Assembly: GCA_030053915.1 (NCBI GenBank)
Contig: JASGCT010000002.1
Span: 1-64,000 of the forward strand
Length of the DNA stretch: 64,000 nt
DNA from: Alphaproteobacteria bacterium
Lineage (GTDB): Bacteria > Bacteroidota > Bacteroidia > Chitinophagales > Chitinophagaceae
Reading direction: 5' to 3'
The notes under the pieces were generated by a model that was not told where the DNA came from, ran no database searches, and was given only the letters and a program-made list of their open reading frames with translations. The translations under genes and the position numbers were made by a program. Below, piece after piece: positions 1-64,000 of this stretch. Position 1 is the stretch's first letter. Each line of letters opens with the position of its first letter.

Positions 1-3000
1 TAATTGGTAATCACTGGCGCCGCATACACGCGTATTGCACCGCTATAATTTGATATAGTTGTATCGCAACCACTTGGTGCATTAATGTTCTTAATAACCG
101 CATAATAAAAACTATCCCCAGGCACACTTAAACTTGGGATATAATTTTGAACACCAGAAACACTATCGGTAGGATTCGCATCACGAAGTAATACATTAGA
201 ATTCTTTCGATACCACACAAAACGTATCGTTCCTAAACCACCATTATTTCCGTTTACAGTTATTTGCGCAACAGGTGACCCAGCAACACAATAATTTGTA
301 ACTAACGTAGCAGGTTGGTTTGTGATAATTGGTTTCCTATAAATATTTATACCGCCACTCAAAGCACTCGTTACGGTTTTACAATTTGCTCCGGAAGTTG
401 CATCGTTGCTGATAACCACATAATAATATTTTGTACCCGATGCACTCGTACTCGGTATATAATTTAAATTCGTACTTGTACCAGTTGCTGTAGTGGCGCC
501 AATTGTGTTGGCTGTAGTATTCTCAAACCATTGATAGCTTTGACTTCCATAACCACCTGCCGTACTTGTTACACCCAAAGCTTGTGCCGTTGTGCTTTCG
601 CAATAACTTGTATCACGATTTCTTGGCTGAACACTAATTGTTGGCGTATCAAACACTTCTACAATGCCACTATAATTAGAAAAAGTTGCATTACAAGCGA
701 TTGGGGCAAAAGAATTTCTTGCTCTAAGATAATAATACGACCCAGAAGCCGAATCGATAGGGGGTGCATAAGTGGTTAAAGTTCCAACCTGTTTTGCTGC
801 AACGTGAACGCGCGCGTCTGTATTATTATTATTGCGATACCATATAAGAGTTCCGGACCCTAATCCATAATCTACAGTATAATTAAAATTACTTCCTACG
901 CCTCCGGACATGACACAATATTTTTGTGCTGGTACATTAAACGTAATTTCTGGAAAACGGTAAGTACTTATTCTACCACTTATACCGCTTGTTATAGCAC
1001 AACTATTGCCGCTTATATTACTTCGAATTATCGCATAATAATATATACCTGCTACAGTATCTAAAGGTGTTAAACTTGATGTTAAATTTGATAGTCTTAC
1101 AGCATTATTGTTAGTAGTTTGATTTAACCCCGAAAAATACCATTCATAAATAAGATTATTGCCATTATTGGGATCTGTAGCAACAATTGATAACACTCTT
1201 TTGGCATTTCCTAAACAATAAATAGTATCTACGGTTCTTATTTGTGTAGAAATTTTAGGAAGTGGCAACACTGTTACGCCAGCTGATTGTTGGCTTAAAC
1301 TACAATTGGTGCTTTTTATTAAGGCGGTATAAAAATAAGTGCCAACGCTGTCTCGATTGGGCGTTATAGAACTAGATATTGTGCCAGTAATTAAATTCCC
1401 TCTTATTCCAGCTGAATTACTAATATACCAAGTAAAATTAACCGCACCGCCACTCCCATCATCAGCAACTACATTAAAATTACTAATGGTATCCCCCTTA
1501 CAATAATTCGGTCTGGCTGACGCTAAATTACTACTGCTAATGTTAGGAAGTTTCAAAAAAGTTATGGCGCCACTTATAGAACTTCTTATAGAATCACAAT
1601 CCGCTAAACCACCATTTTTTAATGTTACAAAATAAAATCTTGCAGTTGCGTTATTATTGACTGGCACAAGAGGGGTATAAAATGAATCTAAAGCCCCACT
1701 AATTATTTGTGCACCGTTAAAAGAATTTATTGTATTAACATACCAGGTATAATTTAAACTGCCTAAACCACCATGTGTAGCAGCAATTCGTAAATTTGTA
1801 GCTACACTATCTGCACAATAGGTTGCCGCACTACTAGACAAATTTAAGGTAATAACAGGATTACTATAAACATTGATAATCCCACTTATATTAGACGTTT
1901 GAGCAACACATCCTAGAAACGGCGAACGCACTATAGAAAAATAATACTTAGAACCAGATACTGAATTATCGGGTACAATACTTGCTGTTGAATTTCCTTC
2001 TACTGTATCTGTAACATTTTGAATAACATTATTAGAAGGCGATCCATTTGAATACCAAGTAAATATTAAATCACCTAATGTGCCACCGCCAGATGTTTCT
2101 ATAGACAACCCATTAAAAGAGACACCATTTCTACACTGAGTTTGAGACGTTGTTGATGGCTGGCTAATAATTTTAAGTGAATCAAAGGTTGAAATTATAA
2201 AAGGAGTTGTTGGACTTACAGAACAACCAGAAAGTATCGCATTACCAACCCCTGTTTTTGGAGATATTTCAGGATAATAAAAATAAATACCCACGGTATC
2301 TATATAAGGTAAAATGCTATCTGTAAAAGCTAAACCACCATTATTTAATAAATAAGCATTTGTTTTAGACGGTGATGTTGTTTTATACCAATTAATTAAA
2401 TAATTGTTTGATAAACTCCCTTTTATACTTGAAAAATACGCTTTTATCGGTTTAATAAAACTACTCATATTAGATAACCCTTTACAATATTTTGTATTAG
2501 AAGACCTTATACTATCTATTACAGGAAGCGGAAACACAACATTTAAACCACTTAAAGTACTTGTGTCATAGCAAGATTTATTGATGCCAGAAATAGTTTT
2601 GCTTACAACAACATAAAAATAAGTAGAATCATACACTAATTTCCCAGCATTGGTTAAACTTACATTTGGAGCATAACTATTTGAATTACTACTAGCTTCG
2701 GCAACACCACCACGCGCACCGTTGGTATTTGTACTCGTTCTATACCAAGTATAACTAGCAATTTCACTACCATTTACAGCAATGCTCGCTACAGATTTTG
2801 CAGTACCCACATTACCTGTTGTACTACAATAAATTTGAGGCTCGAAACCAGTTGTGGGTGTAATTGTTGGATAGTTTACAATATGATTTAAACCAGAAAA
2901 CTGAGAAGTAGTATGACAGGTTTTGGTATTACCAAAAATGGTAACATCTTCAGCTACAACTGCAAAATAATATAATTGGGTGTCATAATTAAAATTTAAG

Positions 3001-4424
3001 CTCAAATTTGCTGTATTAAAACCAGTTGTTTTAACACTATCCGCATTGGTAAAATTAGTATTGGTTGATTTTTGATACCATTGATAGGTTAAGTTGGAAG
3101 ACATACCAGATATGGAAAGAGAAGATGTCATTGATATTTTTGCACCCGTATCGCCACTGCAAAAAAGCGTATCGCGTACAGATGGTTGCCTAGTAATAAT
3201 GGGGGATGTAGAAATATAAAAACCAGTATAGGCATAATTTGTATCTACAAATACGCCATTGGTAATTATGGCTCTAATTCTATAAACAAATGTGTCAGGT
3301 TCTGGAAAAATTTCAGGTAACCTTGAGGTATATATTTGGTTAGAACCCACAATTTTGCTACCAGTACCAAGATCAGCAGAATCTCTTGTTTGAATATCAA
3401 ACCGAGTCCACCTAAAATATACATCTGTTAAACCCGAACTCGTTTGCCCACCAAAATAATTTGCAAATATTGTATCAACTGTACTTAAAACATAGTTATC
3501 GCAATAAAATCTATTGGTTTCAATAGACGGAAGGTTACTAAAACCATAAAAATTGATATAGCCAGAGTTATTAGATTTTACTGTACAACCATTTTTGCCA
3601 ACCGCATCTACCCTAATACGATAAGTTGCCGAATTTGAGGATACAAACTTTAATGTTGTATCCGATACACCCGTAAAACGACCGCCCGCATCAAATACTA
3701 AATCGTTTCTACTATAATATACATCATTTAAATACCATTTATAATCAATACTATCTAAACCCATGCCACCAACTCTGTTAATGGTTATCGGTTTTGTTGA
3801 TACAGTGGCATTTGACCTATAAAATGTGTCCGTTACATTATTCATAATTATCATAGGCGGACTATAACTTGCAACATCTAATACTCTAAAATATAAATCA
3901 GATTTATCGTCATTATTACTCTGAATAAAAATCGAATAATTAGTCCCATTAGAACTTGGAAGTGAAATATTAAATCTATAAACATCGGTTATGGTAGTTC
4001 CTGAAGGAATATTCACACTTACATTAGAAAAAGCTATATCATTAACATCATCTTTAACATTTAATTGCAAATTATTAATTAGCGATGGCCCGCTATTAAC
4101 TACTGTTATTCGTAATTGCAATGTATCACTTAGACTATTACAAAATCTGGTTTTAAAAATAGAATCAATTGTAATGGTACCGGTTTGCAATGGGCTAATA
4201 TCTATTTTGTTTTTAGGTTCGATTAATTTTGAAAAAGATGCCTTTTTTTTACTTAATTCCTTAGATTCGTTTGCAACCTTAGTATTTTTATCAAAATATT
4301 TAATATGATTTTTAATTGAATTAGACTTAAAATTTTTAGCATATAACTCCCCCATTGAGGTTATTTTAAAAAATAAAATACCTACAGCAACACAGGTCCA
4401 CCAATTTTTTCTTAGTTTCTGCAT
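1..4424 (-). CDS. Giant secreted Ig-like repeat protein, C-terminus beyond window
   Basis: An open minus-strand frame runs from an ATG at 4424 to the window edge, giving about 1,474 visible residues and no stop. The first 30 residues look like a signal peptide (basic start, then a hydrophobic stretch). Residues of roughly 75-140 resemble a CARDB-like beta domain. The rest is about eleven or twelve units of 90-120 residues, each with a YC near its start, a central WY, a YYY/YF strand and an SG-x-I strand followed by a P-x-I. This is the Ig/PKD-like repeat style of large Bacteroidota surface proteins. A type IX sorting domain would be expected at the unseen C-terminus. The function is probably adhesion or surface structure, but this is inferred from architecture only. 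Confidence 0.85.
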   Translation of the reverse strand, partial: MQKLRKNWWTCVAVGILFFKITSMGELYAKNFKSNSIKNHIKYFDKNTKVANESKELSKKKASFSKLIEPKNKIDISPLQTGTITIDSIFKTRFCNSLSDTLQLRITVVNSGPSLINNLQLNVKDDVNDIAFSNVSVNIPSGTTITDVYRFNISLPSSNGTNYSIFIQSNNDDKSDLYFRVLDVASYSPPMIIMNNVTDTFYRSNATVSTKPITINRVGGMGLDSIDYKWYLNDVYYSRNDLVFDAGGRFTGVSDTTLKFVSSNSATYRIRVDAVGKNGCTVKSNNSGYINFYGFSNLPSIETNRFYCDNYVLSTVDTIFANYFGGQTSSGLTDVYFRWTRFDIQTRDSADLGTGSKIVGSNQIYTSRLPEIFPEPDTFVYRIRAIITNGVFVDTNYAYTGFYISTSPIITRQPSVRDTLFCSGDTGAKISMTSSLSISGMSSNLTYQWYQKSTNTNFTNADSVKTTGFNTANLSLNFNYDTQLYYFAVVAEDVTIFGNTKTCHTTSQFSGLNHIVNYPTITPTTGFEPQIYCSTTGNVGTAKSVASIAVNGSEIASYTWYRTSTNTNGARGGVAEASSNSNSYAPNVSLTNAGKLVYDSTYFYVVVSKTISGINKSCYDTSTLSGLNVVFPLPVIDSIRSSNTKYCKGLSNMSSFIKPIKAYFSSIKGSLSNNYLINWYKTTSPSKTNAYLLNNGGLAFTDSILPYIDTVGIYFYYPEISPKTGVGNAILSGCSVSPTTPFIISTFDSLKIISQPSTTSQTQCRNGVSFNGLSIETSGGGTLGDLIFTWYSNGSPSNNVIQNVTDTVEGNSTASIVPDNSVSGSKYYFSIVRSPFLGCVAQTSNISGIINVYSNPVITLNLSSSAATYCADSVATNLRIAATHGGLGSLNYTWYVNTINSFNGAQIISGALDSFYTPLVPVNNNATARFYFVTLKNGGLADCDSIRSSISGAITFLKLPNISSSNLASARPNYCKGDTISNFNVVADDGSGGAVNFTWYISNSAGIRGNLITGTISSSITPNRDSVGTYFYTALIKSTNCSLSQQSAGVTVLPLPKISTQIRTVDTIYCLGNAKRVLSIVATDPNNGNNLIYEWYFSGLNQTTNNNAVRLSNLTSSLTPLDTVAGIYYYAIIRSNISGNSCAITSGISGRISTYRFPEITFNVPAQKYCVMSGGVGSNFNYTVDYGLGSGTLIWYRNNNNTDARVHVAAKQVGTLTTYAPPIDSASGSYYYLRARNSFAPIACNATFSNYSGIVEVFDTPTISVQPRNRDTSYCESTTAQALGVTSTAGGYGSQSYQWFENTTANTIGATTATGTSTNLNYIPSTSASGTKYYYVVISNDATSGANCKTVTSALSGGINIYRKPIITNQPATLVTNYCVAGSPVAQITVNGNNGGLGTIRFVWYRKNSNVLLRDANPTDSVSGVQNYIPSLSVPGDSFYYAVIKNINAPSGCDTTISNYSGAIRVYAAPVITN

Positions 4425-4432
4425 TTTATAAT

Positions 4433-4448
4433 ATTAGCTATAGCTAAT
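4433..4448. repeat. 16-bp perfect palindrome in the leader of the Ig-repeat gene
   Basis: ATTAGCTATAGCTAAT is its own reverse complement. It lies 8 bases upstream of the start codon at 4424 and downstream of the predicted promoter at 4479-4486, so it falls within the inferred 5' leader. It could be an operator or, less likely because it has no loop, an RNA hairpin. A perfect 16-mer of this kind can occur by chance about once in an AT-rich window of this size. Confidence 0.4.
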
Positions 4449-4478
4449 CTACTAACGTAAAATAGCCTGCGAATTTTG

Positions 4479-4486
4479 CAAAATTA
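4479..4486 (-). promoter_or_regulatory. Predicted -7 box TAATTTTG for the Ig-repeat gene
   Basis: On the minus strand this octamer fits the Bacteroidota consensus TAnnTTTG. It lies 54 bases upstream of the start at 4424. No clear TTTG is seen at the -33 position. Confidence 0.5.
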
Positions 4487-4658
4487 AGTTTTTTTTATGC
4501 TAAATGTTAATAAATTTAATTAAATAATTGTTAATTTTTATTAATTTAAGGATTTATTCTCCAAAAAAATATAGGAAAACATTAAAATTGTTAAAATTTG
4601 AGCCCTAAATTTAATAAATTTTTACTTTAAAATTATAAAAAATCAAATAATAAATTCA

Positions 4659-4666
4659 TAACTTTG
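4659..4666 (+). promoter_or_regulatory. Predicted -7 box TAACTTTG for asnB
   Basis: Fits TAnnTTTG and ends 15 bases before the asnB ATG, implying a leader of about ten bases. No convincing -33 element is visible. Confidence 0.6.
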
Positions 4667-4681
4667 TAAAAACAAACTATT

Positions 4682-6601
4682 ATGTGTGGCATTATTTCAT
4701 ATCTTTCTAAAAACTCAACGCTATCAGAAGAGCAATTTTTTGAAGCTTGTAACACTTTAAATCATCGAGGTCCAGACAATACTACCACTTGGGTTAATGA
4801 AAATAAAACTGTCTATTTAGGTCATAACCGATTATCTATTATAGATTTTGAAACAGGTATTCAACCTATTTTTAATGAAGACAAAAGCCTTGCCATTATT
4901 GTTAATGGTGAATTTTATAACCACGATGCCATCCGCGAAAACTTGTTAAAAGAAGGCTTTAAATTTAAAACAAAATCGGATAGCGAAATATTAATTCCGC
5001 TTTATAAAAAATACGGCATAGATTGTTTACACCATTTAAATGGTGAATTTGCTTTTATTTTATATGATAAAAACGAAAACTTAATTTTTGTTGGACGCGA
5101 TCGCTTTGGCATTAAACCCTTACATTACGCTGTTTATCAGGGTAATATCTTTTTTGCTTCCGAAGCCAAAGCCCTCTTTAAAATGGGCGTTCCAGGTAAA
5201 CTCAATTTTTCAAACTGTTTCGCAGCCTATAGCTTTCTTCCATTGAATAACCATTCTGTCTTTGAACATATTCAGCTTGTAAAACCAGGTCATTTTTTGA
5301 AAATATCTTTAGAGACTTTGGATATTAAAGAATGTGAATATTGGAATTTAAAATTTCCTCAAATGAATAGCCTCCCCACTAAAATTGATGAACAAGCCTA
5401 TGTCGAAGAATTTGCCAGATTATTCGAAAATAGTGTTAAACTTCGATTACGTTCCGATCAACCTGTCGGATGTTATTTGAGTGGCGGTTTAGACTCTTCA
5501 AGCGTTATTGGCGTCATGAAAAAATTTTCTAACACCCCAGTTGAAGCTTTTACCATCGCATTTGAAGATCCATTGTATAACGAAGGTGGCATCGCCCTTG
5601 AAACCAGTAATTTTGTAGGTGCCAAACAACATATCCTACACATGAACAATCAAATTTTAGCCGATAATTTCGAAGATTCTATTTACCATGTTGAGCAACC
5701 CGTTATAAACACCCATGGCGTGGCAAAATTCTTATTAAGTAAAACCGCACGTGATGCTGGTATCCGCGTTATTCTAACTGGCGAAGGTGCTGATGAACTC
5801 CTTGCCGGATACATCGCCTTTAAAATTGATGAATTAAATGTTGGTACTGACCAGAATAAAAATGATATCTTACAAGATTTCTTAAAAAGAAACCCCGCCT
5901 CCGCCGGCTTATTTTTTAGTAATAATCAAGTAGAATCTTCATCAGATTTAGAATATATAAAATCTAAATTAGGCTTTGTACCTCAAATTCTTAAAGTGAG
6001 CGAAGGTACACAAATTACCTATTCGGGGCTAATCAAAAAAGAATATGATGCACGCCTCAAAGCATCCAATCCAATTCGTACTGCTTTTGACCATATTTAT
6101 ACACCTACATTAGACGGCATAGAATTACTGAATAAATCCTTATATTTTTTGAGTAAATCGATGTTACCTGGTTACATTCTCACAGCCTTAGGCGACCGCA
6201 TGGAGATGGCACATTCCATTGAAGGACGCCCCCCATTCTTCGACCAGCATTTAGTTGAATTTATTTTGCAACTTCCTGTGAGCTTAAAAATTAAAAATTG
6301 GCGAGAAAAATATATTCTTCGAGAAGCTATGAAAGATGTGATTACAGACACACTTTATAAACGTGAAAAACACCCTTTTTTAGCACCACCCGTTTCCAGA
6401 AGTAATAAAAACGCATTTTATTTATATATGAAAGATATGTTTCACAGCGACTTATTGAAACATAGTACCATTTTTGAGGCAAAATTAGTCTTACAAAAAT
6501 TTAATAACTTTGATAAACTTAGCCCCGAAGAACAAACCAATTCTAATAATTTATATTTAAATATTTTAAGCACCTTAATTTTAGAAAAAAAATTCACCTA
6601 A
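4682..6601 (+). CDS. asnB: Asparagine synthase (glutamine-hydrolysing)
   Basis: Makes asparagine from aspartate, ATP and glutamine-derived ammonia in the cytoplasm. The protein begins MCGI, so Cys2 is the class II glutaminase nucleophile exposed after Met removal, followed by NHRGPD and NGEFYN glutaminase motifs. The synthetase half carries the ATP pyrophosphatase P-loop SGGLDSSS at about residue 267 and TGEGADELLAGY further on. At 639 residues it is of usual family length. It is a single gene, divergent from the Ig-repeat gene and convergent with the TolC-family gene, with only 9 bases between the stops. AsnB paralogues that amidate cell-wall or sugar substrates exist, so the exact substrate is inferred. 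Confidence 0.95.
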   Translation: MCGIISYLSKNSTLSEEQFFEACNTLNHRGPDNTTTWVNENKTVYLGHNRLSIIDFETGIQPIFNEDKSLAIIVNGEFYNHDAIRENLLKEGFKFKTKSDSEILIPLYKKYGIDCLHHLNGEFAFILYDKNENLIFVGRDRFGIKPLHYAVYQGNIFFASEAKALFKMGVPGKLNFSNCFAAYSFLPLNNHSVFEHIQLVKPGHFLKISLETLDIKECEYWNLKFPQMNSLPTKIDEQAYVEEFARLFENSVKLRLRSDQPVGCYLSGGLDSSSVIGVMKKFSNTPVEAFTIAFEDPLYNEGGIALETSNFVGAKQHILHMNNQILADNFEDSIYHVEQPVINTHGVAKFLLSKTARDAGIRVILTGEGADELLAGYIAFKIDELNVGTDQNKNDILQDFLKRNPASAGLFFSNNQVESSSDLEYIKSKLGFVPQILKVSEGTQITYSGLIKKEYDARLKASNPIRTAFDHIYTPTLDGIELLNKSLYFLSKSMLPGYILTALGDRMEMAHSIEGRPPFFDQHLVEFILQLPVSLKIKNWREKYILREAMKDVITDTLYKREKHPFLAPPVSRSNKNAFYLYMKDMFHSDLLKHSTIFEAKLVLQKFNNFDKLSPEEQTNSNNLYLNILSTLILEKKFT

Positions 6602-6610
6602 TTTTTGAAG

Positions 6611-7927
6611 CTATTGAATACTTAATCCGCCTTGTAATTTCAATAATTCAGTGGCGGCATAAGCAGCTAAGAACTGAATATTTATCAAACGATAATAGGC
6701 TTGTTCTAAATTTTGTTGGGCTTGTTCAATATCTAAAATGGTTACCGCACCTAGCTTATATTTTCCAAGTTGTTTGTTTAACAAATTTTCACTTAAAATA
6801 ATATTATCTTTTTCAACCTGAATTTGATGCGAAAAATTTAAATAATCTAAATAGAGTTTTTGAACATTTGTAATAGCTAAATCGAGTTGTTTACGATAGT
6901 TAAGTTTATCATTATCAATATTAAATTTATTGATTTTTAGTTGCTGTTTGGCAACACCACCATTATAAATTGGTACTGATAACGTTAAGCCAACATAAGG
7001 TCCATAGGTTTGACTATTACGAATAAACCCTGCTTTGCTTTCAGAGTAGTTTAAAGATAAACCCGTGGAAATACCCACCTTAGGATATGCCAAGCTATTA
7101 ATTTGTTTACTAGTGAGTTCGGTAATTTTTATTTGGGAGGCTAAGCTTTGTAACTGCGGGCTTTCTACTAAACGATTTAAAATACTATCTAAAACAATTG
7201 CATCTGTAAAAATATTAGTATCTGTTAAAATAAAACTTGTATCGGGTGGCATTGCCATTAAGTTACATAAATCTATTTTGGCTTGTTTAATGATACTTTG
7301 TTGATTGTGTTTGTTTTGAACAGAAATATTTAAGTCTAACTGAGACTGTAAAATATCGGTTTCATAGCCTAAGCCAATACTTTTTTTAGCCACATTTATT
7401 TTTAATTTTTCTTGATTAAAATCAATAATCGATTCGATAGTTTTTAAAAAATTAATTTGGCGAATGATATCAAAATATTTTTCTTGAACTAAGGCTAAAG
7501 TATTTTGTATTTGTAATTTTAAATTGGCTTCAGATTGGGTTAAAATTTCTTTATAGCGTTTATATGTAACTTTAGCGTAATACCCATTGAAAATGAGATA
7601 GCTGACATTTAAATTTGGGGTAAAATTGTCTGAAAAAACGCCACTTGCATTGGTTGAAGAAGAAATGGTTTGTTGTTCAAAATTATTTAATTGGGCATTA
7701 AAAATATTGGCATTTAAGGTATTTAAACCAATTGTAGGTAAGGCGCCCGAAAATCCTAAGGTATAATAAAGTTTGTTAATGGCTACACTATTTTTATACA
7801 GTTTGATGTCGTAATTATTTTCAATTGCAGTTTGAGAGCAATACGATTTAGACCACATTTTTTGAGTATTGCCTTTAAAGTTTATAAATAGTATTAGAAA
7901 AATAAAAAATAATACCCTATGCGTCAT
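6611..7927 (-). CDS. TolC-family outer-membrane efflux channel
   Basis: 438 residues with an N-terminal signal peptide of about 20 residues and two successive OEP-type halves rich in long helices. These helices are typical of the trimeric TolC channel that joins inner-membrane efflux pumps to the outside. The C-terminal half has the family pattern of a YNGGVAKQQLK stretch and a KYKLGAVTILDIEQAQQNL helix. It is the last gene of the minus operon, 3 bases after pyrH. It is unlinked to the RND pump at 29.2-33.6 kb, which has no channel gene of its own; pairing of the two is possible but unproven. Confidence 0.9.
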   Translation of the reverse strand: MTHRVLFFIFLILFINFKGNTQKMWSKSYCSQTAIENNYDIKLYKNSVAINKLYYTLGFSGALPTIGLNTLNANIFNAQLNNFEQQTISSSTNASGVFSDNFTPNLNVSYLIFNGYYAKVTYKRYKEILTQSEANLKLQIQNTLALVQEKYFDIIRQINFLKTIESIIDFNQEKLKINVAKKSIGLGYETDILQSQLDLNISVQNKHNQQSIIKQAKIDLCNLMAMPPDTSFILTDTNIFTDAIVLDSILNRLVESPQLQSLASQIKITELTSKQINSLAYPKVGISTGLSLNYSESKAGFIRNSQTYGPYVGLTLSVPIYNGGVAKQQLKINKFNIDNDKLNYRKQLDLAITNVQKLYLDYLNFSHQIQVEKDNIILSENLLNKQLGKYKLGAVTILDIEQAQQNLEQAYYRLINIQFLAAYAATELLKLQGGLSIQ

Positions 7928-7930
7928 GTA

Positions 7931-8656
7931 TTAATTAACTTTTGTACCGACTAAATCGCCTTGAATGATTTTTACTAAATTGCCTACCTGATTGATATTA
8001 AATACAATAATGGGTAGTTTATTTTCAGAACACATCGTAAAAGCAGTTTGGTCCATGATTTTCAATTTTTTAAGAATGCATTCATCATATTTTAAATGAT
8101 CGTATTTTACAGCATCTGGATTCTTTTCAGGGTCGGCATCATAAATACCGTCAACTCGAGTTCCTTTTAAAATAATATCGGCTTTAATTTCGATAGCCCG
8201 AAGCACACCTGCAGTGTCGGTTGTAAAATAAGGATTGCCCGTGCCAGACCCAAAAATAACAATTCTGCCCTTTTCAAGATGTCTTATAGCCCTACGTCTT
8301 ATATAAAATTCAGAAATTTGATCTATTTTTATGGCACTTAGGAGTCGGGTTGATAATCCAATTTTTTCTAAAACTGCCTGCATTGCCATACAATTTATAA
8401 CCGTTGCCATCATCCCCATGTAGTCGCCATGTGCTTGTTCAATACCCATCTCATTAGCATCAGCCCCTCGATAAATATTACCACCCCCAATCACCAACCC
8501 CACTTCAATGCCTAAGTCAACAATTGATTTTACTTCATGCGCATATTGTAGTAAAATGGCTGGGTCGAAAACCTCACCTTTGGTTTTATCTCCAGACAAA
8601 GATTCACCTGAAATTTTCAACAAAACACGTTTATATTTTAATTGAGATATTTTCAT
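7931..8656 (-). CDS. pyrH: UMP kinase
   Basis: Phosphorylates UMP to UDP with ATP in pyrimidine nucleotide synthesis. The amino-acid-kinase fold is clear from KISGESLSG at the start, the IGGGNIYRG loop, the FGSGTGNPYFTTDTA segment and the DGIYDADPEKNPDA segment that are diagnostic of bacterial hexameric PyrH. At 241 residues it has standard length. The start follows the PSP1-family stop by 5 bases, and the TolC-family gene follows closely, so it is co-transcribed. The usual neighbour frr (ribosome recycling factor) is not present here. Confidence 0.96.
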   Translation of the reverse strand: MKISQLKYKRVLLKISGESLSGDKTKGEVFDPAILLQYAHEVKSIVDLGIEVGLVIGGGNIYRGADANEMGIEQAHGDYMGMMATVINCMAMQAVLEKIGLSTRLLSAIKIDQISEFYIRRRAIRHLEKGRIVIFGSGTGNPYFTTDTAGVLRAIEIKADIILKGTRVDGIYDADPEKNPDAVKYDHLKYDECILKKLKIMDQTAFTMCSENKLPIIVFNINQVGNLVKIIQGDLVGTKVN

Positions 8657-8661
8657 AATCT

Positions 8662-10101
8662 TTAATTTTTAGTTTGATTCTCGGGATTACTATTTTTTGG
8701 TGGAAATGGGCGTTTGAAGTCTGTTCTGTTTTTCTGATAATCTCTGGACGGACTTTGGGACTTTGTCTCGTTCGCGACGTTATTTTTAGAGGCTTGATTT
8801 GGATTATCAAATCTTCTTTTAGGTTTAAAGTCGGTTGTTGTTTTACTACCCCCATCGCCAGCTACGTTATTTTTAGAGGCTTGATTTGGATTATCAAATC
8901 TTCTTTTAGGTTTAAAGTCGGTTGTTGTTTTACTACTTGCATCGCCTGTTGTGTAATTAGGGTCTTTAGGATTGCTATCTTTATACTGTTGGGGTGATTT
9001 AAAGCCTGGCTTATTGGAACGGTATTTGCTATCCTTCTGATTTAAAGATTTTAAAGATATTTGACCACCACCATCAACAAAATTAGAGGTTTTATTTTCT
9101 TTCTGTTCAGTCAAATCAACCGGTCTTCCAGATTTATTAATTTGAGAATATTCAAGTACTTTATCGATGCTTAACGACACAAAGCGCCGATTGGGTAACG
9201 AAAAAATCATCGTGTTTTTTAAAATTTCCTTTTTAACTAAATTGGCATACCCATCAATGGTTTGGATTGAATCGACATTTGGAAAATACTGTAAGGCGTC
9301 TAAATAAGTATCTAACTCAAAATTTAAACAGCATTTTAATTTTCCGCATTGTCCGGTTATTTTATCTTGATTAAACGACACATTTTGATATCTAGTAACA
9401 CCAGAATTTACATTTTTAAAATCGGTAAGCCAGGTACTACAACATAATTCGCGCCCACAACTACCAATACCACCAATTTTAGCGGCTTCTTGACGAATAC
9501 CAATTTGTTTCATTTCAATTTTAAACCTAAATTCCCGAGCATATCGTTTTATAAGTTCTCTAAAGTCCACATAACCATCATTGGTATAAAAAAAAGTGGC
9601 TTTTTTTCCATCAGCTTGAATTTCTACTTCACTTAATTTCATTTTTAAATTAAGGTCTATAGCAATGGCTCGGCTTGTAGCCAATACTTTTTTTTCTAAT
9701 TCTTTTTGAACTAAATAGCTTTCAATTTCAAATGGTTTAGACGGGTGAAACACTTTTTTAACAAGGTCGCTATTTTCGTTTAATTTCCGTTTTTTTAATT
9801 GCAATTTCACAAGTTCCCCAACTAAACTGATATTTCCTACATCGTATCCATACACACCTTCAACTGTAACCCAATCCCCTTTTTCAAAAATATAGTTTGA
9901 AGTGTTTTTAAAATAATCTTTCCTACTTCCATTTTTAAAGCTCACTTCAATAATGTTAAAAGTATCGTCTTCGTTGGATATGGGCATACTAATAAGCCAA
10001 TCAAACACATTTAATCTGTTACAACCACCCGTGGTACAGCCACCATTGCTTTTGCAACCCGATGGTTTTCCGTTAGAACTACTACAATTTCCGCATCCCA
10101 T
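8662..10101 (-). CDS. PSP1/RicT-like protein with repetitive disordered tail
   Basis: 479 residues in three parts. The first 30 residues are Gly/Ser-rich with five cysteines (3, 6, 16, 22, 27), suggesting a metal or cluster site. The middle is a PSP1 domain with the paired-cysteine motifs GSCGRELCC and CGKLKCCLNFE seen in RicT/YaaT proteins. The last 140 or so residues are low-complexity, basic and Asn/Pro-rich, containing a 29-residue tandem duplication. In Firmicutes RicT acts with RicA and RicF in a cluster-binding complex affecting RNA processing; the role in Bacteroidota is not established. It follows the delta prime gene by 33 bases. Gliding gene gldH, often next in flavobacteria, is absent and pyrH follows. 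Confidence 0.88.
   Translation of the reverse strand: MGCGNCSSSNGKPSGCKSNGGCTTGGCNRLNVFDWLISMPISNEDDTFNIIEVSFKNGSRKDYFKNTSNYIFEKGDWVTVEGVYGYDVGNISLVGELVKLQLKKRKLNENSDLVKKVFHPSKPFEIESYLVQKELEKKVLATSRAIAIDLNLKMKLSEVEIQADGKKATFFYTNDGYVDFRELIKRYAREFRFKIEMKQIGIRQEAAKIGGIGSCGRELCCSTWLTDFKNVNSGVTRYQNVSFNQDKITGQCGKLKCCLNFELDTYLDALQYFPNVDSIQTIDGYANLVKKEILKNTMIFSLPNRRFVSLSIDKVLEYSQINKSGRPVDLTEQKENKTSNFVDGGGQISLKSLNQKDSKYRSNKPGFKSPQQYKDSNPKDPNYTTGDASSKTTTDFKPKRRFDNPNQASKNNVAGDGGSKTTTDFKPKRRFDNPNQASKNNVANETKSQSPSRDYQKNRTDFKRPFPPKNSNPENQTKN
8777..8936. repeat. 87-bp in-frame tandem duplication within the PSP1 gene
   Basis: Bases 8777-8849 recur identically at 8864-8936, a period of 87 bp (29 codons). Divergence appears only in the junction stretch that follows each identical block. 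The exactness at nucleotide level indicates a recent duplication in the disordered tail, where unit number could vary between strains. Confidence 0.9.
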
Positions 10102-10134
10102 ACTATTATATTTTCGAGTGCAATATACAACAAA

Positions 10135-11280
10135 TTAAACAAATATTTGTTCTTTTTTACGTAAAATATAATGGAGTTGAATTGACAATGTCATAAAACA
10201 GGTCTTAGCGTATGCATTTCGTTCAATATAATAAATATAGTTGTTTATTAATTTAGCAATAGTTTCTTTTTGAACAGGGTCGGCAAGTTTATTAAATGTC
10301 ATCACAAAATCTTGCTCTTGAGTATTAAAAAAAACCTCTTCAGCCGGAAGATAACCTTGTTTTATTGATAATTCAATCAAAAATAAGAAATACGTTAGGG
10401 CATGTTTTTGCTTCTCCCTACCAATTTCATGAAAACCGTTAATACATTCTTGAAGCGCATCTTGTTTAAACTGATAAATTTGATTTAACCAGTTTCTTAT
10501 TAATTGAAGTTCAAAGGGATTGACGTCTTCGGTAAGGCTAATGGCTTTATTTAAATTTCCATTGGCTATGTACGAAATGCGTTTGGCTAAAATAGGATCA
10601 CAGTGAAACTTCTGGGAAAGGGCTTCAAAAACTTCAGTTTCAGTATATTTAGGTAAGGTTATCATTTGACACCTACTTTTTATTGTATCTAACAAACTAT
10701 GCTCATCTTCACATATTAAAATAAAAATGGTGTGTTCTGGTGGTTCTTCTAAAATTTTTAATAATTTATTGCCTTCCTTTCCCATAAGCTCGGGTAACCA
10801 AATAACCCACACTTTATAGATGCCATCAAAAGGCTTAAACACTACCTGAGCGGCAATATCATCGCAATCTTCTGCAGTTATTTTTCCTTGTTTATTTTCA
10901 GCATCAATAAAATTTAACCAATCAAAATAACTCGGGCAAGGGCTTGATTCTAAAAATTGCCGCCATTCAGCCATAAATGTGTTAGCTGATTTTTTTTTAT
11001 CGCTTTTGTTCACAGTCGGAAAACAAAAATGAAGGTCGGGATGAATATAATTTTGAGCACGATAAAATTGAGGTTTTGAAGGAATATTCTGAAATGTTTC
11101 TTCGTTTATTTGTTCCGGCAAACATACGATCCAGGTAGCTAATGATACGCCTAATTTTAACGCCCCACCACCTTCTTTGCTTAAAAAAAGATAAGCGTGC
11201 CCTAATTTTTGATGTTTGATAATATCTATAAATTGTTGCTTTTGTTGTTTATAGCCAACAACGTCGTCAAATGGAATCAT
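10135..11280 (-). CDS. holB: DNA polymerase III delta prime subunit (clamp loader)
   Basis: 381 residues with the clamp-loader AAA+ layout: GHAYLF near residue 27, the KLLKILEEPPEHTIFILI strand and the sensor motif SRCQ. The Walker A region reads EGGGALKLG, without the GKT lysine, as expected for delta prime, which does not hydrolyse ATP. The cysteine zinc module usual between helices of the N-terminal domain is not recognisable here; the stretch around HPDLHFCFP retains only the flanking conserved residues. It heads the operon with the PSP1 gene. Assignment over DnaX rests on the missing Walker lysine and short length. Confidence 0.85.
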   Translation of the reverse strand: MIPFDDVVGYKQQKQQFIDIIKHQKLGHAYLFLSKEGGGALKLGVSLATWIVCLPEQINEETFQNIPSKPQFYRAQNYIHPDLHFCFPTVNKSDKKKSANTFMAEWRQFLESSPCPSYFDWLNFIDAENKQGKITAEDCDDIAAQVVFKPFDGIYKVWVIWLPELMGKEGNKLLKILEEPPEHTIFILICEDEHSLLDTIKSRCQMITLPKYTETEVFEALSQKFHCDPILAKRISYIANGNLNKAISLTEDVNPFELQLIRNWLNQIYQFKQDALQECINGFHEIGREKQKHALTYFLFLIELSIKQGYLPAEEVFFNTQEQDFVMTFNKLADPVQKETIAKLINNYIYYIERNAYAKTCFMTLSIQLHYILRKKEQIFV

Positions 11281-11284
11281 AATA

Positions 11285-11365
11285 TTAGCCTATTTTAAAA
11301 TGTAATGCATTCACCGTAACTGTAGTTGACTCTTGCGATTTGTTAAATGGTATCTGTTTATCCAT
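11285..11365 (-). CDS. Possible 26-residue leader ORF before holB
   Basis: An ATG at 11365 opens a 26-codon frame ending with TAA at 11285-11287, four bases before the holB start at 11280. The peptide begins MDKQIPFNK and ends NALHFKIG. It begins 23 bases downstream of the predicted -7 box at 11389-11396, a leader length typical of this window, and fills the otherwise long holB leader. I recognise no family. It may be a translated leader, a real small gene, or chance. Confidence 0.35.
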   Translation of the reverse strand: MDKQIPFNKSQESTTVTVNALHFKIG

Positions 11366-11388
11366 AAAAATAAAAATTAAGTTCTTGC

Positions 11389-11396
11389 CAAAGATA
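11389..11396 (-). promoter_or_regulatory. Predicted -7 box TATCTTTG for the holB operon
   Basis: Minus-strand match to TAnnTTTG, 23 bases before the ATG of the 26-residue ORF and 108 bases before holB. It would drive holB, the PSP1 gene, pyrH and the TolC-family gene. Confidence 0.55.
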
Positions 11397-11467
11397 CACT
11401 ATTTATTCATAAAAAAAGTAAAATCTAAATAATTAAAAAATCTTATAATTATTTTAAATAATTTGCT

Positions 11468-11475
11468 TACCTTTG
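11468..11475 (+). promoter_or_regulatory. Predicted -7 box TACCTTTG for gldC, implying a leaderless mRNA
   Basis: Strong TAnnTTTG match ending only 4 bases before the gldC ATG at 11480. Since transcription normally starts about 4-7 bases after this box, the transcript would begin at or next to the A of the start codon. No in-frame downstream ATG preserves the conserved GldC N-terminus. Confidence 0.6.
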
Positions 11476-11479
11476 CTTT

Positions 11480-11830
11480 ATGGAAAATTTAGAAAAATCT
11501 AAAATAGAAATAGACATTGGTTTGGACCCCAATCTTCATCCACAATCCATAGAATGGAAGGCAAGCCATTCAACCTCTAACGACACGCAAGTTGCCCAAG
11601 CCATGTTGTTATCGTTATGGGATGCTAAAGATAAAACGGCTTTACGCATCGATTTATGGACTTCAAAAATGATGGTGGATGAAATGGCTGATTTTTACTA
11701 TCAAGTGCTGATTGGCATGTCGGAAAGTTTTTCAAGAGCCACCCAACAAGTTGAATTAGCGCAAGAGTTAAAAGATTTTGCCAAGCAATTTATACAAAAA
11801 TTTCAAACCAACATGTCTTCTAAAACCTAA
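11480..11830 (+). CDS. gldC: Gliding motility protein GldC
   Basis: 116 residues, predicted cytoplasmic, with no signal peptide. The family signature is visible: a start of the form KSKIEIDIGLD, then IEWKA, MLLSLWDAKDKTALRIDLWT, and MVDEMADFYYQVLIGMSESFSRAT. GldC is required for efficient gliding in Flavobacterium and is thought to assist GldB; its molecular role is unknown. In flavobacteria gldB and gldC are adjacent, but here gldB lies 46 kb away. It is first in an apparent plus operon with the YqeY-like gene 12 bases downstream. Confidence 0.93.
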   Translation: MENLEKSKIEIDIGLDPNLHPQSIEWKASHSTSNDTQVAQAMLLSLWDAKDKTALRIDLWTSKMMVDEMADFYYQVLIGMSESFSRATQQVELAQELKDFAKQFIQKFQTNMSSKT

Positions 11831-11842
11831 AATATTAAATTT

Positions 11843-12289
11843 ATGAACTTAGAAAATCAAATCATGACACTTATGAAAGATGCCATGAAAGCCAAAAATG
11901 AAGCGGATTTAAGAGGTTTAAGAGCTATTAAAGCTGAAATTATTAAAACAAAAACAGAACCAGGCTTTAGTGGCGAAATGACACCTGAAACCGAAATTAA
12001 AATGTTGCAAAAACTTTTAAAACAACGCCAAGATTCATTGCAAATTTTTCAAACTCAAAATCGCCCAGATTTAGCCCAAAAAGAACAAGAAGAAATAACG
12101 CTTATCCAAAAATTTATGCCGGTGCAGCTTTCAGACGATGCTATTTTAACCGAATTAAAAGCCCTTCAAACCGAACTCAACCTCACTCAAAAAACTGAAG
12201 TTGGAAAACTGATTGGCGCCGCCAACAAAAAATTAGCAGGCAAAGCCCCTGGCGCAACCATTGCTAAATTAGCACAGTCCTTGTTTTAA
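11843..12289 (+). CDS. GatB/YqeY-domain protein
   Basis: 148-residue single-domain protein with the YqeY pattern: MKDAMKAKNEADLRGLRAIKAEIIK at the start (an all-helical N-terminal half), then KFMPVQLSDDAI and a C-terminal TEVGKLIGAANKKLAGKAPG stretch. The same tail domain in GatB helps bind tRNA in the amidotransferase; the free-standing protein is presumed to contact tRNA, without a firmly known function. It lies between gldC and the CvpA-like gene in one transcription unit. Confidence 0.92.
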   Translation: MNLENQIMTLMKDAMKAKNEADLRGLRAIKAEIIKTKTEPGFSGEMTPETEIKMLQKLLKQRQDSLQIFQTQNRPDLAQKEQEEITLIQKFMPVQLSDDAILTELKALQTELNLTQKTEVGKLIGAANKKLAGKAPGATIAKLAQSLF

Positions 12290-12299
12290 TAGCACCACG

Positions 12300-12794
12300 A
12301 TGATGCTCGACATAATTTTTTTAATCTTATTAGCGCTTGCTATTTATAACGGCATCAAAAACGGAGCAGTCGTAACAATTTTTAGCTTTTTTGCCCTATT
12401 TATAGGCTTAATTGCCGCTTTTAAATTATCAAACCTCGTAGCCATTTGGCTCGGTGAGCTTTGGAAATCTGGAAAAAACTTTTTACCCCATCTCGCTTTT
12501 ATCTTAGTATTTGTTTTAACCATAATTATTGTTAAACTTGTTGCTAAATTCCTTAAATCCGTTCTGTCTGCTATGTTATTAGGCTGGATCGATAAACTCA
12601 TCGGAATTGCCATCAACTTATTTTGCTATACCTTAGTATATGGAATATTTTTATTTTATGGAAGTACTTTTAAATTGATACCTAAAAACCTAAGCAGTAC
12701 CTCAAAAACCTACCCCTACTTAGAACAATTTGGCAAAGGCGTTGTTTCAGGACTTAGTTACCTTTTTAGTTGGCTTAAAGATATATTGAATTAA
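12300..12794 (+). CDS. CvpA-family inner-membrane protein
   Basis: 164 residues with four hydrophobic segments, beginning near the N-terminus with DIIFLILLALAIYNGIKNG, a typical CvpA/colicin V production protein opening. The family in Proteobacteria supports envelope homeostasis and colicin V export; in Bacteroidota the role is undefined. Two ATG codons in tandem (12300 and 12303) leave the exact start uncertain by one residue. Ten bases separate it from the upstream gene and two from pdxH. Confidence 0.88.
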   Translation: MMLDIIFLILLALAIYNGIKNGAVVTIFSFFALFIGLIAAFKLSNLVAIWLGELWKSGKNFLPHLAFILVFVLTIIIVKLVAKFLKSVLSAMLLGWIDKLIGIAINLFCYTLVYGIFLFYGSTFKLIPKNLSSTSKTYPYLEQFGKGVVSGLSYLFSWLKDILN

Positions 12795-12796
12795 TT

Positions 12797-13447
12797 ATGA
12801 ACCAAGATCTTAGTAATATTAGACAAGATTATCAATTCCAAGAGTTGAATATACAAGATTGCCCTAACAATCCTTTTGATTTATTTGATACATGGTTTCA
12901 AGTGGTTTTAGATAGTAACATTTTAGAAAAGAACGCAATGGTTTTAAGTACTGTAGATGCTGATAACCAGCCCCATTCGCGAACCGTATTACTAAAACAA
13001 ATTACTAAAACAGGATTTTGTTTTTTTACAAATTATGCAAGCCCAAAATCTATACAGTTATTACAAAATCCAAAGGCAAGCTTGTTATTTTTTTGGAAAG
13101 AATTTGAACAACAAATTCGAATTACTGGTACAGCCGTGAAATTATCGAACGAAGTAAATCAAGCCTATTTTTCATCCAGACCGCGCGATAGCCAACTAGC
13201 CGCTATGGTTTCTAAACAAAGTCAATTTCTAAGTTCCAACACACAACTCAATTTAGAATTTGAAACATTAAAAGAATCCTATTCAAACGATACCAATTTA
13301 GTTTGCCCTAATCATTGGGGTGGATTTGAAATTCAACCCGAAAGTTTTGAATTTTGGCAGGGAAGACCCAATAGATTACACCATAGAGTGTTTTATCAAA
13401 TGGACCCGCAAAAAAAAACATGGCTAAAAACACTTAAATACCCCTAA
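12797..13447 (+). CDS. pdxH: Pyridoxamine 5'-phosphate oxidase
   Basis: FMN enzyme that makes pyridoxal 5'-phosphate from pyridoxine or pyridoxamine phosphate. The 216-residue protein shows the N-terminal RQDY, AMVLSTVDADNQPHSRTVLLK flavin segment, GFCFFTNYASPKS, SRPRDSQLAAMVSKQS, and the C-terminal WGGFEIQPESFEFWQGRPNRLHHR active-site region ending in LKYP. All are standard for PdxH. It ends the gldC transcription unit; 66 AT-rich bases follow before the glycosyltransferase. Confidence 0.96.
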   Translation: MNQDLSNIRQDYQFQELNIQDCPNNPFDLFDTWFQVVLDSNILEKNAMVLSTVDADNQPHSRTVLLKQITKTGFCFFTNYASPKSIQLLQNPKASLLFFWKEFEQQIRITGTAVKLSNEVNQAYFSSRPRDSQLAAMVSKQSQFLSSNTQLNLEFETLKESYSNDTNLVCPNHWGGFEIQPESFEFWQGRPNRLHHRVFYQMDPQKKTWLKTLKYP

Positions 13448-13513
13448 ATATCTCATTTTTAAGTATTTAACAATCACTTCTAAAATTAAAAACAAGATTT
13501 TTAAAACCAATCT

Positions 13514-14530
13514 ATGATACCCAGCCCATCAAAAAAAATATTATGGTCGGCTTTAGACTGGGGTTTAGGACACACCATACGTTGCGTTCCTTTAATTGAA
13601 AACTATCTCAAAGCAGGACATCGTGTTAGTTTAGCTGGCAACCAGCAACAAATTAAAATTTGGAAACAATATTTTCCTGAGAACGATTATAAATTAATAA
13701 AAGGTTACGCTATTAAATATCAACATAAAAATCGAAATCTTAGTTTGGCTATCTTAAAACAAATTCCTAAAATTTTAAAGACCATTCGATATGAAAATAA
13801 ATGGATTAAAAAAATTTTAGAACAAGAGCATTTTGACTATATCGTTTCGGACAATCGGTATGGATTTTATCATAAAAAAATACCCAGTATTTTTATAACC
13901 CACCAATTACATATAAAATTACCGGTTCGTTTTTTTCAAAAAATATTAAACAGTAAGCTTCATAGCTATTTGAATACCCATTTTAACCAGATTTGGGTTC
14001 CAGATTTAAGCGACCTCAATAAAAATTATAGTGGTTCTTTATCGCATCCAGCACCAAAAATTTTATCGTCAAAATTAAACTACATAGGCATTTTAAGTCG
14101 TTTTTCCAATTTTAATAAACCCCTGCTTAACACAACAAAGTACCATACCTTATTTTTACTTTCAGGGCCAGAACCGCAACGAACCATTTTTGAACAGATT
14201 ATTTTAACCGAAACAGCTTTGTATCCAAACGAATCATTTTTATTAATAAGAGGTTGTTTTAACCCAACACCACTTAAAATTAAAATACCTAAGAATACTT
14301 CGATGATAGACCATGTAAACGCATCAGAATTGTGGTCGTTGTTATTTCAAGCTCAAAGCATTGTGTGCCGAAGCGGTTATACTTCGGTTATGGAATTAGT
14401 GGGTTTAAACCTACCCTTGATATTTGTTCCAACCCCCCAGCAAACTGAACAAGAGTATTTAGCAAATTACTTAAACAAAGTTCATCACTTTCCTTATTTT
14501 AGTCAATCAGATTTTAGGTTAAAAATATAA
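13514..14530 (+). CDS. Glycosyltransferase (GT-B, MurG/UDPGT-like)
   Basis: 338 residues. The N-terminal half begins ILWSALDWGLGHTIRCVPLI, the Gly-rich GLGHxxR loop of GT-B transferases, and the C-terminal half has a nucleotide-sugar binding region with CRSGYTSVMELVGLNLPLIFVPTPQQTEQ, as in MurG- and Glyco_trans_1_3-like enzymes. There is no signal peptide. Donor and acceptor are not predictable from sequence. It stands just ahead of a strong terminator and may be read from the gldC operon or from its own unseen promoter. Confidence 0.85.
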   Translation: MIPSPSKKILWSALDWGLGHTIRCVPLIENYLKAGHRVSLAGNQQQIKIWKQYFPENDYKLIKGYAIKYQHKNRNLSLAILKQIPKILKTIRYENKWIKKILEQEHFDYIVSDNRYGFYHKKIPSIFITHQLHIKLPVRFFQKILNSKLHSYLNTHFNQIWVPDLSDLNKNYSGSLSHPAPKILSSKLNYIGILSRFSNFNKPLLNTTKYHTLFLLSGPEPQRTIFEQIILTETALYPNESFLLIRGCFNPTPLKIKIPKNTSMIDHVNASELWSLLFQAQSIVCRSGYTSVMELVGLNLPLIFVPTPQQTEQEYLANYLNKVHHFPYFSQSDFRLKI

Positions 14531-14594
14531 TAAAATTGTAACATGTATTCGTGTTATTTTATTGAAACTCCCATTAAACATACACTAAAAACAA

Positions 14595-14624
14595 AAAAGG
14601 CAGGTTGAAAACAACCTGCCTTTT
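14595..14624. terminator. Strong bidirectional intrinsic terminator
   Basis: A 13-bp perfect stem (arms 14595-14607 and 14612-14624) with core GGCAGGTTG and an AAAA loop. Read on plus it ends in CCTTTT after the glycosyltransferase; read on minus it ends in CCTTTTTTG after the lipoprotein gene. It sits between convergent genes and can serve both. Confidence 0.9.
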
Positions 14625-14645
14625 ACAAAAACTGCCATTTAAAAT

Positions 14646-15230
14646 TTAATTCGTAATCTTTATCGGGAAATTAACATTAATATCAGCTGTTCCTTTAATA
14701 GAATTTTGAGTAACATTAGATGTTTTTAATCCTGGTAAATGCCTTAATTGTAAGTTTAAATTATATACACCAAGTGGCGCTACCGACTTCCAAAGTGTTT
14801 TTAATCCAACAGGCAAACCATTACTATCCATATCATCATAGTTAATGGTTACGGCTGTAGTAGGATTAGGAGTAAATATAAATTGATGTTCAAAGTCAAG
14901 GTCATCAATTTCTCCAGTAACATCTGTAACAACGCTATTTGTTACGTTCACTAATTTAATTTGGAAAGAATATTTAGTATTAGCACTTAAACGTATTGTA
15001 TCTGGCTTAACATTGGTTAAATCGCCATTGCCAGTTGGGTCAACTAATTTAAAAGAGTCCATTAAGATAGTATTTGTTGAATCGTAACGGTACAAAATAA
15101 TGCCCGAGGTAGCATCGTGGTTCCCTTCAACTGGAGGGTCTTTTTCGCAGGAGTTCAAACTGATTAAAGCCATAAAAATGGCTGAAAATATTGCTAATTG
15201 ATATAGCTTGTTTTTAAAGTGTTTTTTCAT
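14646..15230 (-). CDS. Lipoprotein associated with TonB receptor
   Basis: 194-residue exported lipoprotein with a lipobox ending at Cys28 (SLNSC) followed by an acidic EKD. The mature part is all-beta, Asp/Asn-rich, with a segment reading NYDDMDSNGLPVGLKT that I recall as typical of a Bacteroidota lipoprotein family found beside TonB-dependent receptors. It lacks the His/Glu-rich central stretch I associate with some members. It follows the receptor gene on the same strand with a 73-base gap and ends at the terminator. A substrate-capture role at the cell surface or in the periplasm is inferred from context only. Confidence 0.65.
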   Translation of the reverse strand: MKKHFKNKLYQLAIFSAIFMALISLNSCEKDPPVEGNHDATSGIILYRYDSTNTILMDSFKLVDPTGNGDLTNVKPDTIRLSANTKYSFQIKLVNVTNSVVTDVTGEIDDLDFEHQFIFTPNPTTAVTINYDDMDSNGLPVGLKTLWKSVAPLGVYNLNLQLRHLPGLKTSNVTQNSIKGTADINVNFPIKITN

Positions 15231-15303
15231 AATGAAATTTTTTAATTTATTGAATGCAAATTAGTTATTTTTTTACTTGCATGTATTAATAATTTGTTAA
15301 AGT

Positions 15304-17601
15304 TTAAAAATTATATTTTAATCGGACTGAGAGATTAATACCTGGTGCGTCTGTAAAATATCGGAATCTATTAAGATAATCTCGATATTGAATATTGAGC
15401 AGGTTATTAATACCTGCACCTAAACTAAAACGTTTTGAGAAGCCCCAGCCAAAATCTAAATTGGCTAATAGATACCCTTTGGGGGGTGGGGCAAAATCAT
15501 AATAATTTTTAGGAACCTGGTTTTGTTGAAAAACATATTTGAAACCAAGTTTAATGTATTTTGAAGCGGTATTTTTTTTAGTTTTAAAAGCATAGTTAAA
15601 TCCTATTCCTATATTTTGTGGTGGTATTTGAGGTAACCAATCGTTAATTTTAAGATCTCTTGCAAATAAAAACGAGGCATTAATAAGCGTAGATAAATTT
15701 TTATAAAGTGTTTTATTAAGTGTAAAATCTAAACCCGTAAATAAGGCATTGGTTTGATAATACTTAAAGGCTGGAAACGTGCCCGAAATTAATGTAATTG
15801 GATACGTTAAAGGTGTAACATTAATAAAATCTACTAAGATATTAGCATAAATGGAAATTTCAAGTTGATCTTTTTGATTATTAAAACCATATTGCCATTC
15901 TAAAATATTATTAAAGCCTTTTTCACTTTTTAAATTTGAATCCCCAATTTCAAAACTCGCCGTCCCTTGATGCAAACCATACACGAACAATTCGTTCACA
16001 TTAGGTGGACGCCAGGCTAACGAAGTATTAACATTTAGCTTGTTAAAATTACTAAAAGCTTTTTCGTAAAGAAAACTTCCTGAAAAATTGGCAAAAGTTA
16101 GAAATTGTTGATACACCCCTTTGGTATTATTTCGTGAGGTTACTAAAGATTTGTAATCGAAGCGCAGCCCAAATTCAATTTTTTGACGGTTAACCAAAGG
16201 TTTTTTAAAAATAGCAAAAGCGCCTGTGTTAATTAAATTATATTTGGGAATAAAAAACCTTGCCCCTGTCCAGGTATTTAATTGTATTTGATTACTAACT
16301 CCATAAATTTGATTAAAGCGGCTCTTTTTTTCAAAATAAACATCAGTTTGAATAGTTTGCAAGGTTAAATCTAATTCAGGTAAGTCGGTTATAACCGCAT
16401 AATCATATTCTTGACGATGGTTGTTTTGATACGAAACATTTGCGTTTAATTCTAATTTGTTTTTCAGTTTAAAAAAATTCTTAAATTTAAAAGTAAAGTG
16501 GTTAACGTCTTGATATGGTCGATTGATACTATAGTAAAAAGAGTCAAAATTGTTGATAGGAACTGGGCTTTTAATAGCATTTAATAAATCGTCTAAGCTT
16601 CCATAATTAGAGCCCACAAAAATACCTAATTTATTATGATAGTTATTAATAAAAATTTCATTGTTATAATTGGGTTTTCGTAAGCCTAAATAAGCGCTTA
16701 AATTCCATTCTACAATTCCGGTATTGGCAGTATAATACAACGGTGTTTGGGCATTACCTCCTTGTTTATAAGACGCTTGAACCCTCCAGCTAAAATCAGG
16801 AAACCGTACTAAATTTTGCTCCACCAAAGCTGCCGCACCAAAAAGGTGGTTGTTAGAAAAATAAACGGTATTAAATTCAGCATGCGTTTTTCGGTCTTTG
16901 GGTAAGGGATTCGGGTCGGCAATTACAACACCGCCTATAGCATCACCACCATAGATGAGATTAGACGCACCCTTTGAAACGGATAAATTTTGCGCCGCAA
17001 AAGCATCTACTTCAGGTGCATGATCGCTTCCCCATTGCTGCCCTTCTAGTTTTACCCCATTATTTAAAATAACAACCCGATTACTATGTAAACCATGAAT
17101 AACTGGCTTAGCAATGGTTGAACCAGTTTGCAACGTAGATACACCCGATAAATTACTTAGTGCATTGGCTAAAGATTGTCCTGACGTTTCTGACAATTGT
17201 TGTGTTGACAATTTCGATCTTGCCCCACTGTATTTAATAGCGCTTGTTCGCACTACAACCTCCTCTAATTTAGAAGCCGATCTTTTTAAATGAAGTATTA
17301 AACTTAAAATTTGTTCTTTAATAACAAGATCATAAAAGGAGCTATCATCGTTTGATCTCATGGTTAGTTTATATTTGCCTTTACATAAGCCATTAAACGT
17401 AAAAAAACCATTTTGGTTACTAATAAGTTGTTTCATTTCATTCTTTTCCATATTTAATATAGAAATAATGGCCCCACCTATTGGGTCTTCACTCCCAAAC
17501 TCTAATAGAGTACCGCTTACAACGTAACTACAATTTTGTGAATACAAAGAAGTAAACCCTGATATAACAATAAAAAACAATAAAATTAAAAACTTAAACA
17601 C
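15304..17601 (-). CDS. TonB-dependent outer-membrane receptor
   Basis: 765 residues: signal peptide 1-21, a CarboxypepD_reg-like beta domain (about 25-100), a plug domain (from about residue 112), and a 22-strand-type beta barrel ending in the terminal phenylalanine of LKYNF. The plug holds VIHGLHSNRVVILNNGVKLEGQ and then WGSDHAPEVDAF followed by ASNLIYGGDAIGGVV. The DHAPEVD segment resembles the receptor class that includes the zinc receptor ZnuD, so a metal or metal complex is a possible ligand. It lies between a His/Cys-rich small exported protein and a lipoprotein, all on one strand. Confidence 0.9.
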   Translation of the reverse strand: MFKFLILLFFIVISGFTSLYSQNCSYVVSGTLLEFGSEDPIGGAIISILNMEKNEMKQLISNQNGFFTFNGLCKGKYKLTMRSNDDSSFYDLVIKEQILSLILHLKRSASKLEEVVVRTSAIKYSGARSKLSTQQLSETSGQSLANALSNLSGVSTLQTGSTIAKPVIHGLHSNRVVILNNGVKLEGQQWGSDHAPEVDAFAAQNLSVSKGASNLIYGGDAIGGVVIADPNPLPKDRKTHAEFNTVYFSNNHLFGAAALVEQNLVRFPDFSWRVQASYKQGGNAQTPLYYTANTGIVEWNLSAYLGLRKPNYNNEIFINNYHNKLGIFVGSNYGSLDDLLNAIKSPVPINNFDSFYYSINRPYQDVNHFTFKFKNFFKLKNKLELNANVSYQNNHRQEYDYAVITDLPELDLTLQTIQTDVYFEKKSRFNQIYGVSNQIQLNTWTGARFFIPKYNLINTGAFAIFKKPLVNRQKIEFGLRFDYKSLVTSRNNTKGVYQQFLTFANFSGSFLYEKAFSNFNKLNVNTSLAWRPPNVNELFVYGLHQGTASFEIGDSNLKSEKGFNNILEWQYGFNNQKDQLEISIYANILVDFINVTPLTYPITLISGTFPAFKYYQTNALFTGLDFTLNKTLYKNLSTLINASFLFARDLKINDWLPQIPPQNIGIGFNYAFKTKKNTASKYIKLGFKYVFQQNQVPKNYYDFAPPPKGYLLANLDFGWGFSKRFSLGAGINNLLNIQYRDYLNRFRYFTDAPGINLSVRLKYNF

Positions 17602-17642
17602 AATAACTCAAAATCAATAAAAAATATAAAAACAGCATGTAA

Positions 17643-17987
17643 CTATACTTTTATTAACGGTGGTCCTTTATTAAGTGAATTTAAATGAAAATTATAAAAA
17701 TAATTGGTTTCAAAAAAAAATGGTAAACTTATTTTTAATAAACAATTGGTATTAGCTATCGTAATAGGCAATATCATACTTCCAAAAGTATTTAATAACC
17801 AGTCGTTTTGTAAACAATGGTTTGTATTTTTATGAAAGTGCTTAGAGGTTGTGGTTTTGCAATAATTTGATTTATGGTGATCTTTTTCAATAAGATTATG
17901 AAGATATTGCTTGGGTGTTAAAGCAAAACAATAAATAGCCATTAAACAAAAACCGATAATTTTTTTTAGGCTTGAACTTATTAACAT
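17643..17987 (-). CDS. Small exported His/Cys-rich protein, putative metal binding
   Basis: 114 residues beginning with a hydrophobic export signal (residues 1-23). The mature N-terminal part is dense in metal ligands: H30, H37, H38, C43, H50, H52, H57 and C58, followed by a hydrophobic stretch and a C-terminal GPP. The gene opens the receptor operon, 41 bases upstream of the receptor start, and has its own -7 box. Small proteins of this composition are common at the head of Bacteroidota metal-linked receptor operons. Metal binding is inferred from residue pattern and position; no named family was recognised. Confidence 0.6.
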   Translation of the reverse strand: MLISSSLKKIIGFCLMAIYCFALTPKQYLHNLIEKDHHKSNYCKTTTSKHFHKNTNHCLQNDWLLNTFGSMILPITIANTNCLLKISLPFFFETNYFYNFHLNSLNKGPPLIKV

Positions 17988-18001
17988 ATACTCTTAAAAT
18001 G

Positions 18002-18009
18002 CAAATATA
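18002..18009 (-). promoter_or_regulatory. Predicted -7 box TATATTTG for the receptor operon
   Basis: Minus-strand TAnnTTTG match ending 14 bases before the ATG at 17987. The leader would be under ten bases. The rest of the 183-base divergent region shows no palindrome I would call a metal-regulator operator. Confidence 0.6.
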
Positions 18010-18122
18010 CATAATTTTTAATAAATTAAGTACGAATTACTATTTTATATTTAAAAATTTAAAAACATCTTTAATAGAATAGTTTTCATAGTTAGATTGA
18101 ATTGGTCGTTTTCATTATATTC

Positions 18123-18153
18123 TTTGTAAAAATCAAAAAAACGTGTATATTTG
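18123..18153 (+). promoter_or_regulatory. Complete Bacteroidota promoter for the CPBP gene
   Basis: TTTG at 18123-18126, 19 bases, then TATATTTG at 18146-18153: an exact fit to TTTG-N19-TAnnTTTG. The ATG at 18171 follows 17 bases after the box. Confidence 0.75.
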
Positions 18154-18170
18154 CGAAATTTTTTTGATTA

Positions 18171-19064
18171 ATGACCATTTTAACATCCAAGCAAAGCTTT
18201 TTAAGACTAATAACCTTAGGTTGGTTATTTTTAGCTACCTTAGTTCTTGGCAGTTTTTATTTTGTATTGTTGAGTATTTTTAAAAATATCCCTTTAAAAG
18301 AATTAACAACCTCTAAAGACTTTAAATATTTAGGAGGTGTCTTTACTTTTATGTGCTTTTTGGTACCTTGTTTCGTGTATGAATTACGCTATGGACATCG
18401 ATTGATCAATAAAGAAATATTTAAAAAGGAGAGTCGTTCTCAAGTTCTAATTATCATAATTTTATTGACTATTTTAACACCTTTTGGGGCAGAATCAATA
18501 AATATCCCTATCAGTTGGTATTCTGACCAACTCTTACAATATAGCCTATCCTTAGAAGCATCTTATAATGCTCAAATTTTACTATTTTTAGACTTCAAAT
18601 CGCTATGGGATTTATTATGGGCTTTAATTTTTGTTGCTATTTTACCTGGATTTGTAGAAGAGTTATTTTTTAGAAACTATGTACAGCCACTGTGTATTAA
18701 TTTAGTTAAAAATGCTTGGGTTGGCATCATCTTAGGTGCTTTCATTTTCAGTTTAGTCCATTTTTCAATCATCGGATTATTCCCTCGCATGGTTTTGGGT
18801 ATAATTTTAGGTGCAATTTTTTATTATACACAAAATTTATGGTTAAGTATTTTAATGCACGTGTTAAATAATGCAAGTATTGTAAGTACTGTATATTATT
18901 ATAAAGATGATGCAATAAAAATGAAGGCGTTTTTAGATACCAGCAATACAATCCAACCCTTTACAACGATGTGGTGGGTAGGTTTGTTATGTATTTTACC
19001 TATTTTTTATTTACTAAAAAAACTTAAAAAAACTGCGCAATTAAATTCTAACATCTTGAACTAA
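18171..19064 (+). CDS. CPBP-family intramembrane endopeptidase
   Basis: 297-residue polytopic membrane protein. The Abi/CPBP catalytic signature is intact: E163-E164 with R168 in EELFFRN, then SLVHFS and a later ILMHVLNN, matching the EExxxR, FxxxH and HxxxN/B motifs of glutamic intramembrane proteases. About eight hydrophobic segments are visible. Family members cleave prenylated CaaX proteins in eukaryotes or take part in bacteriocin immunity; the bacterial substrate here is unknown. The last 24 bases overlap the convergent gene at 19041. Confidence 0.9.
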   Translation: MTILTSKQSFLRLITLGWLFLATLVLGSFYFVLLSIFKNIPLKELTTSKDFKYLGGVFTFMCFLVPCFVYELRYGHRLINKEIFKKESRSQVLIIIILLTILTPFGAESINIPISWYSDQLLQYSLSLEASYNAQILLFLDFKSLWDLLWALIFVAILPGFVEELFFRNYVQPLCINLVKNAWVGIILGAFIFSLVHFSIIGLFPRMVLGIILGAIFYYTQNLWLSILMHVLNNASIVSTVYYYKDDAIKMKAFLDTSNTIQPFTTMWWVGLLCILPIFYLLKKLKKTAQLNSNILN

Positions 19065-19520
19065 AACTGATTTATCTTTAAAGTTTGAAATTTGAAGACT
19101 GAACACTGCAATTGGATGTGAACATTCGGTTAAGGCTCTTAAAACACGCTGCACTTGGTTTTCTGAATCATGCCCTTTTATCAAAAATAAAAAGTCTATT
19201 TTTTGAAAACTTGGTATTAACGTTTTTTGCTTTGCAACATTTTGATACAGAAAGAATTGTAATGAAAAATAGGGTTCAATTCCATAAAAGAACTCGAATT
19301 CTAAAGCCATGTAATCGATTGTTGCATTAGCAAAATTAGGCTGTTGAACTGTTGCCAAGATAGGTTTTTGAAGCTGTAGTTTTAAATACAGTTCGTTATT
19401 TATTTTATTAGCTATTTGATATGTTGATAATACAGATTTAATACCAATTAAAGTAGCGTCTTTAAAAAAAGACTCAACAACTTCGGCATTTTTAAAAATC
19501 GTTTTATCTATTTTTTGCAT
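19041..19520 (-). CDS. IPExxxVDY-family protein
   Basis: 159 residues starting MQKIDKTIF. A longer frame reaches 19538 with TTG, but that codon lies inside the predicted -7 box, so the ATG at 19520 is chosen. The C-terminal half shows the family pattern: a FSLQFF strand, LIPSFQKIDFLFLI in place of the eponymous IPExxxVDY, then a predicted helix and AVFSLQISNFKDKSVL. The family is restricted to Bacteroidota, often lies near pyruvate kinase, and has no known function. Its 3' end overlaps the CPBP gene by 24 bases. Confidence 0.75.
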   Translation of the reverse strand: MQKIDKTIFKNAEVVESFFKDATLIGIKSVLSTYQIANKINNELYLKLQLQKPILATVQQPNFANATIDYMALEFEFFYGIEPYFSLQFFLYQNVAKQKTLIPSFQKIDFLFLIKGHDSENQVQRVLRALTECSHPIAVFSLQISNFKDKSVLVQDVRI

Positions 19521-19535
19521 GTTTAATATATTTTG

Positions 19536-19543
19536 CAAATCTA
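19536..19543 (-). promoter_or_regulatory. Predicted -7 box TAGATTTG for the IPExxxVDY gene
   Basis: Minus-strand TAnnTTTG match, 15 bases before the ATG at 19520. It overlaps the alternative TTG at 19538 and so argues against it. Confidence 0.55.
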
Positions 19544-19628
19544 CATTATTTTTTCATCAAACTAAGGCATTTATGACAAATTTAGACAATTTCTAAAAAT
19601 ATCTTAGTAAAATATGATTCTTTTATTG

Positions 19629-19636
19629 TAATTTTG
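19629..19636 (+). promoter_or_regulatory. Predicted -7 box TAATTTTG for the CDGSH operon
   Basis: TAnnTTTG match ending 14 bases before the ATG at 19651. It would drive the CDGSH, DUF4292, EnvC-like and CoA-binding genes. Confidence 0.55.
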
Positions 19637-19650
19637 TAAAATTTATTTAT

Positions 19651-19878
19651 ATGTATAGTCCAATTAAAGTCCATTTAGAGTCCGGCAAAAAATATGCTTG
19701 GTGTAGTTGTGGTTTAAGCACTAACCAACCTTTTTGTGATGGGAGTCATAAAAGAACCCCAGGTGGTGAAGGTCCCATGATTTTTGAAGTACAAGAATCT
19801 GGTACCAAAGGTTTGTGTACTTGCAAACATACTAAAAACCCGCCATTTTGTGATGGCGCTCATAAAGCTATAAACTAA
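19651..19878 (+). CDS. Dual CDGSH iron-sulfur protein
   Basis: 75 residues with two complete CDGSH motifs, CSCGLSTNQPFCDGSH and CTCKHTKNPPFCDGAH, each offering three Cys and one His to a labile [2Fe-2S] cluster. Tandem-motif soluble members are common in bacteria and resemble mitochondrial MiNT; roles in redox or cluster transfer are proposed. No membrane segment is present. Its TAA overlaps the next ATG (TAATG), indicating translational coupling to the DUF4292 gene. Confidence 0.95.
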   Translation: MYSPIKVHLESGKKYAWCSCGLSTNQPFCDGSHKRTPGGEGPMIFEVQESGTKGLCTCKHTKNPPFCDGAHKAIN

Positions 19879-20843
19879 TGCCTAAACATATTTTTATTTT
19901 TAACAAAGGTCTCCTTGTTTTTAATAAAAAATCGACTTTTTGGATTATTCAAAGCACTTTATATTTATTAATTTTTGGCATAGCCTGCCGAAGTCCTAAA
20001 AAAATGCAAAAATTAAATTCGACCCTTCATACCATGGAAACCCCAATTAAGAATACTCAACTTGTTTCTGATAGCTTAAAAATTATTGAAGTCAATAAAA
20101 CTATAGATGAACAAAAAATCAAAGATTCTTTGAAACGGCTTGATAGCATTTTGGTGCGACTAAAAAATCAACCTTTTGCATACCTTTCCTTTAATGCAAA
20201 GTTAAAAATAGACCTTGAAACAGAACAAGGACATGACAACTATTTTGCCAATATTAGTTTGTTAAAAGATAGTATTATGTATATTACAATACGTGCTAAT
20301 ATATTGGGAATTAGTGCCATAGGCGCTCAAGCTATTATAACTAAAGATTCGTTAATTCTTTTAAATAAAATTGATAAATCAATAAAATATTACCATATTT
20401 CATATATTTCTAAAATTTTAAACATAAAATTAAATTTTACGACCTTACAAAATTTACTTATTGGAAATCATGTGCTTGATTCTTTTATTATTGATAATCT
20501 TGTTGAACAATCTAATAATTATGTAGTTCTTGCACATAATACATTGCTTGCTATAAGTTATATTTTTTCAAAGAATGATTTAAGTCTTCACTCAATTAAA
20601 CTTGTTGAGTCTAGCTTAAATAAAGTGAGAACCGCTTTAATAAATAATATCGAATTCCAAAGGTATCAAAATATGAATTTTGCAACTAAAAGAAATATAT
20701 CTGTAAACGATTTAAAATCATTTGATGTACAATTAGATTTTAAAGAATTTAATTTTAATGAACCCTTAAAATACGGCTTCGTAATTTCTCAAAATAAAGG
20801 TCATAAACCATCTTCAAAAAAAATAAAAAAATCTCAACAATGA
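19878..20843 (+). CDS. DUF4292-family lipoprotein
   Basis: 321 residues. An unusually long basic stretch (about 22 residues) precedes the hydrophobic core, with the lipobox ending at Cys37 (FGIAC). The mature protein has the DUF4292 pattern: LSFNAKLKIDLET, then SIMYITIRANILGISAIGAQAIITKDSL and LNKIDKSIKYYHISYI, resembling LolB/LolA-like beta folds. In Bacteroidota this gene regularly sits directly ahead of an EnvC-like gene, as here with a 4-base overlap, so a joint envelope task is likely. A role in lipoprotein handling is inference. Confidence 0.8.
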   Translation: MPKHIFIFNKGLLVFNKKSTFWIIQSTLYLLIFGIACRSPKKMQKLNSTLHTMETPIKNTQLVSDSLKIIEVNKTIDEQKIKDSLKRLDSILVRLKNQPFAYLSFNAKLKIDLETEQGHDNYFANISLLKDSIMYITIRANILGISAIGAQAIITKDSLILLNKIDKSIKYYHISYISKILNIKLNFTTLQNLLIGNHVLDSFIIDNLVEQSNNYVVLAHNTLLAISYIFSKNDLSLHSIKLVESSLNKVRTALINNIEFQRYQNMNFATKRNISVNDLKSFDVQLDFKEFNFNEPLKYGFVISQNKGHKPSSKKIKKSQQ

Positions 20844-22138
20844 TATTTAAAATTAGTAAATATTGGGGCATTTTAATCTTAGGTTTGAGTATCTCAAGTA
20901 CACTTTTTTCGCAAACCAAAGAAGAACTTCAAAAACAAGAAGAACAATACCGTAAAGAAATACAAGAACTGACCATAAAATTAAATAAAACGCAACAAAA
21001 TAAATCCAATTCTTTAGCCCAAATAAATTTAATCAAACAAAAAATTTCAACCCGACAATATTTAAGAAACAAAATTAACCAACAACTTAATTTAATAAAT
21101 AAGCAAATTGAACAAAGTACTACCAAAATAGGCGATTTAAACCAAAAATTATATTTGTTAAAACAAGAATATGCCCAAACTATCGACTTTATGTATCGTA
21201 ATCGTAGTAATTTTAGTATTTGGTATTTTATATTAGCTGCCAACGATTTTAATGAATCTTTTAAACGCATGTATTATTTAAAACGATATCAAAATTATCA
21301 ATTAAATTTAAAAGCGTCTATTGAAAATAATACCGAAAGTTTAGTAATTAAAATGGAAAATTTAAATCAAATCAAGAAAAAACGTCAAGAAAAAATAAGT
21401 GTTAGCAATAAAGAATTAGACTTATTAAATAAAGATAAAGCCACTGAAGATCAATTATATAAAAACTTAATTGGCGAAGAAGCCCAACTTAAAGAAGCGC
21501 TCGAAAAAAAAGAAAAGCAACGGATTAAAATGAAACAATTGATAAAAGACATTATTAAAAAAGAAACCTTAGAGGCGGCGGCTAAACGTGATAAAACAAA
21601 AAATCATACCAACAAACCCAATACGGCAACTACGGTTGAATCTGATAATTCTGGTTTGATTAAATTAAAAGAGCAAAGACCGTATTCGCCCCTAGAACAA
21701 TCTGCAGATGATATTGAATTTTCACTTAATTTTGAAAAAAACAAAGGTGATTTACCTTGGCCTGTAGATAAAGGAAATATAGACGTTCCATTTGGCGTAA
21801 GTTTGATTCCCAATACTAAATTATCACGAAAAAGCGATGGCTTAGAAATTTCAGTACCTTTAAATTCTACGATTAAAAATATTGCTGATGGCATCGTTTT
21901 AAAAGCATCAGAATTTGGAGGTGAATTTGTAGTTATGATTTTACACGGTAAATACATTTCGGTTTACAGCCATTTAGCCTCTGTTAATGTTAAAGCAGGT
22001 CAAGAATTGAAAGCCAGAGCTATCATTGGTAAAAGTGGCAAAGATATCAATGGTGAAGGATTTTTACTTTTTATGATAACGAACGATAAAGGCACACCGT
22101 TAAACCCTGAACTATGGTTAAAAAAAAGAATAAATTAA
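20840..22138 (+). CDS. EnvC-like murein hydrolase activator (degenerate M23)
   Basis: 432 residues: a signal peptide ending near residue 25 (FSQ), a long coiled coil to about residue 240, a linker, and a C-terminal LytM/M23 domain. The zinc ligands of active M23 peptidases are not kept; the usual HLHFE reads FLLFMI and the first histidine of HxxxGxD is missing (SRKSDGLEI). This matches EnvC-type proteins, which activate cell-wall amidases instead of cutting peptidoglycan. The matching amidase is not in the window. It overlaps the DUF4292 gene and is followed after one base by the CoA-binding gene. Confidence 0.85.
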   Translation: MIFKISKYWGILILGLSISSTLFSQTKEELQKQEEQYRKEIQELTIKLNKTQQNKSNSLAQINLIKQKISTRQYLRNKINQQLNLINKQIEQSTTKIGDLNQKLYLLKQEYAQTIDFMYRNRSNFSIWYFILAANDFNESFKRMYYLKRYQNYQLNLKASIENNTESLVIKMENLNQIKKKRQEKISVSNKELDLLNKDKATEDQLYKNLIGEEAQLKEALEKKEKQRIKMKQLIKDIIKKETLEAAAKRDKTKNHTNKPNTATTVESDNSGLIKLKEQRPYSPLEQSADDIEFSLNFEKNKGDLPWPVDKGNIDVPFGVSLIPNTKLSRKSDGLEISVPLNSTIKNIADGIVLKASEFGGEFVVMILHGKYISVYSHLASVNVKAGQELKARAIIGKSGKDINGEGFLLFMITNDKGTPLNPELWLKKRIN

Positions 22139-22139
22139 T

Positions 22140-22505
22140 ATGATATATAAAACAACCTTAGTCCTTGGGGCTTCTACAGACCCCAATCGCTATAGTAATA
22201 TGGCAGTTTTAAAATTACAGGCACATCATATTCCAGTCATTGCAATTGGAAAAGTTGCTGGTGATATTGGCACAATTCCTATTCAAACTAAAATAGATCG
22301 AAGTCTTACAATTCATACCGTATCGTTGTATTTAAATACGGCACATCAAGAACAATTCTACGAAGAAATCATATCATTAAAACCTCAAAGAATTATTTTT
22401 AATCCAGGTACCGAAAACCCTTATTTTGAAGCCATCTTAACAAAACAAGGGCTGGAAGTACTTCGAGCTTGTACTTTAGTTATGCTAAGTACGAATTCTT
22501 TTTAA
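22140..22505 (+). CDS. CoA-binding-domain protein
   Basis: 121 residues of Rossmann fold beginning TTLVLGASTDPNRYSNMAVLKL, with an IIFNPGTENPYFE segment near the end, as in short CoA_binding_2 (YccU-like) proteins. No catalytic function is known for these; binding of CoA or a nucleotide is assumed from the fold. It ends the CDGSH-DUF4292-EnvC transcription unit. Confidence 0.88.
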   Translation: MIYKTTLVLGASTDPNRYSNMAVLKLQAHHIPVIAIGKVAGDIGTIPIQTKIDRSLTIHTVSLYLNTAHQEQFYEEIISLKPQRIIFNPGTENPYFEAILTKQGLEVLRACTLVMLSTNSF

Positions 22506-22574
22506 AAAAACGCTACGCACCTTCTCTATTTTTAAAAATGACAAAAAAATGACATCCTGTTTTTTGTTTTTTAT

Positions 22575-22582
22575 TATTTTTG
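22575..22582 (+). promoter_or_regulatory. Predicted -7 box TATTTTTG for the VWA lipoprotein gene
   Basis: TAnnTTTG match ending 14 bases before the ATG at 22597. It lies downstream of the alternative ATG at 22549, favouring the shorter protein. Confidence 0.5.
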
Positions 22583-22596
22583 ACAAAATTTTAGTT

Positions 22597-23790
22597 ATGT
22601 TTAAAGATTTATTTAAAGGTTTTTCAATATTTTTGTTTTTAATAGTGATTTTGGTAAGTTGTGGTAAGGATGGTGGGCTATTTTCATCGAGCGAGTTGAG
22701 TGGCGACAAAGCTACGAGCGGATTAACGGGCGATGTTGATAATGGAAGTGGTAAAGTAACTGGGGGTGGTAAAATTACTGCCGCCGAATGGAATGATTTG
22801 CAAAACTGGACTTTTTGGGATACTACAATTTCAAAATCTGAATTTAATATGCTTCCTTCGCAATGGGGTCTATTTAATACAAATCGTATTTCTGTTCAAA
22901 TAAAAAACACAAATCTTAGCCCTGCCTCCAATGCTATAGTTGTTCTAAAAAAAAATGGAGTACCCGTTTTTGCAACTAAAACCGATAATTTTGGTAAAGC
23001 AGAATTATGGCCCAATTTATTTTTCAATCAACCCATTGCTGATTTTTCTCCTTATTCAATTGATATAAACAATGGCGAAAAAATAATAAATAACATGAAA
23101 TCATATAAAGATGGCATCAACGAAGCGATTATTGGAACAAACGTATTACCAATGGCTATTGAAATTGCTTTTGTTGTTGATGCCACTGGGTCTATGGGCG
23201 ATGAATTAGAATTTTTAAAAGATGAATTGTATAGTGTATTAAACCGAATTAGTGACACATTAAGGAATGCAACGGTTTCTACAGGGTCTGTTTTTTACAG
23301 AGATTTCGGTGATGATTATATTACAAAATTTAGTGCTTTTTCAAATAATATGTCCCAAACTATTAATTTTATTAAAGCACAATCTGCCGGAGGAGGCGGT
23401 GATTGGCCAGAAGCAGTACATTCTGCCTTAGAAACAACCTTAAAGTCTTTACAATGGTCTAACAATGCTACCACTAAAATTGTATTTTTAATTTTAGACG
23501 CCCCACCTCACCAAGACGACCAAACTGTTAAAAGCAGTCTGCAAAACTCGGTTTTAAATATGGCTAAGGCTGGTATTAAAATTATACCTATTGCCGCCAG
23601 CGGGATTGATGATAATACCGAATTTTTTCTACGTTTCTTGTCTATAACAACGAATGGTAGCTATATTTTTATAACCAATGATAGCGGCATTGGCAATAGC
23701 CACAAAAAAGCCATTGTTGGAAATTACAAGGTTGATTTTTTAAATAATTTATTAGTTAAATTAGTGTATCGGTACGCTTCCCAACCATAA
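22597..23790 (+). CDS. von Willebrand factor A-domain lipoprotein
   Basis: 397 residues from the ATG at 22597, which gives a compact lipoprotein signal with Cys22 in LVSC; the upstream ATG at 22549 would add 16 residues and lies ahead of the promoter box. After a Gly/Ser-rich spacer comes a beta domain (from ITAAEWNDLQNW) and then a VWA domain with the metal-ion adhesion site DATGSMG starting at residue 195. Such lipoproteins face the periplasm or surface and probably bind a partner protein through the metal site. The ligand is unknown. Confidence 0.85.
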   Translation: MFKDLFKGFSIFLFLIVILVSCGKDGGLFSSSELSGDKATSGLTGDVDNGSGKVTGGGKITAAEWNDLQNWTFWDTTISKSEFNMLPSQWGLFNTNRISVQIKNTNLSPASNAIVVLKKNGVPVFATKTDNFGKAELWPNLFFNQPIADFSPYSIDINNGEKIINNMKSYKDGINEAIIGTNVLPMAIEIAFVVDATGSMGDELEFLKDELYSVLNRISDTLRNATVSTGSVFYRDFGDDYITKFSAFSNNMSQTINFIKAQSAGGGGDWPEAVHSALETTLKSLQWSNNATTKIVFLILDAPPHQDDQTVKSSLQNSVLNMAKAGIKIIPIAASGIDDNTEFFLRFLSITTNGSYIFITNDSGIGNSHKKAIVGNYKVDFLNNLLVKLVYRYASQP

Positions 23791-23869
23791 ATTTAAAGTA
23801 ATGCCTTAGGTTAAAACCATAAATTAAAAATGAATTTATATTTTTTTACAATTATTTGTTAAAATTATG

Positions 23870-23877
23870 TAACTTTG
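23870..23877 (+). promoter_or_regulatory. Predicted -7 box TAACTTTG for the type IX cargo gene
   Basis: TAnnTTTG match ending 12 bases before the ATG at 23890. The TTG at 23875 that would extend the frame lies inside this box. An imperfect 11-13 base repeat (accataaatt) flanks the preceding gap at about 23784 and 23816. Confidence 0.6.
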
Positions 23878-23889
23878 TTCTTTAAAACA

Positions 23890-25734
23890 ATGTTTTTGAA
23901 TAGAATAAAAAATCTATGCTTCTTAGTGTGTTTGGTTTTAGGTAATCTAATTGCCCAGAGTCAGGTTGTTGTTTATTTTTGCGATTCGGCAACTTTACAA
24001 GGTTTAGATACCGTATTTACAAACAAAAATTGGTATGACTCTTTAAATAGTTCTACCCTGCTTCCATTAAATTCAAAGCTACAAAGTAAATTATATTATT
24101 TTGATTCAAATATTAATATTACTACAAAAACACCGCGCGATTCTGTTCGTGTGGTTATAGTTGAAACATTAGACACACCTAGTTTAGCCCGCGTACAATT
24201 TTTTTGTGGGCAAAAAGTTATCGGCGATATCGTAGGTTTTAATACCAATAGTAATTTAGCGTTTTTTAATCTGCCCGACACTGCTTTAGATAAAGCGCCT
24301 TTGCCCCTTAATACGCCTTTACAAACTAAAACTTATTTTGCTACCAGGCGTTCTAATCCTAACACCTTTAAATGCCAAAGTTATGCTAGAGTCCCTATTA
24401 AAATTACGGTGAGCGATTTGCCTATTTTTTCATTACACCCCTCACTTCAAGACACATTATATATCGTTGGCAATCCAGCTAAAAACCTTAATGTATCAAT
24501 ATCCAATCGTAATGATTCTTTAAAAATTTCATGGTATGTTTCACGCAGTCCTGGAAATTATAACGGCGTTTTAGTAAAATTTTTTAGTAAAGACACTTTT
24601 GCCACCCCCTTTACTACGCCCGATTCATTTAAATTATACGAAAATGGTTATGAATATTATTATGCTGTAGCTGAAATTAACCAATGCGCAACCACTAGTA
24701 ATTTTAGTGGGCGTATTCAAGTAGATTATCGTCCTTTTTTTTATATTCAAGAACCTTCTAATGACACTGCTAATATGTGTCTCAATTCTACATATACCGA
24801 TGCAATTCGATATGCTTTCAAAGCCTCCCTTAAACCAGGAATCGGACGCATTACATCTATCGATCTTTATCAAACAACTGATACCCCTACCCGCAATGGC
24901 AATAGGCTTCTACATGTATCAAACGTCTTTAGTTTTGATACATTTTTAACATATTCTATTCCAACCACAAATTTAATAAACGGCTTTAGATATTATGTAG
25001 TAATTAGCACAAGTTTAAATCAAACAATAACGTCAAGAATTAGTGGCATTAAATATGTGCGTAAAAACACAGCAGTTACCATTGAAGCCCTGAAACCAGA
25101 ATTTATTTTACCAGATTTAAAATATATCAAAATTGTTTTCGGCGACCAAATACAATTAAAAGGGACGGTGGATGGTCCAATAAAAGCTAAGAATTATTTA
25201 AGACGGGATACGATAGCAAATTTTAAATGGAATTATGACGACCAAAACAATAGTTTTTATGATTCAATTTATAATGCACAACCTATTTACGATAATACAA
25301 CAATCAATCTACAAGCCAGCAATGGCTTCGGCTGTCCGGGTACAGACGCATTAGTAGTTTGGGTTAATAAAAATAATAGCAAAAGAAATAATTTGTTTAC
25401 AGTACCTAGAGTGTTAACCCCTGATAACCAGGATGGTCTGTTTGATGATTTCTACTTAACAAAATTACAAACCGTAAACCAAGTGTCTATGGTTTCGGTA
25501 GATATCTACGACAAATATCTTTGTAAAATTTATACCGACACGTTTCCACCGAACACTTACGAAAAATATGACTTAAAAAATAAAGATGGTGATTTTTTAT
25601 GCTCTGGAACTTATTATTATGTTATTAAAATTAACGACTTAAACTATATTCAACAAGGAAGTTTTTATGTTATAAATTCAAACCAAACCAAACCTTGTGC
25701 AACCACACCTTGTAAAGTAAATTTATTTAAATAA
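23890..25734 (+). CDS. Type IX secreted protein with gliding-associated (CHU_C, type B) C-terminal domain
   Basis: 614 residues from the ATG at 23890 (the upstream TTG is rejected because of the promoter). A signal peptide covers about 1-24. The centre has Ig-like units of the same style as the giant protein at the window start (YYYAVAEINQCATTSNFSGRIQV). The last 110 residues form a type B sorting domain: FTVPRVLTPDNQDGLFDDFYL, a VDIYDKY strand and a final GTYYYVIK hairpin. After the last strand there is an extra tail of about 18 residues with two cysteines (CATTPC), longer than usual for this signal. It should be exported through the type IX system and held at the surface. Confidence 0.85.
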   Translation: MFLNRIKNLCFLVCLVLGNLIAQSQVVVYFCDSATLQGLDTVFTNKNWYDSLNSSTLLPLNSKLQSKLYYFDSNINITTKTPRDSVRVVIVETLDTPSLARVQFFCGQKVIGDIVGFNTNSNLAFFNLPDTALDKAPLPLNTPLQTKTYFATRRSNPNTFKCQSYARVPIKITVSDLPIFSLHPSLQDTLYIVGNPAKNLNVSISNRNDSLKISWYVSRSPGNYNGVLVKFFSKDTFATPFTTPDSFKLYENGYEYYYAVAEINQCATTSNFSGRIQVDYRPFFYIQEPSNDTANMCLNSTYTDAIRYAFKASLKPGIGRITSIDLYQTTDTPTRNGNRLLHVSNVFSFDTFLTYSIPTTNLINGFRYYVVISTSLNQTITSRISGIKYVRKNTAVTIEALKPEFILPDLKYIKIVFGDQIQLKGTVDGPIKAKNYLRRDTIANFKWNYDDQNNSFYDSIYNAQPIYDNTTINLQASNGFGCPGTDALVVWVNKNNSKRNNLFTVPRVLTPDNQDGLFDDFYLTKLQTVNQVSMVSVDIYDKYLCKIYTDTFPPNTYEKYDLKNKDGDFLCSGTYYYVIKINDLNYIQQGSFYVINSNQTKPCATTPCKVNLFK

Positions 25735-25736
25735 TC

Positions 25737-26243
25737 ATGAAACATTTTATTAAAATTTTAAAAAAAATTGCCATTTTATTGATAATCGTTTTATTGATGT
25801 TCCAATTTTTTCAAATAGACAAAACCAATATTGTAGATAATTCAAATAATATCAGTCAAGTATTTCAAATGAATGATAGTGTAAGCACTATTTTAAAAAC
25901 TTCTTGTTACGATTGTCATTCTAACAATATAAACTACCCTTGGTATACCTATATCCAACCTGTTGGGTGGTGGATAAAACATCATATTAACGAAGGTCAA
26001 GATGAGCTTAATTTTGACAATTTTAAAACATATAAAATAAGAAGGCAATTTAAAAAACTCCAAGAATGTATTGAAGAGCTTGAAGAACAAAAAATGCCTT
26101 TAGAAAGTTATACCTTGGTTCATAACGAAGCCAAACTTTCTAACGAACAAAAGTCTTTAATGATCACTTGGTTTAAACGTCAACTAGAAACCATGAAAAC
26201 AACCTACCCAGAAGATAGTTTGAAAAGGCCATCCAAAAAATGA
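25737..26243 (+). CDS. Haem-binding domain protein (single CxxCH)
   Basis: 168 residues with an N-terminal membrane anchor or signal (about 5-25) and one c-type haem motif, C57-x2-C60-H61 (SCYDCHSN), followed by YPWYTYIQPVGWWIKHHINEGQ, the pattern of the Bacteroidota haem-bd family (PF14376). A distal Met in KMPLESY may complete the haem site. It is predicted periplasmic and probably takes part in electron transfer. It lies 2 bases after the type IX cargo gene and overlaps the next gene by 4 bases, so it is co-transcribed with both. Confidence 0.88.
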   Translation: MKHFIKILKKIAILLIIVLLMFQFFQIDKTNIVDNSNNISQVFQMNDSVSTILKTSCYDCHSNNINYPWYTYIQPVGWWIKHHINEGQDELNFDNFKTYKIRRQFKKLQECIEELEEQKMPLESYTLVHNEAKLSNEQKSLMITWFKRQLETMKTTYPEDSLKRPSKK

Positions 26244-27646
26244 AATTACTATACTATTTTTGTTTTGGATTATTCGTTTATATATTATTAAGCGTTTCTA
26301 TTCAATGTGCCAGTATCAGCTTACCTTTAGGCGGACCTAAAGATTCTTTACCGCCAATCTTAATTCGCAGCAATCCCCCTGATTCTCAAATTTATTTTAA
26401 AAACAAAAAAATAACTTTTTATTTTAACGAATTTTTACAAGAAAACAATTTAATAAATAACCTCTTTATTTCGCCCAACCCAACTTTACAACCTGAAATA
26501 AAAATAAAGTTAAACACGGTAACAATTTTTATTAAAGATACCCTGAAACCCAATACTACATATTCTTATTTATTTAATAATGCCATTGCCGATTTGCGTG
26601 AAAAAAATTTATACAAAAAACTTAGTTATTGTTTTAGTACAGGCGATATGATTGACCATAATACCTTTCAAGGCAGCGTTGTAAATGCCGAAACTGGCGA
26701 ATTTGATAGCACTGTAATTGTTATATTATATCGATACACTAAGGATGATTCTATTGTTTTTCACGAACGCCCCGATTATTTTTCGCCAGTCAATAGTCAA
26801 GGGCGATTTTCATTTTCGTTTTTACCCGCCGATAGCTTTTTAGCATTTGTGGTTCAAAATAGTAATAAAAAAAACTACTTTGATAGCACCACCCCTTTCG
26901 CATTTTTGAATCATCCAATTATAACAAGTACCGATACCAATAAAAAAGATACTTTTTACTTCTATAAAAGTATAAAAAATAACAATAAAAAAGCGAATTC
27001 AAAAATCAAAAATATTAAAGAAAAAGATATTCCTAAAATTAGCTTTAAAACGCCTATAGAAAATAACGAATACGATTTTTTAAAACCTTTTACCATAAGT
27101 TTTGTAAATAAAGTATTTTGGAATGATAGTTTTAATATTCAACTTACAGATACGTTTTATAAACCATATTCAAATTTTATGATGAATTTTGATACCACAA
27201 ATTTTACGTTTAAAGTCAACAATTTTAATTGGCTTATCGACAAACCTTACTATTTAATCATGCCATCGAGACTTGTTAAAGATGAGTACGATAAATATTT
27301 TGCCAATGCCGATACGATAAAATTTAAAACATTCAATGATAAAAATTATGGTAAATTAATTTTAAGATTAAAAAATATCGATTTAACCCAAAATTATATC
27401 TTACAATGCCTTGTTAATAAAGAGGTTATTTTAAAAATGCCGATAACTAAAAACACTTTAACTATACCCTATATGTATCCAGGAAAATTAAATTTGAGTA
27501 TTTATAAAGATGAAAATAAAAATGGAATATGGGATAAAGGCTTTTATAGTAAGCAGCTAAAATATCAACCAGAAAAAGCTATTATTTATCCAAAAGATTT
27601 ACAAATAAAAAAGAATTGGGACAATGAATTTGTTATTGAATTTTAA
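26240..27646 (+). CDS. Ig-like (SbsA-type) domain lipoprotein
   Basis: 468 residues; signal with lipobox-like SIQC (Cys23). It begins with the family pattern LPLGGPKDSLPPILIRSNPPDSQIYF and a Big_5/SbsA Ig-like domain with KPNTTYSYLFNNAIADL. The middle is Lys/Asn-rich, and the end has a carbohydrate-binding-like YKDENKNGIWDKG strand pair. This is a widely conserved Bacteroidota outer-envelope lipoprotein of unknown function. It overlaps the haem-binding gene by ATGA and is followed 3 bases later by recR. Confidence 0.85.
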   Translation: MKLLYYFCFGLFVYILLSVSIQCASISLPLGGPKDSLPPILIRSNPPDSQIYFKNKKITFYFNEFLQENNLINNLFISPNPTLQPEIKIKLNTVTIFIKDTLKPNTTYSYLFNNAIADLREKNLYKKLSYCFSTGDMIDHNTFQGSVVNAETGEFDSTVIVILYRYTKDDSIVFHERPDYFSPVNSQGRFSFSFLPADSFLAFVVQNSNKKNYFDSTTPFAFLNHPIITSTDTNKKDTFYFYKSIKNNNKKANSKIKNIKEKDIPKISFKTPIENNEYDFLKPFTISFVNKVFWNDSFNIQLTDTFYKPYSNFMMNFDTTNFTFKVNNFNWLIDKPYYLIMPSRLVKDEYDKYFANADTIKFKTFNDKNYGKLILRLKNIDLTQNYILQCLVNKEVILKMPITKNTLTIPYMYPGKLNLSIYKDENKNGIWDKGFYSKQLKYQPEKAIIYPKDLQIKKNWDNEFVIEF

Positions 27647-27649
27647 AAT

Positions 27650-28264
27650 ATGGAAATACCTTCAAAATATTTAAACGATTGTGTGCAAGTACTTTCAAAA
27701 TTACCTGGCATTGGCAAAAAAACGGCATTACGATTAGCGCTTCATATTTTAAAACAAGATGTTCAATTTACTACCCAATTTTGTAACGCCATTCTACAAA
27801 TGAAAACCCAATTAAAATTTTGTAAAAATTGTAACTTTTTAAGCGATGGCGATTTTTGTAATATATGTTCGGATACGTTTCGTAAAAAAGATCTCATTTG
27901 TGTGGTAGAATCGATACGCGAAGTAATTGCTATAGAAAACACACAACAATATTCCGGACTTTATCATGTTTTAGGTGGATTAATTTCACCTTTAGATGGC
28001 ATTGGTCCTGAACAACTTAATATTCAAGCTTTAGTTGATAGGATTAAACTACATGTCCCGGAAGAAATTATTTTTGCTTTAAGTCCTAATATTCAAGGCG
28101 ATACTACTATTTATTATATGCAGCAACAACTACAAGGCTTCGCCTGTAAAATTACAACAATTTCAAGAGGAGTTTCTTTTGGTGGTAATATTGAATTTGT
28201 AGATGAATTTACTTTAGCGCGTAGTATTCTAAATCGCCAACCACCACAACATTATATTCAATGA
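27650..28264 (+). CDS. recR: Recombination mediator RecR
   Basis: 204 residues with the whole RecR layout: helix-hairpin-helix (LPGIGKKTALRLALHIL), four-cysteine zinc finger (CKNC...CNIC), Toprim domain (LICVVESIREVIAIE) and a C-terminal Walker-B-like region with SRGVSFGGNIEFVDEFTL. It acts with RecO and RecF to load RecA on gapped DNA. The last 4 bases overlap the lipid kinase start. Confidence 0.97.
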   Translation: MEIPSKYLNDCVQVLSKLPGIGKKTALRLALHILKQDVQFTTQFCNAILQMKTQLKFCKNCNFLSDGDFCNICSDTFRKKDLICVVESIREVIAIENTQQYSGLYHVLGGLISPLDGIGPEQLNIQALVDRIKLHVPEEIIFALSPNIQGDTTIYYMQQQLQGFACKITTISRGVSFGGNIEFVDEFTLARSILNRQPPQHYIQ

Positions 28265-29163
28265 ACAATAGAAAATATCTTATTTTTTATAATCCTATTT
28301 CGGGCGGTTTGTCCAAAGACAAAATCATTCAATTTTTAGAAGATTTTTTTACATTAAATCAGGTTACATTTTGGGTAACCCCCACGCAAATTAATACCGA
28401 TTATCAAAATGAAAAAAACCTTGTACTTCAAAATAATATAACAGACATTGTTATTATTGGAGGTGACGGTACTATTCATAATATTTTTAAAGCCTTCTAT
28501 AATTTAAATATATATTTCACTATTTTACCTTTTGGTTCGGGCAATGGCTTAGCCAAACATTTGAATATATCCACCAATTTAAATAATATAAAACAACTCT
28601 TACTAAGTTCAGTCTGTATTCAATTAGATGTGTATTATTTTAATAACGACTTCATGTATATTGTAGGAGGCATCGGACAAGATGGTTATATAGCTCATCA
28701 ATTTGCACAATCTAAAAACAGAGGCACTTTAAACTATATCAAATTATTATTTAACCGCCCTTTACATCATTATAATTTCAGCCTTGAAATTCAAAACGAA
28801 GTCTTGAATTTAGATGCACATTATATTAGCTTTGGCAATGGCAATTATTATGGCAAAGCGGCAAAGCTTTGTAATTTTGCCAAACTTGACGATGGATTAT
28901 TAGATGTTATAATTGTTCCCAAGCAAAAACCAACTTTTAAAATTCTAACCTATTTAAATTATTTACAATTTATCCAAAAACATGAATTGCCTTATCAAAA
29001 TTTAGCTAAGTTTAATAATCATGCTATCTATTATTTGCAAACCAATGCATTAACTATTAAAAACCATAGTGATGCTCCAATGCATTTAGATGGCGAACCA
29101 TTTTTTGCAAACAACACTTTAACCGTTTCATTATCACCCTATAAAATAAAATTGAGGGTTTAA
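28261..29163 (+). CDS. Diacylglycerol/sphingosine kinase-type lipid kinase
   Basis: 300 residues with the DAGK catalytic pattern: FYNPISGG at the start, IIGGDGTIHNIF and LPFGSGNGLAKHL glycine loops, and a C-terminal DGLLDVIIVP and DGEPF. Members phosphorylate diacylglycerol, or sphingoid bases in Bacteroidota that make sphingolipids; which applies here cannot be read from sequence. It is translationally coupled to recR and ends the plus-strand run that begins at 23890. Confidence 0.92.
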   Translation: MNNRKYLIFYNPISGGLSKDKIIQFLEDFFTLNQVTFWVTPTQINTDYQNEKNLVLQNNITDIVIIGGDGTIHNIFKAFYNLNIYFTILPFGSGNGLAKHLNISTNLNNIKQLLLSSVCIQLDVYYFNNDFMYIVGGIGQDGYIAHQFAQSKNRGTLNYIKLLFNRPLHHYNFSLEIQNEVLNLDAHYISFGNGNYYGKAAKLCNFAKLDDGLLDVIIVPKQKPTFKILTYLNYLQFIQKHELPYQNLAKFNNHAIYYLQTNALTIKNHSDAPMHLDGEPFFANNTLTVSLSPYKIKLRV

Positions 29164-29232
29164 TAATTCCACTAAAGAACTTAGATCGAAACGCTTTTAT
29201 TTTATTTGCTTCATTAGATTTAATCCGAAGAA

Positions 29233-32200
29233 TTAATTGTCTAGTTGTTTTACAGAGGTTTTTCGTTTCATGATGATGGCGTACATTGCTGGAACAATAA
29301 ACAAACTAAGTATTAGCGAAAAAATAACACCGCCAACAACTACAATACCTAAGGGCTTTCTACTTGCTGCCGATGCCCCTAAACTTAAAGCAATGGGTAA
29401 ACTACCTAAGGCGGTGGCAATGCTGGTCATTAAAATAGGTCGTAGCCTTAAACCAGAACCTATAACAACAGCTTCAATTAAGGGAAGTCCTTCTTTCCGT
29501 TTTTCGTTTACAAAATCCACAATTAAAATACCATTTTTAGTTACTAAACCAATAAGCATAATCATGCCAATTTGTGAAAAGATATTAAGAGTTTGGTTGG
29601 TAAACCATAAACTTAGTAAAGCACCGCAAATTGCCATTGGCACCGTTACCATAATAATAAAAGGTTCAATAAAACTTTCAAACTGAGCCGAAAGTACAAA
29701 ATAGATTAAAAGCAAAGCAAAAATCAAGGCGGTGCCTGTATTTGAAGTACCTTCAGCAAAATCGCGCGATGCCCCAGTTAAGCTGGTTTGAAAAGATTCG
29801 TCAAGAATTTTATCAGCAAGTTCATACATTTTTTTAACACCATCGCCAATGGTAGAACCATCTACTAAAGAAGCCGAAAAGGTGGCCGATTTAAAACGAT
29901 TGTAATGATTTAAATTTGGTGGATTACTGGTTTCATTAACAACAATCAATTCGCTTAAAGGAATATAGTCGCCCAAATTGTTTTTTATTTTTAGCTCTTC
30001 AACATCCAAGGGTTTAGAACGATCTTGACGTTCAACTTGACATATAACTTGGTATTGATTGCCATTTTGAATAAAATAACTGGTACGAGCGCCACTATAT
30101 GCAGCTTGTAAAGTAGAAGTAACGTCCGAAACTTGTAAGCCCAAGCTTTTGACTTTTAAGCGGTCGATTACAATATCAAATTCCGGCTTATTTAATTTTA
30201 AATTGACATCGAAACTTTGAAATATTTTTTGTTTTTTCATGGAGTCTAACATGATGGGAATGATTCTTTTTAGTTTATCAAAATCTAAGGTTTGAACCAC
30301 AAACTGAACGGGTAGTGCCACTCTGGAGCCCGTACCTACCGAAATAGTTTGCTCCTGTATAGGAAACACTTTTAAGTCGGGATACTGGGCTTTAAATTTT
30401 GCACCAAGTTCTAAAGCCACCTGATTTTGCGATTTGATTCTTTCGTTTGGTGGAATTAAATTAAGTCTAAAATAAGCCGAGTTAGAGCCAGAACCACCAA
30501 TGCCGGGTGTGATAGAAATTGTTTTAAATCTTTCTGGAATCGAATCGTATAAATAGTTTTCAATTTGTTTAGAATATGAAAATGATTTGTCAAAATTAGT
30601 GCCTTCAGCCGCTAAAAGCGAAATTCTAATAGAGCTTCTATCTTCTAGTGGCGCTAATTCCGATTGCAGATGATTTTGAAAATAATAGATAAGAAATAAA
30701 TTTATCATGAGGACAGGTACTGCAATCCATTTAATTTTCAAAAACTTATTTAAAATAAATCGATAACCATTTTCTAAACCAACAAAAAAAGGCTCGGTAG
30801 CAACATAAAATTTACCATGACCATGACTGGTTTGCCCTTTCTTAGGTTTGGGTGTTAAAAGAACGTTTAACACGGGTGTAATTGTAAGGGATACAAAGCA
30901 AGAGATAAGCACGGCGGCAGATAAAGCCACACCAAATTCTTTAAACAAACTGCCCACAAACCCTTGTAAAAATATAACAGGCATAAACACGATAGCCAAG
31001 GTAATTGAAGTAGCTAAAACTGGGAAAAATATTTCTTTACTGCCTTCTAAAGCGGCTTGTTTTATAGGCATGCCCATTTCTAATTTACGAAATATGTTTT
31101 CGGTAACAACAATACCATCGTCCACTACCAAACCTGTTGCTAATACAATGGCTAACATGGTTAGAATATTGATAGAAAACCCGCAAATATACATGATAAA
31201 AAAAGTGGCTATTAACGATATAGGTATATCAATTAAGGGTCTAAAAGCCACCAAAATACTCCTAAAAAATGCCAAAATTACAAGGACTACCAAGCCTAAA
31301 GAAATTATAAGAGTTTCCTTAACCTCTTCAATGGAATTTCGGATAATTTTTGTGTTATCCACACCAACAGTAAGTTGAAAGTCTGCCTTAGAATTTCTTT
31401 TAATATCGTCCAAACGTTTATAAAATTCATCGGCGATTTCGATATAGTTGGCGCCTGGTTGTGGCACGATTGCCAACACTACGGCTGGAATACAATTGGC
31501 TCGGGTTTGTTGTTCTTCAACTTCGGGTCCTATTTCTACTCGGGCAACGTCTCTTAAGCGAATGGTACCATTGTCATCGTCTCGCAAAATTAATTGTCGA
31601 AACTCTTCTTCGTCTCGGAGCCTTCCAAAAGAGTTCAAAATAAACTCTTGATTTTTAGCAACTAACTTTCCTGCTGGTAGATCAATATTTTCGGCAGCTA
31701 TAATTTGATTAATGTCTGTAAAACTTACATTGTAGGCATTCATTTTATTCGGATCTAACCAAATGCGCATGGCTTTTCTTTTTAAACCAAAAAGGTTCAC
31801 AGCACTTACATTGTCAATGGTTTGAAAACGGTCTTGTAAAATATTTTCGGCATAATCACTCAGTTCCAAAAGACTTTTGGTGCGGCTATTGATGGCTAAA
31901 AAAAGAATGGGGTCGGAATTAGCATCGGCTTTACTTACAACGGGCGGGGCATCGATGTCTTGAGGCAAATTGCGAACTGCCGTATTAACTTTGTCGCGCA
32001 CATCATTTGCAGCATTATCCAAATTGACACCTAAATTAAATTCAATGGTAATTTGCGAAGAGCCCGTACTTGAAGTAGAGCTGATAGTTCTAATACCTTG
32101 AATGGCATTAACCGCTTTTTCAAGTGGCTCAGTAATTTGATTTTCAATAATATCGGCAGCAGCACCAGTATATGTAGTTTGTACGCTAATAATTGAGGGG

Positions 32201-32322
32201 TCGATAGCCGGATAATCTCTTACCCCCAAATTTGTATAACCAATATAACCAAATAATAATAATACTAAATTTAATACGGTTGCAAAAACCGGACGTTTTA
32301 AACTAAATTCGGATATGTTCAT
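29233..32322 (-). CDS. RND efflux permease (AcrB/MexB-like)
   Basis: 1,029 residues with twelve membrane helices and two large periplasmic loops. The start MNISEFSLKRPVFATVLN and the TM4 proton-relay motif GLVVDDGIVVTENIF identify the HAE-RND drug/solvent pump class. A second DDG-type relay Lys/Thr region is seen in TM10-11 (LIGLVTKNGILIVDFVN). It starts one base after the adaptor gene. No TolC gene is adjacent. Confidence 0.96.
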   Translation of the reverse strand: MNISEFSLKRPVFATVLNLVLLLFGYIGYTNLGVRDYPAIDPSIISVQTTYTGAAADIIENQITEPLEKAVNAIQGIRTISSTSSTGSSQITIEFNLGVNLDNAANDVRDKVNTAVRNLPQDIDAPPVVSKADANSDPILFLAINSRTKSLLELSDYAENILQDRFQTIDNVSAVNLFGLKRKAMRIWLDPNKMNAYNVSFTDINQIIAAENIDLPAGKLVAKNQEFILNSFGRLRDEEEFRQLILRDDDNGTIRLRDVARVEIGPEVEEQQTRANCIPAVVLAIVPQPGANYIEIADEFYKRLDDIKRNSKADFQLTVGVDNTKIIRNSIEEVKETLIISLGLVVLVILAFFRSILVAFRPLIDIPISLIATFFIMYICGFSINILTMLAIVLATGLVVDDGIVVTENIFRKLEMGMPIKQAALEGSKEIFFPVLATSITLAIVFMPVIFLQGFVGSLFKEFGVALSAAVLISCFVSLTITPVLNVLLTPKPKKGQTSHGHGKFYVATEPFFVGLENGYRFILNKFLKIKWIAVPVLMINLFLIYYFQNHLQSELAPLEDRSSIRISLLAAEGTNFDKSFSYSKQIENYLYDSIPERFKTISITPGIGGSGSNSAYFRLNLIPPNERIKSQNQVALELGAKFKAQYPDLKVFPIQEQTISVGTGSRVALPVQFVVQTLDFDKLKRIIPIMLDSMKKQKIFQSFDVNLKLNKPEFDIVIDRLKVKSLGLQVSDVTSTLQAAYSGARTSYFIQNGNQYQVICQVERQDRSKPLDVEELKIKNNLGDYIPLSELIVVNETSNPPNLNHYNRFKSATFSASLVDGSTIGDGVKKMYELADKILDESFQTSLTGASRDFAEGTSNTGTALIFALLLIYFVLSAQFESFIEPFIIMVTVPMAICGALLSLWFTNQTLNIFSQIGMIMLIGLVTKNGILIVDFVNEKRKEGLPLIEAVVIGSGLRLRPILMTSIATALGSLPIALSLGASAASRKPLGIVVVGGVIFSLILSLFIVPAMYAIIMKRKTSVKQLDN

Positions 32323-32323
32323 G

Positions 32324-33370
32324 CTATTGAATTAAGTTTTTAAGAGACGTTACTTTAGAAATACTAATTTTACTATTGGGGCGTAAGTATAAAGACCCAA
32401 TGGTAACAATAGTATCACCAATAAACAACCCTTTTTTTATTTCCACATTTTTATCTGTTCGATAGCCCGTTTCAACGAAAACAAATTCGGGTTTATTATT
32501 TTTTATACAAGCAATTTTTTTAAAATTTCCTTCGGGAATTATGACACTAGAAGGCACAAAAATAATTGCATCGTTTTTATTGGTTTCAATAACAGCTTTT
32601 ACAAAACTACCAGATTTAAAAACACTGTTTAATCGACATCGTAATTTTACATTCTGACTATTTTTATTAATGGCTGGTTCAATGCTAAACACAGTGGCAA
32701 AACTTTGATTAGGATTGCCTTCAACAGATATTTTAACTGTATCGCCTAATTTTATGGAAGTCAAATATTTAGCGGGCAGGTCGGCATCTAAAATTTTACC
32801 ATTCGCCCCTTCAAAATCGGCCATTATTGTTAAAGGGGTTACATAAGCTCCAATGCTGATATTTTTATTACCAATATACCCAGAAAAAGGTGCTTTAATA
32901 ATAGTTTTAGATATTAAAGATTGGGTATATTCAATATCCGCTTTAGACGACTCTATAGCTGTAACAGCGATATCATATTCATTTTGGGTAGTAGCGTCTA
33001 TTGCCAAAAGTTTTTTAAGTCGTTCTTCGTTTAAAATATTAAGTTTCAATTGCGCTTCTTGTTTTTTTAATTGGGCTTGTAAATCACTATCAAAAATTTT
33101 GGCTAAAATAGTACCTTGTGCAACATATTTGCCTTCAGGGATATTTAAATAAGTAATGCGACCGCTTATTTCGGGTTGAATACTTACAAAATCTTTAGAC
33201 ATAACAACACCATTCACTTCTATAAAACGGGTCGTTGTGTCAAGCGCAATAACAGTAATTTCAATAGGCACAGCTGGGTCTTGCTTGATAGCTGTAGGAG
33301 TCTTTGATTTTTCTTTACAAGCCGTCAAGAAAACAAAAAATGTAACGAATACAACTAGTTTTTTTATCAT
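32324..33370 (-). CDS. RND periplasmic adaptor lipoprotein
   Basis: 348 residues, lipobox ending at Cys18 (LTAC). The membrane-fusion layout is visible: barrel-lipoyl halves (GRITYLNIPEGKYVAQGTIL and KAPFSGYIGNKNISIGAYV) around a short helical hairpin (residues about 105-145), then beta-barrel and membrane-proximal domains. It bridges the permease and an outer-membrane channel. Its ATG overlaps the stop of the 90-residue gene upstream by four bases, showing coupled translation. Confidence 0.94.
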   Translation of the reverse strand: MIKKLVVFVTFFVFLTACKEKSKTPTAIKQDPAVPIEITVIALDTTTRFIEVNGVVMSKDFVSIQPEISGRITYLNIPEGKYVAQGTILAKIFDSDLQAQLKKQEAQLKLNILNEERLKKLLAIDATTQNEYDIAVTAIESSKADIEYTQSLISKTIIKAPFSGYIGNKNISIGAYVTPLTIMADFEGANGKILDADLPAKYLTSIKLGDTVKISVEGNPNQSFATVFSIEPAINKNSQNVKLRCRLNSVFKSGSFVKAVIETNKNDAIIFVPSSVIIPEGNFKKIACIKNNKPEFVFVETGYRTDKNVEIKKGLFIGDTIVTIGSLYLRPNSKISISKVTSLKNLIQ

Positions 33371-33639
33371 AACCCTCTATTTTCTCTTCTTAATATTTTT
33401 ATAACAATTTTTAATTTTTGGCTCGTAGAACTAAACGCATTAAATAAAGTATCAAATTTATTTTTTCCAAATGCCCTTTCAAGTTCGGCAATTTTAGACT
33501 TTTTAACATCAATAAATGGTAAAAGGTCTTTACTTTCTATATCTTGAATTTCTTTTAACAGTTTCATTTTTTGATTCAAATTTTTATGTGTTTTCAAAAA
33601 ACCAAGAAGCGGGGTTCTCGTTGATTTACTTTTATGCAT
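33367..33639 (-). CDS. 90-residue basic helical protein heading the RND operon
   Basis: From the ATG at 33639 the product has 90 residues, is rich in Lys and predicted helical (KMKLLKEIQDIESKDLLPF), and has no signal peptide. A longer frame to 33663 starts with TTG inside the promoter box and is rejected. It is not a TetR or MarR regulator as far as I can see; no helix-turn-helix is evident. Its stop overlaps the adaptor ATG (ATGA), so it is translated with the pump. Function unknown. Confidence 0.65.
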   Translation of the reverse strand: MHKSKSTRTPLLGFLKTHKNLNQKMKLLKEIQDIESKDLLPFIDVKKSKIAELERAFGKNKFDTLFNAFSSTSQKLKIVIKILRRENRGL

Positions 33640-33660
33640 TTTAAAATAATTTACTTTGTA

Positions 33661-33668
33661 CAAATATA
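33661..33668 (-). promoter_or_regulatory. Predicted -7 box TATATTTG for the RND operon
   Basis: Minus-strand TAnnTTTG match, 21 bases before the ATG at 33639. No inverted repeat typical of a repressor operator is visible around it. Confidence 0.55.
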
Positions 33669-33753
33669 AGGAGAATCTCTTTAAAAAACCATAAATTAGT
33701 TAAAATAATTTTTGTTGTTAAATTTTAATGATTTTTTTAAAAAACCAAAGATT

Positions 33754-35430
33754 TTAGAAATTATAGCGCGCAACAATTGGCATGCGACGTCCTTCACCAA
33801 ACGATTTTGAACTAATTCTTAAAATGGGACAAAATTGCTGTCTTTTATACTCTTGTCGATTTACCAATTCTAAAGTCTTAACCGCTAGTGCGGTATCATA
33901 ACCCTTGTTACTAATTTGCTTAACCGACATGCGCTGGTCGATATAATAATATAAAATAGCATCTAAAATAGGGTATTCGGGCAAACTATCACTATCTTTT
34001 TGATTTGGTTTTAACTCGGCACTTGGGGCTTTTAGCAAAATATTTTCAGGAATAGTCGCGCTCGACATATCATTTATAAATTGGGCTAAAGCATATACTT
34101 GTTGCTTAAAACAATCCCCTATAACACTTAAACCACCTGCCATATCGCCATACAAAGTGCCATAACCTGTAGCCAATTCACTTTTATTAGACGTATTTAA
34201 TAAAATAGTATTAAATTTATTGGCTAAAGCCATTAATATATTTCCCCTAATTCTACTTTGTAGATTCTCTTCAGCAATACCAAAGGGTAAATTTTCAAAA
34301 TGAGGCTCTAATGCACTTAAAAAAGTATTATATAGAGTATTAATAGGTACAATTTTGTAGCGATTTCCTAAATTTTGGGATAACATTATGGCATCTTGAA
34401 CCGATTCTGGGGACGAAAACTCTGATGGCATGAGTACTGCAAGTACATTGTCTTTTCCTAAGGCGGAAACAGCCAAGGCTTGACATACTGCCGAATCTAT
34501 TCCTCCAGAAGCCCCTAAAATCGCTTTAGAAAACCCCATTTTTGCAAAATAATCTTTGATGCCTAAAACTAAGGCTTCAAAAATGTGTTGGATATTAAAC
34601 TTAGGGTCAAAAATCTGAGTGGTTGATAATTTATTAAGGTTTATAGGCTGCGTCTCGTCTGTTTCAAATTGACCCTTTTTAAAATAAAGGTATTGTTGGT
34701 CTTCTTGAAAAGATTTTAAGCGTAACACCATGTGATTGTCTGGATTTAATGCCAAAGATTGCCCATCAAAAATAACCCCAGTATTTGCGCCCACCGCATT
34801 CACATAAATAAAAGGTTTTTTATATTGGGTTACATTATTTTGTAATACGTTTAAACGTAATGTTTCTTTGGTATAACTAAATGGTGAAGCACTAATATTA
34901 ATAATAAAATCGGGGTTAAACGTTATTAAATGCTTTAAAGGCGTTTGGTTGTATATTTCAAGATTTGGCTGAACATTCCAAATATCTTCACAGATTGTCA
35001 GGGCTATTTTATATTGATTAATAGGAATAATATGAAGATTCGAACCACTTTCAAAATAGCGATCTTCGTCAAAAATATCGTAAGTTGGTAATAACGTTTT
35101 TTCTACGCAGTGAATAATTTTGCCTTTATGTAACACAAGGGCAGTATTTAATTTTTTTTTTTGTTTGGACTGTTGATATTTTGGAGCCCCGATTATAATA
35201 AAAATATGATGACTCCATTCTTTAAGTAAATCGATACCTTGGTCAATAGCGTCCATAAAACCCTCTTGGTCTAAAAGGTCTTTTGGACTATATCCACATA
35301 TAGAAAGTTCGCTAAAAATAATTAAATCCGCTTTATTTTGAATAGCTGCTTGGATAGCAAGAATCATTTTTTGAACATTCCCTTTAATGTCGCCAATAAT
35401 AAAATTGAGTTGGGAAAGTGCAATTTTCAT
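33754..35430 (-). CDS. nadE: Glutamine-dependent NAD+ synthetase
   Basis: 558 residues. The N-terminal half is a nitrilase-type glutaminase (MKIALSQLNFIIGDIKGNV; catalytic region LTICEDIW), and the C-terminal half is the ATP-dependent synthetase with the P-loop LGASGGIDSAV and GYGTLYGDMAGG. It converts deamido-NAD to NAD using glutamine. The ATG at 35430 is chosen over a TTG three codons upstream because the promoter box lies just behind and MKIALSQ is the usual start. It diverges from lpxC-fabZ. Confidence 0.96.
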   Translation of the reverse strand: MKIALSQLNFIIGDIKGNVQKMILAIQAAIQNKADLIIFSELSICGYSPKDLLDQEGFMDAIDQGIDLLKEWSHHIFIIIGAPKYQQSKQKKKLNTALVLHKGKIIHCVEKTLLPTYDIFDEDRYFESGSNLHIIPINQYKIALTICEDIWNVQPNLEIYNQTPLKHLITFNPDFIINISASPFSYTKETLRLNVLQNNVTQYKKPFIYVNAVGANTGVIFDGQSLALNPDNHMVLRLKSFQEDQQYLYFKKGQFETDETQPINLNKLSTTQIFDPKFNIQHIFEALVLGIKDYFAKMGFSKAILGASGGIDSAVCQALAVSALGKDNVLAVLMPSEFSSPESVQDAIMLSQNLGNRYKIVPINTLYNTFLSALEPHFENLPFGIAEENLQSRIRGNILMALANKFNTILLNTSNKSELATGYGTLYGDMAGGLSVIGDCFKQQVYALAQFINDMSSATIPENILLKAPSAELKPNQKDSDSLPEYPILDAILYYYIDQRMSVKQISNKGYDTALAVKTLELVNRQEYKRQQFCPILRISSKSFGEGRRMPIVARYNF

Positions 35431-35446
35431 AAAGTTCAAATTGCCA

Positions 35447-35454
35447 CAAAATTA
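35447..35454 (-). promoter_or_regulatory. Predicted -7 box TAATTTTG for nadE
   Basis: Minus-strand TAnnTTTG match, 16 bases before the ATG at 35430. Confidence 0.55.
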
Positions 35455-35527
35455 ACTAATATATCTTAAATATATCTTAAATTTATAATAAAATTAAATA
35501 AAATAATTATATTTTAATAAAATTTAG

Positions 35528-35535
35528 TATTTTTG
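35528..35535 (+). promoter_or_regulatory. Predicted -7 box TATTTTTG for lpxC-fabZ
   Basis: TAnnTTTG match, 24 bases before the ATG at 35560; it would drive lpxC-fabZ, lpxA and probably ppc. Confidence 0.55.
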
Positions 35536-35559
35536 CAAAATAATTTTAGTTAAAAGATT

Positions 35560-36981
35560 ATGACCACAATTTTTAATTCTAATAAGCAGCATACTTTAAA
35601 AAAAAGTGCAAATATAAAAGGAACTGGATTACATACAGGTATAGAAGTATCCATGAATTTACACCCCGCTATGCCTGATTTTGGGATTCAATTTAAACGT
35701 ACTGATATTCCTGATGCGCCTTTAATTAAGGCAGATTGCGATTTAGTTACAGATACCAGTCGTGGTACCACCTTACAAATTGGCGATGTTAAAATCAATA
35801 CCGTAGAACATATTTTGGCGGCTTTAACTGGCATGGGCGTTGATAATTGTTTAATCGACCTATCAGCACCCGAAGTGCCTATTATGGATGGCAGTTCTGC
35901 ACCATTTGTTGAACTTATTTTAAGTGCCGAAGTTGTTGAACAAAATGCCGAAAAAATATGGTACTCCATTCAAGAAAATATAACATTTTTTGACACAGAA
36001 AAACGTGTTGAAATGATGGCGATGCCCGCCGATGAATTTCAAGTTACAACCCTAATCGATTTTAATAGCCCCATCTTAGGAACGCAACATGCAAGTTTAA
36101 AAAAAATCAGCGATTTTAAAGCCGAGTTTGCTTCGTGCAGAACTTTTTGTTTTATTCATGAATTAGAAACCCTGATCGAAAATAATCTTATTAAAGGGGG
36201 CGATATTAATAATGCCATTGTAGTTATTAACGAAACGCCCACAAACGATTTAATTGTACGTTTAAAAAAGATTTTTAAAAAAGATAATATAGCCATAAGT
36301 AACGAAGGGTATCTTAATAACTTAAGCCTCCATTTTCAAAATGAACCAGCACGGCATAAACTCCTAGACGTCGTGGGCGATTTAACATTAATTGGCTACC
36401 CTATTAAAGCAAGAATTATTGCTAACCGACCCGGTCATAGAAGTAATGTTGATTTTGCTAAAAAAATTAAAGCCTATATTAAAAAAAATAAACAAATTAA
36501 AAATATTCCTATTTATAACCCCGACTTACCACCGATATTTGATATCAATGCCATCCAAAAAATTTTACCGCACCGTGCCCCATTTTTATTAATAGATAAA
36601 ATTGTTGATATTACCGATAAATACATTTTAGGCATAAAAAATATTAGTTTTAACGAATGGTTTTTTGAAGGACATTTTCCCGGTAACCCAGTAATGCCAG
36701 GTGTTATACAAATTGAAGCCTTAGCCCAAACAGGCGGCGTATTATGTATTAATAATATGCCATTGGACAATTATAACACGTATTTTTTAAAAATAGATAA
36801 TTGTAAATTTAAACAAATTGTAAGACCAGGCGACACACTTCTATTAAAAATGGAATTACTGAGTCCCATTAGACGAGGTATTTGTGAAATGAGAGGCACA
36901 GTTTATGTTGGTAACAAAATTGTAACCGAAGCTGATTTAACAGCTTCAATCGTTAAAAAAGATAAAAATTCAATAATATGA
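35560..36981 (+). CDS. lpxC-fabZ: Bifunctional LpxC deacetylase / FabZ dehydratase
   Basis: 473 residues. Residues to about 310 are LpxC, the zinc UDP-3-O-acyl-GlcNAc deacetylase of lipid A synthesis, with EHILAALTGMGVDN and the metal site ARHKLLDVVGDLTLIG. Residues from about 325 are FabZ, the 3-hydroxyacyl-ACP dehydratase, with LPHRAPFLLIDKIV and FEGHFPGNPVMPGVIQIEALAQ. The two enzymes compete for the same 3-hydroxyacyl-ACP pool, and the fusion is a known Bacteroidota feature. The stop overlaps the lpxA start by 4 bases. Confidence 0.97.
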   Translation: MTTIFNSNKQHTLKKSANIKGTGLHTGIEVSMNLHPAMPDFGIQFKRTDIPDAPLIKADCDLVTDTSRGTTLQIGDVKINTVEHILAALTGMGVDNCLIDLSAPEVPIMDGSSAPFVELILSAEVVEQNAEKIWYSIQENITFFDTEKRVEMMAMPADEFQVTTLIDFNSPILGTQHASLKKISDFKAEFASCRTFCFIHELETLIENNLIKGGDINNAIVVINETPTNDLIVRLKKIFKKDNIAISNEGYLNNLSLHFQNEPARHKLLDVVGDLTLIGYPIKARIIANRPGHRSNVDFAKKIKAYIKKNKQIKNIPIYNPDLPPIFDINAIQKILPHRAPFLLIDKIVDITDKYILGIKNISFNEWFFEGHFPGNPVMPGVIQIEALAQTGGVLCINNMPLDNYNTYFLKIDNCKFKQIVRPGDTLLLKMELLSPIRRGICEMRGTVYVGNKIVTEADLTASIVKKDKNSII

Positions 36982-37799
36982 TTTACCCATTTACATATAT
37001 AGACCCTACGGCAAAAATAGCCAATTCGGTAAAAATAGACCCTTTTACAGTTATCGGTAACGATGTAGAAATTGGTGAAGGCTCGTGGATAGGCAGCAAC
37101 GTTTCGATTTGTGAAGGAACAAAAATTGGAAAAAATGTTAAAATTTTTCAAGGGTCTGTTATTGGCGGACTCCCACAAGATTTAAAATACAAAGGTGAAA
37201 AAACGCATACAATCATCGGCGATAATACAACGATTCGCGAATTTGTAACCATTAATAAAGGAACAACCACAAATCAACAAACTTTAATCGGGCAAAACTG
37301 TTTTATTATGGCTTATACTCATATCGGACACGATTGTATAATTGGAAATAATTGTGTGTTAAGCAATAATTGCCAAATGGCCGGACACGTAAAATTAGAA
37401 GATTGGGTTTGGATAGCCGGCGTAACTGCAATTCATCAATTTATTACTATCGGACAACATGCCTATATTGCCGGGGGAAGTTTAGTAACCAAAGATGTAC
37501 CACCTTATATAAAAGCAGTTCGTAACCCACTTACTTATGGCGGCGTTAATAGCGTTGGACTAAAAAGGAGAGGATTTTCGGCAGAAAAAGTAAATCATAT
37601 TTTAGATATTTATAGGGTAATTTTTAATCGTAAATTAAATACCACGCAAGCCCTACAAGTTATTGAAGAAGAATTTAAAGTTACCGATGAACGAGACGAA
37701 ATTATACAATTTATTAGAGAAAGCGGTAGAGGTATCGTAAGGAAATATAACGATAAAAGATCTGATGATGTTAATTTTGACGAAGAATTCAACCGCTAA
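36978..37799 (+). CDS. lpxA: UDP-N-acetylglucosamine O-acyltransferase
   Basis: 273 residues of left-handed beta-helix hexapeptide repeats starting YIDPTAKIANSVKIDPFTVIG. The catalytic histidine lies in YTHIGHDC, and the C-terminal helical domain carries GLKRRGFS. It performs the first step of lipid A synthesis, transferring a 3-hydroxyacyl group from ACP to UDP-GlcNAc. It is translationally coupled to lpxC-fabZ; ppc follows after 8 bases. Confidence 0.97.
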   Translation: MIYPFTYIDPTAKIANSVKIDPFTVIGNDVEIGEGSWIGSNVSICEGTKIGKNVKIFQGSVIGGLPQDLKYKGEKTHTIIGDNTTIREFVTINKGTTTNQQTLIGQNCFIMAYTHIGHDCIIGNNCVLSNNCQMAGHVKLEDWVWIAGVTAIHQFITIGQHAYIAGGSLVTKDVPPYIKAVRNPLTYGGVNSVGLKRRGFSAEKVNHILDIYRVIFNRKLNTTQALQVIEEEFKVTDERDEIIQFIRESGRGIVRKYNDKRSDDVNFDEEFNR

Positions 37800-37807
37800 T
37801 AAATATT

Positions 37808-40423
37808 ATGGAACCTTCAGAAATTCAAGAAAATTTTAAAAAAAACATTCATGATAAATATGTTATATTCTCAAGTTTGTTTTCTAATTTACCATATACT
37901 GGCATTACCAATGTAGGAAATCTTATTCCAATTTTTTATTATTTATGTAAAACAGGATTGCATAATAATAAGTCGCCCGAAGAAATTATAAATCATTTTT
38001 TTACCAAATATTATAGCTTCGAAACCATTTCAGAAGCTCAAAAACAAAACGATTTGTTTAAATATATTCAATTTATTGAACGTCAAGTAGTTTTGTTTGA
38101 TGCTTTAGAAGATTCAGGATTTTCTACTGTCAACGATATGCAAGGACCTGGCACGCTAACCAACTTTATAAATTCTAATAATTCAGCCAAAAACAACCCA
38201 ATATTGAAGCACCATTTATCTACTTTTAAAGTTAGAATTGTTTTAACAGCACACCCAACGCAATTTTATCCTAGTGGTGTATTATCAATAATTCACGACT
38301 TATCAGATAGTATTTTAAAAAATGATTTTGATACGATTAATGAATATTTAAAACAACTAGGAATTACCCCTTTTTTTAATAAAGAAAAACCAACACCTTT
38401 AGACGAAGCCAAAAACCTGATGTGGTATTTAGAAAATGTGTTCTATACAACCCTGGGCGATATCTATTCGAATATCGTTAATAAAATATTTGATTTTAAT
38501 AACAATGAAGATTTTATCTTAAATCATTTCCATAATCCTATTATAGAATTAGGCTTTTGGCCAGGTGGTGATAGAGATGGAAACCCCAACGTAACCTCAT
38601 TAACCACCTTAAAAGTAGCTAAAGATCTCCATAAATCAATAATTACCTGTTACTATCGTGATATTCGACAACTTAAAAGATATTTAACGTTTTCGAAAAT
38701 AGATCATTTGTTAGCTGTTTTAGAAGACCTCTTATTTAAAAATATTTTTATCCCAGAACAAACAAAACCTGTTACAGCTCAAGATATTTTAAACCAATTA
38801 TTAACAATTAGGCAAATTATTATTAAGGATTGTTTTAAATTGCATCTCGAAAAATTAGACTCTTTAATTTTTAAAGTAAAAATTTTTGGCACCCATTTTG
38901 CTACCTTAGATATTCGGCAAGACAGTCGCATCAACCGAAATATATTGTTAAAAATAAATGCCGCACTCGTTTCTAATAATGCACCCCCTATTCTACCCAA
39001 GGATTATGAAAAATTATCTGAAATAGAAAAAATAAAAATATTACAACTAATAATCTATCCTCAAAAATTAGAAAATATAGTATTTGATGACGAAGTAAAA
39101 GACGCCTTACTAACCATGCAATATATTTTAAAAATACAAGCTATGTGTGGCGGCATGAGTTGTAATCGTTTTATTATAAGTAATTGCCAATCGCTTTCAA
39201 ATGTTTTAGAACTTTTTTATTTATTACAATTAGCAGGTCACGACGAATTGGTATCTCAAGTTGATATTGTACCCCTTTTTGAAACTATTTCCGATTTAGA
39301 AAACGCTGATGAAATTATGCATCATTTGTTTTTAAACAAAACATATAAAAGTCATTTATTGACCCGACATAAACAGCAAACTATCATGCTTGGCTTTAGC
39401 GACGGTACAAAAGACGGAGGATATATGCAAGCCAATTATTCTATTTATAAAGCTAAAGTTCAGTTGTCTGCAATTGCTCGTAAACATAAAATTAAAATTG
39501 TGTTTTTTGATGGACGTGGTGGTCCGCCGTCGCGTGGCGGAGGCAAAACGCATAAATTTTATGCCTCTTTAGACAACTCCATTTTAACCGAACAAATTCA
39601 AGTTACCATCCAAGGTCAAACAATAACCTCTAATTTTGGCACCAAAAAATCGGCACAGTATAATTTAGAACAATTATTAACAGCCGGACTTAAAAATAAA
39701 TTAGAAATACAAGCCGAACCGCCATTTACTAAAATTGAAAAATTTCTTTTTGAAAGTTTAGGTAATATTGCTTTTGAAGCCTATAAAAAATTAAAAAATG
39801 ACAAGAACTTTTTACTGTATTTGCAAACTGTAAGTCCTTTGCAATTTTATAGTGAAACCAATATTGCGAGTCGTCCTACAAAACGCAATAAGGATGGACA
39901 AATAACCTTAGATGGTTTAAGGGCAATTCCATTTGTGGGTAGTTGGAGTCAACTTAAACAAAATGTTCCAGGATTTTATGGCATGGGCACAGCTTTAAAA
40001 CAATTAAAATTGAAGGGTTATTGGGACGACTTAAAAAATTTATATCAGAACAATTTATTTTTTAGTACTTTAATAGACAATAGTATGATGGCGATGCTAA
40101 AATCTAATTTTACTTTAACTCAACATTTACAAAAAGATCCACAATTTGGCAAATTTTGGCATAACCTTAAAGCCGAGTATATACTTACCGAAAAATTATA
40201 TCTTGAACTAACACATAATAAGGTTTTATTAGAAAAAGAAGCCGTTGGTAGGGAATCGATTTTAATGCGTGAAAAAATTGTACTTCCTTTATTAGTCATT
40301 CAACAATATGCCTTATGTAAATTAAGAACCATGGCTAAGGACGACCCCACTTATAATACTTTTACGAAATTAGTAACCCGAAGCATGTTTGGCATTATTA
40401 ATGCTGCCCGTAATGCGGTTTAG
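37808..40423 (+). CDS. ppc: Phosphoenolpyruvate carboxylase
   Basis: 871 residues. The family motifs are present: VLTAHPTQFYP (catalytic His), WPGGDRDGNPNVT, the glycine loop FFDGRGGPPSRGGG, and a C-terminal RSMFGIINAARNAV replacing the classical TMNGIAAGLRNTG ending. It carboxylates PEP to oxaloacetate and so replenishes the TCA cycle. The sequence is of the Bacteroidota type, with no clear allosteric aspartate site assignable by eye. It is convergent with the TIM-barrel gene, 5 bases apart. Confidence 0.95.
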   Translation: MEPSEIQENFKKNIHDKYVIFSSLFSNLPYTGITNVGNLIPIFYYLCKTGLHNNKSPEEIINHFFTKYYSFETISEAQKQNDLFKYIQFIERQVVLFDALEDSGFSTVNDMQGPGTLTNFINSNNSAKNNPILKHHLSTFKVRIVLTAHPTQFYPSGVLSIIHDLSDSILKNDFDTINEYLKQLGITPFFNKEKPTPLDEAKNLMWYLENVFYTTLGDIYSNIVNKIFDFNNNEDFILNHFHNPIIELGFWPGGDRDGNPNVTSLTTLKVAKDLHKSIITCYYRDIRQLKRYLTFSKIDHLLAVLEDLLFKNIFIPEQTKPVTAQDILNQLLTIRQIIIKDCFKLHLEKLDSLIFKVKIFGTHFATLDIRQDSRINRNILLKINAALVSNNAPPILPKDYEKLSEIEKIKILQLIIYPQKLENIVFDDEVKDALLTMQYILKIQAMCGGMSCNRFIISNCQSLSNVLELFYLLQLAGHDELVSQVDIVPLFETISDLENADEIMHHLFLNKTYKSHLLTRHKQQTIMLGFSDGTKDGGYMQANYSIYKAKVQLSAIARKHKIKIVFFDGRGGPPSRGGGKTHKFYASLDNSILTEQIQVTIQGQTITSNFGTKKSAQYNLEQLLTAGLKNKLEIQAEPPFTKIEKFLFESLGNIAFEAYKKLKNDKNFLLYLQTVSPLQFYSETNIASRPTKRNKDGQITLDGLRAIPFVGSWSQLKQNVPGFYGMGTALKQLKLKGYWDDLKNLYQNNLFFSTLIDNSMMAMLKSNFTLTQHLQKDPQFGKFWHNLKAEYILTEKLYLELTHNKVLLEKEAVGRESILMREKIVLPLLVIQQYALCKLRTMAKDDPTYNTFTKLVTRSMFGIINAARNAV

Positions 40424-40428
40424 TGATG

Positions 40429-41298
40429 TTAAATATCGCAAATTAAAACACTTTCTCTTAATGCCGCAATTTTATTGGAATACGTAGGTATAAATTCTTG
40501 AGCTACATAATCTTTAAACCCTGTTTCATAAATTGCTTTCATAATGGGTGGGTAGCTAAGCTCTTGAATTTCGGCATTAATTTCGTGCCTGCCAGGCACA
40601 CCTGCCGTATGATAGTGTCCAAAATAAACATGATGGTCTTTAATGGTTCTTATCACATCGCCTTCGTCTATTTGCATGTGATAAATATCATATAAAAGTT
40701 TAAAATTGGGCGAATCTAAGCGCTTACAAAGTTCTATGCCCCAAGCCGATTTATCGCACATATAATCTTTGTGGTCTATTTTTGAATTTAATAATTCCAT
40801 TTGAATCATAACCCCTTTTTGTTCTGCAAGACCTAAAATTTTTTTTAAGCCTATAATACAATTTTTAAGACCAGTTTCATCATCCATACCGCGTCGGTTA
40901 CCACTAAAACAAATGAGGTTTTTATAACCTGCTGCAGAAACATATTGAATATGTTCAAGGTAATTTTTTACTAAGGTGGTGTGATATTGTGGATTATTAA
41001 ACCCATCTACTAAATTAATTTCGGCACCGTTGCACATTGTTGAAACCAAATTATATTTTTTAAGAGTTGCCCAATCCGCTGGTCCTACTAAATCAATCCC
41101 TACTAAACCAAGATTATTAGCCGCTAAACAAAGCTCTTCAAGTGGTAAAAAATCGAAACACCAACGGCAAACCGATTGTTTAATATTTCCATTAAGTTTA
41201 AGTGGCTCGGATTTTTGTCCCAAACTATTTTTGGGTAAAAATGGCAAAGCCATAGTTGCAGTTAATATAGTTTTAACGGCAGATCTTCGATTTTTCAT
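40429..41298 (-). CDS. Exported TIM-barrel isomerase, hydroxypyruvate isomerase-like
   Basis: 289 residues. The N-terminus has a twin-arginine pattern (NRRSAVKTILTATMALPFLP), suggesting Tat export of a folded protein. The rest is an AP-endonuclease-2/xylose-isomerase-like barrel with metal ligands in QMELLNSK, LYDIYHMQ, GHYHTAG and a final glutamate in VAQEFIP. The IYHMQ-x-GD pattern is that of hydroxypyruvate isomerase relatives. The true sugar substrate is unknown. It is separated by 51 bases from the Rid gene on the same strand. Confidence 0.85.
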   Translation of the reverse strand: MKNRRSAVKTILTATMALPFLPKNSLGQKSEPLKLNGNIKQSVCRWCFDFLPLEELCLAANNLGLVGIDLVGPADWATLKKYNLVSTMCNGAEINLVDGFNNPQYHTTLVKNYLEHIQYVSAAGYKNLICFSGNRRGMDDETGLKNCIIGLKKILGLAEQKGVMIQMELLNSKIDHKDYMCDKSAWGIELCKRLDSPNFKLLYDIYHMQIDEGDVIRTIKDHHVYFGHYHTAGVPGRHEINAEIQELSYPPIMKAIYETGFKDYVAQEFIPTYSNKIAALRESVLICDI

Positions 41299-41349
41299 AA
41301 AATAATTTTTAAATAAGAACCTAAAGCAAAATATCTTTTCATTTTACAC

Positions 41350-41736
41350 CTAACTTTTTGTTTTAACAGCAACCACTTGTATCTCAATTTTCATACGATA
41401 GTCAACTAAACCTGCTGAAATAAAAGTTGCGGCTGGTTTATTATTTCCTAAATATTTTTTTAATATAGGCCAACATTGCGAAAAAAGCGATTTATCGGGT
41501 AAAATATATAAAATTTGAACAATATCATCTAAAACCGCATCGGCTTCTTTAAGCGCATTTTTAATATTCTTAAAACATTGCTCGGTTTGGTCGATAATAC
41601 TATCCGAAATAGCCATAGTTGAATAATCAAACCCGGTTGTTCCAGATACATAAATAGTATTGCCAACTACAACGGCACGACAAAAATTAATTTGATCTTC
41701 AAATTGTGAGCCAGAAAAAATATTCTTTCTTAACAT
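41350..41736 (-). CDS. Rid (YjgF/YER057c) family protein lacking the RidA arginine
   Basis: 128 residues with the Rid fold: VVVGNTIYVSGTTGFD, QTEQCFKNIKNALKEADA and the final glutamate strand MKIEIQVVAV. The arginine of the RidA signature PARxxV, which salt-bridges the imine substrate, is replaced: the sequence reads PAATFISAGL. It therefore probably belongs to another Rid subgroup without the standard enamine/imine deaminase activity. It sits between the TPR gene and the TIM-barrel gene with its own promoter. Confidence 0.88.
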   Translation of the reverse strand: MLRKNIFSGSQFEDQINFCRAVVVGNTIYVSGTTGFDYSTMAISDSIIDQTEQCFKNIKNALKEADAVLDDIVQILYILPDKSLFSQCWPILKKYLGNNKPAATFISAGLVDYRMKIEIQVVAVKTKS

Positions 41737-41743
41737 ATTATAA

Positions 41744-41751
41744 CAAATTTA
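41744..41751 (-). promoter_or_regulatory. Predicted -7 box TAAATTTG for the Rid gene, near-leaderless
   Basis: Minus-strand TAnnTTTG match whose end is only 7 bases before the ATG at 41736. It lies in the 21-base gap after the TPR gene stop. Transcription from it would give almost no leader. Confidence 0.5.
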
Positions 41752-41757
41752 TAGTGT

Positions 41758-43611
41758 TTAACCCTTATTTTTTTGATCATCTTTTTTAATGGCTTTGTTT
41801 AAAGCTTGTCGTTTTCGCATTAAAAATTCTACTTGACTTTGAAACACTTTTCTTTGGTCGTTACAAGAATTATTAATGGATTCGGCTTGCGATTTTCCTA
41901 CGAATAAATTTTGCATTTGAGTAAAACAATCATCCAATCGCTGGTAAGTTGTTGTTACCGAATCGATAATACTATTAACAAAAAGACTATCTGAACCAGT
42001 ATAGTTATAAATTTCATTGCTATAATTATTTAAACGTTTCGCTAAAATTGTGCGGTTGTAGGCATATAAGTTTTGATAAATTTTTTTAAAATAATTCGTG
42101 TCGTTTTGTTTAGTTTTATCAAGAAACATATTTAATGTATCAAAATAAGCACTGGCAACATTAGTACTTGTATCTGGGTCTAAAGCAAAAATGCTTCGTC
42201 GATATAAAACATAGCCATTTGCGCTCTCAGGATGACTGCTAATATATTGTTTGCTCCAATAGATGGCTTCTTTTACTAATTTTGATTTATAGGATAAATC
42301 AACTAAATTATAGATATCGGTTTCATCTGATTGATTGTTCTTTAACGTAATAATTTTTATATACCATTGATAGGCTTTATTGTATAATTTAGCTTTATTC
42401 ATAAGCTCATATCCTTTTTTAGCAAGTGAAATTTTGTTTTTTAAAGATTTTTGAATGTCAATGGATTGTTCAATTAGGTTGGCGGTTTTATCTTCTAATC
42501 CTGGTACTTGACTGTATATGTCTATTGCGGATTCTAATAAAGACTCGTTCACATCCTCTGGATTTTTTGAAAAATAAATATCTAAATATTTTACTGCATT
42601 GGTATAATCTTGAATTTTACTATAATTTAATGCCAATAATAACGAAAGCTGTGATACTTTATCAATACCATATTTATCTTCAAGAGCTTCGCATTGTTCT
42701 AAAGACGCCTTGAAATTTTTGGTACGATACGCATATTCGGCACTTACAAATTCAATCCGTGGCGAAGGTTCGGCAAGTTGTATATATGTATCAAGGGCAT
42801 GTTTGGCTTTGTCAGCGTTTTTCTCATCATAATAATCAAAAATCAAATAGTAAATTGGAGCAAAATTTGGGTCTATTTTAATGCATTCAGACGTTAAATT
42901 ATCTACGATATCATCATTCGTATTATGGGTAGCATATATTTTGGCTTGCAAATAATATGGCATTGGATTGTTTTTTTCTAAATTTTGAAGTTGTTTAAAA
43001 GCTAAAATAGCCTCACCCCCAAATTCAGTATTCAGCTTAACATAGTTATAACCAATTACTTGATATAAGGCGGGTTCGATAGGTGTAAATTCTAAAGCTA
43101 ATTTAACTTTATCAACCACATATTGCCTATCACCAATATTACGCGAGATGTGGTTATAAAATCTGGCTAATCCAACCACCAAGCTTGGAATGGGTTTCCC
43201 TTTGTTTTTGCCTTTAATTGGCGTCGTAGTGTTAAAAATATCTTCGTAACGTTGTTTAGCAACATTAAAATCGCCACCTTCAATAACCCCTAAATTTGCA
43301 AATCCTAATTGAATCCAAGGATCACTAGTGCCTAATGCAGCTTGCGCATTTTCTAAAACTTCTCTAGCATTTTTAGTGCCTGTTTTGGTAATCGAAAAAA
43401 CTTCATCTTGTTCTAATAAATCTTGAACTAACCAAAAATAAGACTGACCATCTTTGGGGTTTTTAGAAATTTTATCTTTTAAATAATTTGAACAATCTGT
43501 ATAACGCTGATAGTCTATCAGTTTAAATGCCATTTTATCTAATTCAAACTGGGTGTAGCTTGTTAAACATATAAACATGCTCAGTGCGGTTACAAAAAAA
43601 ACTTTTTTCAT
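41758..43611 (-). CDS. Periplasmic tetratricopeptide-repeat protein
   Basis: 617 residues with a signal peptide (about 1-20) and a solenoid of helix pairs of TPR type (for example YFWLVQDLLEQDE, AIYWSKQYISSHPESANGYVLYRRS), ending in a basic helical tail (RKRQALNKAIKKDDQKNKG). In many Bacteroidota a TPR gene follows a PstS-like lipoprotein gene at the end of an exbB-exbD-tonB cluster, the same order as here without the motor genes. It starts 11 bases after the PstS-like gene. The function is likely envelope scaffolding. Confidence 0.85.
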   Translation of the reverse strand: MKKVFFVTALSMFICLTSYTQFELDKMAFKLIDYQRYTDCSNYLKDKISKNPKDGQSYFWLVQDLLEQDEVFSITKTGTKNAREVLENAQAALGTSDPWIQLGFANLGVIEGGDFNVAKQRYEDIFNTTTPIKGKNKGKPIPSLVVGLARFYNHISRNIGDRQYVVDKVKLALEFTPIEPALYQVIGYNYVKLNTEFGGEAILAFKQLQNLEKNNPMPYYLQAKIYATHNTNDDIVDNLTSECIKIDPNFAPIYYLIFDYYDEKNADKAKHALDTYIQLAEPSPRIEFVSAEYAYRTKNFKASLEQCEALEDKYGIDKVSQLSLLLALNYSKIQDYTNAVKYLDIYFSKNPEDVNESLLESAIDIYSQVPGLEDKTANLIEQSIDIQKSLKNKISLAKKGYELMNKAKLYNKAYQWYIKIITLKNNQSDETDIYNLVDLSYKSKLVKEAIYWSKQYISSHPESANGYVLYRRSIFALDPDTSTNVASAYFDTLNMFLDKTKQNDTNYFKKIYQNLYAYNRTILAKRLNNYSNEIYNYTGSDSLFVNSIIDSVTTTYQRLDDCFTQMQNLFVGKSQAESINNSCNDQRKVFQSQVEFLMRKRQALNKAIKKDDQKNKG

Positions 43612-43622
43612 AATGTAATATT

Positions 43623-44537
43623 TTAATTAATACTTGTTTGCCTTAAATTGAAATTTATTTGTGCCGGTAAAAGTACCGATTTTTTGAAGACCAATTGTCC
43701 ATTTTCTAAACTTAAATAATTGATAAAACCAGAACCTAAACCACTTCGATTTTCTTTTAAGATATAATAAATGGGAACTCTAAGAGGATACAACCCTTTT
43801 TGAATAGTATTTGGAGAAGGGATCGTATAGATATTTTTAAGACTATCGGGACAATCTTCGCAAGCTATAGCCGCAAATTTTAATTTTTTTAAAATAGCCT
43901 GTTGTGATTTATTGTAATAAGAGTCATTAATCCAATTATAAGCTATAAAACCGATATCTGCCTGTTTTTTTGTTAAAACGCTTAGTATAGAATCATTACT
44001 TGTAGCGGCTTTAACATTTTTACCAAAGGGTCGATTTTTTAAAATATGTTTAATTAAAAACATATTGGTTGCGCTACTATTATCTTTATCAACCACAACC
44101 TTTACATTTCGCTGACCACTTAAAATATTTTCTAAATTTAGATAGTCAAAAAAACTATCTGTGGCATCTTTTGGAATTAAAACGGATATTGCACTATAAG
44201 CAAGCACATGGCTTCTTGGTGCGTAACCAATATTTTTTTTAACTGTTTTAAATTCGTTGTCTGAAAGATCTCGAGAAACAATGACGAGTCGAATACTATC
44301 AAATTTTAAATCTTTAATACACTCAATTTCGGATTTATAGGATGCAATAATTTTTGCCTCAGGATATAAGGATTCAAAAACACGAATTTGCTCTTTAAAA
44401 ACAGGCTCAAAACTTTCTTCAACACTTATGTAAATGGTACCTGAATTTGCAGTGTCGTATTTTTTTAGAGATTGGTTAGGTTCACAAGCCAAGATGAGGC
44501 AACTAAACATAAAACATATCCTAACTAATTGATTCAT
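43623..44537 (-). CDS. PstS-like substrate-binding lipoprotein
   Basis: 304 residues, lipobox ending at Cys18 (LILAC). It has the two-lobed PBP-like pattern of phosphate-binding PstS proteins: GTIYISVEESFEPVFKEQIRVFE, VVVDKDNSSATNMFLIKHIL and LYPLRVPIYYILKEN. No pst transport genes are near. In Bacteroidota this lipoprotein accompanies TonB/ExbBD and a TPR protein, so it may not serve phosphate uptake. It overlaps the small membrane-protein gene upstream by four bases. Confidence 0.8.
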   Translation of the reverse strand: MNQLVRICFMFSCLILACEPNQSLKKYDTANSGTIYISVEESFEPVFKEQIRVFESLYPEAKIIASYKSEIECIKDLKFDSIRLVIVSRDLSDNEFKTVKKNIGYAPRSHVLAYSAISVLIPKDATDSFFDYLNLENILSGQRNVKVVVDKDNSSATNMFLIKHILKNRPFGKNVKAATSNDSILSVLTKKQADIGFIAYNWINDSYYNKSQQAILKKLKFAAIACEDCPDSLKNIYTIPSPNTIQKGLYPLRVPIYYILKENRSGLGSGFINYLSLENGQLVFKKSVLLPAQINFNLRQTSIN

Positions 44538-44764
44538 AATCTTGTTTTAAATCCCATATAAATTCGATAGAATCCGTATAACAAAAAAATGCCCGCAAAT
44601 AAATATCTTTGTAGATTGTCGTAATACATTATTGGTTTAATTTTAAATAAATCAGCAAAGAACAAACAACCGCTTATAAAAATAAAAAACGCCCCCATCG
44701 CTGCGGCTAAATATTTTTTTAAGACAATCCAAAATTTATCCTGTTGACTTTGTTGCCAATCCAT
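44534..44764 (-). CDS. Small two-helix membrane protein
   Basis: 76 residues with two hydrophobic helices (about 20-42 and 50-68) and a basic C-terminus. It heads the PstS-like/TPR transcription unit, overlapping the PstS-like start by ATGA. A small membrane protein occupies the same position in related clusters. No function is known. Confidence 0.75.
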   Translation of the reverse strand: MDWQQSQQDKFWIVLKKYLAAAMGAFFIFISGCLFFADLFKIKPIMYYDNLQRYLFAGIFLLYGFYRIYMGFKTRL

Positions 44765-44784
44765 TTTATATATTTAAGGTTTCA

Positions 44785-44792
44785 CAAAAATA
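44785..44792 (-). promoter_or_regulatory. Predicted -7 box TATTTTTG for the PstS-like/TPR operon
   Basis: Minus-strand TAnnTTTG match, 20 bases before the ATG at 44764, in the 138-base divergent region shared with the AIM24 gene. Confidence 0.5.
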
Positions 44793-44877
44793 AGAAAAAA
44801 AAATCAATTGGGTGTGTTTTTTTTATTTTTACTAATGTTTTTCCAAATAATCAATAAAAAAATTCAAATAAATATCG

Positions 44878-44885
44878 TAATTTTG
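44878..44885 (+). promoter_or_regulatory. Predicted -7 box TAATTTTG for the AIM24 gene
   Basis: TAnnTTTG match, 17 bases before the ATG at 44903. Confidence 0.55.
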
Positions 44886-44902
44886 CTCAAAATTTATATA
44901 AT

Positions 44903-45697
44903 ATGCCTCAAAATCACGATATCGACTTCCAAATATATGGGGAAGAGATGCAGTATGTAGAAGTAGAACTAGACCCCAATGAAACGGCGATGGCAGAACC
45001 TGGTGCATTTATGATGATGGAAGACGGGGTAAGCATGGAAACTATTTTTGGAGATGGTAGTAATCATAACAATTCAGGATTCTTAGGAAAACTTTTTAAT
45101 GCTGGTAAACGCGCCTTAGTTGGTGAATCTTTGTTTATGACAGCTTTTACAAATGTTTCTTTTGGCAAAAAAAAGGTTTGTTTTGCATCACCATATCCAG
45201 GAAAAATCATCCCTTTAGATTTAAGCACTTTACAACATAAAATAATTTGTCAAAAAGATGCTTTTCTTTGTGCCGCCAAGGGCGTCAGTATCGGTATAGA
45301 ATTTCAAAAAAAATTAGGCGTAGGATTATTTGGCGGGGAAGGGTTTATTATGGAAAAATTAGAAGGTGATGGACGTTGTTTTTTACACGCCTGCGGTCAT
45401 GTTGTAAAACGACAACTTAATAGCCATGAAATTTTAAAAATTGATACTGGGTGTATTGTTGGCTTTACGTCAACCGTAAACTATGATATTCAGTTTGTTG
45501 GGGGTATCAAAAATACTATTTTTGGCGGCGAAGGATTGTTTTTTGCAACCCTAACAGGCCCTGGCACCGTTTGGATTCAATCGTTACCCATAAGTCGTTT
45601 AGCAGGTAGAATTTTAACGTATGCAACTGTAAAACGTAAAGAAGAAGGTAGTATTTTAGGCGGTATTGGTAATATGTTAGATGGCGATAATTGGTAA
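44903..45697 (+). CDS. AIM24/TIGR00266-family protein
   Basis: 264 residues of a beta-rich (cupin-like double helix) protein with DFQIYGEEMQYVEVELDPNETAMAEPGAFMMMEDGV at the start and GGEGLFFATLTGPGTVWIQSLP near the end, both diagnostic of TIGR00266. There is no signal peptide. The family is widespread and of unknown function; mitochondrial AIM24 affects membrane organisation. It is a single gene ahead of the rimP promoter. Confidence 0.93.
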   Translation: MPQNHDIDFQIYGEEMQYVEVELDPNETAMAEPGAFMMMEDGVSMETIFGDGSNHNNSGFLGKLFNAGKRALVGESLFMTAFTNVSFGKKKVCFASPYPGKIIPLDLSTLQHKIICQKDAFLCAAKGVSIGIEFQKKLGVGLFGGEGFIMEKLEGDGRCFLHACGHVVKRQLNSHEILKIDTGCIVGFTSTVNYDIQFVGGIKNTIFGGEGLFFATLTGPGTVWIQSLPISRLAGRILTYATVKRKEEGSILGGIGNMLDGDNW

Positions 45698-45710
45698 AAA
45701 TAAAAAAAAA

Positions 45711-45742
45711 TTTGGATGTTATTAAAATTTGTCTTACCTTTG
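45711..45742 (+). promoter_or_regulatory. Complete promoter of the rimP-nusA-infB operon
   Basis: TTTG at 45711-45714, 20 bases, then TACCTTTG at 45735-45742, a full Bacteroidota promoter. The ATG of rimP is 67 bases further on, leaving the longest promoter-to-start leader among the operons examined here and containing a structured hairpin. Confidence 0.75.
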
Positions 45743-45765
45743 CGGTTCATAAAACTTTTTTTTTT

Positions 45766-45793
45766 ACGAAGGGAGCGGAAACGTTCCCTTTGT
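45766..45793 (+). ncRNA. GAAA-capped hairpin in the rimP operon leader
   Basis: Arms 45766-45777 and 45782-45793 form a 12-pair stem (two G-U wobbles) closed by a GAAA tetraloop; the central part is AAGGGAGCG with CGTTCCCTT. It follows a run of ten or more T and ends 16 bases before the rimP ATG. It lacks a 3' T-run, so it is not an intrinsic terminator. It is a likely structured 5' element, perhaps controlling or stabilising the mRNA for RimP, NusA and IF-2. Confidence 0.65.
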
Positions 45794-45809
45794 AGTTTAA
45801 TAAATAATT

Positions 45810-46268
45810 ATGATTGAAAAAATTAAACATATTGTAGAACAAGTGCTCGGCGATGAAACGATGTATTTTTGTGTTGACTTATTTATTAAGCCCACTTTAA
45901 ATATTAAAATATTTTTAGATGGTGATAACGGTATATCAATTGCCCAATGTAGCTATTTTAATAAAAAAATAAAGGCGCTTCTAGAAGAAGATGTGTACTT
46001 TAAAAATGAAAACTATTCTTTAGAAGTTTCTTCGCCCGGGGTGGATACCCCATTGAAAAATGTGAGACAATATTATAAAAATATAGGTCGTACATTGGCG
46101 GTAACTTTAAACGAAACACCTGAAAAAATAGAGGGCACGTTAACTCATGTTCATGCCGACAGCATCGAACTTGAACAATTGTTAGGCAAAGGGAAAAAAC
46201 AAATTACCCAAACGAGCACCATATTTTTTAATAATATAAAAGAATCTATTGTACAAATAAAATTTTAA
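45810..46268 (+). CDS. rimP: Ribosome maturation factor RimP
   Basis: 152 residues in two domains. The N-terminal alpha/beta domain has NIKIFLDGDNGISIAQCSYFNKKI and the diagnostic YSLEVSSPGVDTPLK; the C-terminal part is an SH3-like barrel. It assists 30S subunit assembly. It is the first gene of the conserved rimP-nusA-infB operon, 22 bases before nusA. Confidence 0.96.
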   Translation: MIEKIKHIVEQVLGDETMYFCVDLFIKPTLNIKIFLDGDNGISIAQCSYFNKKIKALLEEDVYFKNENYSLEVSSPGVDTPLKNVRQYYKNIGRTLAVTLNETPEKIEGTLTHVHADSIELEQLLGKGKKQITQTSTIFFNNIKESIVQIKF

Positions 46269-46290
46269 ATCCTAATTAAATCTAAAAATC

Positions 46291-47541
46291 ATGTCAAGTA
46301 TTAATTTAAAAGACGCTTTTCAAAATTACAAAGAAGAACGCGAATTTGATCGCCCAACTACAATGCGCCTCATTGAAGATGTTTTTAAAGCACTCCTCAA
46401 AAAAAAGTATGGTACCGATGAAAATTTTGATATCACCGTTAACGCCGAAAAAGGTGATTTTGTTATTTACCGCAAAAGAATGATTGTTGAAGATGGCGTT
46501 GAATTCAATGAAGTAACAGAAGTTCCATATTCAGAAGCCCAACTTATTGCCCCTGATTATGAAGTTGGCGAAGAGGTTATTGAAGAAGTGAAATTAGATG
46601 ATTTTGGAAGACGTGCAGCGCTAACGGCCAAACAAACTATCCATGGAAAAATCAATGAAATAAAAAAAGCCGCTCTGATAAAAAAATATACAGATAGAAT
46701 AGGCGACATTATCTCTGCTGAAGTATATCAAGTGTGGAAAAAAGAAATGTTATTATTAGATGAAGAAGGTAATGAACTTATTTTACCCAAAGAATACCAA
46801 ATACCTAAGGATTTTTATAAAAAAGGGGATATCGTAAAAGCTTCCATTGAACGCGTTGAAAACAAAAACGGTTTAGCCCAAATTATTATTTCAAGAACCT
46901 CTCCAGCCTTCTTAGCAAAATTGATAGAAAATGAAGTACCTGAAATTTTTGATGGGATTATTACAATAAAAAAAATAGTGCGTGAACCCGGGGAAAGAGC
47001 CAAAATTGCAGTAGAAACTTTTGACGATCGTATCGATCCAGTAGGCGCTTGTGTGGGTATTAGGGGTAGTCGTATTCATGGTATTGTAAGAGAATTAAAA
47101 AACGAAAACCTAGATATAGTGAATTTCACAAATAACACCCAATTATTTATAACCCGCTCCCTGTCCCCAGCTAAAATAAGTAGTATGGAAATTGACCGCG
47201 AAAATAAACATGTAAAAATTTATTTAAAACAAGACCAAGTTTCCTTAGCCATTGGTAAAAAAGGCTCTAATATTAATTTAGCCTGCGAACTAACGGGTTT
47301 TAAAATTGATGTTATAAGAGAAGGCGAACAAAACGAAGACCAATTTGATATAGAACTTGACGAATTTAATAACGAAATTGATGGTTGGGTTATTGAAGAA
47401 TTTAAAAAAATTGGCTGCGATACCGCCCGTAGCGTGTTGCAGTTAACGATAGACGAGCTAGAACGAAGAACAGACCTTGAACGTAAAACAGTTGAAGAAG
47501 TCTGTAAAATTTTAACCGAAGAATTTGAAAAAGGAGAATAA
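46291..47541 (+). CDS. nusA: Transcription termination/antitermination factor NusA
   Basis: 416 residues: N-terminal RNA-polymerase binding domain (1-125), S1 domain (about 135-200), and two KH domains ([21 protein letters not shown] and [24 protein letters not shown]). A short acidic C-terminal helical stretch contains one HhH-like repeat. It controls pausing, termination and antitermination. It may autoregulate its own operon, as in E. coli, which bears on the leader hairpin. Confidence 0.97.
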
Positions 47542-47564
47542 TATTTAAACTAAACTTAAAAAGC

Positions 47565-50500
47565 ATGTCAGAACTAATAAATGCCCAAAAACCTGTAAGA
47601 TTGATAAAATTATGTATTGAATGTAATATCTCTACGGATACTGCTACATCGCTTTTAACTAAACAAAATTTGGGTTTAGACGAAGGACAACTTCAATCCA
47701 AAGACCCTAAACTTCATGACGCTCAAATAAAAGCACTTTATCAAGAATTTCAAAATGATAAAAGAGACAAGAACCGTGCTAATCAAGTTGAAATTGCCCA
47801 TCAACATGAAAACAAAAGACCAAAACACGATGAAAAAGAAATTAGTTATGGCAATAAAAAACCACAAAGTAGCGTTGTAACCTCTAAACCAACAGTTATC
47901 GAAACACCCCCTGAAGATATAGTCAGCCTCGAACCAAAACCAACCCAAACTAAATCTCAAGAAATTCCTTTAGAAACCCAAGAAAAAAATCTTAAAAATA
48001 CCCTAAAAACAGAAGCCCCAAAAATTGAAGCCCCAAAAATTGAAGGTCCAAAAATATTAGGTATTGTGGATTTAGAAAGACTTAACACAAAGAAAAGCCC
48101 ACAAAAATCTAAACTAAATTCCAAAGAATCAACGCAAGCCTCTGAAAAACCAACACCCGAACACAAAGAACCTATCCCAAGTATTTCTGTAGAACAACCC
48201 TCATTATCCATAGAGCCACCTGTAGAACCTATACATGAAGCGCCACTTCCAAAACAGGATATTGAAAAAACAAGTAACAATATCACGGTTGATAATACAA
48301 TCAACAATACGAATAAAGATTCCGGATTAAAACCTACTACCCCGGAACTACAATTTGGAAACATAAAAGCCGACAAATTAAAAGGACTTACCGTTGTTAA
48401 TAAAATTGATTTAACGAATATCCCAAGCGATACTAAACCTATATATAATAATAATAACAATCAATCGCAACAACAAAACGACAACAAACGAAAAAGAATT
48501 AAAGTAAAAAATGAAAGAGAACACCGAAATAACCAAAACAATACCTTACATAAACCTAATGGAAGCCAACCACCCACAAATGACAATAATAATAGAACCA
48601 GGGTAAACCAACAACCCTTTAATAAACCCTTTGTTAAAAACGACAGGGGGGGAGGGGGTCCTAAAAAATACGCACCTAGTTCTAACCACCAAGGGCAACC
48701 AAACAGAGAAATTGACGAAAAATTAATTCAAGAAAAAATTAAAGAAACTCAAGCTAAATTGGCTATTTCTAATGTTCGAGTAAAAGGCGCTAAAGGGAAA
48801 TTACGAAAATTAAAAAGAGAAGAAAAACTTGAAAATGAAACAAAAATAGATGGCGAAAATATTTTACAAGTTACAGAATTTTTAACAGTCAGCGAACTGG
48901 CCAGTCTTATGAATGTTGCATTTACAGACGTTATTGCCAAATGTATGCACTTAGGCATTATGGCAACTATTAATCAACGTTTAGATGCTGAAGTCATTGA
49001 ATTAGTTGCCAGTGAATTTAATTTTGAAGTTCAATTTGTAAGTATTGAAGAAACTGAAGAGTTTAAACAACAAGAACTAGAAGATGACAATATAGAAGAT
49101 AACGAAGTACGACCACCCATTGTTACTATTATGGGACACGTAGATCATGGTAAAACCTCTTTATTAGATTATATTAGAAATGCGAATGTTGTTGCAGGAG
49201 AAGCCGGTGGAATAACCCAACATATTGGAGCTTATGAAGTAACACTTGAAAATTCCAGAAAAATTACCTTTTTAGACACCCCAGGACACGAAGCGTTTAC
49301 ATCTATGCGTGCCCGAGGTGCAAAAATAACCGATATCGCTGTAATTGTGATCGCCGCAGACGATGCTGTTATGCCACAGACTCGAGAAGCTATTAACCAT
49401 GCCATGGCTGCAAATGTTGATATTATTATCGCTGTAAATAAAATAGATAAAGACGGTGTAAACCCCGAAAAAATATACGAACAATTATCGCAAATGAATC
49501 TATTAGTTGAATCTTGGGGCGGAAAATATCAAAATCAAGAAATCTCGGCTAAGAAAGGACTCAACGTGGATGTTTTACTTGAAAAAATTTTACTTCAAGC
49601 CGACCTATTAAACGTCAAAGCAAATTCTGAAAAATTTGCCAGCGGCACAGTGATTGAAGCGAGTTTAGACAAAGGTCGTGGCAACATGGCTACAATTTTA
49701 GTTCAAAACGGTACATTACATGTAGGCGATTGTATATTGTCTGGACAATATTTTGGAAAAATTAAAGCTTTGTTTAACGAGAGAAATCAAAAAATAAAAA
49801 CAGCAGGACCCTCTACACCCGTGGTAATATTAGGACTCAATGGAGCACCGCAAGCTGGGGAAAAATTTAAAGTGTATCTCAACGAATCCGATGCCAAAGA
49901 AAAAGCCAATAAAAGATCTCAGCTTATTAGAGAACAAGGACTTAGAACCAAGAAACATATTACCTTAGATGAAATTGGAAGACGCTTAGCACTTGGAAAA
50001 TTTAAAGAACTTAATATTATAATTAAAGGAGATGTTGACGGATCGGTTGAAGCCCTTAGCGACTCACTACAAAAACTATCTACCCCAGAAATTGCCGTTA
50101 AAGTTATTCATAAAGGTGTGGGTCAAATTTCAGAATCCGATGTATTACTTGCCGCCGCTTCAGATGCTATAATTATTGGATTTAATGTGCGTGCATCCTT
50201 ACAAGCTAACAAACTCATTGACGTAGAAGGAGTTGAAGTTAAATTATATTCTATAATTTATAACGCTATTGAAGAAATAAAAAGTGCTATGGAAGGTATG
50301 TTAGAACCTCATATTAAAGAAAAAATAACCGCTAATGTTCAAATTAAAGAAGTCTTTAAATTCGACAAAGTTTCTGTAGCCGGGTGTTTTGTACTAAATG
50401 GAAAAATTTTAAAAACAAATAAAATTAGAGTCATTCGCGATGGCATCGTTATCTATCCAAAAAATGAACAGCAACAAGGCGAATTAACAAGTTTAAAACG

Positions 50501-50630
50501 TTTCAAAGATGATGTTAAAGAAGTGCTTTCTGGAATGGAATGCGGTATTTCAATTAAAAACTTTAATGATTTTAAAGTAGATGATATTATTGAAGCATTT
50601 GAAGAAGAAGAAATAAAAAGGACTTTGTAA
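47565..50630 (+). CDS. infB: Translation initiation factor IF-2
   Basis: 1,021 residues. An N-terminal IF2_N segment (about 8-50) is followed by a 330-residue disordered linker rich in Lys, Pro, Asn and Gln, with a short [10 protein letters not shown] triple repeat coded at about 48012-48056. A second IF2_N domain (about residue 435) precedes the GTPase domain, with GHVDHGKTS at about residue 523, DTPGHEAF and NKID, then the beta-barrel and C1/C2 domains that bind initiator tRNA. It is the last gene of the operon. Confidence 0.97.
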
Positions 50631-50721
50631 AAAAGCAACGTTTCATAAAATAACATTTTACAAATAAAATTCATACTGTTTAATAAAAGGACACTAATAA
50701 TAAATCCCTAAAAAATCGAAC

Positions 50722-52530
50722 TTAATTAAACGATTCAGTAGCATACATACCTTCTATAGATGCCTGATATTTTTGTAAAATATCCTTTCGTTTAAGGCTC
50801 ATTTTAGGCGTCATTTCGCCACCTTCTACCGACCATTCTTTTGATAACAATGTAATTTTTTTTATTTGTTCTACATGGTTAAATAATGGGTTAAAACTAT
50901 TGACTTCATTTTGAATTAATTGAAGTACAGGTTCGTATTTTATTAAAGATTCAGGCGTGCTATCAAAAAGTAGATTTTGTTTTTTTAAAAAATCAATGAT
51001 TTGATTAAAATTGGGAATTATGAGCGCCGAAACAAATTTTTTACCATCGCCAACAACCATTATATTTTCAATAAATCTACTTTCTTTTAACTTATTTTCA
51101 ATAGGCTGAGGTGCCACATATTTACCACCAGATGTTTTCATGAGTTGTTTTTTACGGTCCGTAATCTGTATAAATTTATCGTCTATCCAAACGCCAATAT
51201 CGCCAGTATATAACCAACCATCTATCACAGTCTCTGCCGTTAGTTCTGGTTGTTTATAATAACCTTTCATAACGCAAGGACCGCTAACTAAAATTTCACC
51301 ATCTGAAGATATTTTCACCTGAATGAGGTTGGCAGGTGGACCTACAGTTCCAATTTTTGCCTGTCCAGGTAACATTCTATTAACACAAATGATAGGGCTA
51401 TTTTCGGTAGGACCATATCCTTCGTATGTTGGAATACCGGCTGTATTAAAAATTCGTAAAATTTTGGGTTGACACGCCGCCCCACCAGTAATTATATATT
51501 TTATGTTTCCACCTAAAGCCGCTTCCCACTTAGAAAAAATAAGTTTTTTTGCAATAGATAGTTTTAACTTATAAATAAAAGACTGCTTTTTATCGTATTC
51601 AAAATCATCTCCTAAACGCACAGCCCAATAAAAGAGTTGTTTTTTAAACCCTGTTAAAGCCGCACCTTTATTCATTATTTTTTCAAAAACCTTTTCTAAT
51701 AGTCTAGGCACCGAAGTAAACACATCGGGTTTCACCTCTAACATATTAGCTCCTATGGTTTCAATACTTTCTGCAAAATAAATAGCCATTCCACTAAACA
51801 TATAAATATAGGAAGCCACTTTTTCAAAAATGTGATTAAGGGGTAAAAAACTCAGCGCCTTAAAATTAGGATTATCTTCAAAAGGTAAAGACGTTTTACC
51901 TGAATAAATATTAAAGCAAATATTATCATGACTTAGCATGACACCCTTAGGATTGCCCGTAGTTCCAGAAGTATAAATAATTGTTGGTAAATGCGACCGC
52001 CCAATGCGTTGCTTCCATTGTATTAAATTCTCTAACGCGGCTTCGGTAGGTGTTGTTATAAGTTCCTTCCAATGATTACAGTTTTTTACCTCATTAAAAG
52101 AATATATATATTTTAAAAATGGTAACTGATTTTTTAAAGCTATAATTTTCAAATAAAATTCTTCCGAGCTTATAAAAACACATTGAACTTCGGCTTGATT
52201 TAAGATAAATACAATCTCATGGTCGCTGGTTGTGGGGTAAAGTGGAATTAAAATACAACCCGTTTGCTGAACGGCTAAATCTGTTATTAACCATTCCGGT
52301 CGATTATTGCTGATAATCGCTATTTTATGGGCATTTTCAGGCGTTAAATCTTGTCCATTTAGTCCTAATTTTAATAAGCCACAACTAAGTCCATTAACCA
52401 TAGTTTGCACTTCTTGAGTGGAATAAGATCGCCAAACACCGTTTTCTTTGGCATTTAGCATATTATCCTTAGGAAATTTTTTAAGTTGATGTTCTACGCA
52501 ATCAAATAATCTATAGGATGAATCTAACAT
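50722..52530 (-). CDS. Long-chain acyl-CoA ligase (AMP-forming)
   Basis: 602 residues with the ANL-superfamily motifs IIYTSGTTGNPKGVMLSH (ATP binding), YEGYGPTENSP, YTGDIG and ITDRKKQLMKTSGGKYVAP (hinge and catalytic lysine region). It activates fatty acids to acyl-CoA for degradation or lipid synthesis. No fadA/B/E genes lie nearby. The 53-base region ahead of it is shared with the divergent tsaE gene. Confidence 0.93.
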   Translation of the reverse strand: MLDSSYRLFDCVEHQLKKFPKDNMLNAKENGVWRSYSTQEVQTMVNGLSCGLLKLGLNGQDLTPENAHKIAIISNNRPEWLITDLAVQQTGCILIPLYPTTSDHEIVFILNQAEVQCVFISSEEFYLKIIALKNQLPFLKYIYSFNEVKNCNHWKELITTPTEAALENLIQWKQRIGRSHLPTIIYTSGTTGNPKGVMLSHDNICFNIYSGKTSLPFEDNPNFKALSFLPLNHIFEKVASYIYMFSGMAIYFAESIETIGANMLEVKPDVFTSVPRLLEKVFEKIMNKGAALTGFKKQLFYWAVRLGDDFEYDKKQSFIYKLKLSIAKKLIFSKWEAALGGNIKYIITGGAACQPKILRIFNTAGIPTYEGYGPTENSPIICVNRMLPGQAKIGTVGPPANLIQVKISSDGEILVSGPCVMKGYYKQPELTAETVIDGWLYTGDIGVWIDDKFIQITDRKKQLMKTSGGKYVAPQPIENKLKESRFIENIMVVGDGKKFVSALIIPNFNQIIDFLKKQNLLFDSTPESLIKYEPVLQLIQNEVNSFNPLFNHVEQIKKITLLSKEWSVEGGEMTPKMSLKRKDILQKYQASIEGMYATESFN

Positions 52531-52583
52531 AAATATAATTTAGGTATAAATTTACAACTATTTATCTTAACTTTACACTTTTT

Positions 52584-53006
52584 ATGGAAATAATTTATAA
52601 TTATAACGACTTATCGTTTGTAACGCGTTTTTTATATCAAATGCATTCTGATTACAAATACTGGTTGTTTTCGGGGGACATGGGCGTAGGAAAAACCAGT
52701 TTTATTGCTAATTTAGCACGCCAATTGGGTGCTCAAGAATCTGTTAAAAGTCCAAGTTTTTCAATACTAAATCACTATACACTTTCCAACAAAATCATGG
52801 CGCATTTAGACTTATTTAGAATCCATTCTGAACAAGAATTATTTGAACTCAATTTAGATGATTATTTAAAACCTTATCCATTTGTTTGTATTGAATGGCC
52901 TTTTAAATCTGCATCTTGGATAAAAACTCTTAAAAAAAGCCTGAATCTTAATTTTGAGATATTTGATGATAATTATCGAAAAATTACATTAAAGACAAAC
53001 TATTGA
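52584..53006 (+). CDS. tsaE: tRNA t6A synthesis ATPase TsaE
   Basis: 140 residues with Walker A DMGVGKTSF, then SPSFSILNHY, AHLDLFRI and the C-terminal CIEWP segment typical of TsaE. It works with TsaB and TsaD to place threonylcarbamoyl on A37 of ANN-decoding tRNAs. A near-consensus promoter box TAACTTTA lies at 52568-52575, 8 bases before the start. The 160 bases that follow hold no recognisable gene, only a weak AT-rich hairpin at the end of the next minus gene. Confidence 0.94.
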   Translation: MEIIYNYNDLSFVTRFLYQMHSDYKYWLFSGDMGVGKTSFIANLARQLGAQESVKSPSFSILNHYTLSNKIMAHLDLFRIHSEQELFELNLDDYLKPYPFVCIEWPFKSASWIKTLKKSLNLNFEIFDDNYRKITLKTNY

Positions 53007-53166
53007 ATACAAGATATAACATATTCCCATAAAATTTCAAAAATCATGAAACAAGTTTAAAGCCAATAAATTAAAAAACAATAAATTTGCAATATGACAC
53101 TTAAAATTTTAGCCAGATTCTAATTAGCTAAAAATCAATAATAAAAACTATTAAAGAAAAGATTCT

Positions 53167-53373
53167 TTAAAATTTTTTGGTAGCTACGCCATCTTTAATA
53201 GCTTGTAAAGCAGCGGCTTCACCCATCATAGCAGACATTTTATTGCCTTTACCATCATGTCCCTTTGCCATATATCCACCCCTTGCAGTTTTTGAAATTT
53301 CGGCATCTTGCATAGGTACATTTTTTTCTTTTGTTTTTAAACAATAGGCTTTAATTGCTTTTGAAATATCCAT
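53167..53373 (-). CDS. 68-residue protein resembling a zinc ribbon without its cysteines
   Basis: 68 residues, soluble, starting MDISKAIKAYCLKTKEK. The order AYC-x-K, two short strands with KTARGGYMAKG, and a further GNKM recalls DUF5679-type zinc ribbons (AYCVKCK ... GTCPxCGTKM), but only one cysteine of the four remains. A C-terminal Ala-rich helix follows. It lies 52 bases downstream of the ferric-reductase/Rieske fusion on the same strand, with its own promoter box. The similarity is by eye, and function is unknown. Confidence 0.6.
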   Translation of the reverse strand: MDISKAIKAYCLKTKEKNVPMQDAEISKTARGGYMAKGHDGKGNKMSAMMGEAAALQAIKDGVATKKF

Positions 53374-53391
53374 AAATTTTTATTTAGTTTG

Positions 53392-53399
53392 CGAAGTTA
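53392..53399 (-). promoter_or_regulatory. Predicted -7 box TAACTTCG for the 68-residue gene
   Basis: Minus-strand match to TAnnTTTG with one mismatch (C for T), 18 bases before the ATG at 53373. Confidence 0.4.
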
Positions 53400-53425
53400 A
53401 TACATTTTTTTCAATTAATTTAAAA

Positions 53426-55243
53426 TTATTGTCTAAAAATTTTACTTGTATTGATTTTGAACAGCTTCCAATTATAAAATTGGTATAAATTACCTTGAAT
53501 TTTAATAGGATCACCAATATAAGGCTTTATGTCTTCAAATAATGCCTCAGGATTTTCGGTGTATAATAGAGCATACTGTTTTGTTCCAAAGATTGTATAG
53601 GCAAACATAGGTGAAATACCTCCAGAGATACAACGTATGGCACATGATTTATGTGGTTTTCCTTGACCAGGATTCATGGCGCCAAAATAACATTTAGGAT
53701 CTATAATTTCACCTGCAAGGGTTATCGAACTGTCTATAATAGTCATCGGCAAAAACTTAGGCAACACCGGGGCGTGAAGTGTTTTTACAGAATTAAGCCC
53801 ATTACTAAGTTCGATGATATAAGTTGAATCTCGATGCATCCAATTGCCTGTTATTTCAACAAACGGGGCTTGATTGTGGTCTTGCTTTTTCAAAGATTCA
53901 AAAATAGCACCCACACCAAATTTTCGAGCATTTACTAATGGATAGGCTTTAAAATTAGGATTCCCATAAATATCTCTATTACCTAGCTCTAAAAACATGG
54001 CACAAGGGTATTGAATTAAAAACCCTTGTTTAGGCTTTGGTAATTGGCTATAATACGAAGGTGCAATGTGTTTTTGTTTTAATGCCAATAAGCCTGCCAG
54101 CACTATCAGAAGCATTAAGAAAATGATACTAATTTTTTTTAAAAAAATAAAATAATTTTTTGGAATCTTGGCTTTCCAACCTATATAAAATTCTTGAGCT
54201 TTTATATTAGGATAGTCTATTTCTAAAGGTTTAACATAGGTGCCTTCTGGATTTTTTTTAGGATAGATATAAATAAGATTGTCTTTAAATTTAAGATTAT
54301 ACGTTGATAACTTCTCTTTAAATGGAGGCGGAGCACATCCATCTTCGGGTCGGTATTGATACCCATGCCAAGGACAAGTGATACAACCTTGAACAATTTT
54401 ACCTTCACCAATAGGACCACCTTGGTGCTTGCAAATATTTGAAACTGCACTCAGTGTTTTATTATATTTAAATATAGCAACCCTTTCATTATTTACAAGA
54501 ACTATTTTGGCTTGTTTTTCAGGAATCGTATCTAAATTACCTACAAGTAGCCAATCATCTTGATGAGACAGGTTTTGATGATCTTTTTTCATTTCAATAA
54601 AACCACTCCAAATATGTAAAGTAATTAATGTAATTGCCCCAATGAACAACAAAACAAAATAAATCCAGCTCGTTTCAAGTTCTAATACGCCTAAACAAAT
54701 ATGACCAATAAGTAACAAATAAGCCAAATACACCCCATAATGAAGGGTCTTCCAAAAATTGGGGCTTAATGTATTTAACCAGTAATCGTGACTTGTAAAC
54801 GCCATCGTTAACAAAATAAGGTAAGCCAAAAACCCTAAAACCTGAAAAGGAAAATAATAAAGCGACCCATAATTGGTATTGCTTAAAAACAAAGACATGA
54901 ACATCCACATATTGCCATTCCCATGAAATAACCACAATGAAAACCAGGCATGTACACTTGCAATAATAAATAAACTAACCCCAAAATGCCTGCGATTATA
55001 TAATAGTAGTTTCCAATGTTTATTAATACGAGCTAAAGGACCAATAGCTAACACGATATGTAGCATAATAATTGCCAAAGTGCCAAAACTTCTTATGAGT
55101 ACATTTTCGAAAGTAATCGTTGGAAATACCGTAAAACTAATAATCCAAAAAACACTTAAATAAAATACTATAAAAATCCAAAGTGTGGTGTCATATATTT
55201 TTTTTTGGGTATTCCATTGAACAAGTTGGTAAGAGGTGCTCAT
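53426..55243 (-). CDS. Ferric-reductase-like / Rieske / C-terminal CxxxG-HxxC domain fusion
   Basis: 605 residues. Residues 20-215 form six membrane helices of the ferric-reductase (MsrQ-like) type, with candidate haem ligands H62, H98, H168 and H181. Residues 230-330 are a Rieske domain with C271-x-H273 and C290-x2-H293 ligating [2Fe-2S]. A further helix spans about 369-388, and residues 405-605 form a separate domain with D516-x-K-C518, GxMxPGxG, H531-x2-C534 and C538. Haem b and a Rieske cluster in one chain suggest a membrane electron carrier or reductase. No flavin/NAD domain is present, so the donor is external. Its ATG overlaps the stop of the 33-residue gene upstream. Confidence 0.8.
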   Translation of the reverse strand: MSTSYQLVQWNTQKKIYDTTLWIFIVFYLSVFWIISFTVFPTITFENVLIRSFGTLAIIMLHIVLAIGPLARINKHWKLLLYNRRHFGVSLFIIASVHAWFSLWLFHGNGNMWMFMSLFLSNTNYGSLYYFPFQVLGFLAYLILLTMAFTSHDYWLNTLSPNFWKTLHYGVYLAYLLLIGHICLGVLELETSWIYFVLLFIGAITLITLHIWSGFIEMKKDHQNLSHQDDWLLVGNLDTIPEKQAKIVLVNNERVAIFKYNKTLSAVSNICKHQGGPIGEGKIVQGCITCPWHGYQYRPEDGCAPPPFKEKLSTYNLKFKDNLIYIYPKKNPEGTYVKPLEIDYPNIKAQEFYIGWKAKIPKNYFIFLKKISIIFLMLLIVLAGLLALKQKHIAPSYYSQLPKPKQGFLIQYPCAMFLELGNRDIYGNPNFKAYPLVNARKFGVGAIFESLKKQDHNQAPFVEITGNWMHRDSTYIIELSNGLNSVKTLHAPVLPKFLPMTIIDSSITLAGEIIDPKCYFGAMNPGQGKPHKSCAIRCISGGISPMFAYTIFGTKQYALLYTENPEALFEDIKPYIGDPIKIQGNLYQFYNWKLFKINTSKIFRQ

Positions 55244-55341
55244 GATTGTCTATTACAAAATACCCAAATGATTAAAAAGATAATAAGTGGGGCTATGAAA
55301 ACCCAGATGTAAAAATGTTGTTTTCTTAAATTTCTATCCAT
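55240..55341 (-). CDS. 33-residue single-helix membrane protein
   Basis: An ATG at 55341 opens a 33-codon frame ending with TGA at 55240-55242; the stop overlaps the start of the fusion gene in ATGA. The product has a basic start (MDRNLRKQ), a hydrophobic helix from about Y11 to C29, and a polar end (NRQS). Eight bases separate it from the stop of the HmuY-like gene. The tight packing and overlap indicate a real gene. It may be a small subunit of the membrane reductase. No family recognised. Confidence 0.75.
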   Translation of the reverse strand: MDRNLRKQHFYIWVFIAPLIIFLIIWVFCNRQS

Positions 55342-55349
55342 ATTTATGT

Positions 55350-55988
55350 TTAAAAAACTGGAGTTCCATTCGGTTGAAATACATACCGAAAACTAAAATA
55401 ACCCAAATTGTTTTGGGTGGTAGAATTACTATTTTTATAAAACGATAAAACTTCCATTTTTGCCCATTTTCGATTGGCGGTTCTAATAACCAAAAATCGT
55501 TGTGGAACCGGATAAATAAAATTATTGATTGCATCGTATTTAAACCAACTATTACTGGTATTATTATCAGGAAAAACTGAAACGACTGGATTATTAGGCT
55601 GGTCTTGTTTTACCCTAATATCTTGAGCATAAAGTAAGGTGTCTAAAATTCCAGTTGTTAAATAAGCGCCTCCAACTCCTCGTCCACTTGAACCGCCGTT
55701 AAATTGAATGGTGGGATAATTATTGTTCGTAGAGAAAACCACACGAATATCCCAAAGTGTAGAAGCACTATCTTGTGGGGGAATAACCGATTGGGTTTCA
55801 AAACTATAATACCAAGCAGTATGTGTTAAAATGGCTTGGCTATTCACTATATTTAAAACCGAATCAACTCTTAGATTATTTTCTGTTTTAAGTATAACAA
55901 ATTGAGGTTGGAATGTTTGTGTGCAATTTTGAAAAACAAAAATCACGAAAACAACAATTGGAAACACAATTTTTTTTTTCAACATCAT
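55350..55988 (-). CDS. HmuY-family lipoprotein
   Basis: 212 residues; signal with lipobox ending at Cys22 (FQNC). The mature part matches the HmuY pattern: TAWYYSFETQSV, SASTLWDIRVVF, the glycine loop NGGSSGRGVGGAY, then VIRTANRKWAKMEVLSFYK and a closing FSFRYVFQPNGT strand. HmuY of Porphyromonas is a surface haem-capture lipoprotein; homologues use His or Met ligands, and I cannot point to the ligand pair here. There is no HmuR receptor next to it. It is first in an operon with the 33-residue protein and the reductase fusion. A second ATG at 55985 is also possible. Confidence 0.78.
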   Translation of the reverse strand: MMLKKKIVFPIVVFVIFVFQNCTQTFQPQFVILKTENNLRVDSVLNIVNSQAILTHTAWYYSFETQSVIPPQDSASTLWDIRVVFSTNNNYPTIQFNGGSSGRGVGGAYLTTGILDTLLYAQDIRVKQDQPNNPVVSVFPDNNTSNSWFKYDAINNFIYPVPQRFLVIRTANRKWAKMEVLSFYKNSNSTTQNNLGYFSFRYVFQPNGTPVF

Positions 55989-56002
55989 ATTCGTTTTATT
56001 TG

Positions 56003-56010
56003 CAAAATTA
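56003..56010 (-). promoter_or_regulatory. Predicted -7 box TAATTTTG for the HmuY-like operon
   Basis: Minus-strand TAnnTTTG match, 14 bases before the ATG at 55988. The remaining part of the 253-base gap to 56241 is AT-rich and contains no gene, terminator or operator I can support. Confidence 0.6.
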
Positions 56011-56241
56011 CAAAAAAATATTTATTTTTAATAAAGTATTTAAAATTATTCATTTATTTACTAAAATTCATTTAAAATACCATAGGTTTATTTAAATCTT
56101 CGCTCCGTTACAGATCAAAATACCGAAAAGGAAGGTAAACTATGACATAAATTAGCTGTAACTGTTAGATTAAAAAGTCTTAAACAGCCGTTGGGTTTTG
56201 ATATTAAAATTGTTTTTATTGTTTCACAAGTATCCATATAA

Positions 56242-57735
56242 TTATGTTGTTGTTTGCCCAAGAGATTTTTTATATTTAAACTCTATAAACCAAGCCCATA
56301 AAATATATACCAAAATTAACAGAACCCCTATTATTATAGAAATCATTGTTTTTTCTGGGAAATAATACGTAAAAAAGACACTATGTAGAAAATAAAAAAA
56401 CAAACATAACCCAAAATAAGATAGCATCTTTTTAATTTTATAAGGAATAGGATAGTGTTTTTGACCCCATTTATAACAAACTACCATCATTGTACCATAA
56501 CATAAACAGGTTGCCCATGCACAAGCCATATATCCATACTTCGGAATAAAAATCCAATTGATACCAATTGTTACAAAGCAACCTATTAATGTTATCCAGA
56601 TGCCAATTTTAGTTTTTTGTGCTAATTTATACCAAATGGAAAGGTTGTAATAAACACCTAAAAACATATTGGCTAACAATAATATAGGCACAACACTAAG
56701 CCCCGACCACATTTTAGGCGCTATAAAATAACGCCATATTGGCAATAGCAACATAACAATTAAAAACAAAATACATAACACAATAGAAAAAAAACTAAGG
56801 ATGCGGGCATAATTCTGTTTAGCATCTGCTTGTTGAGCGTTCTTGAAAAAAAATGGCTCCGCCCCTAATTTAAAAGCCTGAACCGCAAAAGTAACCAACA
56901 TCGACAATTTATAACAAGCACTATAAATACCAATCTGAGCGGTTGCCGACAGCAACTTGGTAGGCACGGCTAACCAACCCAACATAATTCTATCAAAGGT
57001 TTCGTTAACCATTCCTGCCAAACCTACTACAATCATTGGCCAGCCATATTGAAACATGTTTAGCCATAATTTAAACTCCAATTTAAATTTTATTTTAATA
57101 ATATGTGGTAATAACAACATAATAACCAGAATATTTTGAAGTAAATTGGCAATTAAAATATATTGAACACTAAAACGTTGAGGATTATATTTTTGAAGCC
57201 AAAAATGTTTATTATGAGCTATTCTTTCAGGAGCTATCGATAAAAAATAATACATGAAAAACATATAGCAAAGAATCCCCGAAATTTTTATTACAGCATA
57301 ATAAATTGGACGTCCATCTTGACGTAATTTACAAAATGGTATTGCCGTTAAAGCATCTGTAACAATTATTAAAAACATCAACCACCAATACGAGTTGTTA
57401 GATATTAAAAGTATGTTTTTAAATCTCTCAGGGGATTGATAAGCAAAAAAAACTAATAAAAGAATCATCACTAGAATCGACCAACTTGCCGTGTTATAAA
57501 TAGATTCTTTTTTTTCTGGGTACAAATTTACAAAATTAAAAAAAGATGTTTCCATGCCATGTGTTACTAAAACATTAAAAAATGGAATTAAGGCATAGAT
57601 TGTAGACATTTCGCCATAAGCATTTGTGGCAATTTTATAAGTTATATAGGGCGTTAAAATATAATTTAATAGTCTGGCAAAAATTGTACTAAACCCATAC
57701 CAAAAGGTTTCAGATATTAATTTTTTGATATTCAT
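56242..57735 (-). CDS. Polysaccharide flippase (Wzx/MATE-like)
   Basis: 497 residues with about 12-14 hydrophobic helices. The start MNIKKLISETFWYGFSTIFARLLNYILTPYI is typical of Bacteroidota oligosaccharide flippases of the MOP superfamily, which carry lipid-linked sugars across the inner membrane. No glycosyltransferase or Wzy gene is nearby, so it is not in an obvious O-antigen cluster. It diverges from gldB. Confidence 0.9.
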   Translation of the reverse strand: MNIKKLISETFWYGFSTIFARLLNYILTPYITYKIATNAYGEMSTIYALIPFFNVLVTHGMETSFFNFVNLYPEKKESIYNTASWSILVMILLLVFFAYQSPERFKNILLISNNSYWWLMFLIIVTDALTAIPFCKLRQDGRPIYYAVIKISGILCYMFFMYYFLSIAPERIAHNKHFWLQKYNPQRFSVQYILIANLLQNILVIMLLLPHIIKIKFKLEFKLWLNMFQYGWPMIVVGLAGMVNETFDRIMLGWLAVPTKLLSATAQIGIYSACYKLSMLVTFAVQAFKLGAEPFFFKNAQQADAKQNYARILSFFSIVLCILFLIVMLLLPIWRYFIAPKMWSGLSVVPILLLANMFLGVYYNLSIWYKLAQKTKIGIWITLIGCFVTIGINWIFIPKYGYMACAWATCLCYGTMMVVCYKWGQKHYPIPYKIKKMLSYFGLCLFFYFLHSVFFTYYFPEKTMISIIIGVLLILVYILWAWFIEFKYKKSLGQTTT

Positions 57736-57762
57736 GTTATTTTAAAAATAGTGTAAGAACTG

Positions 57763-57770
57763 CAAAGATA
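57763..57770 (-). promoter_or_regulatory. Predicted -7 box TATCTTTG for the flippase gene
   Basis: Minus-strand TAnnTTTG match, 27 bases before the ATG at 57735. Confidence 0.55.
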
Positions 57771-57802
57771 AAATTATTAAATTAAATATTCATAAAAATG
57801 TT

Positions 57803-57810
57803 TAATTTTG
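57803..57810 (+). promoter_or_regulatory. Predicted -7 box TAATTTTG for gldB
   Basis: TAnnTTTG match, 43 bases before the ATG at 57854. It lies 32 bases from the divergent flippase box, so the two promoters must share upstream sequence. Confidence 0.5.
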
Positions 57811-57853
57811 TGCATTAATTTACGATGAAATTAAATAAAACTAAAATTATAAT

Positions 57854-58867
57854 ATGACGTATAGGTACTATTTGAAAAGCAATTTTTGGAGTATTTTTTT
57901 GATTTTAATGATGGGATGCTCAGAACATAATAATAAAAAAACCTTGAACCATATTAAAGAAAATTGCCATTTAGTCCGTTTAGATAGCTTTATGTTTGGA
58001 ACACACAAGCCTAATTTTGATTCTCAAATTCAATTACTTAAAACAAATTATCCAGGATTTGCCGAAATTTTTTTATTACAAATAATTGGTCTTAATCAAA
58101 AGCATTTAGCCACAAACTATGCCCAGTTTATAGATGCCTATCAACCCATTTATAACGTAGCAAACCATAAATTTGGAAGTTTTGATACATATTACGATAA
58201 AATTATAAGTGGTTTTAGCAATATGCAGCGTTTTTTCCCTAATTATAGTTTGCCTAAACATATTTACACGTTTATAGCACCTTTCAATTCTTATGCATGT
58301 ATTTTGGCGCCTGATGGTTTAGGTATTGGTTTACAAATGTATTTAGGGTCAGATTATAGTCTCTATTATGCCGAAGATCTTAATAAATTTTTTCCTTCTT
58401 ATATGATTCGAAAATTTGATGCACATTATTTAATTTATGACGCCATGTTTAACGTAGTAAACGATATTTTTCCAGAAAAAAAGAACTTAAATGCTCTGTT
58501 GGAACAAATGATTGAATCTGGGAAAAAAAAATATGTTGTTAAACAAATTTTACCAGAAATTGAAGATACTATATTATTTGGCATGACCAGTAAACATTAT
58601 CAAAATTTGCAAAAAGAAATAGAAAACATTTGGACATATTTATTACAAAACAAATTATTATATTCTCGCGACCCGTTATTTATCAGGGATTTTGTTGGAG
58701 AAGGTCCGTATTGCACGGCATTGGGCGAAGGCTTACCTGCTGATTTAGGATCCTATTTAGGATTCTTAATTGTTCAAAAATGGGTTAAAACAAACAAAAA
58801 AACACTTCAAGATTTAATATTACAAGATAATTTAGTTTTATTTAATGAATCCGGGTTTCGTCCTTAA
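57854..58867 (+). CDS. gldB: Gliding motility lipoprotein GldB
   Basis: 337 residues, lipobox ending at Cys22 (LMMGC). The GldB pattern is seen: YPGFAEIFLLQIIGL, a central IYTFIAPFNSYACILAPDGLGIGLQMYLGSDYSLYY segment and a C-terminal RDFVGEGPYCTALGEGLPADLGSYLGFLIV. GldB is essential for gliding in Flavobacterium, anchored in the envelope; its fold recalls DUF2268-type peptidases. In flavobacteria it is next to gldC, whereas here the neighbours are DUF2007, cdsA and gldJ. Confidence 0.9.
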   Translation: MTYRYYLKSNFWSIFLILMMGCSEHNNKKTLNHIKENCHLVRLDSFMFGTHKPNFDSQIQLLKTNYPGFAEIFLLQIIGLNQKHLATNYAQFIDAYQPIYNVANHKFGSFDTYYDKIISGFSNMQRFFPNYSLPKHIYTFIAPFNSYACILAPDGLGIGLQMYLGSDYSLYYAEDLNKFFPSYMIRKFDAHYLIYDAMFNVVNDIFPEKKNLNALLEQMIESGKKKYVVKQILPEIEDTILFGMTSKHYQNLQKEIENIWTYLLQNKLLYSRDPLFIRDFVGEGPYCTALGEGLPADLGSYLGFLIVQKWVKTNKKTLQDLILQDNLVLFNESGFRP

Positions 58868-58934
58868 ATTACGAATAACTTCTAGATTTCATAATAAAAC
58901 TAAAATTAAAATTAAAACTTATTTCTTTTTTATT

Positions 58935-58942
58935 TATATTTG
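58935..58942 (+). promoter_or_regulatory. Predicted -7 box TATATTTG for the DUF2007 gene
   Basis: TAnnTTTG match ending 13 bases before the ATG at 58956, fixing that start over an upstream ATG at 58845 that lies within gldB. Confidence 0.6.
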
Positions 58943-58955
58943 CCAAAAATTATTT

Positions 58956-59156
58956 ATGAATTGGAAAACAGTGTTTAAATCGGACAACGATGTTCATGTC
59001 AATATTGTTGTTGGGCATCTCGAAAAAGTGGCTATTCCATTTGAAGTGTTAAATAAAAAAGATAGTTCCTATATATTTTTAGGAATGGTTGAAGTACTAG
59101 TACCAAAAGAATATTTTGAAAAAGCGGAACATGAACTAAGTATGTTAAAATTGTAA
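58956..59156 (+). CDS. DUF2007-family small protein
   Basis: 66 residues from the ATG at 58956. The family pattern is clear: WKTVFKSDNDVHVNIVVGHLEKVAIPFEVLNKKDSSY, then GMVEVLVPKEYFEKAEHEL, a small ferredoxin-like fold sometimes called a putative signal-transducing domain. The longer frame from 58845 overlaps the gldB end and starts before the promoter. cdsA begins 1 base after its stop, an arrangement common in Bacteroidota. Confidence 0.88.
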   Translation: MNWKTVFKSDNDVHVNIVVGHLEKVAIPFEVLNKKDSSYIFLGMVEVLVPKEYFEKAEHELSMLKL

Positions 59157-59157
59157 C

Positions 59158-60039
59158 ATGCCCTTACATCTTAAAACATTTTACACCCGCTCTATTTCTG
59201 CTCTGGTTTTTGTTGCTGTCATGTTTTTGGGTTTATTAGGTGGAGAATTTTATTTTTACGGTCTTGTAGTTCTAATTCATAGTGGGTGTCATTTAGAATA
59301 TATTAAAATTATTCACAAAATTTATAGCAAACCTTTAACATGGCGTTTTAATTTGTTATACCTTGGTTTTATCAGCCTTGTAGGCGGAATTATGTATGTG
59401 GCTTTTTTTTATTATTTTGATAGTTTAATAAGAATAACTTGTCTCATGTACCTCGTTTTTGGGGGTCTTTTAATATTTTATTTTTTAAATAAAAAACCAT
59501 TGCCATATTGGTATGCTATTAGTTTTGGGTGGACTTATATTACAATGGCTTTATTTATATTATTTGTATTTTTTAAATGGTCTTTAGAGTATTCTAAAGC
59601 CGCCTCTTTTTTTGGCGATGAACCTAAAGTATGGTTTAATATACCACTTTTTATTTTTGCTAATTTATGGATAAACGACACCGGGGCTTATCTTGGAGGC
59701 TCGTTATTCGGCAAAACAACATTTAGCAAATGGTCGCCCAAAAAAACAATTGAAGGCGTAACAATTGGTATTATCTTAGCAAGCATTTCAAGCTATTTTT
59801 ATGGTTTCTATTTGATGGGAGCTGCTTATTCAAATTTATATCTACTCTTTTTTTCGATAATTATTACCTGTTTTGGAACAATAGGCGACTTATTTGAAAG
59901 CTTTTTAAAAAGAAAAGCTCACATTAAAGATAGTGGCTATATTATGCCAGGGCATGGTGGTTTTTTAGACCGATTTGATTCTTTACTATTTTCTACACAT
60001 TTTTTAGCTTTAATATTCTTATTTTTAGAATTTGTTTAA
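59158..60039 (+). CDS. cdsA: Phosphatidate cytidylyltransferase
   Basis: 293 residues with about eight membrane helices. The CDP-diglyceride synthase signature is at the C-terminus: SFLKRKAHIKDSGYIMPGHGGFLDRFDSLLF, with metal-binding aspartates. It makes CDP-diacylglycerol from phosphatidate and CTP, the precursor of all phospholipids. It is co-transcribed with the DUF2007 gene. Confidence 0.95.
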   Translation: MPLHLKTFYTRSISALVFVAVMFLGLLGGEFYFYGLVVLIHSGCHLEYIKIIHKIYSKPLTWRFNLLYLGFISLVGGIMYVAFFYYFDSLIRITCLMYLVFGGLLIFYFLNKKPLPYWYAISFGWTYITMALFILFVFFKWSLEYSKAASFFGDEPKVWFNIPLFIFANLWINDTGAYLGGSLFGKTTFSKWSPKKTIEGVTIGIILASISSYFYGFYLMGAAYSNLYLLFFSIIITCFGTIGDLFESFLKRKAHIKDSGYIMPGHGGFLDRFDSLLFSTHFLALIFLFLEFV

Positions 60040-60066
60040 AATTTTAACAAAAATTTGGTGATTTTT

Positions 60067-60098
60067 TTTGATTCTCTCAAAAAAAAGTAGTACCTTTG
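60067..60098 (+). promoter_or_regulatory. Complete promoter of gldJ
   Basis: TTTG at 60067-60070, 20 bases, then TACCTTTG at 60091-60098. The ATG at 60128 lies 29 bases further on. It probably also drives ispF and murF. Confidence 0.75.
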
Positions 60099-60127
60099 TA
60101 CTCTATAATTATAAATTTTAATACTTT

Positions 60128-61756
60128 ATGAGTAAAATAATTAAAAAAACTACCCTCTTTACCCTTATTATTATGGTTGTTATAGCCTGTAATAATAAGC
60201 ATATTTTAGAGCAACATAGTGCGTTTTCGCCAACTACAGGTTGGGATTATGATAATTTTAGGGGTGTCTCGAATCCAAGTGGCGTTTTTTATAGTACCCC
60301 ACCCGGTATGGTATTTATAAAAGGAAGTATGTTTAAAATGGGCGCCGATCAGCAAGATGTTAGAGATAATTGGAATACTTTTACAAAACGCGCCACAGTA
60401 AATAGTTATTATATTGATAGAGTTGAAGTTACAAATATTGCTTATAAAGAATATATCGACTGGCTCGAAACAACTTTTATTGCAAATACCGCCATTCCAA
60501 AAGATAAACTTAAAGACGTTTCTAAAATATATAAAGATGCCTTACCAGACTCTCTGTGTTGGAGAGACCCATTAGCCTATAACGAACCTCTTGTAGAAGA
60601 ATACTTTCATGCACCAGCCTTTCATAACTACCCAGTAGTTGGGGTTAGTTGGAATCAAGCTACTAACTTTTGTAAATGGCGCACTAATAGAGTTAATGAA
60701 AACATCCTTGTTTCTAAAGGTTATATTTTGTCAAAACCAGACAAAAATTCAAAAGAAGCCCAAGAAATTAAAGTGAAACCAACCGTTACGCCAAAAAGTA
60801 AAAAAGGTGGCTTAAAACTACAGCCAGTTGCACCGGCTCAAGCCAATATTACCCCAACCAATACCGCAGCAGCCGATTCATCACTATTATCACCGCCATG
60901 GGTTAAAGAAATTTTTGATACCAAATCTTACAAAATTGGCGAATATACCCCAAAATATCAACCCTCAAATAAAGGCAGAAAAAATGCAATAAACGAAGGC
61001 ATCATGTTTCCCGATTACCGATTACCCACTGAAGCTGAATGGGAATATGCCGCAAGTGCTACCATACACGACTTCCCAACCCAAGACAAAAAAAGCAAAA
61101 AAGTTGTTGAAAGCCAAGAACTTGTAACTTTAAGAAAAATAAACGTTTTTGGTAATAATAATATTTTAAATTATGATTATAATAATTATAATTTTAAACG
61201 AAATAATGGTAATTATGCTGGAACTTTAGGCGAAAAATCTGATGATAATATTTTTCCTGGAAATGTGTATTCATACTTACCTAATGTGTTCGGACTTTAT
61301 AATATGCTTGGCAATGTAAGCGAGTGGGTGAACGATGTTTATAGACCTTATAGTAATATTGATGAATCAGACATTAATCCATTCCGTGGTAATGTTTTTA
61401 CAGAACCCAATAGTGGTAATGGTGCTGGTACTATGCGCGACAATCAAGGAAATATCAAAACACGATTGCAAAGCAATGTAGAGGTTAGAGATAGAACTAA
61501 TTATACAACTGCCGACAATATTGATTATAAAGATGGCGACGTGAATAGTAATGCCTATTATAACTTTGGTGCAGCTACTTTAATAAACGACAACTCAAGA
61601 ATTTATAAAGGTGGTAGTTGGAACGATCGCTCCTATTGGCTTAACCCCGGCAATAAGCGCTATTTAGACCAAGCCAAAAGTACTGCAACAATAGGATTTA
61701 GATGTGCTATGAGCCACTATTCATCAGCCAATAATTCACAAAATAATTTAAAATAA
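60128..61756 (+). CDS. gldJ: Gliding motility lipoprotein GldJ
   Basis: 542 residues, lipobox ending at Cys21 (VIAC). The protein has the formylglycine-generating-enzyme fold split by an insert: PPGMVFIKGSMFKMG, VEVTNIAYKEYIDWL, NYPVVGVSWNQATNFCKWR; then a Lys/Pro/Ala-rich insert (about residues 205-270); then FPDYRLPTEAEWEYAA, LGNVSEWVNDVY and GGSWNDRSYWLNPGNKRYLD. The ordered blocks fit GldJ better than GldK. It is required for gliding and for stability of GldK in Flavobacterium. In flavobacteria murF follows gldJ; here ispF lies between. Confidence 0.9.
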   Translation: MSKIIKKTTLFTLIIMVVIACNNKHILEQHSAFSPTTGWDYDNFRGVSNPSGVFYSTPPGMVFIKGSMFKMGADQQDVRDNWNTFTKRATVNSYYIDRVEVTNIAYKEYIDWLETTFIANTAIPKDKLKDVSKIYKDALPDSLCWRDPLAYNEPLVEEYFHAPAFHNYPVVGVSWNQATNFCKWRTNRVNENILVSKGYILSKPDKNSKEAQEIKVKPTVTPKSKKGGLKLQPVAPAQANITPTNTAAADSSLLSPPWVKEIFDTKSYKIGEYTPKYQPSNKGRKNAINEGIMFPDYRLPTEAEWEYAASATIHDFPTQDKKSKKVVESQELVTLRKINVFGNNNILNYDYNNYNFKRNNGNYAGTLGEKSDDNIFPGNVYSYLPNVFGLYNMLGNVSEWVNDVYRPYSNIDESDINPFRGNVFTEPNSGNGAGTMRDNQGNIKTRLQSNVEVRDRTNYTTADNIDYKDGDVNSNAYYNFGAATLINDNSRIYKGGSWNDRSYWLNPGNKRYLDQAKSTATIGFRCAMSHYSSANNSQNNLK

Positions 61757-61766
61757 CTTCATATTT

Positions 61767-62264
61767 ATGAAGTTAAGAATTGGTAATGGTATCGATTTTC
61801 ATCGTTTAATTAAAGGGAGACCATTTTTTTTAGGCGGTGTACTAATACCCTGCGCATTTGGTCCAGAAGCGCATAGCGATGGCGATGTGTTGCTTCATGC
61901 AATTTGTGACGCATTATTAGGTGCGTTGTCGTTGGGTGATATTGGCTTGCATTTCCCTAATTCCGACCCAAAATATAAAAATATTGATAGTAAAATTTTA
62001 TTATCAGAAACTAATAATCTTATATTAAATAATGGTTACAAAATCAATAATATTGACACTACAGTTTGTTTAGAAAATCCCAAAATAAAACCCTATACTA
62101 TAGCCATGCAACAAGCCATTGCCTCTGTATTAAATATATCGGTTAACAATATTTCTATTAAAGCCACCACAACTGAAAAGCTAGGATTTATCGGACGCCA
62201 AGAAGGCGTCATGGCAACAGCAACTTGCTTATTAATTACAAACGATACAATTTATGGAAATTGA
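61767..62264 (+). CDS. ispF: 2-C-methyl-D-erythritol 2,4-cyclodiphosphate synthase
   Basis: 165 residues with the zinc and substrate motifs GNGIDFHRL, AHSDGDVLLHAICDALLGALSLGDIGLHFP and the C-terminal ATTTEKLGFIGRQEGV. It forms the cyclic diphosphate of the non-mevalonate isoprenoid pathway in the cytoplasm. It follows gldJ by 10 bases and overlaps murF by 11 bases. Confidence 0.97.
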   Translation: MKLRIGNGIDFHRLIKGRPFFLGGVLIPCAFGPEAHSDGDVLLHAICDALLGALSLGDIGLHFPNSDPKYKNIDSKILLSETNNLILNNGYKINNIDTTVCLENPKIKPYTIAMQQAIASVLNISVNNISIKATTTEKLGFIGRQEGVMATATCLLITNDTIYGN

Positions 62265-63531
62265 CGATTTATATCAAATTTATTTAAAATACCCACAGGT
62301 ATTTACTGATACAAGACGTATTATTAAAAATGGAATTTATTTCGCTTTAAAAGGCGAGCACTTTAATGGGAACGATTATGCTTTAGAAGCCCTTGAAAAA
62401 GGTGCAGCATGGGCAGTAGTAGATTCACCCAATCTCATAAATGCACCCCATTGTTATTATGTTACAGATGTTCTAAAAACATTACAAAATCTTTCAAAAT
62501 ATCATCGTCAAAAATTTAAAATTCCTTTCATTGCCATCACAGGCTCTAATGGCAAAACTACTACCAAAGAACTTATAGCAGCTGTGTTAAAAACTACATT
62601 TAAAATTCATTTTACTCAAGGTAATCTTAACAATCATATTGGTATTCCTTTAACACTCCTTGCAACGCCCTTAGATTGCGAATTAGCCATTATTGAAATG
62701 GGGGCAAATCATCAATTAGAAATTGCTGATTACTGTAACTATGTCATGCCAACCCATGGCATTATTACCAATTGTGGAAAAGCCCATTTAGAAGGCTTTG
62801 GTTCTGAAGAGGGTGTTAAAAAAGGTAAAGGAGAGCTTTTCGATTTTTTAACATCCCATGATGGCACTGCTTTTGTAAATAGCGCTGAAAAATATTTAGT
62901 AGATATGGCAAAAAACATTAAGTCCCTTGTGTATTATCAAAATCAACAAAATACCGTTTTTGCCCAACTCATCTCCGCCCATCCCACCTTAAACATAAAA
63001 CTATCTATAGATTCTAATATAATAGATATACAAACCCATTTAGCTGGTTCTTATAATTTAGCCAATCTTGCTACAGCCGGTGCTATAGGGCATTTTTTTA
63101 AAGTCCCTACATTAAAAATAAAAGAAGCTTTAGAACATTATATGCCCGTCAATCAACGTTCACAAGTTGTCAGCTGGCATTCCAATACCGTATTATTAGA
63201 TGCTTACAATGCCAACCCTTCGTCTATGCAAGTGGCAATAGAAAATTTTGCAACCATCCATCATCCTAAAAAAGTTTTATGCCTTGGCGCCATGAAAGAA
63301 CTTGGCATTGCTAAAGAGTTAGAGCATGTTCATCTTATACATACTGTTCAAAAATATTCATGGCATTGGGTAGCCTTGGTGGGCGAAGAATTTAAAAATC
63401 TACCTCACCCATTTGCTTATTTTAATTCTATAGACGATTTAAAAACATATCTAAAAACAGAACCCCTAGAACATAGTTATATTTTATTAAAAGGCTCTCG
63501 TAGCACTCACATGGATACTTTAATTCAATAA
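62254..63531 (+). CDS. murF: UDP-N-acetylmuramoyl-tripeptide--D-alanyl-D-alanine ligase
   Basis: 425 residues: N-terminal substrate domain with DTRRIIKNGIYFALKGEHFNGNDYALEALEKGA, the central ATPase with GSNGKTTTKELIAAVL, IIEMGANHQLEI and NCGKAHLEGFGS, and a C-terminal domain with LLDAYNANPSSM. It adds D-Ala-D-Ala to the peptidoglycan precursor. Its start lies inside the ispF 3' end, showing coupling within the gldJ-ispF-murF unit. Confidence 0.97.
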   Translation: MEIDDLYQIYLKYPQVFTDTRRIIKNGIYFALKGEHFNGNDYALEALEKGAAWAVVDSPNLINAPHCYYVTDVLKTLQNLSKYHRQKFKIPFIAITGSNGKTTTKELIAAVLKTTFKIHFTQGNLNNHIGIPLTLLATPLDCELAIIEMGANHQLEIADYCNYVMPTHGIITNCGKAHLEGFGSEEGVKKGKGELFDFLTSHDGTAFVNSAEKYLVDMAKNIKSLVYYQNQQNTVFAQLISAHPTLNIKLSIDSNIIDIQTHLAGSYNLANLATAGAIGHFFKVPTLKIKEALEHYMPVNQRSQVVSWHSNTVLLDAYNANPSSMQVAIENFATIHHPKKVLCLGAMKELGIAKELEHVHLIHTVQKYSWHWVALVGEEFKNLPHPFAYFNSIDDLKTYLKTEPLEHSYILLKGSRSTHMDTLIQ

Positions 63532-63537
63532 ATAATT

Positions 63538-64000
63538 ATGATACAAAATAAAATCAGCGAAGCTGCTCTAGAAACACTTGATTTATTAAGTTTAGCACCA
63601 TTAAATAACATTCTTGAATTTGATATTAAGCCTTTTTTATATCAAGAACTTATTTTAAAAGAAAAAGATTTTAGACAACAAATAAAAGACTTCAATTTTG
63701 AGCCGTTTAGACATAAAATTGTGGCTGTGTTTTGCTCAGTAGATGCAATTGTGCCAGTTTGGGCATTTATGATCATTGCCCATTTTTTAGAAAATGTACA
63801 TGCTGAATCTTATTTTGGTGATAAAGAGACAATCGTCAATCAAATTATTTTAAACAGAATTACAACATTAAAGTCTGAAAACTATCAAGATAAAAGAGTT
63901 GTTGTTAAAGGCTGTGGTCACCTTGCATTAAACCCTGAAGTTTATATGGCAATCACCCAATTTTTAAAACCTGTTGCTAAATCTATTTTTTACGGCGAAC
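63538..64000 (+). CDS. DUF2480-family protein, 3' end beyond window
   Basis: An ATG at 63538 opens a frame that runs to the window end, giving 154 residues with no stop. The protein shows FLYQELILKEKDFRQQIKDF, VAVFCSVDAIVPVWAFMIIAH, the acidic GDKETIVNQII stretch and VVVKGCGHLALNPEVYMAIT followed by PVAKSIFYGE, which match DUF2480, a Bacteroidota-specific family of unknown function usually about 165-170 residues. It starts 6 bases after murF. Confidence 0.85.
   Translation, partial: MIQNKISEAALETLDLLSLAPLNNILEFDIKPFLYQELILKEKDFRQQIKDFNFEPFRHKIVAVFCSVDAIVPVWAFMIIAHFLENVHAESYFGDKETIVNQIILNRITTLKSENYQDKRVVVKGCGHLALNPEVYMAITQFLKPVAKSIFYGE

Follow-up and report, generated by a model that had tools for sequence, protein, structure and literature searches.

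The operon described here, three genes in a stretch of 64,000 nucleotides (hereafter the window), probably encodes an inner-membrane electron-transfer module together with a lineage-specific, receptor-less lipoprotein of the HmuY fold that faces the periplasm. The reductase module is the robust and recurrent part of this arrangement, and a coupling of surface haem capture to the reductase is unlikely. The gene order, the protein families and their conservation, the operon-like spacing and the unique position of the HmuY-like gene are established by sequence comparison; the joint function of the three products we infer.

Gene layout and the conserved reductase operon

Three co-directional open reading frames on the minus strand follow one another in the order lipoprotein, 33-aa protein, 605-aa fusion. 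A gap of 8 bases separates the first two genes and an ATGA overlap joins the second and third, so that the ORF positions and spacing reported in the preliminary description are fully borne out. The features are as follows:

56003..56010, minus strand: TAATTTTG, Bacteroidota −7-like element (consensus TAnnTTTG), weak evidence
55350..55988, minus strand: lipoprotein of predicted HmuY fold, 212 aa, with no TonB receptor adjoining
55240..55341, minus strand: 33-aa single-helix protein, short LRKRH form, ATGA overlap with the reductase gene
53426..55243, minus strand: 605-aa fusion of YedZ-type ferric-reductase, Rieske, TM7 and tandem OB parts
54707..55087, minus strand: Ferric_reduct domain of the fusion (Pfam), aa 53–179
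54299..54553, minus strand: Rieske domain of the fusion (Pfam), aa 231–315, predicted cytoplasmic
53429..54223, minus strand: C-terminal part of the fusion, aa 341–605, membrane helix and two OB folds, predicted periplasmic
53630..53692, minus strand: motif C518-YFGA-M523-NPGQGKP-H531-KS-C534-AIR-C538, candidate metal, Fe-S or haem site

The −7-like element matches the consensus perfectly and begins 22 bases ahead of the lipoprotein start codon, with a chance expectation of about 0.12 per 100 bp per strand; this one element at most suggests the single promoter that had been claimed for the three genes. No Rfam element was found upstream of the operon in the 50–60 kb part of the window. In GC content and codon usage the operon does not differ from other parts of the window. 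Its upstream neighbour, 253 bp away, is a flippase-like gene; 52 bp downstream of the fusion gene, a 68-aa ORF on the same strand (53167–53373) could be a fourth gene. Also near the operon are the gliding-motility gene gldB (57854–58867, Pfam GldB_lipo) and a gene whose product reads as a GldJ/GldK-like lipoprotein (60128–61756).

A scan of GTDB genomes confirmed at least 550 relatives of the fusion. Counts over 80 reductase loci given here rest on the best 80 of these at least 550 relatives, and gene calls in the loci compared are ORF-based. By record title, the best 80 belong to Bacteroidota, Acidobacteriota, Gemmatimonadota, Cyanobacteriota, Bdellovibrionota, Alphaproteobacteria and Verrucomicrobia; the operon is also found on Rhizobium plasmids. 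Its usual gene order is 71-aa membrane protein, LRKRH protein, reductase-Rieske protein and OB protein. The 71-aa protein, present in 77 reductase loci, is absent from the window, and a search of the genome gave no convincing match (best E 0.18). A literature search, which covered open-access papers and not subscription papers, found no paper on this operon.

In most related loci, the gene for the LRKRH protein immediately precedes that for the reductase, often with an ATGA overlap. The LRKRH protein is about 140 aa long in most loci and 30–54 aa in others, and short forms of 30–42 aa occur in the fused Chitinophagaceae group. The 33-aa protein of the window has the LRKRH N-terminus (xxLRKxHxxIW), a single helix and the same place directly upstream of the reductase gene; judged by these features, it is the normal short form of this conserved membrane protein. 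A short form likewise occurs at the locus of a 608-aa fusion in another genome (G142) and in other fused relatives. The 33-aa ORF is not a product of chance, because ORFs with the same N-terminus occupy this place at most of the related loci, and the earlier view of it as a real membrane protein is upheld.

Among the genes that recur beside the reductase operon (L063–L071, L138) are some whose products read as YHS-domain, GMC oxidoreductase, aquaporin-like, SDR and glucosidase-like proteins, which gives a hint of a stress-related setting.

The ferric-reductase, Rieske and OB fusion

Both domains assigned to the 605-aa protein in the preliminary description are above the Pfam cut-offs: Ferric_reduct (PF01794) scores 38.1 bits against a cut-off of 28, and Rieske 54 bits against one of 20.3. 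The Rieske cluster has its full ligand set, C271-x-H273 and C290-x2-H293, which is invariant across nine aligned homologues, and the motif is kept in 83/83 reductase loci. In the whole genome, there are four Rieske matches and one ferric-reductase match.

In the membrane domain, R84, H86, H98, H168 and H181 are invariant in nine aligned sequences, and the spacings R84–H98 (14) and H168–H181 (13) match those of NOX2 (101/115 and 209/222). According to a 2013 survey of the ferric-reductase superfamily (PMC3591440), Arg instead of the first haem His, with the other three His kept, is the mark of the YedZ/STEAP branch; YedZ/MsrQ and STEAP resemble the fusion in these four haem positions and in having six helices. 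On these residues and the Pfam match, the fusion is assigned to the ferric-reductase-domain superfamily, YedZ/STEAP-type. With Arg at the first haem position (R84), the fusion should have one complete bis-His site. Of the two b-haem sites proposed earlier, H98, H168 and H181 are in place; the second site is uncertain, with the extra invariant H86 as a possible ligand.

The NCBIfam MsrQ match of the fusion (1.4e-9) is far below the model cut-off. Unlike YedZ/MsrQ, the fusion carries Rieske and OB domains, and neither the window operon nor the recurrent operon neighbours showed an MsrP-like partner gene. The same pairing of ferric-reductase and Rieske domains is model M4 of the 2013 survey, but the OB part, the small proteins and the operon are not described in the accessible part of its text (PMC3591440). 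Rieske-type ferredoxins, such as NirD and dioxygenase ferredoxins, also have a Rieske domain with complete ligands, whereas that of the fusion is joined to a membrane cytochrome-like domain and does not serve an oxygenase or nitrite reductase.

Topology prediction from hydropathy and positive-inside charge gives an N-in protein with six helices, a cytoplasmic Rieske domain and a seventh helix leading outward, which would place the OB part in the periplasm. This C-terminal third, overlooked when the protein was described as a reductase/Rieske fusion, is modelled as a single membrane helix followed by two OB folds (AlphaFold2, pLDDT 91) and belongs to no Pfam or NCBIfam family. Its best Foldseek matches are tandem-OB proteins (Teb1, Thermus SSB, HIN domains), with low TM-scores. 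The motif C-x4-M-x7-H-x2-C-x3-C (C518 to C538) is invariant across 33 sequences and suggests a metal, Fe-S or haem site, because it has three Cys, one His and one Met.

In most relatives the OB part is encoded by its own gene, and it is fused to the reductase in 14 of 83 loci. The fusion maps to at least three changes on the tree, in a Chitinophagaceae-type group that includes the window, in Gemmatimonadota and at locus L108. By Rosetta-stone reasoning, such repeated fusion hints that the two halves act together. Stand-alone signal-peptide proteins of about 126 aa with the same C..H..C..C OB motif are encoded in many relatives of the Chitinophagaceae family (L061:9947-10324, L062:9533-9913, L022:1402-1782, L026:1408-1788); the one tested, from L062, matches no Pfam or NCBIfam family.

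The HmuY-fold lipoprotein and its missing receptor

The HmuY-like identity proposed earlier, including the structure match by which it was to be checked, is confirmed. The top Foldseek matches of the AlphaFold2 model (pLDDT 70) are the HmuY-family structures 8b6a (2.3e-7), 6ewm (4e-5) and 3h8t (1.2e-4), with TM-scores of 0.4–0.6; phmmer matches the sequence to 8b6a at 2e-8, and the Pfam HmuY model (PF14064) gives 23.1 bits, below the cut-off of 27. Sequence and model together are sound grounds for assigning the lipoprotein a HmuY fold closest to BfrB of B. fragilis (HmuY-Bf-2, PDB 8b6a), which it resembles in fold and core motif. The fold core and the invariant Trp/Gly positions are kept. Its branch is the longest of 34 sequences (3.94 versus a median of 0.3), which marks the window copy as fast-evolving. 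It differs from the HmuY family and from BfrB in having no adjacent receptor and no acidic export signal, and in falling under the Pfam cut-off.

In haem-binding HmuY proteins, a His/His, His/Met or Met/Met pair coordinates the haem iron (PMC7956564, PMC12106395). The inferred ligand region of the lipoprotein (residues 106–166, located by sequence alignment, not superposition) contains no His or Met, and H56 and M178 are the only such residues after the signal peptide. By this measure, the protein does not appear to be an iron-ligating HmuY haemophore. The same lack is common to 24 of the 34 HmuY-like sequences compared. BfrB likewise has no iron-ligating residues, and its reported haem binding probably involves no coordination of the iron (PMC12106395); by analogy with BfrB-like members, the lipoprotein may bind haem in this way.

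It should be noted that most HmuY-like proteins of the family (L052–L059, L172–L198), though encoded beside HmuR-like receptors, are without the known His/Met pairs, and that the one HmuR-like receptor tested best matches a B12 receptor model, below the model cut-off. The ligand of these receptor-paired proteins may not be haem. No cobalamin riboswitch was found near 17 receptor-paired HmuY-like loci, and no link between BtuH and HmuY was found in the literature.

The lipobox-like Cys22 stands in an atypical FQNC and is followed by TQTFQPQ, that is, without any Lys or acidic residue after the Cys. Among receptor-paired homologues, 32 of 33 have at least one acidic residue at +2 to +7. The surface-lipoprotein export signal of Bacteroidota after Cys+1 is K-(D/E)2, Q-A-(D/E)2 or S-D-rich (PMC5080379), and because the signal of this published rule is missing, the lipoprotein should face the periplasm rather than the cell surface; its description as a surface protein is doubtful.

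The statement that HmuY proteins usually come with a TonB receptor, and that none is present here, agrees with our data. A HmuR-like receptor is encoded in the locus, on the same strand, for all 33 HmuY-like homologues (32 loci, nearly all from the window's family), within 50 bp except for one tandem second copy 770 bp away; no reductase gene occurs in these loci. No HmuR-like receptor adjoins the window lipoprotein, which without a cognate receptor falls outside the definition of a HmuY-HmuR uptake system. The genome has one good HmuR-like receptor, whose partner is a different HmuY-like protein encoded with it on another contig (C136). A recent duplication of that HmuY-like gene is unlikely, with 29% identity to it versus 34–42% to most best matches in other genera, and a horizontal origin was not indicated by composition, codon usage and GC of the lipoprotein gene being ordinary. 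Elsewhere in the window (14646–17601), a 194-aa lipoprotein and a 765-aa TonB-dependent receptor are encoded side by side and may be a further pair of this kind.

Conversely, no HmuY-like gene lies within 10 kb in the 80 other reductase loci, the best 80 of at least 550 relatives, and no HmuR-like receptor within 10 kb in 82 reductase loci, which tells against the suggested link between haem or iron capture and membrane electron flow. As far as could be seen, the position of a HmuY-like gene beside the reductase is specific to the window genome, the only one representing its genus. A neighbourhood confined to one genome had been named in advance as evidence against the proposed operon; such confinement is found for the HmuY part, whereas the part made up of the 33-aa protein and the reductase is widely conserved.

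Proposed electron route and possible roles of the lipoprotein

Two soluble Rieske enzymes are the best candidate donors. A Rieske-glutamate-synthase-like gene lies within 10 kb in 31 of 83 reductase loci and a Rieske-TPP (pyruvate-oxidase-like) gene, below the models' cut-offs, in 32 of 83. In the window genome, both are adjacent, beside complex I genes, on contig C8 (L143, 3–3326), which is a different contig from that of the operon and cuts the Rieske-TPP gene at its end. Of 396 genomes of the family, 30 have the reductase and 3 have Rieske-glutamate synthase, and all 3 belong to the 30 (hypergeometric 4e-4, ignoring kinship). A third soluble Rieske protein, on C136, is of the oxygenase type by sequence reading and was placed outside the module.

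In the model that we propose, with putative donors, acceptor, topology and direction of flow, soluble cytoplasmic enzymes, most plausibly these two, would supply electrons to the cytoplasmic Rieske cluster of the fusion. From there, b-type haem of the YedZ-like domain would carry them across the membrane to the tandem-OB domain in the periplasm, which has the Cys/Met/His/Cys/Cys site and would hand them to a periplasmic acceptor. The small membrane protein that the module normally includes would be represented by the 33-aa protein, in stripped-down form. The HmuY-fold lipoprotein would have left its TonB receptor, diverged strongly and come to stand where relatives have the 71-aa membrane protein, and any role it has in the module would be at the periplasmic face of the outer membrane. 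The occurrence of soluble Rieske enzymes near only 31–32 of 83 loci, and on a separate contig in the window genome, counts against the donor part of this model, and the 8-base gap and matching codon usage suit a fully integrated lipoprotein equally well.

For the lipoprotein, two accounts appear about equally likely, each a possibility to be taken seriously though not a favoured one. It may have been taken over as a periplasmic partner, for example, one that holds a porphyrin, cofactor or metal complex reduced by the OB domain or that replaces the lost periplasmic parts of the 71-aa or the LRKRH protein. Its occupation of the place of the missing 71-aa protein, the lack of an export signal, the very long branch and the retained fold core and invariant Trp/Gly positions agree with this; however, other fused members with a short LRKRH protein retain the 71-aa protein and have no HmuY, and no residue feature connects the lipoprotein with the OB domain. 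Replacement of the LRKRH periplasmic domain by the lipoprotein as a general rule was rejected, the other short-form loci being without HmuY. Alternatively, a duplicated or transferred HmuY-like gene may have landed behind this promoter and be drifting as a relic or hitch-hiker. The unique position, the longest branch of 34, the atypical FQNC lipobox and the sub-cut-off Pfam score are what a relic would show, but the ORF is intact, codon usage and GC are normal, core residues are conserved and the spacing is tight.

It is very improbable that the lipoprotein captures haem at the surface while the fusion reduces the haem iron or feeds electrons into haem or iron uptake. The HmuY fold and the co-directional genes with 8-base spacing fit such a role, and a reductase would be chemically sensible since many characterised Met-ligated HmuY proteins bind haem best when it is reduced (PMC12106395). 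Yet the inferred ligand region has no His or Met, the export signal is absent, no receptor is available for handover, the genome's single good HmuR-like receptor already has its own HmuY, and none of the 80 reductase loci (best 80 of at least 550 relatives) has a HmuY-like gene. An assembly artefact, conceivable in a draft of 166 contigs that is the one genome of its genus, can practically be dismissed: the junction spans 8 bases within one contig, which is at least 64 kb long and even in GC and codon usage.

A bolder reading, less likely than not, is an undescribed, widespread Rieske-based transmembrane pathway from soluble Rieske enzymes to a Rieske/YedZ/tandem-OB protein with a new periplasmic Cys/Met/His site, to which a HmuY-fold lipoprotein was recruited here on the periplasmic side. 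The lipoprotein shows a TonB-accessory fold naturally parted from its receptor, which on present evidence is a peculiarity of a single genome. The reductase module spans several phyla and its OB part lies outside Pfam and NCBIfam, so that assigning it a function would cover many genes.
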